64,000 bases of DNA from contig NZ_JAMJXC010000009.1 in the NCBI RefSeq assembly GCF_023571765.1, positions 62,001 through 126,000 on the forward strand, given 5' to 3'. This DNA comes from Xanthobacter aminoxidans (lineage in GTDB: Bacteria; Pseudomonadota; Alphaproteobacteria; Rhizobiales; Xanthobacteraceae). Within the stretch, counting starts at the first letter, position 1; each line of letters opens with the position of its first letter. The notes under the pieces are model-generated. The model was not told the DNA's origin. It worked only from the letters and a program-made list of their open reading frames with translations, and made no database searches. Of the stretch, positions 1 to 64,000 are shown piece by piece. The translations under genes and the position numbers were made by a program.

Positions 1-748
1 AGTCGAGCTGGCGGGCCGCCTTCATCCCGGCCACCACATCCTCGGTATAGCCGATCCAGACGACGAGCTCGGGCGTGCTGTCCTGAACCTTGCGCATCAC
101 AGGCAGCAGGTTGCGGTCGGCACGGTTGTAGGTGGTCTCGCTGACGACCTTCACGCCATTGGCATCCATGAGCTTGCGAAGGCGCTCGCCGGTGCCCGCG
201 CCGCGGGGGCTGTCCTCATAGAGCAGAGCGATCCGGCGGTCGGCGAGAGGCTTTGTGCCGGTGGCGGTCTTCATGTAGGCGAATGCGGTGGCCGCCTCGT
301 CGTCGCTGCTCATCTGGTGGGAGAAATACCATTTGTAGCCGCGGGCCAGGATATCGGCCGAGACCGCCGAACCGTTGAGCAGGGGAACCTGCGCGGATTC
401 TGCGTACTGCGCGGCGCCCGACGTGCCGGCGCTGATGTCGCAGGCGAGGACGACCGGTGCCCGCCCCTCGCGCGTCAGCCGCTCCATCTCGCGCCGCGCG
501 ATCTCGGGCCGGCCCTGCGTGTCCACGATTTCGAGCTGGAGAGGCCGGCCGCCGATGCCGCCTGCCGCATTGATCGTTTCCTGGGCAACCTCCGCGGCCT
601 TCTTGGAATCCTGTCCCAGCACCGCGATCGATCCGGTGAGCGGCGTCATCATCGGCACGCGGATGGCTTCCTGAGCCTGCGTTTCGTGGACGAGGAGCGT
701 CGACGCCGCAAGAGCGAGGCCTGCATAGAGGCAATGGCGCAATCTCAT
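1..748 (-). CDS. ABC importer solute-binding protein, branched-chain amino acid type (3' end outside window)
   Basis: Periplasmic ligand-binding subunit of a LivJ/LivK-like ABC importer. The visible 249 residues start at the ATG on the complement at 748. Residues 1-25 are a Sec signal peptide (basic start MRLRH, hydrophobic run, likely cleavage after TQA). The mature part begins QEAIRVPMMTPLTGSI and contains GGRPLQLEIVD and GSAVSADILARG, the layout of type I periplasmic-binding domains (Peripla_BP_6). No Liv-type permease or ATPase lies in the window. It follows etfA on the same strand but after 244 bp, so a separate promoter is possible. In catabolic islands such proteins often bind aromatic or alicyclic acids; the ligand here is unknown. 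Confidence 0.85.
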   Translation of the reverse strand, partial: MRLRHCLYAGLALAASTLLVHETQAQEAIRVPMMTPLTGSIAVLGQDSKKAAEVAQETINAAGGIGGRPLQLEIVDTQGRPEIARREMERLTREGRAPVVLACDISAGTSGAAQYAESAQVPLLNGSAVSADILARGYKWYFSHQMSSDDEAATAFAYMKTATGTKPLADRRIALLYEDSPRGAGTGERLRKLMDANGVKVVSETTYNRADRNLLPVMRKVQDSTPELVVWIGYTEDVVAGMKAARQLD

Positions 749-913
749 CGTCTTCCCCTGGTTCTGTTTGGCGTTGGTGTCAGTGTTCACGGGAGATGCG
801 CCCTGGGACAAGCCGAGGGGGGGCATCAACACCAGCGTGCGATTTTCCCTTGCGGGGGCGGTGGAGCAGGGACGAGGCGGCCGACCGCGCGCCTGAGGTG
901 TTCAGTCCCCGGG

Positions 914-936
914 GGAGCGGGCTGACCTCCCGCTCC
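914..936. other. Perfect 8-bp stem-loop between etfA and the binding-protein gene
   Basis: GGAGCGGG and CCCGCTCC form a perfect stem around a 7-nt loop in the 244-bp gap after etfA. No T-run follows on either strand, so it is not a classic Rho-independent terminator. It could separate etfA from the downstream gene or stabilise the etf message end. Confidence 0.4.
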
Positions 937-992
937 TTCGGCGCCTGCCGAGCGCCGGACGGAACAGGCCTCCCGCCCGGCAATCTCGGATC

Positions 993-1937
993 CTATCCCT
1001 TAACCTTGGCGATTTCCGCCTTGAGTTCAGGGATGACGGTGTTGATATCGCCGACGAGGCCGTAGTCCGCCACCTGGAAGATGGGGGCTTCCTCGTCCTT
1101 GTTGACGGCGACGATGACCTTGGAGTCCTTCATGCCGGCGAGATGCTGGATGGCGCCGGAGATGCCGAGGGCGACGTAGAGCTCGGGGGCGACGACCTTG
1201 CCGGTCTGGCCCACCTGCCAGTCGTTCGGGGCATAGCCCGCATCCACCGCGGCGCGCGAGGCGCCCACCGCCGCGCCCAGCGCGTCGGCCAGAGGCTCGA
1301 TCAGCTCGGCGAACTTCTCCCGCGAGCCCACCGCGCGGCCACCCGACACGATGATCTTCGCGGCGGTCAGCTCGGGACGGTCGGAAGCGGCGATGCTCTC
1401 TTCCACGAAGGTGGAGAGCGCCGGGTCGGACGCCGCGCCAACGCTCTCGATGGCGGCCGAGCCGCCTTCGGGCGTGGCGGCGAAGGAGGCGGTGCGCACC
1501 GTCACCACCTTCTTGGCGTCGTTGGACTTCACCGTCTGGATGGCGTTGCCGGCATAGATGGGCCGCTCGAACGTGTCGGGCGCGACCACCTTGATGATGT
1601 CGGACACCTGCATCACGTCCAAGAGCGCGGCGACGCGCGGCAGCACGTTCTTGGCGCTGGCGGTGGAGGGGCCGACGATGGCGTCGTAGGACCCGGCCAG
1701 CGAGACGAGCAGCGCCGCCAGCGGCTCGGCGAGACGGTGCGCATAGAGCGCGTCGTCGGCCAGCAGCACCTTCTCGACGCCCGAGAGCTTCGCGGCGGCC
1801 TCGGCCACGCCCTTGGCATTCTGGCCGGCGACCAGCACATGCACCGGCGCGCCCATGGCGGCGGCGGCGGTGAGGGCCTTGGCGGTGACGCCGTTGAGGG
1901 CCGAATTGTCGTGTTCGGCAATGAGCAGAACGGCCAT
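993..1937 (-). CDS. etfA: Electron transfer flavoprotein alpha subunit
   Basis: FAD-carrying subunit of the ETF heterodimer, which takes electrons from acyl-CoA dehydrogenases and passes them to ETF:ubiquinone oxidoreductase. The 314-residue length is normal. The C-terminal FAD domain is visible: SRAAVDAGY (227-235), [12 protein letters not shown] (243-254), [12 protein letters not shown] (258-269) and NKDEEAPIF (279-287). Its ATG overlaps the etfB stop by one base, so the two are translationally coupled. Placement directly after a dehydrogenase pair and an SDR suggests a copy dedicated to this catabolic operon rather than, or as well as, a housekeeping one. Confidence 0.97.
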
Positions 1938-2686
1938 CAGATCACCCCCGCCTCATCCTTGAGCTTCGCCACCAGCTCGGCCACCGAGCCCACCTTCACG
2001 CCCGCCTTGCGGCCGGCCGGCTCGGCGGTCTTCAGCACCTCGAGCCGGGGGGCGACGTCGACGCCGTAATCGGCCGGCGTCTTCTCGGCGATGGGCTTCT
2101 TCTTCGCCTTCATGATGTTGGGGAGCGAGGCGTAGCGCGGCTCGTTGAGGCGCAGGTCCGTCGTGACGATGGCCGGGCCGTTGAGCTTGAGGGTCTGCAG
2201 GCCGCCGTCGATCTCGCGGGTGACGAGCGCGCCGCCGTCCTCCACCACGACCTTGGAGGCGAAGGTGGCCTGAGGCCAGCCCAGGAGCGCCGCCAGCATC
2301 TGGCCGGTCTGGTTGCAGTCGTCGTCGATGGCCTGCTTGCCGAGGATCACGAGGCCGGGGGCTTCCTCGCCCACCACGCCCTTGAGGATCTTGGCCACGG
2401 CGAGCGGCTCGACCACGCCGTCGGTCTTCACCAGGATGCCGCGGTCGGCGCCCATGGCCAGCGCCGTGCGCAGGGTCTCGGAGGCCTGGGCCGGTCCGAT
2501 GGACACCGCAATCACCTCGGTCGCCTTGCCGGCTTCCTTGAGGCGCAGCGCCTCTTCCACCGCGATCTCGTCGAACGGGTTCATGGACATCTTGACGTTG
2601 GCCAGCTCCACGCCCGACCCGTCAGACTTCAGCCGGACCTTAACGTTGTAATCCACCACCCGCTTAACGGGCACCAGGATCTTCAT
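1937..2686 (-). CDS. etfB: Electron transfer flavoprotein beta subunit
   Basis: AMP-binding subunit of ETF, 249 residues. The start at 2686 gives the standard N-terminus [18 protein letters not shown]; the frame stays open upstream but that extension lies inside the preceding SDR gene and has no ETF character. [18 protein letters not shown] (34-51) and the family signature region [19 protein letters not shown] are present, followed by the conserved recognition-loop segment [19 protein letters not shown]. It overlaps etfA by one base and lies 62 bp after the SDR gene. It receives electrons from the acyl-CoA dehydrogenases encoded around it. Confidence 0.97.
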
Positions 2687-2748
2687 CTTCGCTCCTTGGG
2701 ACAAGAGGATTTCCGGGCACCCGCACGACAGGCGCGTGCCCGCTCGCG

Positions 2749-3597
2749 TCAGCCGCGGCTGTTGGCGCGGAATGCGTCCCAGCGCTCGGGCGTCCAGGAG
2801 AACAATCCCATCACGCCGCTTCCGCCGCCATTCTGGAGGTCGCGACCGCCATCGATGGTGATGCAGTCGCCGTTGATGTAGGAGGCTCCGTCGCTGAGCA
2901 GATAGGCGACGAGGTTCGCGATTTCCTCGTGCTGTCCGGTGCGGCGCAGCGGCACCTCCATCTCCTCGGACAACAGCTTCGAGCCGTCGGGATAGAGCTG
3001 GCTCCAGGCCGCCTTGGTCGGGAAAAGGCCGGGGGCGACCGAGACGGTGCGGATGCCGTGCGGCCCCCATTCCACCGCGAGGCTCTTCATCATGGCCAGC
3101 ACGCCGGCCTTGGCCGCGGCCGAGGGCACGGTGAAGGCCCGGCCGGAATTGGCCGCCGACGACACAATGGACAGGATGCTGCCGCCGCGTCCTTCCGCGA
3201 TCCAGCGCTTTCCGGCGGCCACCGAGCAATAGAAGGACCCGTGCAGCACGATATCGAGGACGGCATCGATGGCACGCGGCGACAGGGTCTCGGTGCGTGC
3301 GATGAAGTTTCCGGCGGCATTGTTGATGAGGGCGTCGAGAGGGCCTTCGCTCCAGATGCGCGTGAACATCTCGTCGACCGCCCCGGCATCGCGGATGTCG
3401 CAGATGGCGGTGGCGACCTTCGCCCCGGATGCGCGCCGCAGCTCCTCCGCGGTCGTCTCCAGCACATCGGCCCGCCGGCCGCAGATCACCAGTTCGGCTC
3501 CCAGTTCCGCAAGCCGCGCGGCGAAGCTCTTTCCCAGGCCGGAACCGCCGCCCGTCACGAGGATCTTCTTGGTCTTCAGGAGGTCAGTCACGAACAT
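2749..3597 (-). CDS. SDR-family oxidoreductase of the 2,4-dienoyl-CoA reductase type
   Basis: NAD(P)H-dependent short-chain dehydrogenase/reductase, 282 residues from the ATG at 3597. The cofactor motif TGGGSGLG is at 15-22 and NNAAGNF at 92-98. The usual YxxxK is S159-A-A-A-K163 in PSAAAKAG: the catalytic tyrosine is absent, while the lysine remains. The combination NNAAGNF plus SAAAKAG is characteristic of 2,4-dienoyl-CoA reductases (DECR), which do not use that tyrosine, so this is probably a reductase of unsaturated acyl-CoA rather than a hydroxyacyl dehydrogenase. It sits between the acyl-CoA dehydrogenase pair and etfBA in one leftward operon, as expected for handling double bonds in the same substrate. 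Confidence 0.85.
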
Positions 3598-3625
3598 GTT
3601 GGGGCATCCATAATCGAGGCAGACA

Positions 3626-4780
3626 TCACGCGGCTCGGCCGTTGGCCTGCGCAGGCGCGGTTCGGGGCAGTCGTCCTTCGAGGCCGCCGAGACGGTCGAG
3701 GACTGCGAGGTGGTGAAATGTGTCGCCAAACGCGCGTTCGATCATGGCCGTGCGCTTGAAGCACCGGCCGACGCGGCATTCTTCGGTCACGCCGATCCCG
3801 CCGTGCAATTGCACCGCCTGCTGCCCCACGAACCGCAGCGATGCGTTGATCTGGACCTTTGCCGCCGCCAGCATGCGCCAGCGCTCTTCCCGGTCCGGCA
3901 GATCGACGCTCACCGCAGCGAGCAGCGCCATGCTGCGCGCCTGCTCCAGCGCCACATACATTTCGGCAGCGCGGTGCTGCAGGGCCTGGAAGCGGCCGAT
4001 CGGCCCACCGAACTGCTGGCGGGTCTTGAGATAGGCCACGGTCTCGTCGAGCATCGCTTCCAGGATGCCCACCGCCTCGCCGCAGACGGCGGAAAGCGAA
4101 GCGGCTTCGGCTCGGTCCAGTGCCGCGAGGGCGCCCTTGTCCGAGGCCAGCAGGGCATCCGGCGGGAGCGCGACGTCCGAAAGCCCAACGATGGCGAGGG
4201 TCGTCCCGTCGAAGGCGGGAAAGGTCCGCATCCGGACACCCGGCAGGTCGGCCGGGACCAGGAACAGGGCGATCCCGGTCTCGTCCCCCGCCGCACCGGA
4301 AAGGCGGGCGCTGACGATCAGCTCGTCCACCCCGTCGATGGTCGCGATGCCGGTCTTCTTCCCGTTCAGCACGAAGCCGGAGGCGGTCCTTTCCGCCCGG
4401 GTCTCGACATGGGCGAGCCGGTAGCGCGCATGTTCCTCCTCATGCGCGAGGCAGGCCGTGCGGGACCCTTCCGCGATTGCCGCCACAAGTTCCCGAAGGC
4501 GCAACGTCTCGGGGCAAAGACCCAGGATCGCGCCCGGCCCCACCGCGCACCCGATGTAGGGCACGTCTGCGAGGTGCCGACCCACGGCCTCCATCACGAT
4601 CTGAGCCTCCACGTTTCCACCCGCAAGGCCGCCCATGTCTTCGGGGAAGGGCAGGGCGAGGAGGCCGAGTTCCGCACACGCGGCCCAGATGGCCCGGCGG
4701 TCGGTCGCCCGGCGCTGCGACAGCAGGCGCTCCACGCTGTCGGCAAGCAATGTCTGCTCAGTGGAATATTCGAGGTTCAT
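3626..4780 (-). CDS. Acyl-CoA dehydrogenase, small-subunit type (PimD-like)
   Basis: Second chain of a probable heteromeric acyl-CoA dehydrogenase; 384 residues from the ATG at 4780 (MNLEYSTEQTLLADSVERLL). The C-terminal dehydrogenase domain has the segment QQAVQLHGGIGVTEECRVG, but the N-terminal and middle regions are divergent in the way seen in small chains of two-subunit dehydrogenases such as pimeloyl-CoA dehydrogenase PimD. It begins 22 bp after the large-chain gene and is followed after 28 bp by the SDR. Such pairs usually act on bulky, cyclic or dicarboxylic acyl-CoAs and deliver electrons to ETF, whose genes are downstream. Substrate is inferred only. Confidence 0.85.
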   Translation of the reverse strand: MNLEYSTEQTLLADSVERLLSQRRATDRRAIWAACAELGLLALPFPEDMGGLAGGNVEAQIVMEAVGRHLADVPYIGCAVGPGAILGLCPETLRLRELVAAIAEGSRTACLAHEEEHARYRLAHVETRAERTASGFVLNGKKTGIATIDGVDELIVSARLSGAAGDETGIALFLVPADLPGVRMRTFPAFDGTTLAIVGLSDVALPPDALLASDKGALAALDRAEAASLSAVCGEAVGILEAMLDETVAYLKTRQQFGGPIGRFQALQHRAAEMYVALEQARSMALLAAVSVDLPDREERWRMLAAAKVQINASLRFVGQQAVQLHGGIGVTEECRVGRCFKRTAMIERAFGDTFHHLAVLDRLGGLEGRLPRTAPAQANGRAA

Positions 4781-4802
4781 GGACTGCTTCCACGTGTGCC
4801 AG

Positions 4803-5990
4803 CTAGAGGCCGAGGATGCCCTTGGCGATGATGTTCTTCTGGATTTCGCTCGATCCGCCGTAGATCGTCGCCGCGCGGGCACCCAGATGGATCGCCGCCG
4901 CGCCCTGCGCCTCCGCGAAGCCCCCGCCCAGCGCGGCGAGATCGGCATCGAGAGGAGCCCCGAGCCGGCCCGCGACGTCCAGCAGAAGCTGCGCGCTTGC
5001 CTGCTGGGTCTCCGCCCCCCGCAGTTTGAGCACCGAGGACGCGGGATCGGGACGCCCGTCGTTACGCCGCCGCTGCCGATCGATGATCCGCAAGGCGGTG
5101 ATCTCCAGCGCCTTCAGCTCGATCTCCAGCTCGATCACGCGACGGCGAAACCCATGATCGTCGGTGAGCGGGCCATCCAGCCCTTCAATCCCGCACGCTA
5201 GGGAGACGGCCCGGCTGACGCGACCCTGGGACAGGCCGACACGGGCGATGCCGGTGCGCTCGTTGCCGAGCAGGAACTTTGCGTAGTCCCAGCCTCTGTT
5301 TTCCGCGCCGATGCGGTTCGCCACAGGCACGCGCACATCGTCGAGAAAGACCTCGTTGGTATGATGCGCGCCGTCGATGGTGATGATGGGCCGTACGGTG
5401 ATGCCCGGCGTGCGCATGTCGATCAGCAGGAATGAAATGCCCTCCTGCTTCTTCGCCGCCGCATCGGTGCGGACCAGGCAGAACATCCAGTCGGCGACGT
5501 GCGCAGTTGAGGTCCAGATCTTCTGGCCATTGACGATGTATTCGTCGCCTTCCCGGCGCGCCGACGTGCGAAGCGCGGCGAGATCCGAACCCGCACCGGG
5601 TTCAGAGAAGCCCTGACAGAACCACCAGTCGAGGCTGCGGATGCGGGAGAGAAATCGCGCCTTCTGCGCGTCCGAGCCGAAGGTGTAGACGACCGGCCCC
5701 ACCATGTTGATGTTGAAGGACAAAGGCTCGGGCGTCGGAGCCCGCAGCATCTCCTCCATGAAAATGTAGCGCTGGACGGGACTGAACCCCGGTCCCCCGT
5801 GCTCGCGCGGCCAGTGGGAGGCCGCCCAGCCCCGCGCGTCCAGGATCCTGTGCCAGGCGACCACGTCCGCCTTGTCGAAATGGGCGACGCGGCCGGCCTT
5901 GGCGCGGATGTCGGCCGGCAGGTTGTCGCGGATGAAGGCGCGGACCTCGTCGCGGAAAGCAATCTCTTCGTGGGAGAAGGACAGATCCAT
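4803..5990 (-). CDS. Acyl-CoA dehydrogenase, large-subunit type (PimC-like)
   Basis: FAD-dependent alpha,beta-dehydrogenation of an acyl-CoA thioester. The 395 residues start MDLSFSHEEIAFRDEVRAFI at the ATG at 5990. The central FAD/substrate motifs are clear: CQGFSEPGAGSDLA, VNGQKIWTSTAHVADW and FLLGNERTGIARVG; the C-terminal segment is TIYGGSSEIQKNIIAKGILG. Order and motifs resemble the large subunit of pimeloyl-CoA dehydrogenase. It is the first enzyme gene of the leftward operon large chain, small chain, SDR, etfB, etfA. The 171-bp leader carries a candidate operator (6098-6109). Confidence 0.93.
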   Translation of the reverse strand: MDLSFSHEEIAFRDEVRAFIRDNLPADIRAKAGRVAHFDKADVVAWHRILDARGWAASHWPREHGGPGFSPVQRYIFMEEMLRAPTPEPLSFNINMVGPVVYTFGSDAQKARFLSRIRSLDWWFCQGFSEPGAGSDLAALRTSARREGDEYIVNGQKIWTSTAHVADWMFCLVRTDAAAKKQEGISFLLIDMRTPGITVRPIITIDGAHHTNEVFLDDVRVPVANRIGAENRGWDYAKFLLGNERTGIARVGLSQGRVSRAVSLACGIEGLDGPLTDDHGFRRRVIELEIELKALEITALRIIDRQRRRNDGRPDPASSVLKLRGAETQQASAQLLLDVAGRLGAPLDADLAALGGGFAEAQGAAAIHLGARAATIYGGSSEIQKNIIAKGILGL

Positions 5991-6097
5991 CGCGAGCCTC
6001 ACAGCGCGGCACCGCACGGGTGGCGGAGCGTCGGGCTTTTGTTGTGTCGGCCCTCGTCGAAGATGCCAAGAGGACGTGCGTGCCCAGGCTCCAAGCG

Positions 6098-6109
6098 ACA
6101 CATATGCGC
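6098..6109. promoter_or_regulatory. Candidate operator, ACACATATGCGC
   Basis: Best-formed copy of the recurring 12-bp motif (see finding). It lies in the 171-bp gap between the IclR gene and the dehydrogenase pair, about 108 bp before the large-chain start. Function is inferred from recurrence only. Confidence 0.5.
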
Positions 6110-6161
6110 TCATGCGCGGATGGGCTGGGCGATCCTTTTGCGGCCCTGCCGGGCAGGCGGA

Positions 6162-6941
6162 TCAGGCGACGGCTTCGACTTCGCGATGTCCGAGCGCCTG
6201 CGAGGCGCGGCTGGCGGCGAGAACGGCTTCCTGGCGAAGGAGCGCCCGGTTCTGCTCGGCACGCGCGGCGGGAGCGGCGACAAGAAGAGCCGCCACCACC
6301 GCGCCTTCGGCGTCGCGCACGGGCACGGCGACCCCCGCGGCCCCTTCCACGGCTTCGTTCGAGCTGAAGGCGACGCCGGTGCGCCGGATCTCGGCGATGA
6401 TCTTTCGCAGCTCGGGCACCTTCGTCACGGTGCGGGCCGTGAGCGGCTTGAGGTCGGCGTTCTTGAAATAGGCTTCACGCCAGTCTTCAGGCTGGAAGGC
6501 CAGCAGGAGGCGGCCGGCCGCGGAGCAGTAGAGCGGGCGCGTGACGCCGGCCGGGACCGAATAGCGAACCAGCTGGGGGCTCTCGATCACGTCCACATAG
6601 GCGGCGAGGGCGGCGGCGCGATCGAGCACCGCAACGATGACGGTTTCGCGCGTCGCCGCCGCCAGATCGTGCGCGAACTGGCGGATGAGGGAGGGCTGAC
6701 TGCGGGTCGAGATGATGCTGGAGGCGAGGCTGAAGGCCCTCGGCCCCAGAGTGTAGACGCCGTGGATATATGAGAGGTAATCTTGTGCCACCAATGGCCG
6801 CAGCAAGTTCAGAAGGCTGCTTTTCGGAGATGCAAGCAGCACGCTCAGTCGCGCCAGTGTCAATCCGTCGGGAGTCTGCGAAATGACCTCGAAAATCCCG
6901 AGAATCCTCAGCGTGGACTTCGGTGCGCTTTCGATCACCAT
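6162..6941 (-). CDS. IclR-family transcriptional regulator
   Basis: DNA-binding regulator, 259 residues from the ATG at 6941 (MVIESAPKSTLRILGIFEVI); a TTG ten codons upstream has no better ribosome site. Residues about 8-70 form the winged helix-turn-helix (LTLARLSVLLASPKSSLLNLLRPL as recognition region), and about 90-250 the IclR effector domain, with YCSAAGRLLLAF and GVAFSSNEAVEGAAGVAVPV typical of it. It lies upstream of, and in the same direction as, the PimCD-like operon, 171 bp away, so it could control that operon. IclR proteins in catabolic clusters respond to small acids or CoA esters; the effector here is unknown. Confidence 0.92.
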   Translation of the reverse strand: MVIESAPKSTLRILGIFEVISQTPDGLTLARLSVLLASPKSSLLNLLRPLVAQDYLSYIHGVYTLGPRAFSLASSIISTRSQPSLIRQFAHDLAAATRETVIVAVLDRAAALAAYVDVIESPQLVRYSVPAGVTRPLYCSAAGRLLLAFQPEDWREAYFKNADLKPLTARTVTKVPELRKIIAEIRRTGVAFSSNEAVEGAAGVAVPVRDAEGAVVAALLVAAPAARAEQNRALLRQEAVLAASRASQALGHREVEAVA

Positions 6942-7002
6942 GATGTATCCACCGCCTGAAGGGAAAGACAACGCGCGTTGACGGGCCGGGCAGGCCCTGA
7001 GA

Positions 7003-7025
7003 ACGATTAACCCACCTCCAATCGT
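7003..7025. promoter_or_regulatory. Inverted repeat upstream of the IclR gene
   Basis: ACGATT (7003-7008) and AATCGT (7020-7025) are perfect inverted arms separated by 11 bp, 62-84 bp before the IclR start. The spacing suits a dimeric regulator and could be an autoregulatory site; no other support. Confidence 0.3.
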
Positions 7026-7170
7026 GCAGCAACCCGGCGCCAGTCAGTCATTGGCAGGGGCCTCTGCGTCTGGCGGTCATGGTGCTTCAGGGCTGTCCCC
7101 GCACACGATCTGCGCCCAAGCCGTGCGCTCCGTTACAGCTCGGAGGTCCGGGCGGCAGCTCGGGTCCGGG

Positions 7171-8397
7171 TCAGATGACGCCCTTGCGCCGCAGCTCGGC
7201 CCGGCGAGCCTCGTCATAGCCGTAGCGTTCGAGGGTCTCGTCGGTGTGCTGGCCGAGGAGGGGAGGCGGCCCGTAGCGGTCGATGGGCGTATTCGAGAAA
7301 TGCAGGGGGCTGCCGATCAGCGCCGTGCGCCCGTTATAGGGGTGGTCCACCTCGATCTTGAGCCCACGGGACACGATGTGGGTGTCCTCGAAGACCTGCT
7401 TGAAATCATAGATCGGGCCGGCGGGTACTTCGGCCGCCTCCAGCACGGCCAGCCAGTGGGCGGCCGGCTTCTGCACGAAGATCGCTTCAAGCTCGGCGGA
7501 CAGCGCCGCCCGGTTGCTGATGCGCGCCAGGCTGTTGCTGAACCTGGGATCACGAGCCATCTGCGGGTGGCCGATCGCCTCGCACAGACGATGGAACTGC
7601 GCGTCGTTGCCGGCGGTGAGCATGATGCCGCTGTCGGCGCAGCGGAACATCTGCGAGGGAACGCCGCCATTGCCCTGCGTCCCCCTGCGGAAGGGCGGCA
7701 CGCCCGAGGTGAGGAAGATCTGCGCATAGTGCGAGAGCGCGGCGACCATGGATTCGAACAGGGAGAGATCGATCTGCTGTCCCTCCCCGCCATTGTGGTC
7801 GCGATGGCGCAGGGCCGCGAGAATTCCGATCACCGCGTTCAGGCCGGTGACGATGTCGGCGATGGAGGGCCCCACTTTCATGGGGCCGCCGCCGGGCTCG
7901 CCGTCCGGCAGGCCGGTGACGCTCATGAGGCCGCTCATGCCCTGGAACACGGCATCATAGCCCGGCCGCTTGCGGTAGGGTCCGGTCTGGCCGAAGCCGG
8001 TCAACGAGCAATAGACAAGCCTTGGGTTGACTTCGCGCAGGGACGCATAGTCGAGCCCGTAGCGGGCAAGGTCGCCCACCTTGAAGTTCTCGATCACGAC
8101 ATCGCAGTCGCTAGCGATGGTACGGATGATCTCCTGCCCCTCGGGAGACGCAAGGTCGGCGGTCACCGACTTCTTTCCGCGGTTGCAGCTCAGGTGGAAG
8201 AAGCTCTCGCTGGTGGGTGCGCCGCTCTCGTCGGGGAGATAAGGCGGGCCGAAATAGCGCGCGTCGTCGCCCTTTCCGGCACGCTCGATCTTGATGACCT
8301 CCGCGCCGAGATCGGCAAGATACTGGCCTGCCCAGGGGCCAGCCAGTATCCGCGACAGGTCGAGCACGCGGATGCCTTCCAGCGGCAGAGCGCTCAT
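7171..8397 (-). CDS. Family III (CaiB/BaiF) acyl-CoA transferase
   Basis: Moves CoA between thioesters and free carboxylic acids. The 408 residues begin MSALPLEGIRVLDLSRILAG at the ATG at 8397. GQYLADLGAEVIKIE (24-38) is the family N-terminal signature, and Asp181 in GPMKVGPSIADIVTG matches the catalytic aspartate of formyl-CoA/succinyl-CoA transferases. RGKKSVTADLASPEG and NPRLVYCSLTGFGQTGP are also family hallmarks. The start overlaps the end of the MaoC-like gene (ATGA), so it is the last gene of a three-gene leftward operon dehydrogenase, hydratase, transferase. Likely role: activating the acid substrate with CoA from a product thioester. Confidence 0.92.
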   Translation of the reverse strand: MSALPLEGIRVLDLSRILAGPWAGQYLADLGAEVIKIERAGKGDDARYFGPPYLPDESGAPTSESFFHLSCNRGKKSVTADLASPEGQEIIRTIASDCDVVIENFKVGDLARYGLDYASLREVNPRLVYCSLTGFGQTGPYRKRPGYDAVFQGMSGLMSVTGLPDGEPGGGPMKVGPSIADIVTGLNAVIGILAALRHRDHNGGEGQQIDLSLFESMVAALSHYAQIFLTSGVPPFRRGTQGNGGVPSQMFRCADSGIMLTAGNDAQFHRLCEAIGHPQMARDPRFSNSLARISNRAALSAELEAIFVQKPAAHWLAVLEAAEVPAGPIYDFKQVFEDTHIVSRGLKIEVDHPYNGRTALIGSPLHFSNTPIDRYGPPPLLGQHTDETLERYGYDEARRAELRRKGVI

Positions 8398-8873
8398 GCA
8401 GCCTGCTCCCGGCCATCGGTGCGGGCCTTCACCATGCGGGCCGGCGTGTAGATCATCACCACCTCCCCGCGCTGGTTCCGAACCACGTTGCGCGTACGCA
8501 CGATGCCGCGGTTGGGGCGGGATTTCGAGCGGCGGGACTCGATGACTTCGACCTCCACATGAATGGTGTCGCCGGCGATCGAGGGCCCTTTGACCTCCAG
8601 ATCCATGTTGAGGAAGGCGAAGCCGGTGTGCTGCATGGAGCACTGGGTCAGAAGCCCCTCCATGAAGGTGAAGACCAGGGCGCCGGGCGCCACGCGGCCC
8701 CTGATGTCGGATTCCTTCGCCTGGAATTCGAAATCGGTGAACAGCACTTCCGTCATGCCTGTGCAGGTGACGAAATTGATGATGTCGGTCTCGGTGATGG
8801 TGCGGCCGATGGTCTTGAAGCTGTGCCCCACCGGAAGGTCTTCATAGTAAAGTCCGAGGCCAAGGACGTCCAT
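8394..8873 (-). CDS. MaoC-like hot-dog dehydratase/hydratase
   Basis: Small single hot-dog protein of 159 residues from the ATG at 8873 (MDVLGLGLYYEDLPVGHSF). LPVGHSFKTIGRTITETDI followed by INFVTCTG and a segment ending IYTPARMVKA are typical of MaoC-type enoyl-CoA hydratases. The catalytic Asp-x-Asn-Pro-x-His motif of hydratase 2 is not obvious, so the exact reaction is uncertain. It lies 43 bp after the acyl-CoA dehydrogenase and overlaps the transferase by four bases; hydration of the enoyl-CoA made by that dehydrogenase is the likely role. Confidence 0.85.
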   Translation of the reverse strand: MDVLGLGLYYEDLPVGHSFKTIGRTITETDIINFVTCTGMTEVLFTDFEFQAKESDIRGRVAPGALVFTFMEGLLTQCSMQHTGFAFLNMDLEVKGPSIAGDTIHVEVEVIESRRSKSRPNRGIVRTRNVVRNQRGEVVMIYTPARMVKARTDGREQAA

Positions 8874-8916
8874 TTTCGCTCTCTCCTTCGAAATCTGCTG
8901 AAGTCGTGCCGCTTGC

Positions 8917-10059
8917 TCAGTCGAGCACGTTGCGGGCGACGATGTTGCGCTGGATCTGGTTGGTGCCTTCGATGATCTGGAGCACCTTCGCGTCGCGGAA
9001 GTATCTGTTGATCGGATATTCGTTGGACACACCCGCCGCGCCGAACAATTGCACGGCGTCGGTCGCGACCTTCATGGCGGTGTCGGTAGCGTGGCACTTC
9101 GAGATGGCTGCCAGCTGGGCGAGGGCCTTGCCCTTCACGCCGGCGTCGACCGCCGCCGCCGCCTCATAGACGAGGTTCCGTGACGCCTGGGTCTGGATCA
9201 CCATATCGGCGATCATCCAGCGCACGCCCTGGAAGTCCGAGACCGCCTGCCCGAACGCCCGGCGCGACTTGATGAACTCGATGGTGTGGTCGATCGCGCC
9301 CTGGGCGAGACCGACGCCCCGCGCGCCGATGATGGGGCGCGAGTCGTTGAGGGCTGCCATAGCGACGCGGAATCCCGTCTCTTCATCGCCGAGCATCGCT
9401 TCCGCGGGCAGGTAGCAATTGTCGAAGAAGAGGGCGTGCGATGGCACGCCGCGTGCGCCGATCTTGTCTTCCTTGCGCCCGACCTCGAAACCGGGGGTTC
9501 CCTTTTCGACGATGAAGAGGTTGATCTTGCCGCGCTGATCGTCCTCGCCGGTGCGGGCGGCGACGAGCACGAAGTCGGCCATGCCGGAATTGGTGCACCA
9601 GATCTTCGATCCGCTCAGCCGCCAGCCCTGGCCGTCCCGCTTGGCGCGGGTACGGATGCCGGCCACGTCCGAGCCGCTCTGCGGCTCGGTGAGGGACAGC
9701 GCACCGCGCAGATCGCCGGAGGCGAGGCCCGGCAGATACTTCTGCTTCTGCTCCGGCGTGCCGCCGGCGAGGATCGCGCCGATCGGAACCCACTGAACGA
9801 CGAGGAGATAGGCCGTGTTGTAGCAGACGCGCCCCAGCTCCTCGACCGCGACGCAGGCCGACAACATGCTGCCGCTCCCGCCATATTCGGGAGGAAAGGG
9901 CAAGGTGAAGAGCCCGAGCTCGCGGATGAGATCGAACATGTCATGGGGATATTCGGCCGTGAGGTCGATCTCCTGCGCTCGGGACGCAACCCGCTCGCGA
10001 GCAACCCGGCGCACGAGGTCCTGCACCTGGATCTGATCTTCGTTCAACCACCCGCTCAC
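8917..10059 (-). CDS. Acyl-CoA dehydrogenase
   Basis: FAD enzyme of 380 residues that forms a 2,3-enoyl-CoA and reduces ETF. I place the start at the GTG at 10059 (MSGWLNEDQIQVQDLVRRVA) because GGGAGGA lies six bases upstream and the residues before it show no family match. Motifs: LSLTEPQSGSDVAGIRTRA, GSKIWCTNSGMADF, ARGVGLAQGAIDHTIEFIKS, and the C-terminal VLQIIEGTNQIQRNIVARNV, where Glu of EGT is the catalytic base position of short/medium-chain dehydrogenases. First gene of the leftward operon with the MaoC-like protein and CoA-transferase; divergent from the binding-protein gene at 10369. Confidence 0.93.
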   Translation of the reverse strand: MSGWLNEDQIQVQDLVRRVARERVASRAQEIDLTAEYPHDMFDLIRELGLFTLPFPPEYGGSGSMLSACVAVEELGRVCYNTAYLLVVQWVPIGAILAGGTPEQKQKYLPGLASGDLRGALSLTEPQSGSDVAGIRTRAKRDGQGWRLSGSKIWCTNSGMADFVLVAARTGEDDQRGKINLFIVEKGTPGFEVGRKEDKIGARGVPSHALFFDNCYLPAEAMLGDEETGFRVAMAALNDSRPIIGARGVGLAQGAIDHTIEFIKSRRAFGQAVSDFQGVRWMIADMVIQTQASRNLVYEAAAAVDAGVKGKALAQLAAISKCHATDTAMKVATDAVQLFGAAGVSNEYPINRYFRDAKVLQIIEGTNQIQRNIVARNVLD

Positions 10060-10197
10060 TGCCGTCCTCCCGCCCGTCGGCGCAACGTCCCGGACCTGAA
10101 CCGCCGCGCCGCGAAGGCCGGCATGATCCGGGGCGAATACCGTTCCCAAATTGCTTAGCGGAGCGGATTCGCAGCGGCCACGTCGTCAGGCCATTCC

Positions 10198-10209
10198 GCG
10201 CATATGTGG
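10198..10209. promoter_or_regulatory. Candidate operator, GCGCATATGTGG
   Basis: On the complement this reads CCACATATGCGC, one base from the site at 6098. It is 139 bp before the GTG of the dehydrogenase at 10059. Support is recurrence and intergenic position. Confidence 0.5.
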
Positions 10210-10251
10210 AGCTTGTGCCCCATGGCGGCGGCGAGGAAATCGCCACTCAAT

Positions 10252-10263
10252 CCACATGTGCGT
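10252..10263. promoter_or_regulatory. Candidate operator, CCACATGTGCGT
   Basis: Second motif copy in this divergent region, 106 bp before the + strand binding-protein start and in phase with the first copy. Confidence 0.45.
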
Positions 10264-10368
10264 GCGATCTTTTCTTGCCGATTGACCCGGCGTTGGGCGC
10301 GCATGCTTGGATTTTGGGCCCGGGCCGCAGAAATCCACGCTGCCGGGGTCATCATGAACGGGGAAAAT

Positions 10369-11337
10369 ATGCGCGAAATCCTGGGCTGCGCCGTCGCGGC
10401 GCTATTGTTGGTCGGGCCTGCGGCCGCGCAGTCGAGCTATCCGGATCGCCCGGTCCGCCTGATCGTTCCGTTCGCGGCCGGCGGCGCCACGGATGTGGTG
10501 GCTCGGCTCATCGGATCCGAGCTGTCGAAGGCCTTCAATCAGACATTCGTCGTCGAGAACAAGCCCGGTGCGTCCGGGATGATCGGCGTGGACGCCGTCG
10601 CCAAGTCGAAGCCCGATGGCTACACGCTAGGGGTTTCGCCGGGCACGCCGCTCGTGGTGGTGCCCTACCTTGACCCCAAGTCGCCGTTTCGTCCGGAACG
10701 GGATCTGGAATTCATAACCCCGGTCTACGACGCTCCGTTCATCCTCTGCGCGCGACCTGATCTGCCTCAGAAGACACTTGCCGCGTTCCTGGCTGCGGCG
10801 AAGACGGACACGCGCGAGCCGAGCTATGGCACGGTCGGGATCGCGAGCGTCAACCATGCCCTGCATGAGGAGATGGCGCGCCGCTCGGGCGCCCGGATGC
10901 TCCATGTCCCCTACACCGGAGAAGCCCCGATCATGCCGGCCCTCATGACCGGGCAGGTGGACATCGCGTTCATCACCCCGGCGTCCGCCACGGGCCTGAT
11001 CAAGGAGGGGAAAATCCTGGGGCTTGCGTCCGGCGGACCCGGGCGGGTGGCCGCCTTGCCTGACATGCCGACCATCTCGGAGGTCATGGGCTGGCCCGAC
11101 TACAGCGCCCATACCTGGACGATGCTGATCGGGCCGAAGGGCATGCCGGAGGATGTGACGGCGCGCCTCAACGCGGCGACGACCAAGATTCTGGCGGACC
11201 CCGAAGTCCAGTCCCGGCTGGCGAAGCTGGGGCTGGTCGCCATGGGCGGGAGCCTCGCGGACACGGCTGCCTTCGTCCGGTCGGAGGCGAAGCGGTTCCA
11301 GGACATCGTCCGGCTCAACGACATCAAGCGCGAATGA
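10369..11337 (+). CDS. TTT-family (Bug/TctC-type) solute-binding protein
   Basis: Periplasmic receptor for a tripartite tricarboxylate transporter, 322 residues. A second in-frame ATG lies at 10354; I prefer 10369 because it gives a compact signal peptide (MREILGCAVAALLLVGPAAA, cleavage before QSSYPDRP) and has GGGGA just upstream. SYPDRPVRLIVPFAAGGATD and NKPGASGMIGVDAVAKSKPD are the two Bug signature loops, and PYTGEAPIMPALMTGQVDIAF the third. No tctBA follows; the nearest pair is at 19332. Ligands of the family are small carboxylates; the one here is unknown. Confidence 0.9.
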   Translation: MREILGCAVAALLLVGPAAAQSSYPDRPVRLIVPFAAGGATDVVARLIGSELSKAFNQTFVVENKPGASGMIGVDAVAKSKPDGYTLGVSPGTPLVVVPYLDPKSPFRPERDLEFITPVYDAPFILCARPDLPQKTLAAFLAAAKTDTREPSYGTVGIASVNHALHEEMARRSGARMLHVPYTGEAPIMPALMTGQVDIAFITPASATGLIKEGKILGLASGGPGRVAALPDMPTISEVMGWPDYSAHTWTMLIGPKGMPEDVTARLNAATTKILADPEVQSRLAKLGLVAMGGSLADTAAFVRSEAKRFQDIVRLNDIKRE

Positions 11338-11393
11338 AGGCGCACGGCTCGCCTCCCGCATCGGGCGGGCGCGCCGCGCATCCTGAATTCCTC

Positions 11394-12641
11394 TCAGCCT
11401 GCCGCCGACGATTCCCTGGCGGGGGGCGCTTGCATTTCGGCGGCCGCAACACTTCGCTCCGACCGAAGCTGATCGATGACCTGCTGCGTATGCTCGCCGA
11501 GCCGCGGCGGCAGGCGGCGCACGCCGGCGGGGGTGCGGGAGAAGTGCGTGGGCACGGCCATCGTCACGAACCGCCCCTCGGTGGGATGCTCCACGCGGTG
11601 AAAGAAGTCGGTCTCCGCGAGGTAGGGGTCGTTGTAGATCTGCTCCAGGGTCATCACCGGCCCGTTGGGAATGTCGGCGGCATCGAGCCGCTGGCGCCAG
11701 TCTTCCGTCGTGCGCGTCGCCATCGCCTCGGTCAGGATGCCATAGAGCGTATCGATGTTCCGGGAGCGGGGAGCGATCTCGGTGAACCTGGGATCGCCGA
11801 GGAGGTCCTGCCGATCGATCGCCCGGAACATGCGCCGCCATTGCTCGTCGGTGTTGGCCAGAAGGCAGATGTAGCCGTCCAGCGTGCGGTAGGGCCGGCG
11901 ATGCTGGGTCAGCATACGGCTGTAGCCAAGGCCGAGCTCCGGCTGGTCGAGGACGCCCGCCCACAGATGCTCCAGCATGTTGAATCCGACCATGGTCTCC
12001 ATCATCGGGACATGCACCTCCTGGCCGAGGCCGGTGCGCTCACGCGCATAGAGAGCCATGCCGATGGAGGACGCCAGCACGTAGCCGCACAGCTTGTCGC
12101 AGATCACGGTCGGGAAATAGCGGGGCTCGCCGGTCGCCTGGCCGTTCAGCGCGGCAATGCCGCTCACGCCCTGGATCACGTCGTCGAAGGCGGGCCATTC
12201 GGCGCGCGACGACCCCTGCCGGTAGCCGCCGGCCGAGGCGTAGACGATCCGCGGGTTGCGCGCGGACACCGTTTCATAGTCGATGCCGAGGCGGCGCGCT
12301 GCCCCAAGCCGCATGGAATGGACGAAGACATCGGCGGTCTCTGCCAGTTCGAGCAGTGTTGCCCGGCTCTCCGGCTGCTTGAGGTCGAGCACCACGGAGC
12401 GCTTGTTGCGATTGATGTTGAGGAAGAAGGTCCCCATGCCTTCGCTGCGTGAAGGACCCACGAAGCGCGTGTAGTCGCCTTCGGGCGCCTCGATCTTGAT
12501 GACGTCGGCGCCCATGTCGCCGAGGATTTGGGTCGAGACGGGGCCGAGCACGTTCACGGTCAGGTCGAGAACCCGGATGCCGGCGAGCGGACCCTGCGCC
12601 GGAGTCTCTTCGTCGTGGTTCAATGGCATGGCTTCGGACAT
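11394..12641 (-). CDS. Family III (CaiB/BaiF) acyl-CoA transferase
   Basis: CoA-transferase of 415 residues from the ATG at 12641. The core starts at residue 18 (PLAGIRVLDLTVNVLGPV), with QILGDMGADVIKIEAPEGD (38-56), NRNKRSVVLDLKQPES (77-92) and the probable catalytic Asp182 in FPTVICDKLCGY. The C-terminal 25 residues are a low-complexity tail. It is a lone leftward gene whose end faces the binding protein at 10369 and whose start faces the binding protein at 12985. The divergent region carries two motif copies, so it may be co-regulated with the importers. Substrate unknown. Confidence 0.9.
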   Translation of the reverse strand: MSEAMPLNHDEETPAQGPLAGIRVLDLTVNVLGPVSTQILGDMGADVIKIEAPEGDYTRFVGPSRSEGMGTFFLNINRNKRSVVLDLKQPESRATLLELAETADVFVHSMRLGAARRLGIDYETVSARNPRIVYASAGGYRQGSSRAEWPAFDDVIQGVSGIAALNGQATGEPRYFPTVICDKLCGYVLASSIGMALYARERTGLGQEVHVPMMETMVGFNMLEHLWAGVLDQPELGLGYSRMLTQHRRPYRTLDGYICLLANTDEQWRRMFRAIDRQDLLGDPRFTEIAPRSRNIDTLYGILTEAMATRTTEDWRQRLDAADIPNGPVMTLEQIYNDPYLAETDFFHRVEHPTEGRFVTMAVPTHFSRTPAGVRRLPPRLGEHTQQVIDQLRSERSVAAAEMQAPPARESSAAG

Positions 12642-12846
12642 GGAGGGCCCCGGATCTCACTGTTCTGTCGCTACGTGCGGCGGGGCGAAGTGCCCGGCCG
12701 CGTTGAGTTGGACGCGTCGCAGGCGATAGACCGCGCCGCACCTGAGCTGCGAACGGCCTCGCCTTCTTCGCCTTTCGATTCCGCCACACCACAGAACGGC
12801 GCTCGCTGCTCGCGATCAACCGGGAACGCAGGGACGCCGAGGATGA

Positions 12847-12858
12847 ACACGCATGTGT
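12847..12858. promoter_or_regulatory. Candidate operator, ACACGCATGTGT
   Basis: Nearly palindromic copy of the recurring motif (complement ACACATGCGTGT), 206 bp before the leftward CoA-transferase and 127 bp before the rightward binding-protein gene. Confidence 0.5.
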
Positions 12859-12881
12859 CACCCGCCGGGACCATGCGGAAT

Positions 12882-12893
12882 GCGCATATGCGT
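12882..12893. promoter_or_regulatory. Candidate operator, GCGCATATGCGT
   Basis: Second copy in the same divergent region; complement ACGCATATGCGC. It is 92 bp before the start at 12985. Confidence 0.5.
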
Positions 12894-12984
12894 GTGATCA
12901 ACCGCCCCACGATTGACCTTCACGGCCTGTCGAGCCCCCAAATTCCGTACCAGCCCATCCAGAGGCGGGACGAGGGAGACACCC

Positions 12985-13962
12985 ATGGGTCGGAGGTTCG
13001 CCACCTTGATCGCGGCCGGACTCTGCTGCGTGCCGGCCGTGTTGCCGGCCTGGGCGCAGGGCTTTCCGGACCGGCCGGTTCGAATTGTCGTTCCCTTCGC
13101 GCCGGGAGGCTCGACCGATGTCACCGCCCGCGTTCTCGCCGATGACCTGAGCACGACGTTCAAGCAGCAGTTCATCGTGGAGAACAAGCCGGGGGCGGCG
13201 GGCACGACCGGCATCGACCTCGTCGCCAAGGCGAAGCCGGACGGCTACACCATCGGCCTCAGCGGCGTGGGGCCGACGGCCATCATCCCCATGATCGACC
13301 CGCGCCTGCCCTACGATCCGGTCCGCGATCTGGACACCATCGCAGCGTTGACGGCCATCGATGTGGTCCTCGTCTCGCGCCCCGACTTCGGCCCGAAGAC
13401 GCTTCCTGAACTGCTCGCCTATGCCAAGGCCAATCCCGGCCAAGTGTCGTACGGATCGACAGGAGTCGCGGGGCCGATCCATTTCGGTCTCGAGAACCTC
13501 GCACGCCGAGCGGGCGTGAAGATGCTGCACGTTCCCTATGCCGGGGACTCCCAGCTCATCACCGCGCTCCTTTCCGGGCAGATCGATATCGCCTTCCTGA
13601 CCTTCGCCGGGGGGCAGGGGTTCGTCACCAGCGGCAAGGTCCGCGCGCTCGCGGCCGGCGGTCCCAAGCGCATCGCGACCATGCCCGATCTGCCGACAGT
13701 GGCCGAGATCACCGGCTTCGCGGACTATGACTGCTACACCTGGAACATCCTGGTGACCGCCAAGGGCACGCCGCCGGATGTCCTGCGCAGGCTGAACGAA
13801 GCCGTCAATACGGCGCTGGCCAAGCCGCAGACGCGCGAACGGTTCGCCAGTCTTGGCCTGCTCATCCTGGGCGGGAATGTCGACGACGCGCGCAGGTTCG
13901 TCGCCGCCGAGATCGAGAAATACAGGAAGATCGAAGCCGAGACCGGCATCCGCCGGGAATGA
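12985..13962 (+). CDS. TTT-family (Bug/TctC-type) solute-binding protein
   Basis: Periplasmic receptor of 325 residues from the ATG at 12985, preceded by GGGAGA. Signal peptide: MGRRFATLIAAGLCCVPAVL then PAWAQ with cleavage before GFPDRP. Bug loops: FPDRPVRIVVPFAPGGSTD, NKPGAAGTTGIDLVAKAKPD and VPYAGDSQLITALLSGQID. It is followed after 45 bp by a paralogue and then a hydroxyacyl-CoA dehydrogenase, forming a rightward set. It lacks its own membrane components here, so it presumably docks on one of the TctBA pairs at 19332 or 32325, or on one elsewhere. Confidence 0.9.
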   Translation: MGRRFATLIAAGLCCVPAVLPAWAQGFPDRPVRIVVPFAPGGSTDVTARVLADDLSTTFKQQFIVENKPGAAGTTGIDLVAKAKPDGYTIGLSGVGPTAIIPMIDPRLPYDPVRDLDTIAALTAIDVVLVSRPDFGPKTLPELLAYAKANPGQVSYGSTGVAGPIHFGLENLARRAGVKMLHVPYAGDSQLITALLSGQIDIAFLTFAGGQGFVTSGKVRALAAGGPKRIATMPDLPTVAEITGFADYDCYTWNILVTAKGTPPDVLRRLNEAVNTALAKPQTRERFASLGLLILGGNVDDARRFVAAEIEKYRKIEAETGIRRE

Positions 13963-14007
13963 AGGCGTCTCTTCAACATGCTCCGACACCATAGCGGGAG
14001 TTCGCCG

Positions 14008-14976
14008 ATGCTGAGGCTTTTCGTTGCGGTCGCTGTCGCTCTGTTCGCATGCGGCAGCGCCACGGCCCAAACCTCCTACCCTGACAGGCCCGTGCGGCTC
14101 ATCGTCGGCTTCGCGCCGGGCGGCGCCACCGACGTGGCGGCTCGCCTGCTCGCCGCGGATCTGACGAAGCTCCTGAAGCAGCAGGTGGTGGTGGAGAACA
14201 AGGTCGGCGGCGCCGGCATGATCGGCATGGATGCGGTGGCGAAGGCGAAGCCCGACGGCTACACCGTCGGTCTCGCGGGAGTCGGGGCGACGGCCATCAC
14301 GCCCTATCTTGATCCGAACCCATCCTACATCCCCACCCGAGACCTCGATGTCGTCGGCAAGTTCTACACCGCCGACTTCGTGCTCGCCGCGCGCCCGGAC
14401 CTGCCGCAGAAGACGCTGAAGGATCTGCTGTCCTACGCCAAGGCCAATCCGGGCAAGGTGACCTTCGGTTCGGTGGGCGTGGCGAGCCTCAACCAGATCC
14501 ATCACGAGGAACTGGCGCGGCTCGGCGGCGCGAAGATGCTCCACATTCCCTATCCCGGTGAGGCGCCGATTGTCCCGGCGTTGCTCACCAGCCAGATCGA
14601 TATCGCCTATCTCACCCCCCAGGCCGCCGATGCCTTCGTGCGCGAAGGCAAGCTGAAGCTCCTGGCGTCCGGAGGGCCGCAGCGTAGCCTGAGCTATCCG
14701 GACCTGCCGACCGTGGCCGAGCAGACGGGGTGGCAGGATTATGCCTCCTATTCCTGGACTGTACTGGTCGTCCCGAAGGGGACACCCGGCGATATCATCG
14801 CGAAACTCAATGGCGCGCTGAACGCCGTTGTGGCGCAGCCCGCCTTCCGCGAGCGCATGGAGAAACTCGGCCTCACCGTGGCGGGCGGCACGGCGGCGCA
14901 GGCGCAGGCCTTCGTCGCCGACGAGGTCGCCACGTTTCGCGAGCTCGTCAAGTTGAACGGCATCAAGCGCGAATAG
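14008..14976 (+). CDS. TTT-family (Bug/TctC-type) solute-binding protein
   Basis: Third receptor of this type in 4.6 kb, 322 residues from the ATG at 14008 (GGGAG eight bases upstream; a leftward extension to 13978 lacks a site). Signal peptide MLRLFVAVAVALFACGSATA, cleavage before QTSYPDRP. The loops SYPDRPVRLIVGFAPGGATD, NKVGGAGMIGMDAVAKAKPD and IPYPGEAPIVPALLTSQID are present. By eye it is much closer to the receptor at 10369 (shared RPDLPQKTL, RIGVASLN-like and NGIKRE/NDIKRE ends) than to its immediate neighbour at 12985, which points to duplication and rearrangement. Confidence 0.9.
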   Translation: MLRLFVAVAVALFACGSATAQTSYPDRPVRLIVGFAPGGATDVAARLLAADLTKLLKQQVVVENKVGGAGMIGMDAVAKAKPDGYTVGLAGVGATAITPYLDPNPSYIPTRDLDVVGKFYTADFVLAARPDLPQKTLKDLLSYAKANPGKVTFGSVGVASLNQIHHEELARLGGAKMLHIPYPGEAPIVPALLTSQIDIAYLTPQAADAFVREGKLKLLASGGPQRSLSYPDLPTVAEQTGWQDYASYSWTVLVVPKGTPGDIIAKLNGALNAVVAQPAFRERMEKLGLTVAGGTAAQAQAFVADEVATFRELVKLNGIKRE

Positions 14977-15021
14977 GCCGTGCCCCGCACGCCGCCTCGG
15001 CAGTCAACGGAGACGAGAGCC

Positions 15022-15975
15022 ATGGGCACATACCGCGCCGGCGCGGAAATCAAGACCGTGGGCCTCGTGGCCGGCGGATACGTGGGCGCGGGCTGGGCGG
15101 CCTTCTTGCTTGGACGCGGGCTTTGCGTCCGCGCCTGGCTCCGCCGGCCGGAGGCAGGGAACGAACTGCGCGCGGAGATCGACGCCCTGTGGCCGGACCT
15201 TGAGCGCCTGGGCCTTGCGCCCGGCGCCGACCGCGCGCGCCTTGAGGTCTTCACTTCGCTGGAGGAGGCGCTCGCTGGCTGCGACTTCGTGCAGGAAAAT
15301 GCCGCCGAGAATGCAGCCCTCAAGGCAGAGCTCTACGCCCGCATCGACGGATGCGTGGCGCCCGATGTGCTCATCGCCAGCAGCACGTCGTCCTTGTCCA
15401 TGACCGACATGCAGGCGGGGTGCCGGCATCCGGAGCGCTGCGTTCTCGGCCATCCCTTCACGCCCACCCACCTCATGTGCCTCGTCGAGGTGGTGGGTGG
15501 CGCGCGAACCGATCCGGCCGCCGTGGATGCGGCGATGGCCACCTACACCTGTTGGGGAAAGATGCCCGTGCGGCTCAGCCGGGAGATCTTCGGCCATATC
15601 GGGAACCGTCTGGCGACGGCGCTGTGGCGAGAGGCGGTCAATCTCCTTCTGGAAGGCGTCGCCTCGGTGGAGGACATCGACCGCGCGGTCGTCGAAGGGC
15701 CGGGTCGTAAATGGGCCATCTCCGGACCGTTCGAGAGCTATCACCTGTCCGGCGGCAAGGGCGGGATGACCCGCTTTCTCGAAAGCTACGCGGCGGGGAT
15801 CCAGCGCCGCTGGGACGACCTCGGCACGCCGGTGCTTGATGCGCCCACCCGTGCCCGAATCTCGGAATTGGTCGAGGCCCGCCTGTCGGACGTGCCTGTC
15901 GAGCGACGGGCGGCGCAGCGCGGCGCGTTGCTCGTGAACCTCATGCTTGCCCTGGCGCCGCCCGCCGAAGCCTGA
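15022..15975 (+). CDS. 3-hydroxyacyl-CoA dehydrogenase family protein (carnitine dehydrogenase/lambda-crystallin type)
   Basis: NAD-dependent dehydrogenase of a beta-hydroxy acid or its CoA ester, 317 residues from the ATG at 15022 (GGAGACGAG upstream). The Rossmann motif is VGLVAGGYVGAGWA (13-26), in which the first glycine of GxGxxG is alanine. Other family features: LIASSTSSLSMTDMQ, then VLGHPFTPTHLMCLVEVVGG with the catalytic His, and FGHIGNRLATALWREAVNLL. Length and the HPFTPTHL segment resemble carnitine 3-dehydrogenase and L-gulonate dehydrogenase more than the longer FadB/PaaH enzymes. It ends a rightward run of two binding proteins, so it may act on the imported acid. Convergent with the carboxylase gene, 31 bp away. 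Confidence 0.8.
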   Translation: MGTYRAGAEIKTVGLVAGGYVGAGWAAFLLGRGLCVRAWLRRPEAGNELRAEIDALWPDLERLGLAPGADRARLEVFTSLEEALAGCDFVQENAAENAALKAELYARIDGCVAPDVLIASSTSSLSMTDMQAGCRHPERCVLGHPFTPTHLMCLVEVVGGARTDPAAVDAAMATYTCWGKMPVRLSREIFGHIGNRLATALWREAVNLLLEGVASVEDIDRAVVEGPGRKWAISGPFESYHLSGGKGGMTRFLESYAAGIQRRWDDLGTPVLDAPTRARISELVEARLSDVPVERRAAQRGALLVNLMLALAPPAEA

Positions 15976-16006
15976 CGTCCAGCGGGCCAAAGGGCGTGCC
16001 CCCCCC

Positions 16007-17569
16007 TCATGGCCGGATGGGAAAGCGTGTCTCTCCGGCCTTGCGAAGCGGGGCGGCGATGCCGGCGAACTCGCACAGCAGCCGGCGGGTGTCACGGGGA
16101 TCGATGATCTCATCCACGCCGAACGCCTCTGCCGTGCGGAAGGGAGACCGAAGGCGCTCCAGCCGGGCGGTGATTTCCGCGCGCCGCGCGTCCGGGTCCT
16201 CCGCCTCCGCCAGTTCGGCCCGATAGGCCGCCTCAATGCCCCCTTCCATGGGCAAGGAGCCCCAGCGCCCGGATGGCCAGGCGAAGCGCATGACGTGATG
16301 GGTCTGCGGCTGGTGCGCGCCGCCGCCGACACCATAGACGTTGCGGATCAGCACCGAACACCACGGGACGGTGGACTGGTGGATGGCGGCGAGCGCGCGC
16401 ACGGCGTGGCGCATGGTGCCGGCCTTCTCCGCTTCGAGCCCCACCACGAAGCCCGGGCAGTCCACGAGATGCACCACCGGCAGGTGGAATGTCTCGGCGA
16501 GATCGACGAAACGCATGATTTTCTGGGCGCTCGCGGCGGTCCAGGCGCCGCCGGAATGCAGGGGGTCCCCCGCCATGAGCGCGACCGGCCACCCGTCGAG
16601 GCGCGCGAGCCCCGTGATCACGGAGCGTCCGAACGCCGGGCCCATCTCGAAGAAGCTGCCACGGTCCACCACGCGATCGATCACCCGACGCATGAGGTAG
16701 GCGTGGCGCGGGTCGCGCGGGACGATCGCAGCCAGCTCATCGCATGCGCGATTGGGGCTGTCGCGGCATGGCCCCCGCGGCGGCAGCTCCCAGACGGAAT
16801 CGGGCAGGTAGGAGAGGAAGCGGCGCGTGAGCGCGAAGGCCTCCTCCTCGTCGTCAGCCGCCATGTCGATGGTGCCGGCCGCGAGCTGGATCGCGTGGCC
16901 TCCGAGTTCCTCCTTGGTCCGCTTCTCGCCCAGCTTCTCGACCACCGGCGGTCCGGCGACGAACACCTGCGCCTTTTCGCGCACCATGATCGACAAATGG
17001 CTGACGCTCACCCGCGCGGCGCCGAGGCCGGCCACCGGACCGAGGGCCAGCCCGACGACGGGCACCGCGGCGAGGGTGGCGCAGCACAGATGCAGGCCGC
17101 CCGACTGCCCGCCAAGGCCGCCCGGAAGGTTGGCAAACCCGGTCTTCTCGATGGAGCGAACCGAGCCGCCGCCGCCGGAGCCTTCCACAAGGCGGATCAA
17201 TGGCATGCGATATTCGCGCGCCATGGTTTCCGCCATCTTGAACTTGTCCCAGATGGCGGCATCCGCCGAACCGCCTGCCACCGTGAAATCGTCGCCGGAG
17301 ACGACGACCGGGCGTCGCATCACCTTGCCGCGGCCGAAGACGCAATTGGCCGGGGTGAAGCCGGAGAGCTGGCCCTCGGCGTCGTACTGCGCCTTGCCGG
17401 CGAGGGATCCGATCTCGCGGAAGCTGCCACGGTCGAGCAGGCTCTCGATGCGCTCGCGCACCGTGAGACGGCCGGCCCGGTGTTGGCGCTCCACCCGCTC
17501 CGTGCCGCCCATCTGCTCGGCAAGGACGCGGCGGTGCTCCAGCTCGTCGATCTCGGGTTCCCAGCTCAT
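16007..17569 (-). CDS. Acyl-CoA carboxylase carboxyltransferase (beta) subunit
   Basis: Transfers CO2 from carboxybiotin to an acyl-CoA (propionyl-, methylcrotonyl- or geranyl-CoA type). The 520 residues start MSWEPEIDELEHRRVLAEQM at 17569. The N-lobe has RLTVRERIESLLDRGSF and LVEGSGGGGSVRSIEKTG; the C-lobe has GDPLHSGGAWTAASAQKIMRF, HLVDCPGFVVGLEAEKAGT and NVYGVGGGAHQP, the acyl-CoA and biotin-binding loops. Length fits AccD5/PccB/LiuB. No biotin carboxylase/biotin-carrier alpha chain is in the window, so the partner must be encoded elsewhere. It follows a crotonase by 28 bp, an arrangement like the leucine (liu) and acyclic terpene (atu) routes. Confidence 0.92.
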   Translation of the reverse strand: MSWEPEIDELEHRRVLAEQMGGTERVERQHRAGRLTVRERIESLLDRGSFREIGSLAGKAQYDAEGQLSGFTPANCVFGRGKVMRRPVVVSGDDFTVAGGSADAAIWDKFKMAETMAREYRMPLIRLVEGSGGGGSVRSIEKTGFANLPGGLGGQSGGLHLCCATLAAVPVVGLALGPVAGLGAARVSVSHLSIMVREKAQVFVAGPPVVEKLGEKRTKEELGGHAIQLAAGTIDMAADDEEEAFALTRRFLSYLPDSVWELPPRGPCRDSPNRACDELAAIVPRDPRHAYLMRRVIDRVVDRGSFFEMGPAFGRSVITGLARLDGWPVALMAGDPLHSGGAWTAASAQKIMRFVDLAETFHLPVVHLVDCPGFVVGLEAEKAGTMRHAVRALAAIHQSTVPWCSVLIRNVYGVGGGAHQPQTHHVMRFAWPSGRWGSLPMEGGIEAAYRAELAEAEDPDARRAEITARLERLRSPFRTAEAFGVDEIIDPRDTRRLLCEFAGIAAPLRKAGETRFPIRP

Positions 17570-17597
17570 GTCGCGCGGCTTCCTACCGGGGGGCACA

Positions 17598-18374
17598 TCA
17601 TGCGCCGGTGAACACGGGCGCGCGTTTCTCGCGGAAGGCCGCCACCGCCTCCGCATGGTCGGCCGTCTGGGTGAGGCGGATCTGGTGCTGCGCCTCCGCG
17701 GCGAGGACTTCCGGGAGCGTGCCGGCCCGGGCGATCTCGAAATTGCGCTTCATGTAGCGATAGGCGGCCGTGGGGCCGGAGGCCATTCGGGTGGCAAGGC
17801 GCGCGATCTCGTCCGAGAACGCCTCGTCCGGAACAACCCGCGTGAGCAGCCCGATCCGTAGCGCCTCCTGCGCATCGATCTTTTCGGACAGGAGATAAAG
17901 CTCCTGCGCCTTGAGAGGGCCGACCAGCCGCGACAGGAAGAAAGAGCCGCCGAAGTCCCCGGCGAAGCCCACGTTGGCGAAGCTCGTCACAAAACGCGCG
18001 CTCTGTGTGGCAATCCTCAGATCGCACGCGAGGGCGAGCACCAGTCCCGCGCCTGCCGCGGCCCCGTTGATGGCGGCGATCGTCACCTTCGGGCACTGGC
18101 TGAGGGCGAGGATCGAGCCGTGCTTGCGCTGGAGTTCATCGTAGCGCTCCTCCAGGGTGCCGGTGCGCCCCTGCATGGCCTTCACGTCGCCGCCGGCACA
18201 GAAGGCCCGCCCGGTTCCGGTGATGACGATGGCTCGCACGTTCGGATCACGTCCAAGGCGAGGGATCGCCTCGATGAGGCCGTCGAACATGGCGAGGGAG
18301 AGGGCGTTTGCGGCCTCGGGACGGTTCAGGCGCAGTGTCGCGACACCGCCTTCGAGCGTTTCGACCAGATCCAT
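17598..18374 (-). CDS. Enoyl-CoA hydratase/isomerase (crotonase) family protein
   Basis: Crotonase-fold enzyme of 258 residues from the ATG at 18374 (GGGGAAA upstream). Oxyanion-hole segments: GRAFCAGGDVKAM (55-67) and AAINGAAAGAGLVLALACDL (100-119). At the usual second glutamate the sequence is GFAGDFGGS with Asp140, as in isomerase-like and PaaG-type members, so hydratase activity is not certain. It is the first gene of a leftward pair with the carboxyltransferase and may hydrate or isomerise the carboxylated enoyl-CoA. Divergent from the thioesterase. Confidence 0.88.
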   Translation of the reverse strand: MDLVETLEGGVATLRLNRPEAANALSLAMFDGLIEAIPRLGRDPNVRAIVITGTGRAFCAGGDVKAMQGRTGTLEERYDELQRKHGSILALSQCPKVTIAAINGAAAGAGLVLALACDLRIATQSARFVTSFANVGFAGDFGGSFFLSRLVGPLKAQELYLLSEKIDAQEALRIGLLTRVVPDEAFSDEIARLATRMASGPTAAYRYMKRNFEIARAGTLPEVLAAEAQHQIRLTQTADHAEAVAAFREKRAPVFTGA

Positions 18375-18464
18375 CGAAGCATTTCCCCGAACTTGTTCTG
18401 TCGGCTGAGTGCTACCATGGTCCTGCGAGACTCGCCCGCGGTCCAGTTGTTCTCCATCGAGAGC

Positions 18465-18476
18465 ACACATATGGGG
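18465..18476. promoter_or_regulatory. Candidate operator, ACACATATGGGG
   Basis: Lies in the 292-bp divergent region between crotonase (91 bp) and thioesterase (191 bp). The surrounding GAGCACACATATG also occurs on the complement at 35395-35408, so this pair matches beyond the 12-bp core. Confidence 0.5.
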
Positions 18477-18666
18477 TTTTGCTGGCTGGCAGGTGGACAG
18501 AAACGGGCTGGGCCGCCGAGGATTCGTCGCTGACGGGGGAACGGGCGATCGCTCGGCCAAGCCGTTCGGAGTTTCCCATGATCGCTTTGGAGAGAAGGGC
18601 GTGTCGCGCCCCGGCTTCGATTCCGTCTCAACTGCAATGCCTTCGCCACCAATGCACGAGTGCCGA

Positions 18667-19101
18667 ATGAACGCCCCCGTGACAGGCGCTTTCCACGACC
18701 TCGCCAGAATCCAGGGGCGGCTCGATCGCACGCCGTTCAACGCCTGGCTCGGGCTGCGCGCCGTATCCGCGTCGCCCGACGGCGTGGTGTTCGAACTCGA
18801 GGCGCGGCAGGAGTTCGTTTCCACGCCGGAGCGTCAGATCGTGCACGGCGGTGTCCTGGCGAGCCTGCTCGATGCGGCAGCCATCTACGCGGTTATCACC
18901 GCGACGGGTTGCCTTCAGACGACCGTGGATCTGCGTGTGGATTATCACGCCACTGCCGCCGTGGGGGTGCTCCGCGCGCGGGGCACGCTCGTTCGGCTTG
19001 GCAAGACCCTCTCCTGCTCCGAGGCGCGGGTTGAAGACCATTCCGGCAGGCTGGTGGCGAGCGGGCGCGGAACCTTTCTCAATCTCGGCCTCCCGGCCTG
19101 A
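18667..19101 (+). CDS. PaaI-type hot-dog thioesterase
   Basis: Hydrolyses acyl-CoA thioesters, 144 residues from the ATG at 18667. The family active-site segment is IVHGGVLASLLDAAAIYA: HGG at 60-62 and Asp69 as the likely catalytic residue. TVDLRVDYHATA and GRGTFLNLGLPA complete the hot-dog fold. A housekeeping role in CoA recycling when dead-end thioesters accumulate would suit a catabolic island. It is a single rightward gene with a strong terminator directly after it. Confidence 0.88.
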   Translation: MNAPVTGAFHDLARIQGRLDRTPFNAWLGLRAVSASPDGVVFELEARQEFVSTPERQIVHGGVLASLLDAAAIYAVITATGCLQTTVDLRVDYHATAAVGVLRARGTLVRLGKTLSCSEARVEDHSGRLVASGRGTFLNLGLPA

Positions 19102-19140
19102 CCGTTCCTCCCGGGGGAGACCCCTTGCTCCCTCACTTGC

Positions 19141-19171
19141 GGGCGACGCGAAAGCGTCGCCCGATCTTTTT
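19141..19171 (+). terminator. Rho-independent terminator after the thioesterase gene
   Basis: GGGCGACGC and GCGTCGCCC form a perfect 9-bp stem closed by a GAAA tetraloop (19150-19153), followed by GATCTTTTT. It isolates the thioesterase from tctBA. Confidence 0.92.
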
Positions 19172-19283
19172 GCGCGGAGATCTCCTCCGGTCATGCGAGC
19201 CGCGCGCCGGGCGGATCAACACATTCATGTCGGTTTGGCCTGCCGAGTATCCCGCCGGATTTACCAGGTACGCGGCACGTATA

Positions 19284-19312
19284 TTGTTACTCAAAGTAAT
19301 GGATAAGATATA
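19284..19312 (+). promoter_or_regulatory. Candidate promoter and small palindrome before tctBA
   Basis: TTGTTA (19284-19289) and GATATA (19307-19312) are 17 bp apart, an acceptable sigma-70 layout in an unusually AT-rich stretch. The perfect palindrome TTACT-CAA-AGTAA (19287-19299) overlaps the -35 and could be an operator. A weak copy of the island motif (GCACGTATATTG, 19275-19286) overlaps the left edge. Confidence 0.35.
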
Positions 19313-19331
19313 TTACGTTAGGTGAGGTTAG

Positions 19332-19850
19332 ATGCAAAATAAAAATAACATGCCGGGTGGGGGAGGGGGGCTGGATCAGCCGCGGTCCTCGGAGATCTGG
19401 AGGGATCGTCGCGCCGGTCTCCTGATGGCGGGCATCGGGGCCTTCGCCGCGGTGACAGGAGCACGATACGGCATCGGGACATTGAGCCGGATCGGCCCCG
19501 GCTTCTTTCCCACCGTGCTCGGCATCGTGCTCGTCGTTCTGGGCCTTGCCATCGCGTTCACCGCCACGCTGGCGCAGGACCATGAGGCCGGTCATGGACA
19601 CGCGGCCCAGGACGCGCCCGTGGATTGGCGCGGCTATGTGGCCATTGTCGCCAGCATGGTCCTCTTCATTGTCCTGACGCCGGTCCTCGGCCTCGTCCCC
19701 GGCACATTCGCCTGCGTGTTCACGGCCGCGATGGGCGACCGGAAAATGACGGTGCTGAACTCTGCTGTGCTCGCCGCCGTCATCAGCGTGGCCGGAGCCC
19801 TGTTGTTCATCTGGGGCCTGCGTGTCGGCCTTCCCTATTTCGGTTCCTGA
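19332..19850 (+). CDS. tctB: TTT small membrane subunit TctB
   Basis: Small inner-membrane protein of a tripartite tricarboxylate transporter, 172 residues. After a polar N-terminus of about 28 residues come four hydrophobic segments (about 29-45, 55-78, 98-125, 140-165); IGTLSRIGPGFFPTVLGIVL is the usual TctB signature between the first two. GAGG precedes the ATG. It lies 11 bp before tctA in a rightward pair with no adjacent receptor gene; the three Bug receptors at 10369-14976 are candidates. Confidence 0.9.
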   Translation: MQNKNNMPGGGGGLDQPRSSEIWRDRRAGLLMAGIGAFAAVTGARYGIGTLSRIGPGFFPTVLGIVLVVLGLAIAFTATLAQDHEAGHGHAAQDAPVDWRGYVAIVASMVLFIVLTPVLGLVPGTFACVFTAAMGDRKMTVLNSAVLAAVISVAGALLFIWGLRVGLPYFGS

Positions 19851-19861
19851 AGGATCTTGCC

Positions 19862-21391
19862 ATGGAAGCCATCGACGGCCTGATCCACGGTTTCGGAGTT
19901 GCGTTCCAGCTCCAGAATTTCGCCGCCTGCCTCGCCGGCGTGTTCATCGGCAATGTGGTCGGCGTGCTGCCCGGCCTGGGCGTCATGACAGCCATCTCCA
20001 TGCTGCTGCCGCTGACCTTCGCGATGCCGCCGGTTGCCGCGATCCTCATGCTGGCGGGCATCTATTATGGCGCGCAGTACGGCGGAGCGATCTGCTCCAT
20101 CCTGCTCAACCTGCCCTGCCATCCCCCGCACGCGGTCACCTGCCTCGACGGCTACCCGCTCACGCTTAAGGGCAAGGGCGGCACGGCACTCGGCGTGACC
20201 ATGCTGGCCTCCTTCCTCGGCGCCTCCTTCGGCATCGTCCTGATGGTGTTCTTCGCACCCTATCTGGTGCGCATCGCCCTGAACTTCGGCCCGGCGGAAA
20301 TCTCTTCCCTGATGCTCCTGGGGCTGCTCGCGGGCTCGACCCTGGCCCGCGGATCAAAGCTGAAGGGCATGTCCATGACATGCCTTGGCCTGCTCCTGGG
20401 AACGATGGGAACCGACATCAACACCGGTCTCCAGCGCTTCACCTTCGGGTTTCCCGAACTGGACGACGGACTTGAGATTGTCGCGCTCGCGCTCGGGCTG
20501 TTCGGCGTGGCCGAATTTCTCAAGAGCGTGAACGCGGTGGCCCCGGTTTCGACCTCGGCGACGCGCATCCGGATCGCCGACCTGTGGCCCAGCCGATCGG
20601 AACTTCGCACGGCAATCGTGCCCGCTCTGCGCGGGACCCTCGTGGGCAGCCTGTGTTCCATGATCCCCGGCACCGGCCCCACCATCGCGTCCTTCATGGC
20701 CTATGGCCTTGAGAAGCGCGTGTCCCGCCGGCCGCAAGAGTTCGGTCACGGAGCGATCCAGGGCGTGGCCGCCCCGGAAGCTGCGACACACGCTGCCGTG
20801 CAGGGCGACTTCATTCCCACCATGAGCCTCGGCATTCCCGGTGATGCGGTGATGGCGCTCCTGCTCGGGGCGCTGGTGATCCAGGGCATCACGCCGGGAC
20901 CGCAACTCATCACCGAGCATCCGGACATCTTCTGGGGCCTCATCGCCAGCTTCTGGATCGGCAACATCCTGTTGATGGTGATGAACATGCCGATGATCGG
21001 GCTGTGGGTGAAGCTGCTCTCGATCCCCTATCGCTACCTTTATCCGAGTGCCCTCTTCTTCGTGTGCATCGGCGTCTACAGCGTCCGCAGCGACATGTTC
21101 TCGGTGGGTACGACGTTGGCCATCGGCGTATTCGGCCATGTGCTGCTGCGTCACGGCTTCCACCCGGCCCCCATACTGCTGGGTTTCGTGCTGGGCCAGA
21201 GGTTCGAGGAGAACCTGCGTAGGGCGCTGCTCCTGGCGCGCGGCGACCTCTCCATCTTCGTGACCCGGCCCATCAGTCTCGCCTTCCTGCTCACGGCGGT
21301 GCTGCTGCTGGGCGCCCAGCTCTATTTCGCCCTGCGGCGGCGCGACGAAATCCAGCTGCCGCCGAGCGCGTCTCCGATCCTCGACGAGTAA
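19862..21391 (+). CDS. tctA: TTT large membrane subunit TctA
   Basis: Transport channel of a tripartite tricarboxylate transporter, 509 residues with about 11-12 membrane segments. The start at 19862 gives MEAIDGLIHGFGVAF. Family motifs: [47 protein letters not shown], and in the second half FIPTMSLGIPGDAVMALLLGA and GITPGPQL. In the first-repeat loop the usual NLPGE/T-x-SS reads NLPCHPPHAVTCLDG, so residues that normally face the substrate are replaced by Cys, His and prolines. The paralogue at 32788 keeps [12 protein letters not shown]. This suggests different substrate choice or a drifting copy. Confidence 0.92.
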   Translation: MEAIDGLIHGFGVAFQLQNFAACLAGVFIGNVVGVLPGLGVMTAISMLLPLTFAMPPVAAILMLAGIYYGAQYGGAICSILLNLPCHPPHAVTCLDGYPLTLKGKGGTALGVTMLASFLGASFGIVLMVFFAPYLVRIALNFGPAEISSLMLLGLLAGSTLARGSKLKGMSMTCLGLLLGTMGTDINTGLQRFTFGFPELDDGLEIVALALGLFGVAEFLKSVNAVAPVSTSATRIRIADLWPSRSELRTAIVPALRGTLVGSLCSMIPGTGPTIASFMAYGLEKRVSRRPQEFGHGAIQGVAAPEAATHAAVQGDFIPTMSLGIPGDAVMALLLGALVIQGITPGPQLITEHPDIFWGLIASFWIGNILLMVMNMPMIGLWVKLLSIPYRYLYPSALFFVCIGVYSVRSDMFSVGTTLAIGVFGHVLLRHGFHPAPILLGFVLGQRFEENLRRALLLARGDLSIFVTRPISLAFLLTAVLLLGAQLYFALRRRDEIQLPPSASPILDE

Positions 21392-21458
21392 GGGGCGGCA
21401 GGGGGATCTTCGGGAAGAGGGAAAGCGCGGCGCGCAAGCCGGCGAACGTGCGGATGTC

Positions 21459-21498
21459 AGAAAAGAAAAAAGGCCGCGGATCGGATCCGCGGCCTTTC
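21459..21498. terminator. Bidirectional Rho-independent terminator
   Basis: GGCCGCGGAT (21472-21481) and ATCCGCGGCC (21485-21494) form a perfect 10-bp stem with a 3-nt loop. On the complement it is followed by CCTTTTTTCTTTTC, ideal for the leftward hydratase operon; on the + strand by TTTCTG, serving tctBA. Confidence 0.92.
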
Positions 21499-21538
21499 TG
21501 CATTCGCTAGGTTCAAGCGCTCGATAGGGGCGCCCGGA

Positions 21539-22396
21539 TCAGGCGATCTCCGCGCGGCCGTTGCCGATGGCGACGACGCCGCGCTCCACGGAGCGTGTCT
21601 CGAAGCTGACAACGGGGCCGTCCTGCCAGATGCTCACGGCGAAGGTCTCGCCAGGGAAGACCGGCGCCGTGAAGCGTGCAGAGATCGCGCGCAGTCGGGC
21701 CGGATCGTAGCCGCAGACGCTCTTGAGGATCGCGTGCCCCGTCACGCCGTAGGTGGCGAGCCCGTGGAGGATGGGCTGCGGGAAGCCCGCCTTGGCCGCC
21801 ACGTCGGGATCGCTGTGGAGTGGATTGTAGTCGCCGCTCAGCCGGTACACGAGTGCGGCGTTGGGATTGGTCTTCAGTTCGCAGACCACGTCCGGCGCGC
21901 GCTCGGGCACCTTGTGGGGCGCCGGCGTCGGCCGGGCCGGGCCGCCAAAGCCTCCGTCGCCGCGGCAGAAGGTGCTCTGGGTGATGCTGGCGATGCGCTC
22001 GCCCGTCACCGCGTCGGTCAACTCCCGCTCCGACACCACCACCGCGCCCTTGCCGGTGCCCTTGTCGATCACATCGACAACCCGCGTGCGCGTGACCAGC
22101 GTGCCCTCCACCGGAAGTGGCCGGTGGAGCACGAGGCCTTGCTCGCCATGAACCACCTTCACGTAGTCGATGCCGGTGTCGAGGTTGCGGATCCAGGAAC
22201 CGGGGCTCGCCAGAACCACGGCCATGGTCGGCAGGGCGCAGAGGGCCTTTTCGTAGACGAAACGCAGCTGCTCGCGGTCCGTCGGGTCGTGACCGAGACC
22301 GACGCCCAGAGCATAAAGCATGGTGTCGCGCGCCGTGTAGGTCTGCCGCACGTCGGGGATGGCCAGCGCCATGAGTTTTTCGTAGTCGATGGCCAT
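21539..22396 (-). CDS. MaoC-family (R)-specific enoyl-CoA hydratase 2
   Basis: Double hot-dog hydratase of 285 residues from the ATG at 22396 (MAIDYEKLMALAIPDVRQTY). The C-terminal half carries the hydratase-2 motif YRLSGDYNPLHSDPDVAAKA (184-203) with catalytic Asp189, Asn191 and His194, as in the hydratase domain of peroxisomal multifunctional enzyme 2 (MFE-2). It makes (R)-3-hydroxyacyl-CoA, which suits the SDR encoded just upstream: the two overlap by one base (TGATG) and together equal a split MFE-2. Last gene of the leftward operon ending at the terminator at 21459-21498. Confidence 0.93.
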   Translation of the reverse strand: MAIDYEKLMALAIPDVRQTYTARDTMLYALGVGLGHDPTDREQLRFVYEKALCALPTMAVVLASPGSWIRNLDTGIDYVKVVHGEQGLVLHRPLPVEGTLVTRTRVVDVIDKGTGKGAVVVSERELTDAVTGERIASITQSTFCRGDGGFGGPARPTPAPHKVPERAPDVVCELKTNPNAALVYRLSGDYNPLHSDPDVAAKAGFPQPILHGLATYGVTGHAILKSVCGYDPARLRAISARFTAPVFPGETFAVSIWQDGPVVSFETRSVERGVVAIGNGRAEIA

Positions 22397-23316
22397 CAGA
22401 TCGGATCCCAGGTGAAGACGTCGCTGGACCGCTCGAGCGGCGTCAGCCCTGCGGCGAAGGCGCCCTTCGCGACGGAATCGACCAACTCCGGCGTCCATCC
22501 GTCCGACATCTGCACGGAGCGAACCGGGCGCGGCTGGCTGAACAGATAGAGTTCGTTGTTGCGGACCCCGAAGATCTGGCCGGAAACGTCCGCCGCTTTG
22601 TCCGAAGCCAGCCAGACCGCCAGCGGGGCGATCTTTTCGGGCGTCATCTGCTGGAATCGTTCGACCCGTTGGCGCTGTTCCTCGGTTTCGGTGGGCAGCG
22701 AACTGGTCATGCGGCTCCACGCGAAGGGCGCGATGCAGTTGGAGCGCACGTTGTAGCGCTGCATGTCCAGGGCGATGGCCCGCGACAGGCCGACCATGCC
22801 CATCTTGGCGGCCATGTAGTTCGCCTGGCCGAAATTGCCGATGAGCCCGGAGGTGGACGTCATGTGCACATAGGTGCCGCCGTTCTGTTCGCGGAACTGG
22901 GAGGCTGCCGCGCGGCTGAGCAGGAAGCTGCCCATGAGGTGCACCTGGATGACATCGTTCCAGTCCACGTAGCTCATCTTGTGGAACATGGTGTCGCGCA
23001 GGATGCCGGCATTGTTCACCACGGCGTCGAGGCGGCCGAAGCGTTCCACCGCGGCGGCGACGATACGCTCGCCGTTTGCCGGTTCGACGATGGACAGCGT
23101 GCTCGCGAGCGCCTCGCCGCCCATGGCCTCGATCTCTGCCACGACCTCCTGTGCCGGGCCTGCATCCTGTCCGCTGCCCGCGAGGCTTGCGCCGATGTCG
23201 ACGACGACCACGGCAGCGCCTTCGGCAGCCATGCCGAGGGCAATCGCCCGGCCGATGCCGCGTCCGCCGCCGGTGACGACGGCGACCTTTCCGGCCATCA
23301 TCTTTTGCATGCTCAT
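22396..23316 (-). CDS. SDR-family dehydrogenase, MFE-2 type 3-hydroxyacyl-CoA dehydrogenase
   Basis: NAD(P)-dependent dehydrogenase of 306 residues. TGGGRGIG at 15-22, NNAG at 101-104, catalytic Ser154/156 region (HMTSTSG), Tyr167 and Lys171 in GQANYMAAKMG. The longer loop GASLAGSGQDAG and the C-terminal extension ending TPLERSSDVFTWDPI are typical of the dehydrogenase domain of multifunctional enzyme 2. It is translationally coupled to the hydratase 2 gene, so the pair should convert enoyl-CoA to 3-ketoacyl-CoA through the (R)-hydroxy intermediate. It begins 11 bp after the BadH-like gene. Confidence 0.9.
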   Translation of the reverse strand: MSMQKMMAGKVAVVTGGGRGIGRAIALGMAAEGAAVVVVDIGASLAGSGQDAGPAQEVVAEIEAMGGEALASTLSIVEPANGERIVAAAVERFGRLDAVVNNAGILRDTMFHKMSYVDWNDVIQVHLMGSFLLSRAAASQFREQNGGTYVHMTSTSGLIGNFGQANYMAAKMGMVGLSRAIALDMQRYNVRSNCIAPFAWSRMTSSLPTETEEQRQRVERFQQMTPEKIAPLAVWLASDKAADVSGQIFGVRNNELYLFSQPRPVRSVQMSDGWTPELVDSVAKGAFAAGLTPLERSSDVFTWDPI

Positions 23317-23327
23317 TACGGTCTTCC

Positions 23328-24092
23328 TCAGCCGTGCATGGTCAGGCCGCCCGAGACGCTGATGGTCTGGCCGGTGATGAAGGCGGCGTCGTCGGACAGC
23401 AGGAACGCGATCATGCCCGGATAGTCATCGGGCCTGCCCAGCCGACCGAGAGGGATGGCCCGCGCGAGACCTTCCGCGATCTTCCCGCCGGTGGGCGAGC
23501 TCTTGGCAAACTCGTCGAACAGCGGCGTGTCGGTGGGGCCGGGACAGACCACGTTCAGCGTCACGTTCTTGCGCGCCATTTCGCGGGCCATGGTCTTGGT
23601 GAAGGAGGCGATGCCGCCCTTGCACGCGGAATAGACCGCCTCGCCGGAGGAGCCCACGCGCCCCGCGTCGGACGCGATGGAGACGACGCGGCCGAAGCCG
23701 CGCTGCGCCATGCGGGGAACGACGACGTGGTGAAGGTTGAGCGGGCCGTAGAGATTGATGGCGATGACCTTGTCCCAGAAGGCCTGGTCGGTGTCGAGGA
23801 AGGGAATGGGCTTGTCCCAGCCGGCGACATTGGCGAGCAGCTCGACCGGCCCCGCCTCTGCCTCGAATGCGTCGACCGCCGCGGCGACGGCGGCGCGATC
23901 GGCGATGTCACAGGCATAGGCGATGGCCTTGCCGGGACCCTCGGCAAGGCGCGTCGTTTCCTGCGCGCCATCGAGGTCGCGGTCGAGGACACCGACAACA
24001 CACCCCTCCTCGACCAGACGCAACACCGTTGCGCGGCCGATGCCGCTTGCTCCGCCCGTCAGAATTACGCGGCGACCCTCGAGACCTCGCAT
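23328..24092 (-). CDS. badH: SDR dehydrogenase resembling 2-hydroxycyclohexanecarboxyl-CoA dehydrogenase (BadH)
   Basis: NAD-dependent alcohol dehydrogenase, 254 residues from the ATG at 24092 (MRGLEGRRVILTGGASGIG). TGGASGIG is at 12-19, Ser141, Tyr154 and Lys158 form the catalytic triad. NVAGWDKPIPF, HHVVVPRM, SIASDAGRVGSSGEAVYSAC and NVVCPGPTDTPLF match what I remember of Rhodopseudomonas BadH, which oxidises 2-hydroxycyclohexane-1-carboxyl-CoA to the 2-keto ester before ring opening by BadI. A BadI homologue is encoded at 48516. First gene of a leftward operon with the split MFE-2. The assignment is from recalled similarity and other hydroxyacyl-CoA substrates are possible. Confidence 0.75.
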   Translation of the reverse strand: MRGLEGRRVILTGGASGIGRATVLRLVEEGCVVGVLDRDLDGAQETTRLAEGPGKAIAYACDIADRAAVAAAVDAFEAEAGPVELLANVAGWDKPIPFLDTDQAFWDKVIAINLYGPLNLHHVVVPRMAQRGFGRVVSIASDAGRVGSSGEAVYSACKGGIASFTKTMAREMARKNVTLNVVCPGPTDTPLFDEFAKSSPTGGKIAEGLARAIPLGRLGRPDDYPGMIAFLLSDDAAFITGQTISVSGGLTMHG

Positions 24093-24286
24093 CGTAAACC
24101 ACTCCCTGTCGCATTCGCATGGGGAGACAAGCGCGCCCTTTCCGGCACGCCCACCCAAGCTCGATCCTGCGTGAACACCCGCACCTGTCGGCCGGCCCCC
24201 CCGGCGCGTCATGCGGCCACCGCTGTGCGAAAGTGGCTGCGCCCGCCGTGCGAGCCAAGGCCTTGGCGCCGCGAAGCACCGCTTCA

Positions 24287-24298
24287 ACACGTATGTGG
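24287..24298. promoter_or_regulatory. Candidate operator, ACACGTATGTGG
   Basis: Motif copy in the 286-bp divergent region between the BadH-like operon (195 bp) and the thiolase operon (81 bp). Confidence 0.5.
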
Positions 24299-24378
24299 AG
24301 GTCGCGCCGTTCTCGCCCGACGCACTGTCCCGTCTGCGCCTCAGCAAATATCGTCCGGGCATCTCACCGGAGCCGCCC

Positions 24379-25539
24379 ATGCAGGAAGGCGCGTTCATCG
24401 TCGGAGCGTTCGAGCATCCGACCCGCAAGGCACCCGACAAGACGATCGCCCAGCTTCACGCGGAAGTGGCCGCGGGTGCTCTCGCCGACGCCGGGCTCAC
24501 GCCCGCCGATGTGGACGGCTACTTCTGCTCGGGCGACGCGCCCGGCATGGGGCCGCTGACCATGGCGGACTATCTTGGCCTGCGTGTGCGGCACTACGAC
24601 AGCACGGACGTCGGCGGCTGCTCCTACATCGCCCATGTGGCCCACGCCGCGCAGGCCATCGCCGCCGGCAAGTGCAATGTCGCGCTTATCACCCTTGCGG
24701 GTCGTCCGCGGAGCGAGGGCCTGACCACCATGCCCGTGCGGACGGCGGACGAGCGCAATCCCGATTCCACCTGGGAAAACCACTTCGGAATCCAGACCGT
24801 CAACATGTACGCCATGGTCGCCATGCGCCACATGTATGAGTTCGGCACCACGCCGGAGCAGCTCGCCTGGATCAAGGTCGCGGCCTCCCACCACGCGCAG
24901 CACAATCCGAATGCCATGCTGCGTGACGTCGTCAGCGTCGAGGATGTGGTGAACTCGCCCCTGGTGGCCGACCCGCTCCACCGGCTGGATTGCTGCGTGG
25001 TCAGCGACGGCGGCGGAGCCCTGGTCGTTGCCCGGCCCGAGGTTGCGCGCGAGCTGAAGCGTCCGCTGGTCGCCGTGCGAGGCTGCGGCGAGAGCCTGAA
25101 AGGCACGTTCGGCGGCGAGGTGGATCTCACCTGGTCGGCGGCGCGCGCGTCTGGAGCCGGCGCCTTCGCAGAGGCGGGCGTCACGCCGGCCGACATCAAG
25201 TACGCCTCCATCTACGACAGCTTTACCATCACCGTCCTCATGCAGATTGAGGATCTCGGCTTCTGCGCCAAGGGGGAGGGTGGGCGCTTCGTCGCCGATG
25301 GAAACCTCATCTCGGGGATCGGACGGCTGCCCTTCAACACCGACGGCGGCGGGCTATGCAGCAACCATCCGGCCAACCGGGGCGGCGTCACCAAGGTGAT
25401 CGAGGCGGTGCGCCAGGCGCGCGGAGAAGCGCATCCCGCGGTGCAGGTGAAGAATGCCGATCTGGTCATCGCGTCCGGCATTGGCGGGCTTCTCGGCGCG
25501 CGCCATGCCTCCGCGACCCTCATCCTCGAAAGGCATTGA
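24379..25539 (+). CDS. Lipid-transfer-type thiolase (SCP-x/Ltp2-like)
   Basis: Thiolase-fold enzyme of 386 residues from the ATG at 24379. STDVGGCSYIAHVAHAA puts a cysteine (Cys81) at the nucleophile site; IYDSFTITVLMQIEDLGFC and GEGGRF are hallmarks of the SCP-x/Ltp group, and GGGLCSNHPANRGG carries His330. Members either thiolyse 3-ketoacyl-CoAs or, with a DUF35 partner, act as retro-aldolases that shorten branched side chains (Ltp2-ChsH2 in steroid breakdown). The next gene, 4 bp downstream, is such a DUF35 protein, and a racemase for 2-methyl-branched acyl-CoA follows, which favours branched substrates. Confidence 0.88.
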   Translation: MQEGAFIVGAFEHPTRKAPDKTIAQLHAEVAAGALADAGLTPADVDGYFCSGDAPGMGPLTMADYLGLRVRHYDSTDVGGCSYIAHVAHAAQAIAAGKCNVALITLAGRPRSEGLTTMPVRTADERNPDSTWENHFGIQTVNMYAMVAMRHMYEFGTTPEQLAWIKVAASHHAQHNPNAMLRDVVSVEDVVNSPLVADPLHRLDCCVVSDGGGALVVARPEVARELKRPLVAVRGCGESLKGTFGGEVDLTWSAARASGAGAFAEAGVTPADIKYASIYDSFTITVLMQIEDLGFCAKGEGGRFVADGNLISGIGRLPFNTDGGGLCSNHPANRGGVTKVIEAVRQARGEAHPAVQVKNADLVIASGIGGLLGARHASATLILERH

Positions 25540-25543
25540 CCCG

Positions 25544-25936
25544 ATGGTCGAGCGCGCCATCCCGAGCCCGGTCATCGACGCCGAAAGCGCGCCTTTCTAT
25601 GCCGCCGCGCGGGAGGGACGGTTCCTTGTCCGCCGCTGCACCGAGACAGGCCGTTTCCACTGGTATCCCCGCGCGCTTTGCCCCTTCTCCCTCAAGGAGA
25701 CCGAATGGGTGGAGGCATCGGGGCGAGGTGCAATCTACAGCTACAGCGTCATGCGTCGGGCCGACCCGCCCTATGCCATCGCCTATGTGCGGCTGGAGGA
25801 AGGGCCTGTGATGCTCACCAACATCGTCGAAAGCGACTTCGACGCGCTCGCGGTCGGCCAGAAGGTCGGGCTCGTATTCGTTCCAACCGCCGGGGAGGGC
25901 ACGCCCGTGCCCTGCTTCCGCGTGGTGCGCCCCTGA
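25544..25936 (+). CDS. DUF35 OB-fold protein, partner of the thiolase
   Basis: Small protein of 130 residues from the ATG at 25544. The N-terminal rubredoxin-like part and the C-terminal OB fold (GAIYSYSVMRRADPPYAIAYV, then LEEGPVMLTNIVE) identify the family. Normally four cysteines (CxxC and CPxC) hold zinc; here only Cys32 and Cys46 remain, with Thr35 (CTETG) and Ser49 (CPFS) at the other two places, so zinc binding is probably lost. It is coupled to the thiolase gene; DUF35 proteins form complexes with Ltp-type thiolases and supply part of the acyl-CoA site. Confidence 0.85.
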   Translation: MVERAIPSPVIDAESAPFYAAAREGRFLVRRCTETGRFHWYPRALCPFSLKETEWVEASGRGAIYSYSVMRRADPPYAIAYVRLEEGPVMLTNIVESDFDALAVGQKVGLVFVPTAGEGTPVPCFRVVRP

Positions 25937-25971
25937 GCAGGTCGGCGCGGACACGTCATCGGGAGAATGCA

Positions 25972-27114
25972 ATGGGACCCCTCAAGGGTATCAAGATCGT
26001 CGAGCTTGCCGGGATCGGTCCCGGCCCCATGTGCGCCATGCTGCTGGCGGAACTCGGGGCGACCGTGCTTCGCGTGGAGCGCCGGGCGCCGGTGAAGCTC
26101 GGCATCCAGAGGCCGCTGAAGTACAATCTCCTCTTGAGGGGGCGGCCGCAGATCGCGGTGGATCTGAAGGAAAAGGCCGGCATCGACTTCGTGCTCTCGC
26201 TGGTCGAGGAGGCCGACGCCCTGATCGAGGGCTTCCGGCCGGGTGTCACCGAACGCCTCGGACTGGGGCCGGATGCGTGCCTCGCGCGGAACCCCAGGCT
26301 GGTCTATGGCCGCATGACTGGCTGGGGCCAAACCGGGCCGCTGGCGCAGGCGGCGGCTCATGATCTCAACTATATCGCCCTCACCGGCGTGCTCGCCGCG
26401 ATCGGCCGCAAGGATGCTCCACCGACGCCACCGCTGACCCTCGCCGGCGACCTGGGCGGCGGCGCGCTCTACCTCGCCTGCGGCATGCTCGCGGCGATCC
26501 TAGAGGCGCAGCGCTCCGGCGCGGGGCAGGTGGTGGACGCCGCCATCTCCGATTGCGCAGCCCACCTCATGACGAACTTCTTCGGCATGCATGCGGCGGG
26601 CCTCATGTCCCTGGAGCGGGGCACGAACTTCTCCGATTCCGGCGCGCCCTATTACGATTCCTATGTCTGTGCGGATGGGCACTACATCTCGATCGCCCCC
26701 ATCGAGGAGCGCTTCTTCGCGCAGCTCCTGGAGCGGCTCGGCTTCGATCCCGCGAGCGTTCCGCCGCAGGACGACCGGGCGCAGTGGCCGCGGATGCGTC
26801 GCCTGTTCGCTGACCGGTTCCTTGAACGGACAAGAGCGGAGTGGTGCGCGATCCTCGAGGGGACGGACGTGTGCTTCGCGCCGGTCCTCACCATGGCGGA
26901 GGCGCCGGCGCATCCGCACATGCAGGCGCGCCGCGTCTTCGTCGAAATCGATGGCGTCACCCAGCCGGCCCCTGCACCCCGCTTCAGCCGCACCCCGCCC
27001 GCCGATCCCACCGCGCCGATGGCGGCGGCCGATACGCCGCCGGCTGAAGCTCTGGCCGGCTGGCGGATTGCCGATGCTATCGCTGAATGGGCCGCCCGCG
27101 GCGCCATCGGCTGA
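25972..27114 (+). CDS. Alpha-methylacyl-CoA racemase
   Basis: Interconverts (R)- and (S)-2-methylacyl-CoA so that branched chains can enter beta-oxidation. The 380 residues start MGPLKGIKIVELAGIGPGPM with GGGAGA upstream. Catalytic residues of the AMACR/MCR group are in place: His130 in AAHDLNYIALTGVL, Asp160 in TLAGDLGGGALY and Glu245 in IAPIEERFF. SDSGAPYYDSYVCADG and AEWCAILEGTDVCFAPVLT also follow the racemase rather than the CoA-transferase pattern of this superfamily. It follows the thiolase and DUF35 genes and precedes an iron alcohol dehydrogenase. Confidence 0.92.
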   Translation: MGPLKGIKIVELAGIGPGPMCAMLLAELGATVLRVERRAPVKLGIQRPLKYNLLLRGRPQIAVDLKEKAGIDFVLSLVEEADALIEGFRPGVTERLGLGPDACLARNPRLVYGRMTGWGQTGPLAQAAAHDLNYIALTGVLAAIGRKDAPPTPPLTLAGDLGGGALYLACGMLAAILEAQRSGAGQVVDAAISDCAAHLMTNFFGMHAAGLMSLERGTNFSDSGAPYYDSYVCADGHYISIAPIEERFFAQLLERLGFDPASVPPQDDRAQWPRMRRLFADRFLERTRAEWCAILEGTDVCFAPVLTMAEAPAHPHMQARRVFVEIDGVTQPAPAPRFSRTPPADPTAPMAAADTPPAEALAGWRIADAIAEWAARGAIG

Positions 27115-27157
27115 CAGATTCCGGGCATGTCGCCCCTTCTTGCGGACAAGGCTTCCC

Positions 27158-28297
27158 ATGCCGCTTCTTCAGTTCGTCAATCGTGTTTGGTTTGAGCAAG
27201 GGGCCGTCAAGCGGATCGGCGGCGAGCTCGGGCGCCTCGGAATCCGCCGGCCCCTGGTGTGCACTGACAAGGGGATCGTCGCGGCCGGCATCGCCGATGC
27301 GGTGAAAGCCCATTGGCCGGCCGACATTCCCTGGATCCTGTTCGATGAAACCCCGGCCAATCCGACCGAAAGCGCGGTGTGCGCCGCCCTCGCGCTCTAT
27401 CGGACGGCGGGATGCGACGGCATCGTTGCCATCGGCGGCGGCTCGCCCATCGATCTCGGCAAGGCGGTGAACCTGCTCGTCGGGCATCCTGAACCCCTCG
27501 CCCAGTACGAAACCGCGAAGAAGGGGCTCGGCAAGATCGGGCCGGTGGGACCGCTGATCGCCGTCCCCACCACCGCGGGCACCGGCACCGAGGTGAGCGT
27601 TGGAACGGTGATCATCACGGACGATGGGCGCAAATCCACCATCGCCAGCCCCTATCTCATCCCCGACGTCGCAATCTGCGATCCTGCGCTCACCCTGGGC
27701 CTGCCGAGGCTGCTGACCGCCGCCACCGGGATGGATGCGGTGACCCACTGCATCGAGGCCTATCTGTCGCCGCTCTACAATCCCATTGCCGACGCCATCG
27801 GCCTCGATGGCCTCTCCCGGGCGGTGGCACGAGGGGCGCTGGAGCGTGCCGTCTCCGACGGTTCGGACATTACGGCGCGGACCGAGATGATGATGGCCGC
27901 GCTGGAAGGCGCGCTGGCGTTCACCAAGGGGCTTGGCGCAGTCCATTCCATGAGCCACGCGGCGGTGCGGATCGAGGGCCTGAAGCTGCACCACGGAACG
28001 TTGAATGCGGTCATCCTGCCGACCGTGCTGCGCTTCAATGCCCCCCATTGCGCGCCGAAAATGGCCGCGCTCGCGCGTGCCATGGAGCTGCCGGATGCGG
28101 CCGCCCTGCCCGAGGCCATCGAGGCGCTGACTGCGCGCCTCGGCTTGCCGGGGACGCTCCACGAGATGGGGGTCGTCGAAGCCGCCATCCCCGAGCTGGT
28201 GGCCTATGCCGATGCCGACGTTTCGAGCCTGACCAATCCCATCCGGCCCACTAGGGAGGACTATGCACGCCTCTTTGCGGGGCTTGTTTCCGGCTGA
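27158..28297 (+). CDS. Iron-containing alcohol dehydrogenase
   Basis: NAD(P)-dependent alcohol dehydrogenase of the group III family, 379 residues from the ATG at 27158. Nucleotide-binding GGGS is at 93-96 and PTTAGTGTE at 137-145. Metal ligands are Asp193 and His197 (GMDAVTHCIE), His263 (GAVHSMSH) and His279 (LHHGTLNAV). Family members reduce or oxidise short alcohols, hydroxy acids or maleylacetate. It lies 43 bp after the racemase in the rightward operon; a role in oxidising a hydroxylated intermediate or its aldehyde is inferred only. Confidence 0.9.
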   Translation: MPLLQFVNRVWFEQGAVKRIGGELGRLGIRRPLVCTDKGIVAAGIADAVKAHWPADIPWILFDETPANPTESAVCAALALYRTAGCDGIVAIGGGSPIDLGKAVNLLVGHPEPLAQYETAKKGLGKIGPVGPLIAVPTTAGTGTEVSVGTVIITDDGRKSTIASPYLIPDVAICDPALTLGLPRLLTAATGMDAVTHCIEAYLSPLYNPIADAIGLDGLSRAVARGALERAVSDGSDITARTEMMMAALEGALAFTKGLGAVHSMSHAAVRIEGLKLHHGTLNAVILPTVLRFNAPHCAPKMAALARAMELPDAAALPEAIEALTARLGLPGTLHEMGVVEAAIPELVAYADADVSSLTNPIRPTREDYARLFAGLVSG

Positions 28298-28351
28298 GGG
28301 ACGTCGACCATCCCCGCTGCCGACGGCAATCGGTGGAAGACCACGTTGCGC

Positions 28352-28363
28352 ACATACATGCGC
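28352..28363. promoter_or_regulatory. Candidate operator, ACATACATGCGC
   Basis: Looser copy of the motif in the 142-bp gap between the alcohol dehydrogenase and the crotonase, 77 bp before the latter. It is also the right part of an inverted repeat GCGCA-N6-TGCGC (28348-28363), suggesting an internal promoter for the genes at 28440-31071. Confidence 0.4.
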
Positions 28364-28439
28364 ATCACGCCCGGCCCGTGCGGCGCGGGGCTGTGTTCGG
28401 CTAAGTGATACGCGGGAACGCAGAGCCGGGACACGACGC

Positions 28440-29255
28440 ATGGACTTCAAGACCATTCGCTACGTGGTGGTTGACCGGGTCGCCACCCTCACGCTCCATC
28501 GTCCGGAGCAGATGAACGCGCTCAATGACGAGATCGTGGCCGAGCTTCACGAGGCGATGTCGCTTGCGGATCGAGACCGCGCCGCGCGCGTCATCGTTCT
28601 CACCGGTGCCGGACGAGCCTTCTGCGCCGGCGGCGACATCAGCGGATTTGGCGCGACGGATCCGAAGGCCCTTCTCACCAAGCTGCCACGCCCGCTCGAT
28701 CTGAACCGGCGCGTCGACTACCAGATGCGCCACATCTATTTCCCGCGCCTGCGCAAGCCGGTGATCGGCATGATCAACGGTGCGACGGCCGGTCTCGGCC
28801 TCATCTATGCGCTCGCCTGCGACCTGCGCTTTGCATCGGACACCGCAGTCTTCACCACCGCGTTCGCGCGACGCGGGCTCTCGGCGGAATATGGCATGGC
28901 CTGGATTCTTGCGCGGGTCGTCGGCCAGGCCAATGCGCTGGACCTGCTGCTTTCCGCCCGCAAGGTGCTTGCGCCTGAGGCGAAGGAGCTTGGCCTCGTG
29001 AACAAGGTGTTCCCCGCCGCGACGCTGGCTGACGAGACCTATGCCTATGCGCGCGAAATGGCGCAATGGTGCTCGCCGCGTTCGATGCGGGTCATCAAGG
29101 AACAGGTCCACGAGGTTCCGTTCCAGACGCTGCACGAGGCGGTCCTGATGGCGAACCGGGACATGGTGGTCTCCAACGCGGGTGCCGACTTCCGCGAGGG
29201 GACCGCCAGCTTCCGCGAGAAGCGGCCTCCGCGGTTCCAGGATGACGAGGAGTGA
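28440..29255 (+). CDS. Enoyl-CoA hydratase/isomerase (crotonase) family protein
   Basis: Crotonase of 271 residues from the ATG at 28440. Oxyanion segments: GRAFCAGGDISGFG (58-71) and NGATAGLGLIYALACDLRFA. The second-acid position is in RGLSAEYGMAW with a glutamate. The loop after the first oxyanion segment is longer than in simple hydratases (DPKALLTKLPRPLDLNRRVD), so a non-standard substrate or isomerase/hydrolase activity is possible. It leads a sub-operon with the quinone reductase-like gene (4 bp) and another crotonase. Confidence 0.87.
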   Translation: MDFKTIRYVVVDRVATLTLHRPEQMNALNDEIVAELHEAMSLADRDRAARVIVLTGAGRAFCAGGDISGFGATDPKALLTKLPRPLDLNRRVDYQMRHIYFPRLRKPVIGMINGATAGLGLIYALACDLRFASDTAVFTTAFARRGLSAEYGMAWILARVVGQANALDLLLSARKVLAPEAKELGLVNKVFPAATLADETYAYAREMAQWCSPRSMRVIKEQVHEVPFQTLHEAVLMANRDMVVSNAGADFREGTASFREKRPPRFQDDEE

Positions 29256-29259
29256 CGCG

Positions 29260-30264
29260 GTGATCCCGACTTCCATGCAGGCGCTCGTCGCGACCGACTA
29301 TCAGGGGCCGGCCTCGGTGCGGATCGCGCAAGTGCCCGTTCCGACGCCCGGCACCGGCGAGGTGCTCATCCGCGCCGGAGCGAGCGCGCTCAATTTCCTG
29401 GATCTGCTCATGCTGGAGGGGAAGTACCAGGTGAAGCCGCCCGTCCCCTTCGTTCCCGGCCGCGACCTCGCGGGCGAGGTCGTCGCTCTGGGGGGCGGGG
29501 TGACTGGGTTGGTGGTGGGCCAGCGCGTGGCGGCGCAGCCGGCATTCGGCGCCTTTGCCGAATATGCGGTCGCGCCGGATTATGCATGCCAGCCCTTGCC
29601 GGACGCGGTGGATGATGTGGTGGGCGCTGCGAGCGGCATCGTGCTTGCCACCGTGGTCGGCGCGCTCAAACTCAGGGGGCGCGTGGCCCCCGGCCAACGG
29701 GTGCTCATCACCGGTGCCGCGGGCGGGGTGGGGACCGCAGCCATTCAGTACGCCGTTGAACTCGGTGCGGTGGCCGTGGCCCTCGTCTCCTCCGCCGCCA
29801 AGGCCGAGGTTGCTTCGCGGCTGGGGGCCAAGGTGGTGGTGCGCTCGGACCTTCTGCCATCCGGCAAGGGGGCGCTTCGCGATGCGCTGAAGGCGGAAGG
29901 CATCGACGACGTCGATGTCGTGGTGGACATGGTCGGAGGCCCGGATGTCGATGGGCTATTGCGCTGCCTGAAGCCGGGCGGACGGTTCGTCATCGTCGGC
30001 TTCGCCTCCGGACACATTCCCCGGATTCCGGCGAACTATCTGTTGCTCAAGGACATCGAAGTCCATGGCTCGTCCCTCGATCGCCTGTTCCGCACGCGCG
30101 ATCCCGGCCTTGCGAACGGCATCCGCGAAGCCTTCGATCTGATGGCGCTCGGGCGCATGAGAGCCGCCGTGGACGTGGTCCTGCCCTTCCGGGATTTTGC
30201 CGAAGGTGCACGCCGCCTGGCCGCGCGCGAGACGGTGGGCAAGGTCGTCTTCAAGGGGTTCTGA
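29260..30264 (+). CDS. Zinc-independent medium-chain reductase (NADPH:quinone oxidoreductase/enoyl reductase type)
   Basis: NADPH-dependent reductase, 334 residues. I choose the GTG at 29260 because GAGGAG lies eight bases upstream, whereas the ATG at 29275 has no ribosome site. N-terminal catalytic domain: GEVLIRAGASALNFLDLLML and PFVPGRDLAGEV; nucleotide-binding motif ITGAAGGVGTAAIQYAVELGA; SSAAKAEVASRLGA follows. The structural-zinc cysteines are absent, placing it with QOR and crotonyl-CoA reductase-like enzymes. Between two crotonases, reduction of an enoyl-CoA or enone intermediate is plausible. Confidence 0.88.
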   Translation: MIPTSMQALVATDYQGPASVRIAQVPVPTPGTGEVLIRAGASALNFLDLLMLEGKYQVKPPVPFVPGRDLAGEVVALGGGVTGLVVGQRVAAQPAFGAFAEYAVAPDYACQPLPDAVDDVVGAASGIVLATVVGALKLRGRVAPGQRVLITGAAGGVGTAAIQYAVELGAVAVALVSSAAKAEVASRLGAKVVVRSDLLPSGKGALRDALKAEGIDDVDVVVDMVGGPDVDGLLRCLKPGGRFVIVGFASGHIPRIPANYLLLKDIEVHGSSLDRLFRTRDPGLANGIREAFDLMALGRMRAAVDVVLPFRDFAEGARRLAARETVGKVVFKGF

Positions 30265-30267
30265 ACC

Positions 30268-31071
30268 ATGCAGCACCCGACGTCTCATCCCGATGGCGCG
30301 GTCCATCTCGACCGCGACGGGGCGGTGCGGCTCGTTCGCATCGACCGCCCGGCGAAGCTCAACGGCTTCACGCCGACGATGATCCGCGAGCTTGCGGCAG
30401 CGCTGACCGAGGCGGAGCACGATGACGAGGCCCGCGTCACCCTGCTTCATGCGGAGGGGCGCCACTTCACGGCCGGGCTCGACCTCGCCCAGGTCTCGGC
30501 GGCCTGGAACCGGGGGGAGGAGGTTTATCCCCGTGACAAGCTCGACATCTGGAACCTGCGACCGCCGTTGCGCAGCAATCCCCTTGTCGTGGCGGTCAAG
30601 GGCATCTGCTACACGGTCGGCGTCGAGCTGATGCTGTCAGCCGACATCGTCGTTGCTGCGGACGACTGCCGGTTCCGCCAACATGAGGTTCAAAGAGGCA
30701 TCATGGCGGCAGGCGGGGCGACCATCCGGATGGTGGAGCGCGCGGGGTGGGGCAACGCCATGCGTTATCTGCTCACCGGAGACGAATGGGACGCTTCGAC
30801 GGCGCTGCGGCTGGGGCTGGTTCAAGACGTGGTTGCCGCCGGCGAGGAATTCGCCCGTGCCCGGCAGATCGCCGACGTCATCGCGACGTCCGCGGCGCCT
30901 CTGTCCGTGCGCGCGACCATGGCCAATGCGCGGCGCGCGCTCGATGCCGGGGCGGCGACCGCTGCGGCGGAGTTCGACGCCATTCGCGCGCGTCTGCGCG
31001 CCAGCGACGATGCCGGAGAAGGGCTGAAGGCGTTCGTCGAGAAGCGTCCCCCGGAATTCAAGGGACGCTGA
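30268..31071 (+). CDS. Crotonase-family protein
   Basis: Divergent crotonase of 267 residues from the ATG at 30268, 3 bp after the reductase. Oxyanion segments are GRHFTAGLDLAQVSAAW and VKGICYTVGVELMLSADIVV, where the usual GG of the first is AGLD and the second lacks the glycine run; the acid region reads QHEVQRGIMAAGGAT. Reaction is uncertain: members with this pattern include isomerases and hydrolases. It ends the rightward operon and faces the IclR gene. Confidence 0.82.
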   Translation: MQHPTSHPDGAVHLDRDGAVRLVRIDRPAKLNGFTPTMIRELAAALTEAEHDDEARVTLLHAEGRHFTAGLDLAQVSAAWNRGEEVYPRDKLDIWNLRPPLRSNPLVVAVKGICYTVGVELMLSADIVVAADDCRFRQHEVQRGIMAAGGATIRMVERAGWGNAMRYLLTGDEWDASTALRLGLVQDVVAAGEEFARARQIADVIATSAAPLSVRATMANARRALDAGAATAAAEFDAIRARLRASDDAGEGLKAFVEKRPPEFKGR

Positions 31072-31164
31072 TGGGGCCGTAACGGATCGAAACCCGCGCG
31101 GCCAAGCGAGCACAGGGCGCCGCGGCCGGCAGGTGCAATCCACTCCGGCCGCCAGTTCCTGCCG

Positions 31165-31195
31165 CCAGACCGTTCCCTGAGGGGGCGCGGTCTGG
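31165..31195. terminator. Stem-loop between convergent crotonase and IclR genes
   Basis: CCAGACCG (31165-31172) and CGGTCTGG (31188-31195) form a perfect 8-bp stem with a 15-nt loop in the 156-bp convergent gap. There is no T-run, so terminator function is only suggested by position. Confidence 0.4.
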
Positions 31196-31227
31196 TCGGT
31201 CCGCGCTCTCTCCGGGACGCAGAGGCC

Positions 31228-32094
31228 TCAGCCCGCCGCTTCCTGCATCTGGGGCGGGGTCACCGCCGGCTGGTCCGACACGAGGCGAAGCCGGAATTCC
31301 CCTTCACTATCTGCCCCCTTGTTGGCGAGATAGTTTGCCATCTCCTCCCGCGCGACCGTCACCAGCTCGCTCTCGCGGGCCTGGAGCGTGTCCACGCAAC
31401 CGCCGATGCCGATGACCAGCAGCCGCGAGGCCAGTTCGGACGGCAGCTTGATGGCGATCATGCCGTAATTTTCCACGACGCGGTGCTTCGAGAAGGCATA
31501 TCCCCGCCGCCGGACGCGCGTGAGCTGCGGCAGGAGCTCGGCGATGTCGACTTTTTCCTGCGCCTCGGTGGCGTAGGCGTTCAGGCGATGGACGAGGCGA
31601 CGCACGTCCTGATCCGGCAGCGCCGAGAGCAGCGCGTGGCCGACGCCGGATGTCGCCAGCGGTCGTTTCATGCCTGTTTGGATATGGTGGGCCACCGCCT
31701 CCGGCTGCTTGAGCACATGAACGTACTGGGCGAAATCGCCATTCCGCGCGCCGATCAGGACGAGTTGGCCGGTCCGTTTCTGGATGGCCCGCATCATCCG
31801 AAGAAGCGCTCCGTCTTCGAACAGCGAAGGAGAGATCCAGCTGCCCAGCAGCGAGACGCGGTCGGTCGGCAGATAGGTTCGCGCCCGCGCGTCATACTGA
31901 AGGTAGCCCATCGTCGCCATGCTGCGCAGAAGAGCCGCGGTGCTGGACTGGGGATAGCCGAGGGCCTCGGAAACGGTAACGACATTTGCAGGGCAGCGGA
32001 TCTCGTCGAAGTATTCAAGAATTTCCAGGGTCCTGACGGCTGATTTCACGACGTGTGCTTGATCTGCCCCGGTCGCGGACACTTGAATGAGCAT
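31228..32094 (-). CDS. IclR-family transcriptional regulator
   Basis: Regulator of 288 residues from the ATG at 32094. The winged helix spans about 14-75 (VVKSAVRTLEILEYF, then VSEALGYPQSSTAALLRSM as recognition region); the effector domain follows with GMKRPLATSGVGHALLSALP and GYAFSKHRVVENYGMIAIKL. A 40-residue tail after the domain is variable. It is divergent from tctB-tctA at 32325, so control of that transporter is the simplest reading; control of wider island genes is also possible. Confidence 0.92.
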   Translation of the reverse strand: MLIQVSATGADQAHVVKSAVRTLEILEYFDEIRCPANVVTVSEALGYPQSSTAALLRSMATMGYLQYDARARTYLPTDRVSLLGSWISPSLFEDGALLRMMRAIQKRTGQLVLIGARNGDFAQYVHVLKQPEAVAHHIQTGMKRPLATSGVGHALLSALPDQDVRRLVHRLNAYATEAQEKVDIAELLPQLTRVRRRGYAFSKHRVVENYGMIAIKLPSELASRLLVIGIGGCVDTLQARESELVTVAREEMANYLANKGADSEGEFRLRLVSDQPAVTPPQMQEAAG

Positions 32095-32160
32095 GACAAC
32101 CCTCCCTTGGCAACACGGCTGTTCCGCCGTTTATGAACGCCATTTACATATCTGAATAGC

Positions 32161-32242
32161 GCTTGGCGGACGTGTCAAGCAGGCCTGCGCCACCTATTGA
32201 GCACGGTTGTGTCTTTTCCCGTTCCGGTGCGGCAAGCGCTTG
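32161..32242. promoter_or_regulatory. CAAGC/GCTTG repeats in the IclR-tctB divergent region
   Basis: GCTTG (32161-32165) and CAAGC (32176-32180) form one inverted pair with a 10-bp spacer, and CAAGCGCTTG (32233-32242) is a perfect 10-bp palindrome of the same half-site. Three to four half-sites between an IclR gene and its divergent transporter make a plausible IclR operator; not otherwise supported. Confidence 0.35.
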
Positions 32243-32324
32243 ACCCTGAGGCACCCGGCACGAAGTCTTCCCCGCTCCAGAGCCCGCCGGATCGCGGCGA
32301 ATACGAAGCCCGGAAGGGAGAAGC

Positions 32325-32777
32325 ATGAATCTCAAATTCCTCGGCGCCGAGGATTTCTGGTGCGGCGCGCTCCTGATCGCCATTGCCGCATTCTTCCTGG
32401 TTGCGGGAAGCGACCTCGCCGTCGGGACAGCCCTGCGCATGGGGCCCGGCTACGCCCCGCGCGTGCTTGCGGCCTTCGTCGGGATTGCCGGCATCTGCCT
32501 GAGCGCACGCAGCCTGCTCACCGAGGGACCGAGACTGCGCGCGATGCCTCTGCGCCCGCTCGTCTTCGTGCTCGGCGCCGTGGCTGTCTTCGCCCTTCTG
32601 CTGGACCGGGTCGGGCTGGTATTCACCACCTTCGCGGTCGTTGCGGTTGCGAGCGCCGGCATTGCCGGCCGTCGCATGGGGGAGACGCTCGGCCTGGCCG
32701 CGGCTGTGGCGGCCATCTCTGCCCTCGTGTTCGTCTACGGGCTGAAGCTCAACATCCCACTTTGGCCCTCCCTCTGA
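32325..32777 (+). CDS. tctB: TTT small membrane subunit TctB
   Basis: Inner-membrane subunit of 150 residues with four predicted helices (about 10-28, 43-62, 77-105, 118-145) and the TctB-type segment ALRMGPGYAPRVLAAFVG. GGGAGAAG precedes the ATG. It is 10 bp before tctA. No receptor gene is adjacent. It diverges from an IclR gene that may regulate the pair. Confidence 0.9.
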   Translation: MNLKFLGAEDFWCGALLIAIAAFFLVAGSDLAVGTALRMGPGYAPRVLAAFVGIAGICLSARSLLTEGPRLRAMPLRPLVFVLGAVAVFALLLDRVGLVFTTFAVVAVASAGIAGRRMGETLGLAAAVAAISALVFVYGLKLNIPLWPSL

Positions 32778-32787
32778 GCCCCGCGCC

Positions 32788-34293
32788 ATGACCGAGATCT
32801 TCTCCAACCTCGCAATGGGCTTCTCCGTCGCCCTCGCTCCCTCGAACCTGATGTTTGCGCTGGCGGGCTGCTTGGTGGGCACGCTGATCGGCGTGCTGCC
32901 CGGCCTCGGGCCGGTCGCCACCATGGCGATGCTGTTGCCGCTGACCTTCTATGCGCCCCCCGAGGGCGCCCTGATCATGCTCGCGGGCATCTATTACGGC
33001 GCACAATACGGCGGTTCGACCACCGCCATCCTCGTCAACCTGCCCGGCGAGAGCTCGTCGGCCGTGACCTGCATCGACGGCTACCAGATGGCGCGACAGG
33101 GCAGGGCGGGCTCGGCGCTTGCGATCGCGGCGCTCGGATCTTTCTTCGCCGGCACTGTCGCGACGGTTCTCATCGCCTTGTTCGCACCCGGACTGTCCCA
33201 GGTGGGCCTCGCGTTTCAGCCCGCTGACTACTTTTCCCTCATGGTGCTCGGCCTCGTCGGGGCCATGGTGCTGGCGCACGGCTCGCTCATCAAGGCGTTT
33301 GCCATGGTGGCCCTCGGCCTGCTCCTCGGCCTGATCGGCACGGACGTGAACACCGGCGTGCAGCGCTTCGCATTCGGCATCCCGGATCTATCGGACGGCA
33401 TCGACTTCGTGCCGCTGGCGATGGGCATCTTCGGCCTCAGCGAGATCATCATGAATCTCTCACGGCACGAGGACGAGCGAACCGTGCTTGCGAGCACGGT
33501 GAGCCGCCTGTGGCCCAGCCGTTCGGATTTCGCGCGCGCCTGGCCTGCCACGTTGCGCGGCACGGCGCTCGGGTCGGTTCTTGGCATCCTGCCCGGCGGC
33601 GGAGCGCTCCTCTCGTCGTTCGCGGCCTATACACTCGAAAAGAAGCTCTCGAAGCACCCGCAGGAATTCGGCCGGGGCGCGGTGGAAGGCGTCGCCGGTC
33701 CTGAATCCGCCAACAACGCGGGGGCTCAGACCTCCTTCATTCCGATGCTGACCCTCGGCATTCCGTCCAACGTCATCATGGCCATGCTGATCGGCGCCAT
33801 GACGATGCAGGGTATCGCTCCCGGACCGCAGGTGATGACTGAACGCCCACAGTTGTTTTGGGGCATGATCGCTTCCATGTGGGTCGGAAACCTGATGCTG
33901 GTCGTCATCAATCTTCCCTTGATCGGCATCTGGATCAAGCTGCTGAGCGTGCCCTACCGTCTGCTCTATCCGGCCATCGTGGTATTCTGCGCGATCGGCG
34001 TCTACAGCGTGCACAACAGCACGTTCGACGTGGGGATGACGGCCTTTATTGGCTTGGTGGGCTATGCGCTCATCCGCGTCGGCTGCGAGCCGGCACCGCT
34101 CGCGCTCGGCTTCGTGCTCGGCCCCATGATGGAAGAGAATCTACGCCGCGCCATGTTGCTCTCGCGCGGGGACCCGATGATCTTCCTGTCCCGGCCCATC
34201 AGCCTCTCCTTGCTGATCGTGGCCGTGCTGCTGCTGGCGACCCTCGTTCTGCCCTCGCTTCGCAGCCGGCGAGAGACCGTGTTCCAGGAGTGA
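32788..34293 (+). CDS. tctA: TTT large membrane subunit TctA
   Basis: Transport channel of 501 residues with about 11-12 membrane helices. Motifs are canonical: [90 protein letters not shown] and [13 protein letters not shown]. It is clearly a paralogue of the channel at 19862 but keeps the standard substrate loop. Probably uses one of the stand-alone Bug receptors in this island. Confidence 0.93.
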
Positions 34294-34323
34294 AGCTGTC
34301 TCAGGACGGCGCACGTCGGTGGA

Positions 34324-34349
34324 GCCGGGCCGGGCAGGCCCGACCCGGC
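34324..34349. terminator. Imperfect stem-loop between tctA and the convergent SDR gene
   Basis: GCCGGG (34324-34329) pairs with CCCGGC (34344-34349) with a further inner GGG/CCC pairing. No T-run on either side; a weak candidate for a shared terminator. Confidence 0.3.
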
Positions 34350-34379
34350 ATCATCGACCGCAATGTGGAGCCGCGGGCG

Positions 34380-35285
34380 TCACTTGACGCCCATGCGCGC
34401 CAGCACGTGGTCGTCCAGGGTGCGCTCGTAGGGCCGGGCGTCGGTCAGGTCGAAGATGCGCGTCTTGTTCTCGGCGAAGTCCTCGATGGTGACGTTCCGC
34501 TCGCGCGAGCCGTCGATCACGGCGCCGGTCGCCTTCACGAGCTTCACGCGGGAAAAATATCCGCCTCCGGCTGCGATGATCTCACCCGTGACGTCGCAGG
34601 CCTCGCTCGCGAGCCACGCCACCGCGGGAGATACCTGTTCGGGCCGCAGGATATCCTGCAGGGTCGGCGCATTCAGGCCCTGGGTCATGCGGGTCTCGGC
34701 GACGGGAGAGATGGCATTTACTTTCACGTTCGCCTTCGCGCCTTCGATCTTCAGATTGTTCATGAAGCCGATCATGCCGGCCTTCGCCGCACTGTAGTTG
34801 GTCTGGCCGAAATTGCCGACGAGACCGGAGCCGGACGTGGTCAGGATCACCCGGCCATAGCCTTGCGCCAGAAGATGTGGCCAGGCCGCCTTGGTCACAT
34901 AGACGGTGCCGAGCAGGTGCACATTGAGGACCAGCTCGAAATCATCGAGCGTCATCTTGGCAAAAGACCTGTCGCGGATGATCCCGGCATTGTTGACCAC
35001 GATGTCGATGCGGCCGAAATGGTCGAGCGCGGTCTGCACGATGGATTCGGCTCCCGCGCGATCGCTGACGCTCGCGTAATTGGCCGCGGCCTGCCCACCG
35101 GCTGAACGGATTTCATCCACCACGCGGTCCGCGGCGCGCTCCGATCCGCCTGCGCCGTCGACGTTCCCGCCGAAGTCGTTGACGACCACCTTCGCGCCCC
35201 GGGAGGCGAGCAGAAGGGCGTGCGCGCGCCCAAGCCCGGCGCCTGCGCCCGTCACGAGCGCGACCCTTCCATCAAACCTGATCAT
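34380..35285 (-). CDS. SDR-family 3-hydroxyacyl-CoA dehydrogenase, MFE-2 type
   Basis: NAD(P)-dependent dehydrogenase of 301 residues from the ATG at 35285 (MIRFDGRVALVTGAGAGLGR). TGAGAGLG is at 12-19; the insert NDFGGNVDGAGGSERAAD is typical of MFE-2 dehydrogenase domains; catalytic Ser151, Tyr164 and Lys168 lie in TTSGSGLVGNFG and QTNYSAAKAG. The C-terminal extension is charged and ends LARMGVK. It lies 146 bp downstream of the CoA-transferase gene on the same strand, with a motif copy in between, so it may have its own promoter. Confidence 0.9.
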   Translation of the reverse strand: MIRFDGRVALVTGAGAGLGRAHALLLASRGAKVVVNDFGGNVDGAGGSERAADRVVDEIRSAGGQAAANYASVSDRAGAESIVQTALDHFGRIDIVVNNAGIIRDRSFAKMTLDDFELVLNVHLLGTVYVTKAAWPHLLAQGYGRVILTTSGSGLVGNFGQTNYSAAKAGMIGFMNNLKIEGAKANVKVNAISPVAETRMTQGLNAPTLQDILRPEQVSPAVAWLASEACDVTGEIIAAGGGYFSRVKLVKATGAVIDGSRERNVTIEDFAENKTRIFDLTDARPYERTLDDHVLARMGVK

Positions 35286-35394
35286 GTGAAGCTCCAGCCA
35301 AGTGTGAATCTGCCGAGACGGTCCAGCAGCGCATTCAAACCGGTGGGGCATTGTCATGGGGCGCGCCGCCCTGTCCATGGCCCCAGGCGCGATC

Positions 35395-35406
35395 CCTCAT
35401 ATGTGT
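35395..35406. promoter_or_regulatory. Candidate operator, CCTCATATGTGT
   Basis: Complement reads ACACATATGAGG, within CGAGCACACATATGAGG. It is 110 bp before the SDR at 35285, almost the same distance as the site at 6098 from its gene. Confidence 0.5.
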
Positions 35407-35431
35407 GCTCGCGCCCCCTGGGGCCGGCGTC

Positions 35432-36700
35432 CTATCGTGCCCTCAAGCTGGCGAAGGCGTCGCGCTCCAGCTCTTCGCGGAACTGCGGCGCGGCGATCTC
35501 CACCATGCGGCTGACCCGCTGTGCGAGCGACAGGCCGCGCAGGTCCGCGGCGCCGTATTCCGTTACGAACACGCCTGCATCCGACCGCGCGGTGCTGACC
35601 GGTCCGTCCAGCCGGGCGACGATGCGGCTGACCGGGCCATTCGGTCCACGGGCGGTCGCGGGCAGGGCGATGATCGGCAGACCGCGCAGGGATCGCGCGG
35701 CACCCCGCAGAAAATCGGCGGCGCCGCCCACGGCGCCGACGTAGCGTCCGGCCGCCACTTCGGCGTTGACCTGACCCGTGAGGTCCACCTCCACGGCCGA
35801 ATTGATGGCGGTGAAGCGGTCCATCCCCGCGAGCACCGCGGGATCATGGGTATAGGATGTCGGCGCGAGCCGGACCGATGGATTGCGATGCAGGAGCCGT
35901 GTCAGTCGCTGCGTTCCCGCCACCAGGCCGGTGACGGAAATGCCGGCATCGCGTGTCTTGAAGGCATTGGTGACGGCGCCCCGCTCGATCAGATAGCCGA
36001 GCCCGTCGTTGATAAGCCCGGTATGGATGCCGAGGTCGCGATGACCGGACAATTGCCGTGCGATCCGATCCGGCAGGGCACCGAGGCCGACCTGGAGCAC
36101 CGCGCGATCCTCCACGAGGGCAGCCACGTGCGCGGCGATCCGCGCCTCGGTCTCGCCGGTGGAGATCGCCGGTGGCTCGCTCAGCGGGCGGGCCGTGCGC
36201 AGCACCGCATCGATGTCGTCAGGCCCGAGTGTCTGAGCACAGGGGATGGCAGGCGCATCCTCGTTCACTTCCGCGATGACGACCCGGGCGCGCTCGACCA
36301 GCGGGGCGAGGTATTCACAGGCGAGGGCGAAACCGTACCGCCCCTCCTGATCCGGCGGTGTGAGCTGAAGCATGAGGACATCCACGCTTTGGCCCAGCAC
36401 GTCCCCGAGCGTGGAATAGTGCACGGGCAGGATATCAAGCCTGTCCGCAGCGGCGAGGTGCCGGTTGAGACCGGTGCCGCAATACGACACGAACCGAACG
36501 TGATCCGTGAACGCCACGTCGACGGTGTCGCTCCAGCTGACACCGATGAAGGCGGTAAAGCCGCCGATCACCGCGCGCTGCGCCATGAGGGCGCGGGTGA
36601 GGGTGAGGGGCTCCGCCGCAGCCTGCCCCCAGCAAATGGTGTCGCCGGCCTTCGCGAAGCGCGCGAGATCCGGCGTGGCGGCGTCGAGTTCGACCGGCAT
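35432..36700 (-). CDS. Family I CoA-transferase (acetyl-CoA hydrolase/4-hydroxybutyrate CoA-transferase type)
   Basis: Moves CoA between carboxylic acids through a glutamyl-CoA intermediate. The 422 residues start MPVELDAATPDLARFAKAGD at 36700. QVGLGALPDRIARQL (203-217), HTGLINDGLG and FTAINSAVEVDLTGQVNAE are family signatures; Glu304 in SAVEVDLTGQ is the likely acyl-carrying residue. It begins 5 bp after the thiolase gene, so it probably recycles CoA from the acetyl- or acyl-CoA released, or activates the incoming acid. Confidence 0.9.
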   Translation of the reverse strand: MPVELDAATPDLARFAKAGDTICWGQAAAEPLTLTRALMAQRAVIGGFTAFIGVSWSDTVDVAFTDHVRFVSYCGTGLNRHLAAADRLDILPVHYSTLGDVLGQSVDVLMLQLTPPDQEGRYGFALACEYLAPLVERARVVIAEVNEDAPAIPCAQTLGPDDIDAVLRTARPLSEPPAISTGETEARIAAHVAALVEDRAVLQVGLGALPDRIARQLSGHRDLGIHTGLINDGLGYLIERGAVTNAFKTRDAGISVTGLVAGTQRLTRLLHRNPSVRLAPTSYTHDPAVLAGMDRFTAINSAVEVDLTGQVNAEVAAGRYVGAVGGAADFLRGAARSLRGLPIIALPATARGPNGPVSRIVARLDGPVSTARSDAGVFVTEYGAADLRGLSLAQRVSRMVEIAAPQFREELERDAFASLRAR

Positions 36701-36705
36701 GAAAC

Positions 36706-37902
36706 TCAAGCCCGCTCGAAGATGGCCGCCATGCCCTGTCCACCGCCGACGCACATGGTCTCGAGACCATAGCGGGCACCGCGCCGCTTCATCTCGTGCA
36801 GCAGCGTCGTCATGATGCGCACCCCGCTGGCACCGATCGGGTGGCCAAGCGAAATGCCGGACCCGTTCACATTCAGCCGGCCCATGTCCTCGAAATGCCA
36901 CGCCTTCAGCACCGAGAGCACCTGCACCGCGAAGGCTTCGTTGAGTTCCACGAGGTCCATGTCGGCGAGGGAAAGCCCTGCCTTGGCGAGGACGCGGGCC
37001 GTCGCCGGTACCGGTCCGATGCCCATGGTCGCCGGCTCGCAGCCGGCAGCCGCCCATCCGACGAAGAAGCCGAGGGGCTCCAGGCCCAGCTCGGCCAGCT
37101 TGTCCTCTGCCACCACCAGGCAGGCCGCGGCGGCATCGTTCTGCTGGCTGGCGTTGCCGGCGGTGACCGTGCCGTCCTTCATGACGGGCCTGAGCTTTGC
37201 CAGACTTTCGATGCTGGCGTCCGGCCGGATGCCCTCGTCTCGCCGAAAGAACAGCGGCTCGCCCTTCTTCTGCGGCACGGGCACCGGCACCACCTCGTCC
37301 GCGAACAGGCCGGCATCCCACGCGGCGCTCGCCTTCCGATGGCTTTCGACGGCGAATGCGTCCGCCGCCTCGCGGGTGATCCCGTATTCTCGGGCAAGGT
37401 TCTCCGCCGTCTCCACCATGCCGGAGATGCGGCCGAAGCGCCATTCCGGCTGGGATCGCTCACGGCCCCGGTCGAGCCGGTCGTGGAGTTGCAGGCCGCC
37501 CGAGCGCGTGCCCCAGCGTGCGCCGGTGGTGTAATGCTCGATATGGCTCATGCATTCGATGCCGCCGGCGAGCACGACATCGCAGGCGCCGGTGGAAACC
37601 ATCATGGCGGCTGTCGAGATCGCTTGAAGCCCGCCGCCGCAGCGCCGGTCGAGCTGCATGCCGGGCACCTCGATCGGCAGGCCGGCTTCCAGCGCCAGCC
37701 AGCGTCCGACACAGGGCGTCTCGCTGTTGGCATAGGACTGGGCGAAGACGGCGTCCTCGATCCGGGCGGGGTCGACCCCTGACTTCTCAAGCACGGCCTT
37801 GATCACCAGGGCACCGAGCTTCTCCGTCGACACATTCCTGAGGGAGCCGCCGAACAGGCCCACCGGCGTGCGGAGGGGGGCGACAATGGCTGCGCGTCGC
37901 AT
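36706..37902 (-). CDS. Acetyl-CoA acyltransferase (3-ketoacyl-CoA thiolase)
   Basis: Cleaves 3-ketoacyl-CoA with CoA. I set the start at 37902 (MRRAAIVAPLRTPVG, 398 residues) because AAGGATGA lies five bases upstream; an ATG nine bases earlier has no room for a ribosome site. Catalytic residues: Cys88 in MQLDRRCGGGLQA, His354 in SLGHPIGASG and Cys384 in CVGGGQGMA; VELNEAFAV is also intact. Cys88 is in CGGG instead of the usual CSSG. It follows an acyl-CoA dehydrogenase by 29 bp and precedes the CoA-transferase by 5 bp in the leftward operon. Confidence 0.94.
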   Translation of the reverse strand: MRRAAIVAPLRTPVGLFGGSLRNVSTEKLGALVIKAVLEKSGVDPARIEDAVFAQSYANSETPCVGRWLALEAGLPIEVPGMQLDRRCGGGLQAISTAAMMVSTGACDVVLAGGIECMSHIEHYTTGARWGTRSGGLQLHDRLDRGRERSQPEWRFGRISGMVETAENLAREYGITREAADAFAVESHRKASAAWDAGLFADEVVPVPVPQKKGEPLFFRRDEGIRPDASIESLAKLRPVMKDGTVTAGNASQQNDAAAACLVVAEDKLAELGLEPLGFFVGWAAAGCEPATMGIGPVPATARVLAKAGLSLADMDLVELNEAFAVQVLSVLKAWHFEDMGRLNVNGSGISLGHPIGASGVRIMTTLLHEMKRRGARYGLETMCVGGGQGMAAIFERA

Positions 37903-37931
37903 GCGGGTCATCCTTTGCAATCCGCCGCGTT

Positions 37932-39095
37932 TCAGTAGCTGCGGGGTAGACCGAGCACATGCTCGGCGACGTAGGCGAGGATCAGGTTCGTGGAGATGGG
38001 GGCGACCTGATAGAGGCGGGTCTCGCGGAACTTGCGTTCCACGTCATATTCCTCGGCGAAGCCGAAGCCGCCGTGGGTCTGCAGGCACACGTTCGCCGCC
38101 TCCCAGGAGGCATCGGCCGCCAGCATCTTCGCCATGTTGGCCTCGGCGCCGCAGTCGAGTCCGGCCTCGTAGCGCCGCGCAGCGTCATGCACCATCAGCT
38201 CGGCCGCGCGCATGGCCGCATAGGCTTTGGCGATGGGGAACTGAATGCCCTGGTTGCCTCCGATGGGCTTGCCGAAGACCTGCCGCTCGCGCGCATACTT
38301 CACGGACGTATCGGTGAACCACTTGGCATCGCCGACGCACTCGGCGGCGATCAGGATGCGCTCGGCGTTCATCCCCGAGAGGATGTAGCGGAAGCCCTTG
38401 CCCTCCTCGCCGACGAGATTTTCGGCGGGCACTTCCATGTTGTCGAAGAACACCTCGCAGGTGCTGTGGTTCATCATGGTGCGGATGGGCCGGATGGTGA
38501 GCCCGTTGCCGAGCGCCGTGCGCATGTCCACGATGAACACGGAGATGCCGTCCGTCTTCTTGGTCACCTGATCGCGCGGCGTGGTGCGGGCGAGCAAGAG
38601 CATGAGGTCGGAGTGCTCGGCCCGACTGGTCCAGATCTTCTGTCCGTTGACGATGTAGCGATCGCCGTCGCGGCGGGCGAACGTGCGCAGCGAGCTGGTG
38701 TCTGTGCCGCTCGTCGGCTCGGTCACGCCGAAGGCCTGCAGGCGCAGCTCCCCGGTGGCGATCTTGGGCAGGTATCGACGCTTCTGCGCTTCGGAGCCGT
38801 GCCGCAGGATCGTGCCCATGATGTAGAGCTGGGCATGGCAGGCGGCGCCGTTGCAGCCCTCCGCCTGGATGGTTTCCAGGATCGCCGCCGCGGCCGACAC
38901 GCCGAGGCCCGTGCCGCCGTATTCCTCGGGAATGAGAACCGAGAGGTAGCCCGCTTCCGTCAGGGCGCGGACAAAGTCGGTGGGGTAAGCGCGGGCCTCG
39001 TCGAGCTTGCGCCAATAGTCCGCTGGGAAGCGCGCGCACAGCTTTCGGACTTCTTCCCGGATGCTGTCGTGCAAGCCCGAATCGTGAGCAGTCAT
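37932..39095 (-). CDS. Acyl-CoA dehydrogenase
   Basis: FAD enzyme, 387 residues from the ATG at 39095 (MTAHDSGLHDSIREEVRKLC; an ATG nine bases earlier abuts its AGG). Motifs: LQAFGVTEPTSGTDTSSLRT, NGQKIWTSRAEHSDLMLLLA, NMEVPAENLVGEEGKGF. The glutamate in MNAERILIAAECVG sits where long-chain and isovaleryl-type dehydrogenases keep the catalytic base, while the C-terminal segment reads LYQVAPISTNLI, lacking the short-chain EGT. It is between the large/small dehydrogenase pair and the thiolase of the same operon. Confidence 0.92.
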   Translation of the reverse strand: MTAHDSGLHDSIREEVRKLCARFPADYWRKLDEARAYPTDFVRALTEAGYLSVLIPEEYGGTGLGVSAAAAILETIQAEGCNGAACHAQLYIMGTILRHGSEAQKRRYLPKIATGELRLQAFGVTEPTSGTDTSSLRTFARRDGDRYIVNGQKIWTSRAEHSDLMLLLARTTPRDQVTKKTDGISVFIVDMRTALGNGLTIRPIRTMMNHSTCEVFFDNMEVPAENLVGEEGKGFRYILSGMNAERILIAAECVGDAKWFTDTSVKYARERQVFGKPIGGNQGIQFPIAKAYAAMRAAELMVHDAARRYEAGLDCGAEANMAKMLAADASWEAANVCLQTHGGFGFAEEYDVERKFRETRLYQVAPISTNLILAYVAEHVLGLPRSY

Positions 39096-39177
39096 CGTCG
39101 TCATCCTGTTTGCTCTGTGCTGCCCGGCTCAATGGAGCGCCCGGGCGCTAAAAATGGAACCGGAGGCGGCGCGCGGC

Positions 39178-40344
39178 TCAGCCCGGCAGGCCGAGGACGT
39201 TCTTCGCCAGAATGTTGCGCTGGACCTCGCTCGCGCCGCCGTAGATCGTGGACGCACGCGCCGCCAGGAACTGGCCTGCGGGATTGAGGTCCCGGTTGCC
39301 GTTGATCGGTTCGAGCCCGGCGGCCGCCTCGCCGCCGATCTCCAGCATCAGCTCGGTGATGCGCTGGTAGAGTTCGCCCTGGTGCAGCTTCAGGAACGAG
39401 ATGTCCGGCCCGAGCTGCCCGCCGGCCCTGAGGATGTCTGCGAAATGCTCGTAGAGGGCCTTGTGGTCGGCGAGATCGAGGGCGAGGCGGGCATAGCGGT
39501 CGCGGAACACCGGTTCGGTCCAGCATCCCACATGCTGCGCCAGCACCTTGAGCCGCTCCAGCGCATTGGCGGACTGCCGGGGCGAGCCGAGGAAAATGCG
39601 CTCGAAGCCGAGCAGCGCCTTGGCCATGCTCCAGCCCTTGTTGATCTCGCCGACGAGGTTCTCCCGCGGCACTCGCACGTCGTCGAAAAAGACCTCGCAG
39701 AACTCGTCCTGCATCTCGAGGTTCAGGATCGGCCGCACGGTGACGCCGGGGCTATTCATGGGAACGAGCAGGAAGCTGATGCCCTCCTGCTTGCGGGCCG
39801 CCGGATCGGTGCGAACCAGCATGAAGATCCAGTCCGCGTCCTGGGCCAGCGTGGTCCAGATCTTCTGGCCGTTGACCACCCAGTGCTCGCCATCGAGCAC
39901 CGCCCGGGTCTGCACGTTGGCGAGGTCGGACCCGGCGTTGGGCTCGCTGTAGCCTTGGCACCAGATGTGCTCGCCGGAGATGATCTTCGGCAGGAATTCC
40001 TGCTGCTGCGCCGTGCTGCCGTAGCGGATGAGGAGCGGCCCGAGCAGCATGATGCCGTGGTCCGGCATCCGGGCGGCTCCGAACTGCTCGAACTCCTCCA
40101 TGTAGATCAGCTGCTTGGCGGCAGACAGCCCCATGCCGCCATGGGTGCGCGGCCACCCCGGCGCCAGCCATCCGTGGGCCGAAAGGGTCATGTACCAGCA
40201 CCGGATTTCGTCCCAGTGCAGCCGCTTGGGCGGGTTCCGCAGATCTTGCGGATAGTGCTCCTTCAGGAAGGCCCGTGCGAGCGCGCGGAACGCCTCGTCG
40301 TCGAGGGCATCGAAATCGTCGAGCCGGTAGAGCGAAGTGGTCAT
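39178..40344 (-). CDS. Acyl-CoA dehydrogenase, large-subunit type
   Basis: FAD enzyme of 388 residues from the ATG at 40344. Motifs: CQGYSEPNAGSDLANVQTRA, NGQKIWTTLAQDADWIFMLV, DVRVPRENLVGEINKGWS, and C-terminal STIYGGASEVQRNILAKNVL. Strongly patterned like the large chains of two-subunit dehydrogenases and similar to the gene at 4803. It starts 10 bp after the small-chain gene; the two probably form an alpha2beta2 enzyme for bulky or cyclic acyl-CoAs. Confidence 0.92.
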   Translation of the reverse strand: MTTSLYRLDDFDALDDEAFRALARAFLKEHYPQDLRNPPKRLHWDEIRCWYMTLSAHGWLAPGWPRTHGGMGLSAAKQLIYMEEFEQFGAARMPDHGIMLLGPLLIRYGSTAQQQEFLPKIISGEHIWCQGYSEPNAGSDLANVQTRAVLDGEHWVVNGQKIWTTLAQDADWIFMLVRTDPAARKQEGISFLLVPMNSPGVTVRPILNLEMQDEFCEVFFDDVRVPRENLVGEINKGWSMAKALLGFERIFLGSPRQSANALERLKVLAQHVGCWTEPVFRDRYARLALDLADHKALYEHFADILRAGGQLGPDISFLKLHQGELYQRITELMLEIGGEAAAGLEPINGNRDLNPAGQFLAARASTIYGGASEVQRNILAKNVLGLPG

Positions 40345-40354
40345 GTGCGCTTCC

Positions 40355-41440
40355 TCAGGCAGTCCGAGCGGGGGCGGGGCTGGCCTCGGCGCTGTCGCCG
40401 AACGTCAGCGCGGCGAAGCGCGCGCGGTGAAAGGCCGAGCCGCCGAACGCGGGGGCGAGCACCATCGCCTTCCGCAGGTAGAGGCCGATGTCGCATTCGT
40501 CTGTGAAGCCGATGCCTCCGTGAAGTTGCACGGCTTGACGCGCCACCAGAAGGGCCGCGTCCGAGGCGCGGGCCTTGGCGCGCGAGACAGCTGCGCGGCG
40601 CTCGTCGATGCCGACGTTCGTATCCGCGATCCGCGCTGCATCCTCGACGCTGACGCGGGCGAGAACGGCCTGGAGCTTCAGGTCGACGCAGCGGTGCTGC
40701 AGGGCCTGGAAGGTGCCGATAACGGCGCCGAACTGCTTGCGCACCTTCAGGTACGCGACGGTGCGCTCCAGCACCGCGTCGGCGAGACCCAGCAGGTAGG
40801 CCGCGGTGGCGAGGCAGGCATCGTCCAGCCCATCTTCGAGCCGCCCCGGGAGCTTCTCCGCGGGCGCGTCGTTGAACACCAATGTCCCCGAATGGCTTCC
40901 GTCCTGCATGGTGACAGCCTCGATCACCAGGCCCGGTGCGTCCGAACGCACAAGGAAAGATCCCTCCCGGCTTGTCACCACGAACGCATCCGCACCACGG
41001 GGCGAAGGAACGAACAGCTTGCGGCCGCTGATCCGGCCCTGCTGCACGGAGGTTGCCGGGGCCGCGTCGGGATCGGCGGCCTGTTCCTGGAAAGCTGGAA
41101 GGACGACGAGGCGCCCCTCCAGCGCCGCGGTGCGCTCAGGTTCAGCCAGGACGCGCACCGCGAGGGCGGCCGGGATCAGCGGCTCCGGGACGATTGCGGC
41201 ACCCAGCTCCTCTGCCAGCGCGCACATTTCCACCATGCCGAGACCGGAGCCCCCGTCCGATTCCGGCAGGCGCAGCCCCAGCCAGCCGAGATCGCACATC
41301 TCTTTGAGAATCTGTCGATCAAAGCCGGTCTCGGAAAAGCGGAGCTTGCGGGTGCGGCCGACATCCCCGCGGTCCGCGATGCCCGCGGCGCTCTCCCGGA
41401 TCATCCGAGCGCCTTCCAGGCGTTCTGCGGTGATCGTCAT
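40355..41440 (-). CDS. Acyl-CoA dehydrogenase, small-subunit type
   Basis: Companion chain of 361 residues from the ATG at 41440 (MTITAERLEGARMIRESAAG). The dehydrogenase C-terminal domain is recognisable (KVRKQFGAVIGTFQALQHRC, ARQAVQLHGGIGFTDECDIG), but the middle FAD-contact motifs are eroded (RGADAFVVTSREG, MQDGSHSGTLVFND), as in small chains that rely on the large chain. First gene of the leftward operon small, large, dehydrogenase, thiolase, CoA-transferase. Divergent from the binding protein at 41778. Confidence 0.86.
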   Translation of the reverse strand: MTITAERLEGARMIRESAAGIADRGDVGRTRKLRFSETGFDRQILKEMCDLGWLGLRLPESDGGSGLGMVEMCALAEELGAAIVPEPLIPAALAVRVLAEPERTAALEGRLVVLPAFQEQAADPDAAPATSVQQGRISGRKLFVPSPRGADAFVVTSREGSFLVRSDAPGLVIEAVTMQDGSHSGTLVFNDAPAEKLPGRLEDGLDDACLATAAYLLGLADAVLERTVAYLKVRKQFGAVIGTFQALQHRCVDLKLQAVLARVSVEDAARIADTNVGIDERRAAVSRAKARASDAALLVARQAVQLHGGIGFTDECDIGLYLRKAMVLAPAFGGSAFHRARFAALTFGDSAEASPAPARTA

Positions 41441-41537
41441 GCGTGTCCTCCAGAATGCGTCTGGTCTGTCTCGGCAGTGCCTTGCTGGCCACCCGATAGC
41501 ATGACCGACTGCGCTTTGCGGTCGGCCGTCACGAAAA

Positions 41538-41549
41538 GCACAGGTGTGT
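41538..41549. promoter_or_regulatory. Weak candidate operator, GCACAGGTGTGT
   Basis: Matches the palindromic ideal ACACATATGTGT at 9 of 12 positions; 98 bp before the dehydrogenase at 41440. The weakest of the listed copies. Confidence 0.3.
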
Positions 41550-41695
41550 TCAATGGCCCCCTGCGGGCTGCCGGACAGCGAAGGCGTAAGGTGCGCCTTG
41601 GAGTATATAAGTTGACATAAATTCTCGCGGGGCGATTGCTGCGGCGCAGAAATCAACGCAAATATAATAATTTATAATTCAAGTGGCCATCCATC

Positions 41696-41730
41696 GCGCA
41701 CGATATGCGCAATATATTGACTGAAAGTCA
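41696..41730. promoter_or_regulatory. Two inverted repeats upstream of the binding-protein gene
   Basis: GCGCA-CGATA-TGCGC (41696-41710) and TGACT-GAA-AGTCA (41718-41730) lie 48-82 bp before the start at 41778. The first shares GCGCA/TGCGC arms with the repeat at 28348-28363. Confidence 0.4.
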
Positions 41731-41777
41731 GGCGGCTGACATCGTCGTTTCCCTAACGATAAATGGGGGAAACGACC

Positions 41778-42968
41778 ATGCTCCGGATTGCCGCCGCGAT
41801 GGCGCTCTCGCTCTTCGCGGGATCCATTGCCTATGCCGAGATGACCGTGAGGGTCGGCGTTCTGACCGATCTCACCGGCCCTTACGCTTCGCTGTCCGGG
41901 GAGGGCTCCATAACGGCAGCCAAGCTTGCCGCGGAAGAGTTCGAGGCGAGCAATCCGGGCGTCAAGGTCGACGTGATCTTCGGCGACCATCAGAACAAGG
42001 CGGACATCGGCTCGGCGATTGTCCGCAAGTGGTACGATCAGGGCGACGTCGATGCGGTGGTGGACATCACCAATTCAGCCGTGGCTTTCGCGGTGAACCA
42101 GATCACGCGCGAGCGCAACAAGGTGTTTCTGGCCTCCGGTCCTGCGAGCCCCGATCTTTACGGGAAGGCCTGCGCGCCTACGACGGTCCTGTGGACATAC
42201 GATACCTACGCCATGAGCCAGGGGACCGGCCGGGCCCTCGCCAAGTCCGGCGGCAGCAAATGGTTTTTCATTACTGCGGACTATGCATTCGGGCACGCTT
42301 TGGAGCGCGACACCACGCGCGTCGTCGAAAGCGAAGGCGGCAAGGTCGTCGGGCAGGTGCGCGCTCCGCTCAATACGGCGGACTTCTCGCCCTTTCTGTT
42401 GCAGGCCCAGTCTTCGGGGGCAAACGTGCTCGGGCTCGCCAATGCGGGGCTCGACATGATCAATACGGTCAAGCAGGCCTCGGAGTTCGGCATCGCGCGG
42501 TCTGGAATGAAGCTCGCCGGCCTGCTGGTCATGATCACGGATGTGCGCAGCCTCGGCCTCAATGCTGCGCAGGGTCTGGTCGTCACCGAGCCCTTCTACT
42601 GGGATCTGAATCCGGCAACGCGACGGTGGTCCCAGAAGTTTGCCGAGCGGGCGCGGGGCAAGATGCCGAGTTCGGCGCAGGCAGGGGCTTATTCCGCCAC
42701 GCTGCACTACCTGAAGGCGGTCGCGGCGCTCGGCTCCAAGACCGATGGCGCCGAGGTTGTCCGGAAGATGAAGGCGATGCCGGCCTCCGATCCGGCCTTC
42801 GGCAACGGCATGATCCGCAAGGATGGCCGCAAGCTGCACGACATGTTCGTCTTTGAGGTGAAAACCCCCAGCGAATCCAAATCGGAATGGGATCTCTACA
42901 AGCTGGTCGCGACCATTGCGCCGGAGCAGGCCTTCAAGCCGATGGGCGACTGCGTGGCGCTGCAGTGA
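41778..42968 (+). CDS. ABC importer solute-binding protein, branched-chain amino acid type
   Basis: Periplasmic receptor of 396 residues from the ATG at 41778; GGGGAA lies six bases upstream, while the earlier ATG at 41763 lacks a site. Signal peptide MLRIAAAMALSLFAGSIAYA. The mature domain begins EMTVRVGVLTDLTGPYASLS and contains FGDHQNKADIGSAIVRKWYD and ASGPASPDLYGKACAPTT, as in LivK-type receptors of aromatic-acid catabolic clusters (Peripla_BP_6). No permease genes are adjacent. It is followed by a MarR gene on the same strand. Confidence 0.9.
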   Translation: MLRIAAAMALSLFAGSIAYAEMTVRVGVLTDLTGPYASLSGEGSITAAKLAAEEFEASNPGVKVDVIFGDHQNKADIGSAIVRKWYDQGDVDAVVDITNSAVAFAVNQITRERNKVFLASGPASPDLYGKACAPTTVLWTYDTYAMSQGTGRALAKSGGSKWFFITADYAFGHALERDTTRVVESEGGKVVGQVRAPLNTADFSPFLLQAQSSGANVLGLANAGLDMINTVKQASEFGIARSGMKLAGLLVMITDVRSLGLNAAQGLVVTEPFYWDLNPATRRWSQKFAERARGKMPSSAQAGAYSATLHYLKAVAALGSKTDGAEVVRKMKAMPASDPAFGNGMIRKDGRKLHDMFVFEVKTPSESKSEWDLYKLVATIAPEQAFKPMGDCVALQ

Positions 42969-42982
42969 GAGGCGCCCGGAGG

Positions 42983-43010
42983 CCGCCCGGTGGACCCGCC
43001 CGCCGGGCGG
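42983..43010 (+). terminator. Stem-loop after the binding-protein gene
   Basis: CCGCCCGG (42983-42990) and CCGGGCGG (43003-43010) make a perfect 8-bp stem, 12-nt loop, 15 bp after the stop. Followed by TCTCCGCATTG, so no true T-run. Confidence 0.45.
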
Positions 43011-43116
43011 TCTCCGCATTGTAATGTGCAGGAGCCGAAAGTAGTTTTGGCTGCGAATGGTTCGGGCGGGTGCTGGCATGGGGCGAAGCGCAACCCGAGC
43101 GCATGACGGAACCGAG

Positions 43117-43593
43117 ATGAAGAACCGTTCGACGTCCGCTGCAGCCTCCACAAGCCTCACGGCGCTGCACAACCGGTTGTTTTTTCGCGTTTTCCAGGTC
43201 GGAAACATGCTTCAGCGGCAGGCTGCCCAGGAGGTCGGGATCAGCTCTGTTCAGTGGGCTGTCCTGGGGGCACTCTCAAGTCCTCGCTATCAGGAAGGCA
43301 TGACGGTGACTCAGCTGGCCGAACATCTGGCGGTCAGCCGGCAGAACCTCGATGGTGTGCTCACCAGGCTGGAGCGCGACGGTCATGTCGTTCGCGTGCC
43401 CGATGCCACGGACAGGCGCACCCGCCGCGTGACCATGACCGAGGGCGGCTGGGCCTTCTGGAACGGGCTGCAGGCGACGATCGAAGCCTTCTACGCCCAG
43501 TCCATCCATGATTTCAGCTTCGACGACAAAGTTGCCTGTGTTCATTTTCTGAACAAGCTGCTCACCAACATGCGGAATGTGAAGCTGGGCTAG
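43117..43593 (+). CDS. MarR-family transcriptional regulator
   Basis: Dimeric winged-helix regulator of 158 residues from the ATG at 43117. Dimerisation helices flank the DNA-binding domain; recognition helix and wing are MTVTQLAEHLAVSRQNLDGV, LTRLERDGHVVRVPD and DRRTRRVTMTEGG. MarR proteins are released from operators by small ligands or CoA esters. BadR, which controls cyclohexanecarboxylate genes in Rhodopseudomonas, belongs to this family, and badI and badH homologues are in this window, but I cannot tell from sequence alone whether this is its equivalent. Confidence 0.9.
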   Translation: MKNRSTSAAASTSLTALHNRLFFRVFQVGNMLQRQAAQEVGISSVQWAVLGALSSPRYQEGMTVTQLAEHLAVSRQNLDGVLTRLERDGHVVRVPDATDRRTRRVTMTEGGWAFWNGLQATIEAFYAQSIHDFSFDDKVACVHFLNKLLTNMRNVKLG

Positions 43594-43625
43594 GCGGGCG
43601 CCGCTGGTTCTGCCGGGCGCCCGCC
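43593..43625. terminator. Long GC stem-loop between convergent MarR and crotonase genes
   Basis: GGCGGGCGCC (43593-43602) and GGCGCCCGCC (43616-43625) form a perfect 10-bp stem with a 13-nt loop that starts at the last base of the MarR stop codon. Convergent position suggests termination or mRNA-end protection; there is no T-run. Confidence 0.5.
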
Positions 43626-43633
43626 TGTGCTGC

Positions 43634-44416
43634 CTATGCGTTCACTGGCTGGCGATTGAACTGCGGCGTCCGCTTTTCCCGGAACGCGGCGATCCCTTCC
43701 CGTGCATCGGCGGAGACGAAGGCCTCGGCGAGCAGGTCGGCTTCCGCGTCAAGGCCTGCTGCAAGCGGGAGGGTGGATGCCGCCTCGATCGCCTGGCGTG
43801 CCAGAAGGCTTGTGCTCCGGCTGAATGCGGTGAAGCGTGCTGCGAAGGCGAGCCCGGCCGCGGTTGCGTCGTCCCCTTCGACGACCGCCTGGACGAGGCC
43901 GATGCGCTCGGCTTCCGTGGCATCGATCGTTCGTCCAGAGAGGATGAGCTCGGCGGCACGCGCCGGCCCCACGAGCCGGGGCAGGCGCTGGGTGCCGCCG
44001 TATCCGGGGATGAGGCCGAGCTTGATCTCCGGGAGGCCCAGCTTTGCGTCGGGCAGCGCGATGCGGAAGGTGCACGCCATGGCGAGTTCGAGGCCGCCGC
44101 CGAGCGCGAAGCCCCGGATGACGGCGATGGACGGCATCGGGAGGTGATCGAGCTTGGCGAACGTCGACTGACCAAGCAGCACCGCGCGGTGCTGCTCTTC
44201 CCGTGTGCGGCCCTCGATCTCCTTGATGTCGGCGCCTGCGCAAAAGGCGCGGTCGCCCGCACCCACGATGACCAGTGCGGAAGCGTGCGAGGCTGCGACG
44301 GTATCGAGCGCGCGGCCGATGTCTGCAATCACCCCCGCGTTCAGCGCGTTGCGCGCTTCGACGCGGTCGATCACCATGATTGCGACGTCATCACGCCAGT
44401 CGATGTGGACCGCCAT
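43634..44416 (-). CDS. Enoyl-CoA hydratase
   Basis: Canonical crotonase of 260 residues from the ATG at 44416 (GAGGAG upstream). Oxyanion segments DRAFCAGADIKEIEGR (55-70) and RGFALGGGLELAMAC (101-115); both catalytic glutamates are present, Glu110 in GGGLE and Glu130 in KLGLPEIKLGLIPGYGGTQ. This is the most standard hydratase in the window and should hydrate 2-enoyl-CoA to (S)-3-hydroxyacyl-CoA. A single leftward gene, divergent from fadH. Confidence 0.94.
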   Translation of the reverse strand: MAVHIDWRDDVAIMVIDRVEARNALNAGVIADIGRALDTVAASHASALVIVGAGDRAFCAGADIKEIEGRTREEQHRAVLLGQSTFAKLDHLPMPSIAVIRGFALGGGLELAMACTFRIALPDAKLGLPEIKLGLIPGYGGTQRLPRLVGPARAAELILSGRTIDATEAERIGLVQAVVEGDDATAAGLAFAARFTAFSRSTSLLARQAIEAASTLPLAAGLDAEADLLAEAFVSADAREGIAAFREKRTPQFNRQPVNA

Positions 44417-44585
44417 GGCATTCTCCTCTTTCCGCCAGCGCTGTGCCCGTGAATGTCCGGGTTTGGTGTCAACATATTTACGTGTTTTTCCGCGATGAGC
44501 GCAATTCCTTGCGGATATCGAGGTCGGGTGGATGGTGATTTTTAAGGGGGGAAGGTGCCGCTCCACAGCAGTCTCTCATGTGAGA

Positions 44586-44597
44586 ACACATACGTGT
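44586..44597. promoter_or_regulatory. Candidate operator, ACACATACGTGT
   Basis: Most symmetric copy of the recurring motif: its complement is ACACGTATGTGT. It is 170 bp before the hydratase and 149 bp before fadH, about 90 bp upstream of the putative fadH -35, a position that fits an activator or control of the divergent gene. Confidence 0.5.
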
Positions 44598-44684
44598 GAA
44601 ACGTGCGTGTAGAATGGTCATCGGGGTCGAACCTGCGAGAGGATTGAAGCCGCAGAAGGTGCGAATCCAAATTAAGTAAAGATA

Positions 44685-44713
44685 TTGACGGTTATTCGGG
44701 GCGGATCTAGGTT
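44685..44713 (+). promoter_or_regulatory. Putative sigma-70 promoter of fadH
   Basis: TTGACG (44685-44690) and TAGGTT (44708-44713) are 17 bp apart; transcription would start near 44720, leaving a short leader to the ATG at 44746. Confidence 0.45.
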
Positions 44714-44745
44714 TGGAGAAAATACAAACCGGATCGGGAGGAAAG

Positions 44746-46767
44746 ATGTCGCCGTACCCAAAGCTCATGGAGCCGCTGCACCTTCGCGCCACCACGCTGC
44801 GCAATCGCATCGTGATGGGCGCAATGCACACCCGCCTGGAGACCCTCGATCGGGCCAACGAGCGTCTGGCGGCGTTCTACGGCGCGCGGGCCCGTGGCGA
44901 GGTCGGTCTGGTGCTGACCGGCGGATACGCGCCCAACCCTGATGGCATCTTCGAGCCGGGCGCTCCGGCCTTTTACGATGCGTCGAGGATGGATGAGCAC
45001 CGCGCCATCGTCGGTGCCGTCCATGACGGCGGGGCGAAGATCGCGCTTCAGATCGTTCATTCGGGTCGCTATGCCAAGCACGACCGGTGTGTGGGTGCAT
45101 CCACACTGCGGTCACGCATCAATCCCATCGGCCCGCGCGCGCTGACGACTGCGGAGGTCTGGCGCACCGTCTCCGATTTCGCAGCCACCGCGGCGCTGGC
45201 GCGGGAGGCGGGTTACGACGGCGTCGAGGTCATGGGGTCGGAAGGCTACCTCATCAACCAGTTCACGGCCCCGTTTACCAACCAGCGCGAGGACGAATTC
45301 GGCGGCAGCCTGGAAAATCGCGTGCGTTTCCCCGTTGAAATCGTGAAGGCTGTTCGGGAGAAGGCCGGGGACGATTTCCTTCTGATCTATCGCATCTCCG
45401 CGGTGGATCTGGTCGAGGGCGGAATGCCCGGCGATGAAGTGCAGGAACTGGCGCGGCGGGTCGAGGCCGCCGGGGCGGACCTCTTCAACACCGGGATCGG
45501 CTGGCACGAATCCGCCATACCCACCATCGCGGCCGCAGTGCCTCGCGCGGCCTGGAGCTACGCTGTCCGGAACGTCAAGGAGGCGGTGGGCATTCCCGTC
45601 ATCGCCTCGAACCGCATCAACACCCCCGACGTCGCGGAAGACATCATCGAAAGCGGCGTGGCGGATCTCGTCTCCATGGCGCGGCCCCTGCTTGCGGACC
45701 CCGATTTCGCCCGGAAGGTGCGCCTCGGCCGTGCCAACGAGATCAACACCTGCATCGCCTGCAACCAGGCCTGCCTCGATCGCATCTTCACGGAACGCAC
45801 GGCCACCTGCCTGGTCAATCCCCGGGCAGGGCGCGAGATCGAATTCGCGGACGCCCCGGCGCTGTCAGCGAAGCGGATCGCGGTGGTGGGGGGCGGGCCT
45901 GCGGGCATGGCATTCGCCGTGAATGCGGCCGAGCGCGGGCATCAGGTGACGCTCTACGAGGCCGCGAGCGAACTGGGCGGCCAGCTCAACATGGCCCGTG
46001 CGGTGCCTGGCAAGAGCGAGTTCAACGAAATGCTGCGCTACTTCCGCACGCGCCTCAAGGCGCTGGCGGTGGAGCTGCGGCTCGGCCACTCCGTGGAGGC
46101 GGAGGAGCTGACCCGGGAGCGTTTCGATGAGATCGTGGTGGCCACGGGCGTGCGCCCGCGCCGCCCGGATATCGCCGGCCTCGATCACCCGAAGGTGCTC
46201 TCCTACGTGGATGTTCTTTCGCGCAAGGTGCCCGTGGGCCGCCGCGTGGCGATCATCGGGGCCGGCGGCATCGGCTTCGACGTGGCCGAGTATCTGGTGG
46301 GAGAGGACAGTGAAGCCCTCGTGCCGGAAACCTTCCTCAGCACCTGGGGGGCGGATGCGGAGCTGCGCAGTGCCGGCGGCCTGACGGAGCCGGCCGGTGA
46401 GCGGCCGCCGCCGCGCGAGCTCTTCATGTTCCAGCGCAAGCCGGAGGCGTTGGGCCGGCGGCTCGGCAAGTCCACGGGCTGGATCCTCAAGACGAAGCTC
46501 AGGCGCGCCCATGTCGCCATGATCGCCGGCGCCGAATATCGCGCCGTGGACGATGCCGGCCTGCACTATGTCACCGACGGAGTGCCGCACGTCCTCGACG
46601 TGGATCAGGTGATCCTGTGCGCGGGCCAGGAATCGGAGCGCACCCTGTACGACCGCCTCGCGTCCCTCGGCGCCCCTGTGCGGTTGATCGGAGGCGCGGA
46701 CGTGGCGGCGGAGCTCGACGCCCTCCGTGCCATCGATCAGGCCACCCATCTCGCCGTCGCCATCTGA
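44746..46767 (+). CDS. fadH: 2,4-dienoyl-CoA reductase, FadH type (FMN/FAD/4Fe-4S)
   Basis: NADPH-dependent reductase of 2,4-dienoyl-CoAs, 673 residues (E. coli FadH has 672). The ATG at 44746 has GGGAGG upstream. Residues 1-330 are the FMN barrel with Tyr168 (GSEGYLINQF) and His254 (GIGWHE) at the catalytic positions. Cys336, Cys339, Cys343 and Cys355 (CIACNQAC, then ATCLVNPR) bind the 4Fe-4S cluster. VGGGPAGM (381-388) binds FAD and IGAGGIGFDVAEYL NADPH. It is the first gene of the rightward operon with the acyl-CoA synthetase and BadI. Confidence 0.95.
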   Translation: MSPYPKLMEPLHLRATTLRNRIVMGAMHTRLETLDRANERLAAFYGARARGEVGLVLTGGYAPNPDGIFEPGAPAFYDASRMDEHRAIVGAVHDGGAKIALQIVHSGRYAKHDRCVGASTLRSRINPIGPRALTTAEVWRTVSDFAATAALAREAGYDGVEVMGSEGYLINQFTAPFTNQREDEFGGSLENRVRFPVEIVKAVREKAGDDFLLIYRISAVDLVEGGMPGDEVQELARRVEAAGADLFNTGIGWHESAIPTIAAAVPRAAWSYAVRNVKEAVGIPVIASNRINTPDVAEDIIESGVADLVSMARPLLADPDFARKVRLGRANEINTCIACNQACLDRIFTERTATCLVNPRAGREIEFADAPALSAKRIAVVGGGPAGMAFAVNAAERGHQVTLYEAASELGGQLNMARAVPGKSEFNEMLRYFRTRLKALAVELRLGHSVEAEELTRERFDEIVVATGVRPRRPDIAGLDHPKVLSYVDVLSRKVPVGRRVAIIGAGGIGFDVAEYLVGEDSEALVPETFLSTWGADAELRSAGGLTEPAGERPPPRELFMFQRKPEALGRRLGKSTGWILKTKLRRAHVAMIAGAEYRAVDDAGLHYVTDGVPHVLDVDQVILCAGQESERTLYDRLASLGAPVRLIGGADVAAELDALRAIDQATHLAVAI

Positions 46768-46777
46768 GGAGAGCGGC

Positions 46778-48430
46778 ATGACCAGCAAATATGATGTCGG
46801 TCTGGAGCGGCGCGGCGCGAACTTCCGGCCGCTTACGCCGCTTCATTTTCTCGACAGGGCTGCCGACGTCTACCCGGACCGCACGGCAGTGATCTACGGC
46901 GAGGCGCGCTACACTTGGCGCATGTTCGCGCAGCGTTGCCGGCAACTCGCCTCCGCGCTCATCTCCGCCGGGATCGAGCGGGGCGACACCGTGTCCATCT
47001 TCTCACTCAACACGCCGGCCATGCTGGAGGCTCAGTTCGGAATCCCGCTGTCGGGCGCCGTCATCAACTGCCTCAACAGCCGGCTCGATGCGCCTGCGGT
47101 CGCTTTCATCCTGGCGCACAGCGAGGCGCGGATCGTCCTCGTCGACCGGCAGCTCGCTCCGGTGGCGCAGGAGGCTCTGCGTTTGATGGAGGCGCCGCCG
47201 CGCGTCATCGATATTGACGATCCGGCCGGCGCCGACTTCCCCCTTCTCGGTGACACCGAGTACGAAGCGTTCATTGCCGCCGGGGATCCCGCCGCCGAGC
47301 TGCGCTGGCCGGAGGACGAGTGGGACGCCATCGCGCTCAACTACACCTCGGGAACCACCGGCGATCCCAAGGGTGTGGTGTATCACCATCGCGGGGCCTA
47401 CCTGAACGCCCTCGGCCAGATCATCAATGGGCGCATGACCGGCGCGCGTCCGGTCTATCTGTGGACGCTTCCGCTCTTTCACTGCAACGGCTGGTGCTTC
47501 GCCTGGGCGCTGGCGGCGGTGGGCGGCACCCAGATCTGCATGCGCAAGGTTTCCGCTGAGGGCATGTACGAGGCGATTTCCGAGCACGGCGTCACGCTTC
47601 TGTGCGGCGCTCCGATCGTGCTCGGCTTCCTCGCCGATGGCGCGCCGTCAGGTTGGACGCGGCCCGCCGCACCAATCCGTGTGCTGTCGGGCGGCGCCTC
47701 GCCGCCCGCGCCGGTGTTCAAGCGGCTTGCCGAACTCGGCTTCGAGGTGGTCCATCTCTATGGCATGACGGAGATGCACGGAGTCACCACCCTGTGCGAG
47801 CCGCAGGAGGCGTGGGACGACCTCGATATCGACGAGCGCATGAAGCATGTCGCCCGTCAGGGCGTCCGCGCTGTCCTCGCCGATGAAATGATCGTGGGTG
47901 ACCCGGTGACGCTCGAGCCCGTCCCCCGGGATGGTCAGACCATCGGCGAGGTATTCATGCGCGGCAATATCGCCATGAAGGGCTACCTCAAGAACCCCAG
48001 GGCGACCGAGGAAGCGTTCGCGGAGGATTGGTACCATACCGGCGACCTCGCCGTGATCCATGATGACGGCTACATCGAGGTAAAGGACCGCTCCAAGGAC
48101 ATCATCATCTCGGGCGGAGAGAACATCTCTTCCATCGAGGTCGAGGAAGCCCTCTACAGCCATCCCTGGGTGGCCGGCGCAGCCGTGGTGGCCGTACCGG
48201 ACCCGAAGTGGGGCGAAACCCCCTGTGCGGTCGTGGAGCTGAAACCTGGCGCGCCGGGCGGCATCACGGAAGCCGACATCATCCGCTACTGTCGCGAGCG
48301 GCTCGCCGCCTACAAATGTCCCCGCCATGTGATCTTCGAGCCATTGGTCCGCACGGCGACCGGCAAGCTCCAGAAGTTCAGGCTGAGGACGCACGCGGCC
48401 GAGCAGCTCGCCGCAAAGGGCCGGATCTGA
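46778..48430 (+). CDS. AMP-forming acyl-CoA synthetase
   Basis: Activates a carboxylic acid with ATP and CoA; 550 residues from the ATG at 46778, 10 bp after fadH. Adenylation motifs: YTSGTTGDPKG (189-199), YGMTE (328-332), YHTGD (419-423), DRSKDIIISGGENISS (437-452) and the catalytic Lys530 in TATGKLQKF. WTLPLFHCNGWCFAW is characteristic of the medium-chain/DmdB-like branch. Co-transcription with fadH and BadI suggests it activates the acid fed into this route, possibly an alicyclic acid; that is inference. Confidence 0.94.
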   Translation: MTSKYDVGLERRGANFRPLTPLHFLDRAADVYPDRTAVIYGEARYTWRMFAQRCRQLASALISAGIERGDTVSIFSLNTPAMLEAQFGIPLSGAVINCLNSRLDAPAVAFILAHSEARIVLVDRQLAPVAQEALRLMEAPPRVIDIDDPAGADFPLLGDTEYEAFIAAGDPAAELRWPEDEWDAIALNYTSGTTGDPKGVVYHHRGAYLNALGQIINGRMTGARPVYLWTLPLFHCNGWCFAWALAAVGGTQICMRKVSAEGMYEAISEHGVTLLCGAPIVLGFLADGAPSGWTRPAAPIRVLSGGASPPAPVFKRLAELGFEVVHLYGMTEMHGVTTLCEPQEAWDDLDIDERMKHVARQGVRAVLADEMIVGDPVTLEPVPRDGQTIGEVFMRGNIAMKGYLKNPRATEEAFAEDWYHTGDLAVIHDDGYIEVKDRSKDIIISGGENISSIEVEEALYSHPWVAGAAVVAVPDPKWGETPCAVVELKPGAPGGITEADIIRYCRERLAAYKCPRHVIFEPLVRTATGKLQKFRLRTHAAEQLAAKGRI

Positions 48431-48515
48431 GGCGCGGCGCATCCGTCGCCCTCCGCAATCCCCAGGGCTGCCGGCCAATGCGGCAGCTTCATCTCGCACG
48501 GACAGGGAGTTCCAC

Positions 48516-49301
48516 ATGACCGGTTTCACCGACATCCTCTACGAGGCGTCGGGGGGCGTCGCCCGCATCACCATCAATCGCCCGGACAAGTACAATGCCT
48601 TCCGGGGGCAGACCTGCGAGGAGCTCATCACCGCCTTCAACCGGGCCGGCTGGGACAAGTCCGTGGGCGTGATCGTACTCACCGGCGCAGGCGACAAGGC
48701 GTTCTGCACCGGTGGCGACCAGTCGGCCCACGACGGCGGCTATGACGGCCGCGGTCTTGTCGGCCTGCCGGTGGAAGACCTGCAGACGGTCATCCGCGAC
48801 ATGCCCAAGCCCGTCATTGCGCGGGTGAACGGCTACGCCATCGGCGGCGGCAATGTGCTGGTGACGTGCTGCGACCTCGCCATCGCGTCGGAGACCGCGC
48901 AGTTCGGGCAGGTCGGGCCGAGGGTCGGCTCGGTGGATCCCGGCTTCGGGACGGCCCTGCTCGCACGCACGGTGGGTGAGAAGAAGGCGCGGGAGATCTG
49001 GTATCTCTGCCGACGCTACAAGGCCCAGGACGCGCTGGAGATGGGGCTGGTGAACCGCGTGGTGCCGGCGGACGAACTCGATGCGGAAGTGGCCCGGTGG
49101 TGCGACGAAATTCTCGCCTTGAGTCCCACCGCGATCGCCATCGCCAAGCGCTCCTTCAATGCCGATTCCGAATCCATTCGCGGCATCAGCGCCCTCGGGA
49201 TGCAGACGCTTGCGCTCTACTACGAAACCGCCGAATCCAAGGAGGGCGTGACCGCCTTCATGGAGAAGCGCAAGCCGCGGTTCCGGAACACGGGCGAGTG
49301 A
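48516..49301 (+). CDS. badI: 2-ketocyclohexanecarboxyl-CoA hydrolase (ring-opening crotonase)
   Basis: Opens the ring of 2-ketocyclohexane-1-carboxyl-CoA to give pimeloyl-CoA. The 261 residues match the BadI pattern I recall: INRPDKYNAFRGQTCEELI (20-38), DKAFCTGGDQSAHDGGYDGR (60-79), NGYAIGGGNVLVTCCDL (105-121), FGQVGPRVGSVDPGFGTALL (130-149), GEKKAREIWYLCRRY and the end KRKPRFR. Asp141 in SVDPGFG corresponds to the aspartate used by BadI and MenB, which do reverse Claisen/Claisen chemistry. MenB itself is unlikely in this context. It follows the acyl-CoA synthetase by 85 bp. Confidence 0.88.
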   Translation: MTGFTDILYEASGGVARITINRPDKYNAFRGQTCEELITAFNRAGWDKSVGVIVLTGAGDKAFCTGGDQSAHDGGYDGRGLVGLPVEDLQTVIRDMPKPVIARVNGYAIGGGNVLVTCCDLAIASETAQFGQVGPRVGSVDPGFGTALLARTVGEKKAREIWYLCRRYKAQDALEMGLVNRVVPADELDAEVARWCDEILALSPTAIAIAKRSFNADSESIRGISALGMQTLALYYETAESKEGVTAFMEKRKPRFRNTGE

Positions 49302-49310
49302 AGATCCTCT

Positions 49311-49332
49311 CCCGCCGGCTTCGGCCGGCGGG
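49311..49332. other. UUCG-capped stem-loop between badI and the dehydratase gene
   Basis: CCCGCCGGC (49311-49319) and GCCGGCGGG (49324-49332) form a perfect 9-bp stem with a TTCG tetraloop, 9 bp after the badI stop. No T-run follows. In RNA this is an extremely stable hairpin, suited to protecting the badI 3' end or partial termination. Confidence 0.6.
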
Positions 49333-49360
49333 ACACCAGGAAAGGGAGACCTGAGGGGCA

Positions 49361-50215
49361 ATGACCGACGTCAGGCAGCTTGATCTTGCCCTTCTGCGCA
49401 GCTGGATCGGCCGCGAGGAGACCGCGGAAGAAGTGGTGACTCACGCGCTCGCGGAGCGCTTCCGCGCGACGTTTGACGAGGGCAGGGGCACGGCCGAGGC
49501 ATCTGCGACCGCCCCCCGGATGCTGCACTGGTGCCTTGCGCCGCCGGCGGTGCCGATGGGGGAGCTGGGAGCGGACGGCCACCCCGCCCGTGGCGGGTTT
49601 CTGCCGCCCGTTCCATTGCCGCGCCGGATGTGGGCTGGTGGCGATCTGGTTTTTCATGGGGAGATTTCGGCGAGTGACGCGGTGCGCCGCATATCGCGCA
49701 TCGCGGATGTCTCCGTGAAGGAGGGGCGCAGCGGTCTGCTCTGCTTCGTCAGCGTCTGCCATGAGGTGAGCGCCAACGGTCGCGCTGTGCTGTCCGAGAC
49801 GCAGGAGATCGTCTATCGCGATCACCCCGCTGCCGACGCGGGGCCGGCGCGGGGTGGGGCACCGGCTGCGGAGGGAGAGCACAGGCGGAGTATCGATCCT
49901 TCTGCGGTGCTCCTGTTCCGCTATTCGGCCCTGACCTTCAACGGCCACCGCATTCACTACGATCTGCCCTATGCGACGCGCACGGAGGGCTATCCCGGCC
50001 TCGTGGTGCAGGGACCTCTTCAGGCCACGCTGCTGGCCCGCTTCGCGGAACAGATCCACGGCGCGCCGCCGTCGCGTTTCTCCTTCCGGGGCTTGGCGCC
50101 GGCCTATTCGGGTACGCCGCTCGTGCTTCATGCCCAATCGGAAGATGGCGGTCTGAAGCTGTGGAGCGCCGTGCCGGGGGGCCCTGTTTCCATGAGCGCG
50201 CGGGCGGACTGGTGA
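49361..50215 (+). CDS. FAS1-like/HTD2-type acyl-CoA dehydratase (mesaconyl-CoA hydratase-like)
   Basis: Double hot-dog protein of 284 residues from the ATG at 49361. The N-terminal half resembles the FAS1-like dehydratase domain (GELGADGHPARGGFLPPVPL, PRRMWAGGDLVFHGEI); the C-terminal half has FRYSALTFNGHRIHYDLPYA and GYPGLVVQGPLQATLL, the HTD2/MaoC active-site region with Asn and His. Close relatives hydrate mesaconyl-, itaconyl- or citraconyl-type CoA esters. Its stop overlaps the ATG of a citrate-lyase-type gene, so the two should act in sequence: hydration then C-C cleavage. Confidence 0.85.
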   Translation: MTDVRQLDLALLRSWIGREETAEEVVTHALAERFRATFDEGRGTAEASATAPRMLHWCLAPPAVPMGELGADGHPARGGFLPPVPLPRRMWAGGDLVFHGEISASDAVRRISRIADVSVKEGRSGLLCFVSVCHEVSANGRAVLSETQEIVYRDHPAADAGPARGGAPAAEGEHRRSIDPSAVLLFRYSALTFNGHRIHYDLPYATRTEGYPGLVVQGPLQATLLARFAEQIHGAPPSRFSFRGLAPAYSGTPLVLHAQSEDGGLKLWSAVPGGPVSMSARADW

Positions 50216-51027
50216 TGGCGAGTGACCTCGATTTCTGCGTTCCCCTCTTCGTGCCGGCGAACCGGCCGGAGCGGTTTGCCAAGGCGGCAGCGGCGCGGCC
50301 CGATGCCGTCATCCTCGATCTCGAAGATGCGGTGCCGGACGACGCCAAGGCGACGGCACGCGCCGGCCTGCGCCGCGACTTCACGGAATTGCCGGTCATC
50401 GTCCGCGTCAATGGCGCCGGTACGCCGTGGCACGACGCGGATCTCGCCGCCGTCGCGCGTCTTGCGCCGACGGCCGTGATGCTGCCGAAGGTGGAGCGGG
50501 GCGAACAGCTCGATGCCGCGGCTGCCGTGCTCGGGCCGTCGATCCCCATCGTCGCTCTCGTGGAGACCGCGGCGGGGCTGGCGGCTGCCCGCGCCGTCGC
50601 ATCGCACCCGGCGGTGGGGCGTCTCGCCTTCGGCTCGGTGGATTTCTGCGCCGATCTCGGCTGCGCGCACGAGCGCGAGCCGCTGCTTCCGGCGCGCATG
50701 GAACTGGTGCTGGCCTCCCGCCTCGCGGGGTGCACGCCCCCGCTGGACGGCGTGACCACGGATATCCGCGACCCCGCGCTTGCGCAGCAGGATGCGCAGC
50801 ATGCCCGTGCCCTCGGCTTCCGCGGAAAGCTCGCCATCCACCCGCATCAGATCGCTGCCATCCGTGAAGGTTTCCGGCCCAGCGCGGCCGAGATCGCCTG
50901 GGCCGAGGCGGTGCTCGCCAGCGGGGACGGGGCGCAGAGCGTCGGCGGTGCCATGGTGGACGAACCCGTGCGCAAGCGCGCCCGCGCCATTCTCGCATGG
51001 CGGGGGGAGCCCGGCCCGTCGCCGTGA
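50215..51027 (+). CDS. CitE/HpcH-family CoA lyase (malyl- or citramalyl-CoA lyase type)
   Basis: Mg-dependent aldol lyase of 270 residues from the ATG at 50215, overlapping the previous stop (TGATG). LFVPANRPERFAKA (11-24), DLEDAVPDDAK (35-45), Arg64 in VIVRVNG, the metal ligands Glu117 (ALVETAAG) and Asp143 (FGSVDFCADLG), and GKLAIHPHQI are all present. Family members split citramalyl-CoA to acetyl-CoA plus pyruvate or malyl-CoA to acetyl-CoA plus glyoxylate. Coupling to the hydratase suggests an itaconate-like terminal step for a methyl-branched C5 fragment. Confidence 0.88.
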   Translation: MASDLDFCVPLFVPANRPERFAKAAAARPDAVILDLEDAVPDDAKATARAGLRRDFTELPVIVRVNGAGTPWHDADLAAVARLAPTAVMLPKVERGEQLDAAAAVLGPSIPIVALVETAAGLAAARAVASHPAVGRLAFGSVDFCADLGCAHEREPLLPARMELVLASRLAGCTPPLDGVTTDIRDPALAQQDAQHARALGFRGKLAIHPHQIAAIREGFRPSAAEIAWAEAVLASGDGAQSVGGAMVDEPVRKRARAILAWRGEPGPSP

Positions 51028-51066
51028 CGGAATGCAGGCCCTTGGACAACGGGCGTGCCCGATAGC

Positions 51067-51078
51067 GCGGTTATGTGG
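51067..51078. promoter_or_regulatory. Candidate operator, GCGGTTATGTGG
   Basis: Ten of twelve bases equal the site at 10198 (GCGCATATGTGG). In the 198-bp gap before the metallo-hydrolase gene, 148 bp from its start. Confidence 0.35.
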
Positions 51079-51225
51079 ATTATCGCCTTCTGGAACGTCG
51101 TAGTGGCGACGAATGCCCTTTCCGGAAACCAATGGGGAGGCCCGCGTTCGGACTGGGCCGGGCGCGCGGTGTTCGGGTACGCGTGGGGTTGACGGATCCA
51201 GCACCGCTCGGGCCGAAAGGAATGC

Positions 51226-52236
51226 ATGATGACACTCGGCGTGGAAGCGGATGTGGCGGACGGCCTGAGCACGGTGGCACCCGATTTATTGCGCGTGAAG
51301 GTGCCGCTGCCCTTCCCGCCGCGAGAGGTGAATGCGTGGCTTCTCCCCGGCCCTGACGGGTGGACCCTGATCGATTCCGGTGTTGACGATGCGCCGACCC
51401 GCGCGCTTTACGAGCGCGTGCTGGCAGACCGGCGGCTCGGCGGCAGGCCCGTTGAACGGCTTCTCGTCACCCATTTCCATCCCGACCACGTCGGTCTCGC
51501 CGGTTGGCTCCACGCGCGCACCGGTGCCGAGATCCACATGAGCCGGGTGGAGTGGATGCAGGCGCGTCTGCTGCTGAATGAGCGGCCGGAGGAGGTGATT
51601 CCCCAGCTCGTGTCGCATTTCGGTCGATGCGGCGCTCCGGAGGCGTTTCTGGGGTTTCTGGAGCAGCGTGGCATCTTCTATCACCAATGGGTGGGACCGT
51701 TGCCGCGCCGATATCACCGGCTCCAGGAGGGGGAGACGGTCAGCCTCGCGGGTACGGCGTGGCGGGTCATGATCGGCGAGGGTCACGCCCCGGAGATGGT
51801 CTGCCTGTACAGCGCGGAGCGCCGGACCCTCATCGCTGCGGATCAGATTCTTGAGCGGATTTCGCCGCATATCGGCACGCACCCGTCCGATCCGCGCGCC
51901 GACCCACTGGGGGCGTTCCTGTCGTCCCTTGAGAAGTTCGAGGCATTGCCCGAGGACACGTTCGTGCTGCCGTCCCATGGCGAGCCATTCCACGGACTGC
52001 ATGCGCGCATCGCTGCGCTGCGGGCGCATCACGCGGACCGCCTTGCGATGTTGCTGGACTTCTGCGCGGTCCCGCGGACGGCGATGGACACGCTTGAGGT
52101 GCTGTTCCGCCCCCTGCCGCTGGAGCAGTTCGGTTTCGCCCTCAGCGAAGCCTTGGCGCATCTGCACCATCTGGAGCGCCTGGGGAAGATCGATCGCGAT
52201 CTTTCCGGGGATCAGTGGACGTTCGTGCGGCGCTGA
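51226..52236 (+). CDS. Metallo-beta-lactamase-fold hydrolase
   Basis: Zn hydrolase of 336 residues; ATGs at 51226 and 51229 both follow AAAGGAA acceptably. VTHFHPDHVG is the HxHxDH metal motif, GEGHAPEMVCLYSAE gives the next His, AADQIL the bridging Asp, and VLPSHGEPFHGL the last His. A C-terminal helical domain of about 80 residues (VLFRPLPLEQFGFALSEALAH) resembles the winged tail found in LACTB2-like members. Substrate unknown; in acyl-CoA islands such proteins may act as thioesterases or lactonases. Separated by 198 bp from the lyase gene. Confidence 0.88.
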   Translation: MMTLGVEADVADGLSTVAPDLLRVKVPLPFPPREVNAWLLPGPDGWTLIDSGVDDAPTRALYERVLADRRLGGRPVERLLVTHFHPDHVGLAGWLHARTGAEIHMSRVEWMQARLLLNERPEEVIPQLVSHFGRCGAPEAFLGFLEQRGIFYHQWVGPLPRRYHRLQEGETVSLAGTAWRVMIGEGHAPEMVCLYSAERRTLIAADQILERISPHIGTHPSDPRADPLGAFLSSLEKFEALPEDTFVLPSHGEPFHGLHARIAALRAHHADRLAMLLDFCAVPRTAMDTLEVLFRPLPLEQFGFALSEALAHLHHLERLGKIDRDLSGDQWTFVRR

Positions 52237-52264
52237 CGGGCAGGGCGGTTCCGGCCGGCGAGGG

Positions 52265-53236
52265 CTACAGCGGAACCTGTTCCAGCAAGGGCTGGCCCGC
52301 AAAGAAGCCGCGGATGTTGCCGAAGATGAAGTCGGCCTTTTCCCCGGTCGTCTCCACCTGCCCGGCACCGATGTGAGGGGTCAGCACCACGTTGGGGAGC
52401 CGCAACAGGGCAGATGCAGGCGAGGGGGGCTCTTGGGTGAACACATCGAGGCCCGCGCCGCCAAGCTGCCCGCTGCGAAGCGCATCAACGAGGGCTTCCT
52501 CGTCCACGAGCAGCCCGCGCGCCGTGTTGACGAGGAAAGAACCGGGCTTCATCCGCATCAACTCCCGCCGCCCGATGATGTGCCGCGTTTGCGGCGTCCC
52601 CGGCAGGTGGAGGCTCACGATGTCGCTCGTCTCAAGCAGCGTATCCAGCGCGACGTAACGGAATCCGGTCTCTTGCCAGGCGGCATCGGGCGCGGAGCGG
52701 GAGTAGCAGAGGCCTTCGACATCGAAGGCGCGGAGCAGCTTTGCGAGCTGCCGAGCGATGCGGCCCATGCCGACGAGGCCGACCGTGCGTCCGCGGAGCA
52801 CGTGGGATACGGAGCGCAGTTCGACGTGCAGGAATTCGCCCCGGCGCATCGCGGCGTCGGCGTGCGAAAGATGCCTCTGCGCCGCGAGAATGAGCATCAA
52901 GGCATGCTCGGCCACCGCGTCCGCCGTTGTCGTCGGACAGCAGGCGAGGGCGATGCCGCGACGTTTGAGGACCTCCCAGGCCACGCGGTCATGCCAGCCG
53001 ACCCCGACCATGTGCACCAGCTTGAGGCGGGGAGCGAGGCTCAGCGTCGCCTCGTCCACCGGCTCGCCTCCGCTCACGATGGCATCCGCCGTGGGAAGGG
53101 CTTCCGCGCGGGCCTGAGCGGTATCGGGCAGCACGAGATCGAATGCATCCGGACAGCGGCGCGACAGCAGCGCCCGCATGCGCTCATCGACGGTCGCAAG
53201 GTAAAGCACGCGCGGGCGCTGCAGATCGGCTGACAC
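52265..53236 (-). CDS. D-2-hydroxyacid dehydrogenase family protein
   Basis: NAD(P)-dependent dehydrogenase of D-2-hydroxy acids, 323 residues. The start is the GTG at 53236, with GAGGGGAC six bases upstream. The NAD motif is GRTVGLVGMGRIARQLAKLL, where the last glycine of GxGxxG is alanine. Catalytic residues: Arg in VNTARGLLVDEEAL, Glu in GLDVFTQEPP and His in VLTPHIGAGQ. Convergent with the metallo-hydrolase (28 bp) and divergent from the amidohydrolase. Substrate unknown; glyoxylate/hydroxypyruvate-type or phosphonate-type acids are common in the family. Confidence 0.9.
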   Translation of the reverse strand: MSADLQRPRVLYLATVDERMRALLSRRCPDAFDLVLPDTAQARAEALPTADAIVSGGEPVDEATLSLAPRLKLVHMVGVGWHDRVAWEVLKRRGIALACCPTTTADAVAEHALMLILAAQRHLSHADAAMRRGEFLHVELRSVSHVLRGRTVGLVGMGRIARQLAKLLRAFDVEGLCYSRSAPDAAWQETGFRYVALDTLLETSDIVSLHLPGTPQTRHIIGRRELMRMKPGSFLVNTARGLLVDEEALVDALRSGQLGGAGLDVFTQEPPSPASALLRLPNVVLTPHIGAGQVETTGEKADFIFGNIRGFFAGQPLLEQVPL

Positions 53237-53252
53237 GGGTGCGTCCCCTCAT

Positions 53253-53266
53253 AGGTGGGTACACCT
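53253..53266. promoter_or_regulatory. Small palindrome in the dehydrogenase-amidohydrolase divergent region
   Basis: AGGTG-GGTA-CACCT is a perfect 5-bp inverted repeat just upstream of the GTG at 53236, in a 163-bp divergent gap. It differs from the island-wide motif and may be a local operator. Confidence 0.3.
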
Positions 53267-53399
53267 GCGCTGGTAGGCCCGAGGCTGCGTTGCAGCAAGG
53301 CCGTTTGTCCCATCCTCCTGGGTTAAATGGCACGACGGCTTGAGGGGGCGGGCGCGCGGCTTGTTCAATGAGGCTCTTCCTGCCGCTGGAGCACCTGCC

Positions 53400-54260
53400 G
53401 TGATCGTCGATAGCCAGATCCATGTCTGGGCTGCGGAAACACCCGATCGCCCCTGGCCGGCCGAGCGCATGAGCCATCCTCAAAGGAGCGCCCCGTTTCT
53501 GCCGTCCGATGCGCTCTGCGAAATGGATGCGGCGGGTGTCGCCGGCGCGGTTCTCGTTCCGCCGACCTGGGAGGGTGACAGGAATGATCTCGCCCTCGCT
53601 GCCGCCCGCGCGCACCCCGGACGCTTCACCGTCATGGGCCGCCTCGCACTGGATGCGCCCGACGCGCGGGACCTCGTGGCCGGCTGGCGCGATCACCTGG
53701 GGCTCTCCGGCTTCAGGCTCACCTTCCACACGCCGGCGTTGCGCCGCCATCTCGATGACCCGTCTGCCTCATGGCTGTGGCGGTCCCTCGAAGACTCCGG
53801 CGCATCCGTCATGATTTCCGTGCCCGGCATGGCGCGTGCGCTCCAGCCCGTCGCCGAGCGCTACGAGGGGCTGAGGATCGCGGTCTGCCATCTGGCGAGA
53901 CCGATCGGCGGCCAGGACGTGGCAGGCTTTGCCGACCTTGACGATCTGCTTGCCCTCAGCCGGTTCGCCCATGTCTCGGTGAAGGCTTCGGCAACACCCT
54001 GCAACACGCGGGATGCCTATCCCTTCCCCCGCGTGCACCGTCATCTTCTGAGGATCCGCGATCAATTCGGGGCCGAGCGGATGTTCTGGGGATCGGACCT
54101 CACGCGCCTGCCCTGCTCCTACCGCCAATGCATCGATCTTTTCGCTGAGGCCCTGCCGGGCCTCAGCGAACCGGAGCGTGCACAGATCCTCGGGCGCTCT
54201 CTCTGTCGCTGGCTGAACTGGACGCCCGCTAGTCCCGGAAGCGGGGCGCGATCGCCTTGA
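53400..54260 (+). CDS. Amidohydrolase-family (metal-dependent hydrolase) protein
   Basis: TIM-barrel hydrolase of the amidohydrolase 2 group, 286 residues. I choose the GTG at 53400 (MIVDSQIHVWAAETPDRPWP) with GGAG eight bases upstream. The usual HxH after strand 1 is Gln-Ile-His, so one metal ligand is missing; later family features are LSGFRLTFHTPAL, CHLARPIGG and MFWGSDLTRLPCSY with the barrel-end Asp. Members include lactonases and decarboxylases (LigI/ACMSD type). Its 3' end overlaps the 3' end of the flavoprotein gene by 32 bp (convergent). Confidence 0.82.
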   Translation: MIVDSQIHVWAAETPDRPWPAERMSHPQRSAPFLPSDALCEMDAAGVAGAVLVPPTWEGDRNDLALAAARAHPGRFTVMGRLALDAPDARDLVAGWRDHLGLSGFRLTFHTPALRRHLDDPSASWLWRSLEDSGASVMISVPGMARALQPVAERYEGLRIAVCHLARPIGGQDVAGFADLDDLLALSRFAHVSVKASATPCNTRDAYPFPRVHRHLLRIRDQFGAERMFWGSDLTRLPCSYRQCIDLFAEALPGLSEPERAQILGRSLCRWLNWTPASPGSGARSP

Positions 54261-55155
54261 TGACGGCGGCGGCTTCGCCTGCTGCGGCCGCAAGTTCGCC
54301 GCAGTATCCGTCCCGCACCGCACCGATTGCCCAGATGCCCGGCGACGTGGTGGCGAAACCGTCGTTTGCACGTACGTGGCCGGTGTCCGTGCGGGCGACG
54401 TCCATGGGCAGGAATGCGCTGTTCGGGATGCCGCCGATGAGCGGAAACACTCCACGGCAGGCCACCTCCTCCAGTCGCCCGCTGCTGCAATCACGCAGGC
54501 GGACGCCCGAAAGTCCGTCATCACCCAGCAGGGCATCGACCTCCATGCCCCAGATGAAGCGCAGGTTTGCCTTGCCGGTGGCGCGATCAACGAGAGAGCG
54601 GCGTGCGCGCGCATTTCCCCGGACCACGACGGCCACTTCTCGGCAGATGTCGGCCAGCGCGGCAGCGGCTTGAAATGCGGCATCGCCGCCGCCGACGACC
54701 AGAACATCGCGCCCTCGGTAGAAGCCTCCATCGCAGGCCACGCAATGAGAAAGCCCGCGCCCCGCCCAAGAGGCTTCGTGTGGCACGTTCAGCAGGCGCC
54801 TGCGGCATCCGCTCGCCACCACCACCGCGCGGCACCGATGCGCGCCCGCTTCAGTGACAACGCGCCTCAGCGCGCCTTCCTGCTCGATCGCGATCACATC
54901 CGCCTCCACGAGGGTGACGCCCGCCTGGACCGTCGCCTCCAGCAGGCTCGCAGCGAGACCGTGGCCGGAGACGGGCGCGATGGATGGGAAGCCATCGACC
55001 CGGTCCAGGGTGGCAACCTGCCCGCCAAACAGGGGGCTCGCCTCAACGAGGACGACGGACATGCCGGTCTGCGCGGCATGCCAGGCCGCAGTCAGGCCGG
55101 CGATGCCGCCGCCGATGACCGCCACATCGTGAGCCTGGCGCTTGCGCATGGTCAT
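54229..55155 (-). CDS. Thioredoxin-reductase-like FAD/NAD(P)H disulfide oxidoreductase
   Basis: Flavoprotein of 308 residues, the size of bacterial TrxB. FAD motif VIGGGIAGLTAAW (13-25), GGQVATLDRVDGFP (44-57), redox-active pair Cys138-Val-Ala-Cys141 followed by Asp142 (SHCVACDGGFYRG), NADPH motif VGGGDAA (154-160) and the final FAD contact GIWAIGAVRDGYCGELAAAAG. It lies 31 bp downstream of the selenoprotein gene on the same strand, so it is probably co-transcribed and may supply electrons to the selenocysteine/cysteine centre. Whether it also reduces a thioredoxin is unknown. Confidence 0.9.
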   Translation of the reverse strand: MTMRKRQAHDVAVIGGGIAGLTAAWHAAQTGMSVVLVEASPLFGGQVATLDRVDGFPSIAPVSGHGLAASLLEATVQAGVTLVEADVIAIEQEGALRRVVTEAGAHRCRAVVVASGCRRRLLNVPHEASWAGRGLSHCVACDGGFYRGRDVLVVGGGDAAFQAAAALADICREVAVVVRGNARARRSLVDRATGKANLRFIWGMEVDALLGDDGLSGVRLRDCSSGRLEEVACRGVFPLIGGIPNSAFLPMDVARTDTGHVRANDGFATTSPGIWAIGAVRDGYCGELAAAAGEAAAVIKAIAPRFRD

Positions 55156-55186
55156 GCCGGAAGGTTCCTCGCGTCGCTTCGCCGCC

Positions 55187-56923
55187 TCATGCCTCCCGAC
55201 CCGCGATCAGATCGTCCCAGGCACGGGGCAGCAGGATGCGCTTGCCCACCGGATAGCCGAGCGTGCCATTGTGGGAGAGCGTATAGGCGTTCGTCCGCAT
55301 GGGGTCTCCGGTCACCGCGATGGTGAAGTCGTCCGGGTGGAAGACCAGCGGCACCAGCCGTCCGGGATCGTCCGATGTATGGAATGATTTGGGGACCTTC
55401 CCGAGCCGTGCCAGGGCGGCGAGATCGCAATCCACGTGGTTCGTCCAGTCGCGCATCAGGCGTTCGAGCTTTTCGGCAGGCATGCGCGCATGCTCGAACA
55501 GATAGCGCTTCACGTCCTGCTTGGACCAGCCGGCGCCGGCAAGGCGCTCCGCCAGGATGGGGCTGAGGAGCAGCATCGGCCGCAACATCCCGAACGTGGC
55601 GCTCATGGTGAAGGTCATCTGCCAGGAGGTCTGGCGGAGGATCGCATCCGCGATGTAGGGCAGCATCGCCTCGGGTGTGTCGCCGTTGACCGAGACGATC
55701 ACGTCGCCGCCAGTGTAGCGAGCAATGCTCACCACGTTCTCGCCGCGGCTGAAGCCGAACTCCGCGCTCATCGGCTCCCAGCCGATGCGCGCGAGCACGT
55801 CCTCGTTCTCCGCGATCGCCACCCGCCAGGTGCCGCCGAAGGTCGCCTTGTCGGTCTTGTGCGGCAGGAAGCCCGCGACATTCCTCAGAAGAAGACGGAG
55901 GAACCGTCCGACGGACGTATTCGCCCTGAAGCCGTCACGCATCACCCCCTGCTCGAAATTGAATCCGAGCTGCTTGATGATGGGTCCATTGATGACGATG
56001 AGGGTTTCTGCGCCGGGCGTGTTGCCGCTGTGCTCGACGCCATATTCGGGATCGCACAAGGCCTCGGCGACGGCCAGCAGCACGGGCATGTAACGAGGGG
56101 CGCAGCCCGCCATCACGCCGTTCACCGCCACGCTCCACACGCTGGCGTTCCGCTGGTCCGGGAGCATCACGCCAAGGCTCGCGTCCGGCGCCAGATCCGT
56201 AAAGCGGAGGAAAGCCTCCACGCGGTCGAGGGTCGGCGGGACAACGGGGAGGCCGTCGCTCCATTCGTTCTCCTCGAAACAGGTGTTCACGGCGTCAAAG
56301 GATCCGGCGAACACGACGGATCGCTGCGCGGGCTCGGTGGACAGGACGGCGGCCTGGGGCTGTCGCGTGAGATTTTCCACGATCTGCGGGAAGGTCACGT
56401 CCGCAATGTTGCGTGCTAGCTCTTCGTCGCTCTGCACGCCGGGGTGGCCAGGGATCGCGGCAACCGGAAGGTTGGGCATGCCAAGGCCGACCGCGGTGAA
56501 CGCGGCCTGTTGCAGAAAGCCCTCGCAAACCAGTGTCGAGGACGGGATGCCTGCAGCCTCACACGCCGCGCTGGCCCGCAACACGGCGGGCGTGCAACTC
56601 CCTCAACACCCCAGACCGGAAATGGCCGCGACCGCGCCGAGCGCGGTGAGCCGGCTTCCCAGCTGGGCAACGAGCGCTTGCTCGTCGTTTCCATGGATGT
56701 TGCCGATTTCCCTCCAATGGATGAATTCCACGCCGGGGAACCGCTCCCGGAGCAATTGCTCCAATTGAAGGAAGATGCGGTCGCCCTTGAAGAGATAATC
56801 CCAAAGCTGAACGATCTTTAGACCCGACAGATCGGACGTGCGGGGCGCCAGCGGCTTGAGACTGCCGCGGCGCTCTCCGCGCGGCCAGACCACCTCGAAA
56901 TGGCCGTCAGTGCACTTCGGCAT
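55187..56923 (-). CDS. UGSC-family selenoprotein (in-frame TGA read as selenocysteine)
   Basis: One continuous frame of 578 residues starts at the ATG at 56923 (GGAGAG upstream) and runs to 55187 through a single TGA at 56605-56603. Around it the protein reads AISGLGC-Sec-GSCTPAVLR with Sec107, the motif that names the UGSC family; LGMPNLPVAAIPGHPG after it also fits that family as I recall it. Both sides of the TGA keep family-like sequence, so this is not an ordinary stop. Eleven bases after the TGA is an 18-nt hairpin (56591-56574). The UGSC domain covers about 1-190; residues about 210-578 form a second domain with EENEWSDGLPVVPPTLDRVE that I cannot name. Reaction unknown; Cys106, Sec107 and Cys110 look like a redox centre. 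The TrxB-like gene follows by 31 bp. Confidence 0.88.
56574..56591 (-). promoter_or_regulatory. Bacterial SECIS element
   Basis: On the mRNA strand GCCCGC, loop CGUGUU, GCGGGC: a perfect 6-bp stem with GU in the apical loop, starting exactly 11 nt after the UGA. The minimal E. coli fdhF element recognised by SelB is a 17-nt hairpin 11 nt after its UGA with GU in the loop, so size, spacing and loop all agree. Confidence 0.85.
56603..56605 (-). other. Selenocysteine UGA codon
   Basis: In-frame TGA, codon 107 of the UGSC gene, flanked by TGT (Cys106) and GGG AGT TGC (Gly-Ser-Cys). Read as stop by default gene calling, which would split the gene into a 106-residue and a 465-residue piece. Confidence 0.87.
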
Positions 56924-57273
56924 TTCACTCTCCCCGTTTGTCGGAGAAGGATCCGATCGCGGGTTTGCGCGTCAAGGTCTCGCGTCCGGCGTAAGTGTAA
57001 ATCCCAGCCATGTGGTGTTCACAAGGCTCCGTTCGCAAGCGCCGGCGGCATTGTCCGGCGTTCCGGGCTCGCGGCTTCCGGCAACGTTAAACTCCACATC
57101 CATGCGCAAAATCCGCAGGCGGAGCAAAGCCGGGGGACGCGCTGGACAATGCTCGTCCGCGCCGTTCACAGTGACGGCGGATGCAGTGCGATGCCCAATG
57201 GGCAACCAGGCTGATCGCCGGCGCAAGAAGCAAGCAATAACCACCGCTGACCCACCCGGGAGGAGAGGATATC
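56924..57273. promoter_or_regulatory. Divergent promoter region (350 bp) between selenoprotein and ABC importer
   Basis: Longest gene-free stretch of the window. Contains TGTG-GTGTT-CACA near 57012-57024 as a possible operator and AGGAGAGG before the ABC ATPase start. The island-wide 12-bp motif is absent, so this locus may be under different control. No open frame with coding character or RNA gene is seen. Confidence 0.5.
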
Positions 57274-58050
57274 TTGACCGCGAAGGCTGCCATTCGGGTG
57301 CACGGTCTTACCAAGTGTTATGGTGTCGGGAGTGGAGCGCTGGTCGCGTTGAGCGATATCGGCTTCTCTGTTGGCGAAGGAGAGTTCACCGTCTTCGTCG
57401 GACCGTCGGGTTGCGGAAAGTCCACCCTGCTGAAAATTCTGGTGGGTCTCGACCGCGCAACGGCCGGGACCGCCGAGATCCAGGGGGAAGCGATCACCGG
57501 GCCGAGGCGCGACACGGGCGTCGTGTTTCAGTCGCCGGTCCTGTTTCCGTGGCGGACCGTGCTGGACAATGTCCTGCTGCCCATCGACGTGCTCCGGCTC
57601 GACCGGAAGCAGCATCTGGCCACGGCGCGCGAGCTGCTGTCGATGGCCGGCCTTTCCAGCTTCGAGCGGCACTATCCCTGGCAATTGTCGGGCGGCATGC
57701 AGCAGCGCGTCGGGATCGTGCGCGCGCTTGTGCATGATCCCAAGCTGCTGCTCATGGACGAGCCCTTTGGAGCCCTCGACGCGCTGACGCGCGAAAACAT
57801 GAACATGGAGCTGCAGCGCATCTGGATGGAGCACCGCAAGACCGTGATCTTCATCACCCACTCCATCACGGAGGCGGTGTTGCTGGCTGATCGCGTGCTC
57901 GTCATGACGCCGCGCCCCGGCCGCATCGTCAGGGATATCAGAATCGACATTCCGCGGCCGCGCGACCTTTCGGTCGCCAATACGCCCTTGTTCGGAGAAT
58001 ACGTGCGCGAGGTTCGCGAACTTCTGAACGCCACCGGAGCAATAGATTGA
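57274..58050 (+). CDS. ABC transporter ATPase, NitT/TauT (SsuB/TauB) type
   Basis: Cytoplasmic ATPase of 258 residues. The start is a TTG at 57274, supported by AGGAGAGG seven bases upstream and by overlap with nothing else; no ATG or better GTG precedes the conserved LTKCYG. Walker A GPSGCGKS (43-50), Q-loop VVFQSPVLFPWRT, signature LSGGMQQRVGIVRAL, Walker B LLLMDEPFGALD and the H-loop FITHSI are all intact. It energises the permease encoded downstream (TGATG overlap). Importers of this group carry sulfonates, nitrate, taurine, aromatic acids or thiamine precursors. Confidence 0.94.
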   Translation: MTAKAAIRVHGLTKCYGVGSGALVALSDIGFSVGEGEFTVFVGPSGCGKSTLLKILVGLDRATAGTAEIQGEAITGPRRDTGVVFQSPVLFPWRTVLDNVLLPIDVLRLDRKQHLATARELLSMAGLSSFERHYPWQLSGGMQQRVGIVRALVHDPKLLLMDEPFGALDALTRENMNMELQRIWMEHRKTVIFITHSITEAVLLADRVLVMTPRPGRIVRDIRIDIPRPRDLSVANTPLFGEYVREVRELLNATGAID

Positions 58051-58838
58051 TGTTCGGCATCCAGCATCACGTTCTACGGCTGCTTTTCATGGTGGCCGTC
58101 ATTCTCGGCTGGGAATTCCTGGCCCGCTTTTTCGAAGTCCCCGCCTTTATCCTGCCCACCCCGAGCGCCATCGCCGTGGCATTGGTCAGGGGCGTGCAGT
58201 CGGGTCTCTACATCTCGAACGCCTGGGTCACCCTCGCGGAGACCTTCCTCGGCTTTCTGCTCGGCGTCTTTCTTGCGCTGTCTCTGGGCACGGTCGTCGC
58301 GCTGAGCCGCCGGACGGAATTCTACCTCTATCCGTTCATCGTGATGTTCCAGTCCATGCCGAAGGTGGCTCTGGCTCCCATCGTGGTCATCTGGTTCGGG
58401 CTGGGCATGACCTCCAAAGTGGTCAGCGCCGCGCTCGTCGCCTTCTTTCCGCTCATGGTGAACACGATCGCCGGGCTTCGCTCCACCGACCCCGATCGCC
58501 TCAGCCTCATGAAGAGCCTCAACGCCAGCCCGCTTCAGATCTTCACCATGCTCCAGTTGCCGAATGCCCTCCCGTACATCATGGCCGGCATCGAGGTGGC
58601 GATGATCTTTTCGCTTATCGGAGCGATCGTCGCCGAGTTCGTGGGCGCGGAGGCAGGGCTTGGCATGCTGATCCAGAGCATGAACCTGTCTCTCGACGTG
58701 GCGGGGCAGTTCTCAATCCTGATCATACTTTCCTTCTTCGGGCTGGGATTCAGCGTGATCCTGCGCCTTCTAAAGAAAAAGATGCTCTTCTGGGATGCAT
58801 CCAGCCGTTCCGAAAAGAAGGGAGGAGAAGTCGCATGA
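58050..58838 (+). CDS. ABC transporter permease, NitT/TauT (SsuC/TauC) type
   Basis: Inner-membrane permease of 262 residues with about six helices, starting at the ATG at 58050 that overlaps the ATPase stop. The EAA loop is LMKSLNASPLQIFTMLQLPN with the usual G replaced by N-A-S region, and IPIVVIWFGLG-type VALAPIVVIWFGLGMTSK precedes it. FILPTPSAIAVALVRG near the N-terminus is characteristic of SsuC-type permeases. It overlaps the binding-protein gene by four bases, giving the usual ATPase-permease-receptor operon. Confidence 0.93.
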   Translation: MFGIQHHVLRLLFMVAVILGWEFLARFFEVPAFILPTPSAIAVALVRGVQSGLYISNAWVTLAETFLGFLLGVFLALSLGTVVALSRRTEFYLYPFIVMFQSMPKVALAPIVVIWFGLGMTSKVVSAALVAFFPLMVNTIAGLRSTDPDRLSLMKSLNASPLQIFTMLQLPNALPYIMAGIEVAMIFSLIGAIVAEFVGAEAGLGMLIQSMNLSLDVAGQFSILIILSFFGLGFSVILRLLKKKMLFWDASSRSEKKGGEVA

Positions 58839-59908
58839 AGAAGAAAATCCTTTGGACGGTGGCCGCGTCATGCGTGGTTGCCATCGGGGCCACGCTCCAT
58901 GTGGCTGCAGCGCCTGCGCTGGAAACGGTGAAGATTGGCATTTGCACGCCGGCCTTGACCATGGGCGTGGCCCCGTTCGCTGTTGCCGAGAAGATGGGCT
59001 ACCTCGCCGCAGAGGGATACAAGGTGGACCTGGTCGTGGCCGGCACTGCGACGGACTGCGCGAAGTATGTCGCGACGAGGCAATTCCCCTACGCCCAGTT
59101 CTCAATCGAACCGATCGTCACCATGCGCCAGCAGGGCGTGAAGATGACGACCTTCTATACGCACAACCAGGGCAATGTGTATGGCATAGCGGTGCCGGAA
59201 GACAGTCCGATCAAGAGCATTTCGGACCTGAAGGGCAAGAAGGTCGGCGTGACGTCGCTCAGCTCCGTCGGCGTGTTCGTTGCCCGCGCGCTGCTGCAGC
59301 AGGCGGGGTTGCAGTCCACGGATTTCACCCCGGTCGTGGTCGGCCAGGGTGCGCAGACGGCCGAACTCCTGCGCAGCAAGCAGGTCGATGCCCTGAGTGC
59401 CTACGACACCCAGTTCGCCCTGGTGCGGAATGCCGGCGTGCCGATGCGGGAACTTCCCGTGCCGGACGAGTTTTCCGGCATGCCAACAACGGGCTTCGTC
59501 GCCCTGGAAAGCGTGTTGCAGGCCAATCCCAAGACTGCGGAAGCGATTGGCCGGGCCTGGGCCATGGGCACGGTCTTCGCGATGGCCAACCCGGCCGCGG
59601 CGGTCAGGATGACCTGGGAGCAGTATCCCCAGACCAAGCCCTCCGGGAAATCAGACGAACAGGCGCTGTCCGATGACCTCAGCGTCCTGAAGGCGCGCCT
59701 CGAGAACCTGAAGCTTGAGAAAAGCCATGTTACCCGCTGGGGCGAGAACAACCCGGCTTCCTATAAGCGGTATCTGGATTTTATCACCAAGTGGAACATC
59801 GTGAAGCCGGGCGTAGATGCGTCAGAAGTCTTCACAAACGCATATGTCGCAGGTTTCAATACGTTCGATGTGGCCAAGGTCGAGGCGCAGGCCAAGGCCT
59901 ACCACTGA
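58835..59908 (+). CDS. ABC transporter substrate-binding protein, NMT1/SsuA type
   Basis: Periplasmic receptor of 357 residues, ATG at 58835 inside the end of the permease gene. Signal peptide MKKKILWTVAASCVVAIGAT then LHVAAAPALE. The NMT1/THI5-like fold shows in APFAVAEKMGYLAAEGYKVD, DLKGKKVGVTSLSSVGVFVA and GQGAQTAELLRSKQVDALSA. The system is divergent from the selenoprotein operon; this suggests, but does not prove, that it imports the selenoprotein pathway's substrate. Confidence 0.92.
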   Translation: MKKKILWTVAASCVVAIGATLHVAAAPALETVKIGICTPALTMGVAPFAVAEKMGYLAAEGYKVDLVVAGTATDCAKYVATRQFPYAQFSIEPIVTMRQQGVKMTTFYTHNQGNVYGIAVPEDSPIKSISDLKGKKVGVTSLSSVGVFVARALLQQAGLQSTDFTPVVVGQGAQTAELLRSKQVDALSAYDTQFALVRNAGVPMRELPVPDEFSGMPTTGFVALESVLQANPKTAEAIGRAWAMGTVFAMANPAAAVRMTWEQYPQTKPSGKSDEQALSDDLSVLKARLENLKLEKSHVTRWGENNPASYKRYLDFITKWNIVKPGVDASEVFTNAYVAGFNTFDVAKVEAQAKAYH

Positions 59909-59971
59909 ACGAAGGTCGATCATCAGCTGGCGGGCGGCTTTCCAGCACGGGCCGCATGCGGTTGTTCAAAT

Positions 59972-59997
59972 AAAAAATGGGGCGGCAAGGCCGCCCC
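59972..59997 (-). terminator. Rho-independent terminator for the leftward dehydrogenase operon
   Basis: GGGGCGGC (59979-59986) and GCCGCCCC (59990-59997) form an 8-bp stem with loop AAG; on the complement it is followed by ATTTTTTATTTG. It ends the operon of 60031-64000 and may also stop readthrough from the ABC operon. Confidence 0.9.
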
Positions 59998-60030
59998 TCG
60001 TGATGTCTTCGTGCGCCGTGTCCGGCTGTC

Positions 60031-61215
60031 TCAGCGCAGGCCGAGCGTCTTGGCGATGATCCCGCGTAGGATCTCTCGCGTTCCGCCATAGATGGAAAAT
60101 GACGGGGCGTGCAGCATCACGTGATGAAGAACGCTCGCGTACGTTTGCGCGGTGTCATTCGCGGCGGCGGGGGAGATCCGATCCATTTCATCATCCGGAA
60201 CGAGCGCCTGAAGATCCACAAGATCACGGGCAATTTCCGGGATGGACTGCTCGAATTCGCTGCCCATGCTCTTCACGACGGAAGCCTCGCTGGCTATGTC
60301 CCGCCCGGCCCCCAGGGCCGCGGCCAGGGAGAACGACATGGAGCGCAAGGTCACGAGGTGGGCCAATAGCCGACCGACGGCGATCCGGGCCCGTTCAGGC
60401 GCGTCCGGCCCGAGCTGACGCACCAGTTCGCGCAGAAGGATGTAGGATGTGAGGAAGCGCTCGGGGCCGCTGCGTTCGAAGCCGAGTTCCGCGTTCACCT
60501 GCTTCCAGCCTTCCCCAGCGACACCGACGAGAGCAGCGTCGGGAATGAAGCAGTCGGTGAACACCACTTCGTTGAAATGGTGCTCGTTCGCCATGTTACG
60601 GATGCCGCGGATGGAGATTCCCGGGCTTTTCAGATCGACCAGGAACTGGCTCATGCCGCCGTGTCGCTCCTCGCTGCTGCCGGAGCGGCAGAGCAGGATC
60701 ATGTAGTTTCGGCGGTGTGCGTTGCTGGTCCATATCTTCGCGCCGTTCACGCACCAGCCGTCGCTCACCTTGCGCGCGCGAGTCTTGATGTTGGCGAGGT
60801 CGGAGCCGGCGTCCGGCTCGCTCATGCCGATGCAGAAGAAGAGTTCGCCAGCCGCGGTGGCCGGTAGCAGTGCCATCTTCTGTTCCTCGGTGCCGTAGCG
60901 CAGCAGCAGCGGCCCGCTTTGGCGATCGCCCGTCCAGTGCGCGCCGATCGGCGCGCCGGCCGCCAGGAACTCCTCGATGACTACATATCGCTCGATGACG
61001 GTGCGTCCGTGCCCGCCATATTGCTTGGGCCAGGTCATGCCGATCCAGCCCTTCTCGGCCACCTTTCGGCTGAAGGCGGGGTCGAAGCTGTGCCAGGAGC
61101 GCGCCGCTTCTTCCGCGGGAATGTCGCGCATCGCCTCGGCGAGGAAGCCGCGAACCTCCTGACGCAGATCGGTCAGGTGCTGCGCGTTCGGCGGGATATC
61201 AAATCTGAAGCTCAT
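60031..61215 (-). CDS. Acyl-CoA dehydrogenase, large-subunit type
   Basis: FAD enzyme of 394 residues from the ATG at 61215 (MSFRFDIPPNAQHLTDLRQE). Motifs: FCIGMSEPDAGSDLANIKTR, NGAKIWTSNAHRRNYMILLC, RGIRNMANEHHFNEVVFTD and the C-terminal SFSIYGGTREILRGIIAKTL. FERSGPERFLTSY is in the region of the alternative catalytic glutamate. Its ATG overlaps the stop of the NDP-forming synthetase (ATGA), and a small-chain dehydrogenase begins the operon, so the three form an activation-dehydrogenation module. Confidence 0.92.
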   Translation of the reverse strand: MSFRFDIPPNAQHLTDLRQEVRGFLAEAMRDIPAEEAARSWHSFDPAFSRKVAEKGWIGMTWPKQYGGHGRTVIERYVVIEEFLAAGAPIGAHWTGDRQSGPLLLRYGTEEQKMALLPATAAGELFFCIGMSEPDAGSDLANIKTRARKVSDGWCVNGAKIWTSNAHRRNYMILLCRSGSSEERHGGMSQFLVDLKSPGISIRGIRNMANEHHFNEVVFTDCFIPDAALVGVAGEGWKQVNAELGFERSGPERFLTSYILLRELVRQLGPDAPERARIAVGRLLAHLVTLRSMSFSLAAALGAGRDIASEASVVKSMGSEFEQSIPEIARDLVDLQALVPDDEMDRISPAAANDTAQTYASVLHHVMLHAPSFSIYGGTREILRGIIAKTLGLR

Positions 61216-63359
61216 CTTGATTGCTCCGCGAGGGCCGGCAGCCCGGCCTCTGGTTGCTCTTTCCGCACAAGGAGCGCGTCGGCGATGGTGAAGCCGGATC
61301 CATCGGCGTGCATGATCACCGGGTTGAGCTCGAGTTCGCGGACGTCCTCGCGCCATGCCACGGCGATCTCGGAGATGCGGGCAATGAGACGGCACAAGCC
61401 TTCAAGATCGAGGGGCGTCCGGCCGCGGAAGCCGCTGAGCAAGGGGGCTGACTTCAGCGCCATGAGCATTTCGCGTGCTCCATCGGGCGTGACGGGTGCC
61501 GGGCGGTAGGCGACGTCCTTGAACAGCTCGACAGCGACCCCGCCGAAGCCGACCATCATCATGGGGCCGAAGGTGTCGTCCTGGAGCATCCCGATGATGA
61601 TCTCGGGTCCTGCCGGGGCCGAAGCCTGGATGAGCACGCCATCGATCATGCCGTCAGGGGCATAGGCGCGGGCATTGGTGAGGATCGTGGCATACGCCGC
61701 GCGCGCGGCCTCCTTCGATCCGATCCCCAGCTTCACGCCTCCGGCCTCGCTCTTGTGCGGGATGTCGGGAGACTGGATTTTCATCACGACCGGAAAGCCG
61801 ATGCCTTCGGCGGCCGCTGCGGCCTCCTCCGCGTCACCCGCGAGCACTTCGCGGGGAATGTCGATGTCGCAGAGCTTCAGCAGGGCCTTCGCCTCGTACT
61901 CGCACAGCACGGAGCGCCCCCCATGCAGCTGCGCCGTCGCGTCCCCGGGCACAGGTGCCGGTGCGTCGGCGGCCACCGGCTCGGCCCGCAATCCGGCGAG
62001 CCTTGCGATGGCGCTCGTGAGCCCGGGCAGATTGGTGACCATGGGTACGCCCGTCTCGATCATGGCCATGCGCCAGATTTCGGATGGCTGCACATAGGAA
62101 TAGAGGCACACCGGGATCGGGCTGTCCGCAACGACGCGTGCGAGTTCCGCGAGATCGAGGTTGATGTGTGTGCCACCCAGCGAATGCACAATGATGATCG
62201 CATCCACCTCGCCGGAGCAGGACAGCAGGGCGATGGAGCGCAGGAGTGCCCCTGTCCGAACGCCGGTTGCCGTGATGTCGATCGGGTTCACCGCCGAGCC
62301 ATAGGATGGCAGCATGCCTTCGATGGCCGCCCGCGTGGGGGCGGAGGGCAGGGGCAGGACGAGGCCGCTGCGCTCGGCGGCATCCGCGGCAAGCGCGCCG
62401 GCCCCGCCCGACACGGTCACCACAGCGACACGGGGACCCGGCGGGCGACGCCCGGCGAGGAGCAGAGCCACGGCCGCGAGGGCTTCGTCCAGATCGAGCG
62501 GCTGCAGAATGCCGAGGTCGCGGAACATGGCATCATAGGCCACGTGCCACCCCGCGACGCTCGCCGTGTGGGAGAGGGTCGCGCGCTGCCCGGCCGCACT
62601 CTGGCCGATCTTGATTGCCACGATCTGCTTGCCCTGGGCTCTGGCGCGGCGGGCGGCGCGCACGAAGCCGTCCGGGTCGCGGATCGTCTCAAGGTAGAGG
62701 AAGATGACCGACGTATCCGGGTCGTCCACGAGATAATCGAGATAATCCGAGAGGGTGAGATCAGCCTCGTTGCCGCTGGTGATGATATGGCTGAACGCGA
62801 ACCCGAGGCGGCGCCCGTGGCTGAACAGGGCAAAGCCGACGCCGCCGCTCTGCGCCACGACGGCGACGCGGCGTGTCCCCAGCACGGGCAACGGCTCGCG
62901 CGCGTGCTCCAGCGTCGGGCTGAAGCTTGCGATGATCCCGCCGACGGCATTGTAGAAGCCTTCGGCGTTGGGGCCGATCACCCGCATGCCGGTGCGCCGC
63001 GCGATCTTCCCGATGCGAGCCTGGATCTCGGCGCAGCCGTCCCCGCCCTCCGCAAAGCCGGACGTGATGATGACCGCGAACTTCGTGCCCGCCGCCGCGC
63101 AGCGTTCCAGTTCGTCCAGCACCTGTTCGGCGGGAATGGCGATCAGCGCCACGTCGACGCTGCGCCCGACCGCTGTGATCGAGGGGAAGCAGCGCAGCCC
63201 GTCGATCTCGGCATAGCTGGGATTGATCGGGAACACGTCTCCCGAGAAGGCGCTCTTGCGCACATAGGCGAGCAGACGGCCGCGAATCTTGCCGATGTCC
63301 GGGGACGCGCCGACGACAGCGATGCTCGATGGCCAAAGAAGGGAATGAAGAGGATGCAC
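61212..63359 (-). CDS. Acyl-CoA synthetase, NDP-forming type (fused alpha-beta)
   Basis: Acid:CoA ligase related to ADP-forming acetyl-CoA synthetase and succinyl-CoA ligase, 715 residues. The GTG at 63359 (MHPLHSLLWPSSIAVVGAS) is the last usable start before the domain, 5 bp after the preceding stop; its ribosome site is weak, so coupling is likely. Order: CoA-binding Rossmann domain (about 8-135, SSIAVVGASPDIGKIRGRLL), two succinyl-CoA-ligase-like domains (RRVAVVAQSGGVGFALFSHG; ATLSHTASVAGW with a candidate phospho-His), then ATP-grasp (about 490-700, GIGFPVVMKIQSPDIPHKSE and ELELNPVIM). A second activation route in the island besides the AMP-forming enzyme at 46778. Confidence 0.9.
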   Translation of the reverse strand: MHPLHSLLWPSSIAVVGASPDIGKIRGRLLAYVRKSAFSGDVFPINPSYAEIDGLRCFPSITAVGRSVDVALIAIPAEQVLDELERCAAAGTKFAVIITSGFAEGGDGCAEIQARIGKIARRTGMRVIGPNAEGFYNAVGGIIASFSPTLEHAREPLPVLGTRRVAVVAQSGGVGFALFSHGRRLGFAFSHIITSGNEADLTLSDYLDYLVDDPDTSVIFLYLETIRDPDGFVRAARRARAQGKQIVAIKIGQSAAGQRATLSHTASVAGWHVAYDAMFRDLGILQPLDLDEALAAVALLLAGRRPPGPRVAVVTVSGGAGALAADAAERSGLVLPLPSAPTRAAIEGMLPSYGSAVNPIDITATGVRTGALLRSIALLSCSGEVDAIIIVHSLGGTHINLDLAELARVVADSPIPVCLYSYVQPSEIWRMAMIETGVPMVTNLPGLTSAIARLAGLRAEPVAADAPAPVPGDATAQLHGGRSVLCEYEAKALLKLCDIDIPREVLAGDAEEAAAAAEGIGFPVVMKIQSPDIPHKSEAGGVKLGIGSKEAARAAYATILTNARAYAPDGMIDGVLIQASAPAGPEIIIGMLQDDTFGPMMMVGFGGVAVELFKDVAYRPAPVTPDGAREMLMALKSAPLLSGFRGRTPLDLEGLCRLIARISEIAVAWREDVRELELNPVIMHADGSGFTIADALLVRKEQPEAGLPALAEQSR

Positions 63360-63364
63360 GTGCG

Positions 63365-64000
63365 TCAGGCCTTGCTGGAAAATGCCCACAGATGGTCCGC
63401 GCCGGCGGCGAGCCCCTGCCGGCCGAGGCGCTCGGCCCAGACGGCCTCGCGTCCGAAGTCCTCGCGCCAGGCCCAGAGGCGCCGCGTGGTGTAGTGGAGC
63501 GTGTGCTCGTGCGTGAAGCCCATGGCCCCATGCACCTGGTGGGCGATGGCGGCGGCGGCCGTGGCGGCTTCGCCTGCACGGATCTTGGCGACGGCGGCGC
63601 TGATTGCGAGCGTTTCCAACGGTTCGTTTCGCGCCAGCGCGGCCAGCCCCAGCTCCGCCGCCATGCCGGCGGCTGCCACATGCGCCGCCATCACCGCGAC
63701 CATCTGCTGGATGGCTTGGAATTTTCCGATGGGGCGGCCGAACTGCACCCGGTCGTTGGCATAGCGGACGGTGCCGTCGAGCAGGCCATCGAGCGCGCCC
63801 GCCATCTGGAGAGCCCGCATCACCGCCCCGCAGCAGGCGATCCATCCGGGCGTCAGGAAGGCCGGGGCCGGTCGCACGGCCTCCGGGGGAAGCGGGACGG
63901 CATCGAAGATGACCGTGTCGCGGGGCTCGTGCGCCACATTGCGGGCTTTTACGAGACGCGCCGCAGAGGGATCGACGCTCACGACGAAGAGCCCGGCCCG
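63365..64000 (-). CDS. Acyl-CoA dehydrogenase, small-subunit type (5' end outside window)
   Basis: The frame is open to the window edge, so the gene begins beyond 64000; 211 residues are visible. The C-terminal dehydrogenase helices are recognisable: NDRVQFGRPIGKFQAIQQMV and AIAHQVHGAMGFTHEHTLHY, followed by RRLWAWREDFG. The middle domain visible here (NVAHEPRDTVIFDAVPLPPE) is poorly conserved, as in small chains. It is followed by the NDP-forming synthetase and the large chain in the same leftward operon. Confidence 0.85.
   Translation of the reverse strand, partial: RAGLFVVSVDPSAARLVKARNVAHEPRDTVIFDAVPLPPEAVRPAPAFLTPGWIACCGAVMRALQMAGALDGLLDGTVRYANDRVQFGRPIGKFQAIQQMVAVMAAHVAAAGMAAELGLAALARNEPLETLAISAAVAKIRAGEAATAAAAIAHQVHGAMGFTHEHTLHYTTRRLWAWREDFGREAVWAERLGRQGLAAGADHLWAFSSKA

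Follow-up and report, generated by a model that had tools for sequence, protein, structure and literature searches.

A probable selenoprotein gene of the UGSC family with an in-frame TGA in Xanthobacter aminoxidans, close to a second set of selenocysteine-decoding genes

Background

Selenoproteins of the UGSC family were described in 2008 in the GOS survey, together with a fusion of the UGSC domain to a conserved unknown domain (UGSC/Unknown_1; PMC2398784), and UGSC selenoproteins also appear in PMC9312934, PMC5029168 and PMC13188914. The family is covered by PF24696 and by the equivalog model NF041046 (UGSC_fam), and is characterized by a UGSC motif carrying either selenocysteine (Sec) or Cys. 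A comparable UxxC motif is found in selenoprotein B of the glycine, betaine and proline reductases (PF07355; PrdB, TIGR04483). Regarding the decoding apparatus, it has been reported that selC nested in selB is a known arrangement (PMC8124441), that multiple tRNA-Sec genes have been tabulated for eight bacterial genomes and two complete sel operons occur in Photobacterium profundum (PMC5330540), and that some Deltaproteobacteria carry a second selB beside selC*, a tRNA-Cys with U73 and 8/4 arms with a bulge (PMC7609411).

Here we analyse a stretch of 64,000 nucleotides of Xanthobacter aminoxidans (the window), on whose minus strand lies a gene (Table 1) that shares with the UGSC family its motif and a domain match running across an in-frame TGA, but differs from it in an extra Cys just before the Sec (CUGSCTPAVLRAS) and in a fused domain of 377 residues. 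The likeness to the UGSC/Unknown_1 fusion, a UGSC domain joined to a conserved unknown domain, was judged from the text description given in the survey rather than from an alignment. The literature searched, which lacked most subscription papers, did not mention UGSC genes linked to a second tRNA-Sec/SelB pair or adjoined by a selB, the recurrence of UGSC together with its partner domain and, in some cases, an adjoining flavoprotein gene, or a likeness between UGSC and the Sec domain of glycine/proline reductase B.

Table 1. Features of the locus. Positions are those of the window, except those prefixed C77, which refer to the window's contig.
Feature	Position	Strand	Remarks
UGSC-fusion selenoprotein gene, 578 codons and stop	55187..56923	-	Predicted readthrough of TGA at codon 107
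TGA codon 107, predicted selenocysteine	56603..56605	-	TGA in 22/22 homologous loci
Predicted bacterial SECIS hairpin GCCCGC-CGTGTT-GCGGGC	56574..56591	-	11 nt past TGA; codon constraint, kept in 23/23
UGSC domain PF24696, residues 10-186	56366..56896	-	3.6e-29
C-terminal partner domain, residues 202-578	55190..56320	-	Also occurs free-standing, next to other UGSC genes
Thioredoxin-reductase-like flavoprotein, CVAC motif	54229..55155	-	TIGR01292 212.7 bits, under cut-off 343.45
ABC transporter ATPase	57274..58050	+	Divergent neighbour
ABC transporter permease	58047..58838	+	
NMT1/SsuA-like solute-binding protein	58835..59908	+	
selB2	C77:130590-132461		Window's contig
tRNA-Sec2	C77:130438-130529		Window's contig
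Second UGSC gene, TGA, GDUGSC	C77:129824-130360		Next to tRNA-Sec2

A probable single gene across an in-frame TGA

As the initial annotation had it, two open frames (56923-56606 and 56602-55187) lie in the same phase on the minus strand with a single TGA (56605-56603) between them, which falls exactly within the motif Cys-TGA-Gly-Ser-Cys. Reading through this codon gives a product of 578 residues with the motif GLGC-U-GSC, the last residue of which is number 110. The ATG at 56923 is preceded by GGGGAG at a spacing of 6 nt. Past the TGA, the earliest start-like codons, GTG 56584 and TTG 56581, lie inside the loop of the hairpin described below. The statement that the second frame has no ribosome site near its beginning needs one qualification, as an AGGGAG ends 13 nt upstream of GTG 56584.

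The existence of a stop codon, the length of the second frame and this AGGGAG as a possible start would all suit a genuine stop, be it in a pseudogene, through a sequencing error or between two separate proteins. The AGGGAG was nevertheless not counted as a conserved start site, because it stands far from the GTG and just 4 of the 23 sequences compared retain TGAGGGAG. Moreover, a TGA occupies the aligned codon in all 22 homologous loci, homology extends on both sides of it in the 20 homologues that were aligned, and the codon conservation at the hairpin argues against a real stop. With the TGA present at every locus, a stop codon or sequencing error was rejected, and a genuine stop is barely credible; a sequencing error in particular, named at the outset as something that would overturn the proposal, is very unlikely given the homologues. 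The two frames are very probably one selenium-containing enzyme in which the internal "stop" is decoded as selenocysteine, and we hold with high confidence, from comparison of sequences, that insertion of selenocysteine at the TGA goes together with a redox or thiol-type role of the product.

The gene is a member of the UGSC family. PF24696 matched the fusion with 102.5 bits (gathering cut-off 25) in an alignment that crosses the TGA, in agreement with the earlier observation that UGSC-like sequence continues past this codon. The fusion scored only 47.4 bits with NF041046, whose cut-off is 125 bits, and the second UGSC gene of the genome also stayed below it (104.1 bits). The gene had been called unrecognised, which is true of its subfamily as far as automatic annotation goes, but not of the family, since the UGSC domain and a fusion of it were already published and PF24696 detects the domain.

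A conserved hairpin after the TGA

The hairpin had been reported with a spacer of 11 nt, six base pairs and GU in the loop, and it was found exactly so, the spacer being 56602-56592. Its upper six pairs are never broken in any of the 23 sequences. To evaluate codon constraint we used the 108 columns in which the amino acid is invariant and has at least four codons, in an alignment (A1) of 21 rows comprising the window and 20 of the 22 homologous loci; L060, where another in-frame TGA occurs close to the end of the contig, and the truncated L061 were left out. Just four of these testable columns were fully invariant at the codon level (111, 113, 114 and 116), all of them overlapping the hairpin, and mean codon conservation over codons 111-118 reached 0.89 compared with 0.65 overall, a value attained by 0 of 100000 random draws. 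The hairpin is supported because of this excess codon conservation and its presence in 23/23 sequences. Its folding energy was ordinary (z = -0.07; 93 of 200 shuffles folded equally well or better), the minimum-energy fold of the window's own stretch is a different, longer hairpin, and covariation of the pairs was not significant (75-77 of 500 shuffles). The assignment as a SECIS element thus stands on codon constraint and conservation, but not on an unusual folding energy.

Altogether, three features expected of a bacterial selenoprotein are seen here: a predicted SECIS hairpin close after the TGA, selA, selB, selC and selD in the genome, and a TGA that is conserved while other homologues carry Cys. 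The selenocysteine reading put forward initially gains support from the sel genes, from the TGA of the close homologues and from the codon constraint at the hairpin.

Homologues with Sec and Cys

A scan of genome contigs revealed 22 homologous loci in 20 genomes, mostly labelled as betaproteobacterial bins, with full-length or truncated genes at 57-61% identity. The comparison at codon 107 that had been suggested gave TGA in all of these close homologues, and either TGA or Cys in more distant UGSC genes. Of 397 genomes of the order searched, 6 gave matches at E<=1e-10, one of them the source genome. Among the short loci, UGSC genes near partner-domain genes carried TGA in L032, L034, L036 and L038, and TGC in L031, L033 and L037/L040 (one place); a UGSC gene was not seen in the short loci L035 and L039. 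The three of these genomes with TGA (G000, G032 and G257) all had tRNA-Sec, and SelB was present in G000 and G257 and not found in G032, which is split into 770 contigs. As for the genomes with Cys, G036 had both SelB and tRNA-Sec and G174 had neither; neither was present in G310.

Plasmids also carry these genes. Eight loci, from eight of the 24 plasmid records with a match, comprised two TGA forms (Acidovorax sp. T1 and Paracoccus versutus), five Cys forms (two Variovorax, one Neorhizobium with CSTC, and two haloarchaea) and one with neither, a fusion relative on a Sporomusa termitida plasmid (L124:5854-7578) that reads GDMGTSS where the UGSC motif would stand. The Acidovorax gene, a UGSC fusion with TGA (L120:7731-9260), lies on the conjugative IncP plasmid p2-T1 with IS1071- and IS91-type transposase genes nearby. 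In the p2-T1 gene table, which is incomplete by design, the fusion was entered as a hypothetical protein of 96 residues and the rest is absent, an example of how a gap in annotation hides the UGSC-fusion subfamily. In pTAV4 of P. versutus (L127), a UGSC gene with TGA (GLANUGSC) sits beside a partner-domain match, and the site is absent from the PLSDB gene table, which has two features for the whole record.

Two SelB proteins and two tRNA-Sec genes

The search for selA, selB, selC and selD that the initial annotation had called for found all of them, with one selA and one selD over cut-off, but selB (418 and 367 bits) and tRNA-Sec (81.0 and 78.8 bits) in two copies each, both tRNA-Sec also being detected by ARAGORN with anticodon UCA; a third Rfam match to tRNA-Sec (51.5 bits) was a tRNA-Ser according to ARAGORN. 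One set, on contig C9, consists of selB1 and tRNA-Sec1 near selA and a fdhA gene which, like the window gene, has an in-frame TGA and a downstream hairpin; there the Sec belongs to a molybdopterin enzyme, encoded near selA-selB1-selC1. The other set lies 4.4-6.5 kb past the end of the window and about 11.5-12 kb from the window gene, and two free-standing partner-domain genes also stand beside selB2, tRNA-Sec2 and the second UGSC gene. A second Sec-decoding gene set so close to a UGSC gene is unusual.

On C9 the selB1 frame (L014:6490-8631, minus strand) extends across all of tRNA-Sec1 (6577-6672), which is thereby nested in the way mentioned above; unlike selB1, selB2 ends before its tRNA.

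A second selB adjoining a second selC-like gene recalls the selB*/selC* pairs of Deltaproteobacteria, in which, according to PMC7609411, a selC*-type tRNA-Cys is involved. If the pair beside the UGSC gene were of that type, the UGA would be read as cysteine. The sequences and predicted folds of both tRNAs of X. aminoxidans show G73, G1:C72 and 8/5 arms besides the UCA anticodon, with neither U73 nor the 8/4 bulged form, which makes them tRNA-Sec rather than tRNA-Cys. Moreover, selA and selD are present, and a crude motif scan detected no HIGH/KMSKS motifs in loci L012 and L013. Cysteine recoding of the selC*/selB* type was rejected on the G73 and the predicted 8/5 arms, and we regard it as highly improbable.

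With selenocysteine kept as the preferred reading, the question arises of which SelB inserts it. The selB2 frame is intact and encodes SelB domains, and its product is 47% identical to SelB1. The two tRNA-Sec differ at 14 of 96 positions, and all six altered pairs still pair in the predicted common fold, two of them through changes on both sides. Furthermore, four of the 22 homologous loci (L043, L046, L047 and L048) have a selB adjoining UGSC genes, with the order UGSC-fusion (TGA), small UGSC (TGA), partner domain and SelB. These features speak against a merely redundant second pair, in which the UGSC genes, like fdhA, would both be decoded by SelB1 and their linkage to selB2 would be incidental. 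Of the homologue genomes, SelB over cut-off was found in 19 of 20 and tRNA-Sec in 18 of 20 (G412 lacked both and G411 lacked tRNA-Sec), in favour of the selenocysteine reading. Redundancy is in turn favoured by the number of SelB per genome, which was one in 14, two in five (>300 bits) and none in one, and indicates that one SelB can suffice; matches below 200 bits in frames of 324-487 residues, which we take to be EF-Tu-like, were excluded from these counts. All predicted fdhA and UGSC hairpins likewise have GU in the loop, and ARAGORN found no tRNA-Sec in L043, L046, L047 or L048, among whose genomes only G403 has two tRNA-Sec genes, both on other contigs. A linked second tRNA-Sec is therefore seen only in the source genome. 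On this evidence redundancy comes close to an even chance, and the view that the selB2/tRNA-Sec2 pair may serve the UGSC genes is a tentative one, somewhat less probable. If SelB2 with its own tRNA-Sec did serve the adjoining genes, one could ask whether separate selenocysteine codes exist for separate pathways.

In a tree of SelB proteins, the four UGSC-linked SelB form one group with 13 more, each from another genome that has just one SelB (17 rows, 99/97), and SelB2 falls outside that group on a long, poorly placed branch (87/73, with a long-branch warning). Since the four group apart from SelB2, we cautiously take the tree to mean that SelB was recruited to UGSC genes on separate occasions.

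Partner domain and neighbouring genes

The C-terminal 377 residues had no Pfam match at E<=1, and NCBIfam gave chance-level matches only (0.067). The UGSC and partner domains recur together, and in some cases a flavoprotein gene adjoins them. An AlphaFold model of the C-terminal domain alone (pLDDT 79.8) retrieved fumarate hydratases, which we take to be class I, at ranks 1-23 among PDB structures, with weak scores (best E 2.8e-4, TM <=0.31). The class I fumarase fold is expected to have three cysteines for its FeS cluster; only one Cys is invariant in an alignment (A6) of the window gene, 17 of the 22 fusions and four free-standing partner domains. These model-based matches are weak and were not relied on. 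For the whole fusion, Foldseek gave no PDB match at E<=0.001, and a sequence search of solved structures returned 0 matches at E<=1.

After a gap of 31 nt from the fusion gene starts the gene for the thioredoxin-reductase-like flavoprotein, which possibly belongs to the same operon and could be the electron donor of the fusion. It was found by tblastn (1e-15) in one of the 22 homologous loci, L057, at 50% identity and in the same order; with the same threshold the window's ABC genes (ATPase, permease and solute-binding protein) were found in none of the 22, several of these loci ending near the gene. Flavoproteins occur by other UGSC genes as well: an annotated NAD(P)/FAD oxidoreductase next after the UGSC gene in Haloterrigena, an annotated trxB within the UGSC cluster of Variovorax SRS16, oxidoreductases annotated as NAD(P)/FAD- or FAD-dependent near the fusions of V. 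boronicumulans and Sporomusa, and, in the source genome, a full thioredoxin reductase (388.8 bits, cut-off 343.45) beside the second UGSC cluster. A TctC-family protein cluster (c3) is represented in 7 of the 22 loci, in five of them immediately upstream of the fusion as read from maps, and its members matched TctC in each of the four loci tested. Acyl-CoA dehydrogenases and acetate-CoA-ligase-type genes are present in some UGSC neighbourhoods. Because of these flavoprotein, TctC, acyl-CoA dehydrogenase and CoA-ligase-type neighbours, the genomic context suggests a catabolic enzyme fed with reductant.

Among NCBIfam families, the neighbouring ABC ATPase and permease scored best with SaoA and SaoP, a likeness to the selenocysteine-assisted organometal (SAO) system. 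Both scores lie far under cut-off (238.8 of 360 and 122.1 of 295 bits, respectively), and this candidate was rejected.

The NMT1-type solute-binding protein of the window and another one at L013:476-1621, one near each UGSC cluster, look similar by eye, hinting that both clusters serve related substrates.

Possible chemistry and likeness to reductase B proteins

When UGSC domains were compared with two proteins of the order that resemble PF07355/PrdB (L118 with Cys and L119 with TGA), they aligned over the UxxC/CxxC motif. With these two sequences as a PrdB/GrdB-type template, hhalign gave a probability of 76% and a score of 42.1 for the UGSC domains, and 59% and 42.5 for the whole fusion; the maximum score was 20.7 in 200 column shuffles and 23.9 among 18 other proteins of the source genome. 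L118 alone as template gave a probability of 12%, TIGR01917 matched one small UGSC protein at only 0.029, and the Pfam GRDB model (PF07355) had no match on the fusion at E<=1. The UGSC domain thus weakly resembles, above controls and at the level of sequence profiles, the Sec domain of glycine/proline reductase B proteins, from which the fusion differs in its partner domain and in the missing GRDB match.

A mechanism can be proposed in which SelB with Sec-tRNA-Sec would bind the hairpin 11 nt past UGA codon 107 and selenocysteine would be inserted, as the comparative evidence indicates. The U107 selenolate would then be the nucleophile and C110 of the UxxC motif the resolving thiol, the fused C-terminal domain would bind or activate the substrate, and the adjacent flavoprotein would use NAD(P)H to reduce the Se-S bond so formed. 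In this scheme the enzyme would be reductive, with a selenolate as nucleophile, a cysteine that resolves the bond and recycling by the flavoprotein. By analogy with the glycine/proline reductase B proteins, its chemistry might tentatively be to cleave, by reduction, a bond to carbon in a small organic acid that the cell imports. The recurrent partners and the likeness to reductase B give this mechanism a testable form.

The UxxC motif and the thioredoxin-reductase-like neighbour would fit with UGSC proteins being thioredoxin-fold enzymes of thiol-disulfide exchange or peroxide detoxification instead of reductive catabolic ones. The predicted UGSC domain, in which strands and helices alternate and U107 comes directly past strand 99-105 (AlphaFold, whole-model pLDDT 77.6), counts against such a role, as do the profile similarity to PrdB/GrdB-type proteins and the presence of uptake proteins and a CoA ligase among the neighbours, and we consider it unlikely, albeit to be taken seriously.

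For the reductive, catabolic reading, the most extended version would combine two insulated Sec-decoding lines, in which SelB1/tRNA-Sec1 serves formate dehydrogenase and SelB2/tRNA-Sec2 is reserved for the UGSC enzymes, another lineage having separately recruited a UGSC-dedicated SelB, with UGSC enzymes as a new branch of the glycine/proline reductase B proteins in which a new activating domain replaces the pyruvoyl subunit. As a whole this combination is improbable.

Apart from the UGSC genes, the PrdB/GrdB-like gene used above as template (L119:730-1950, minus strand, genome G032) is split by a TGA within CPV-TGA-PQC, and apparently encodes another selenoprotein.
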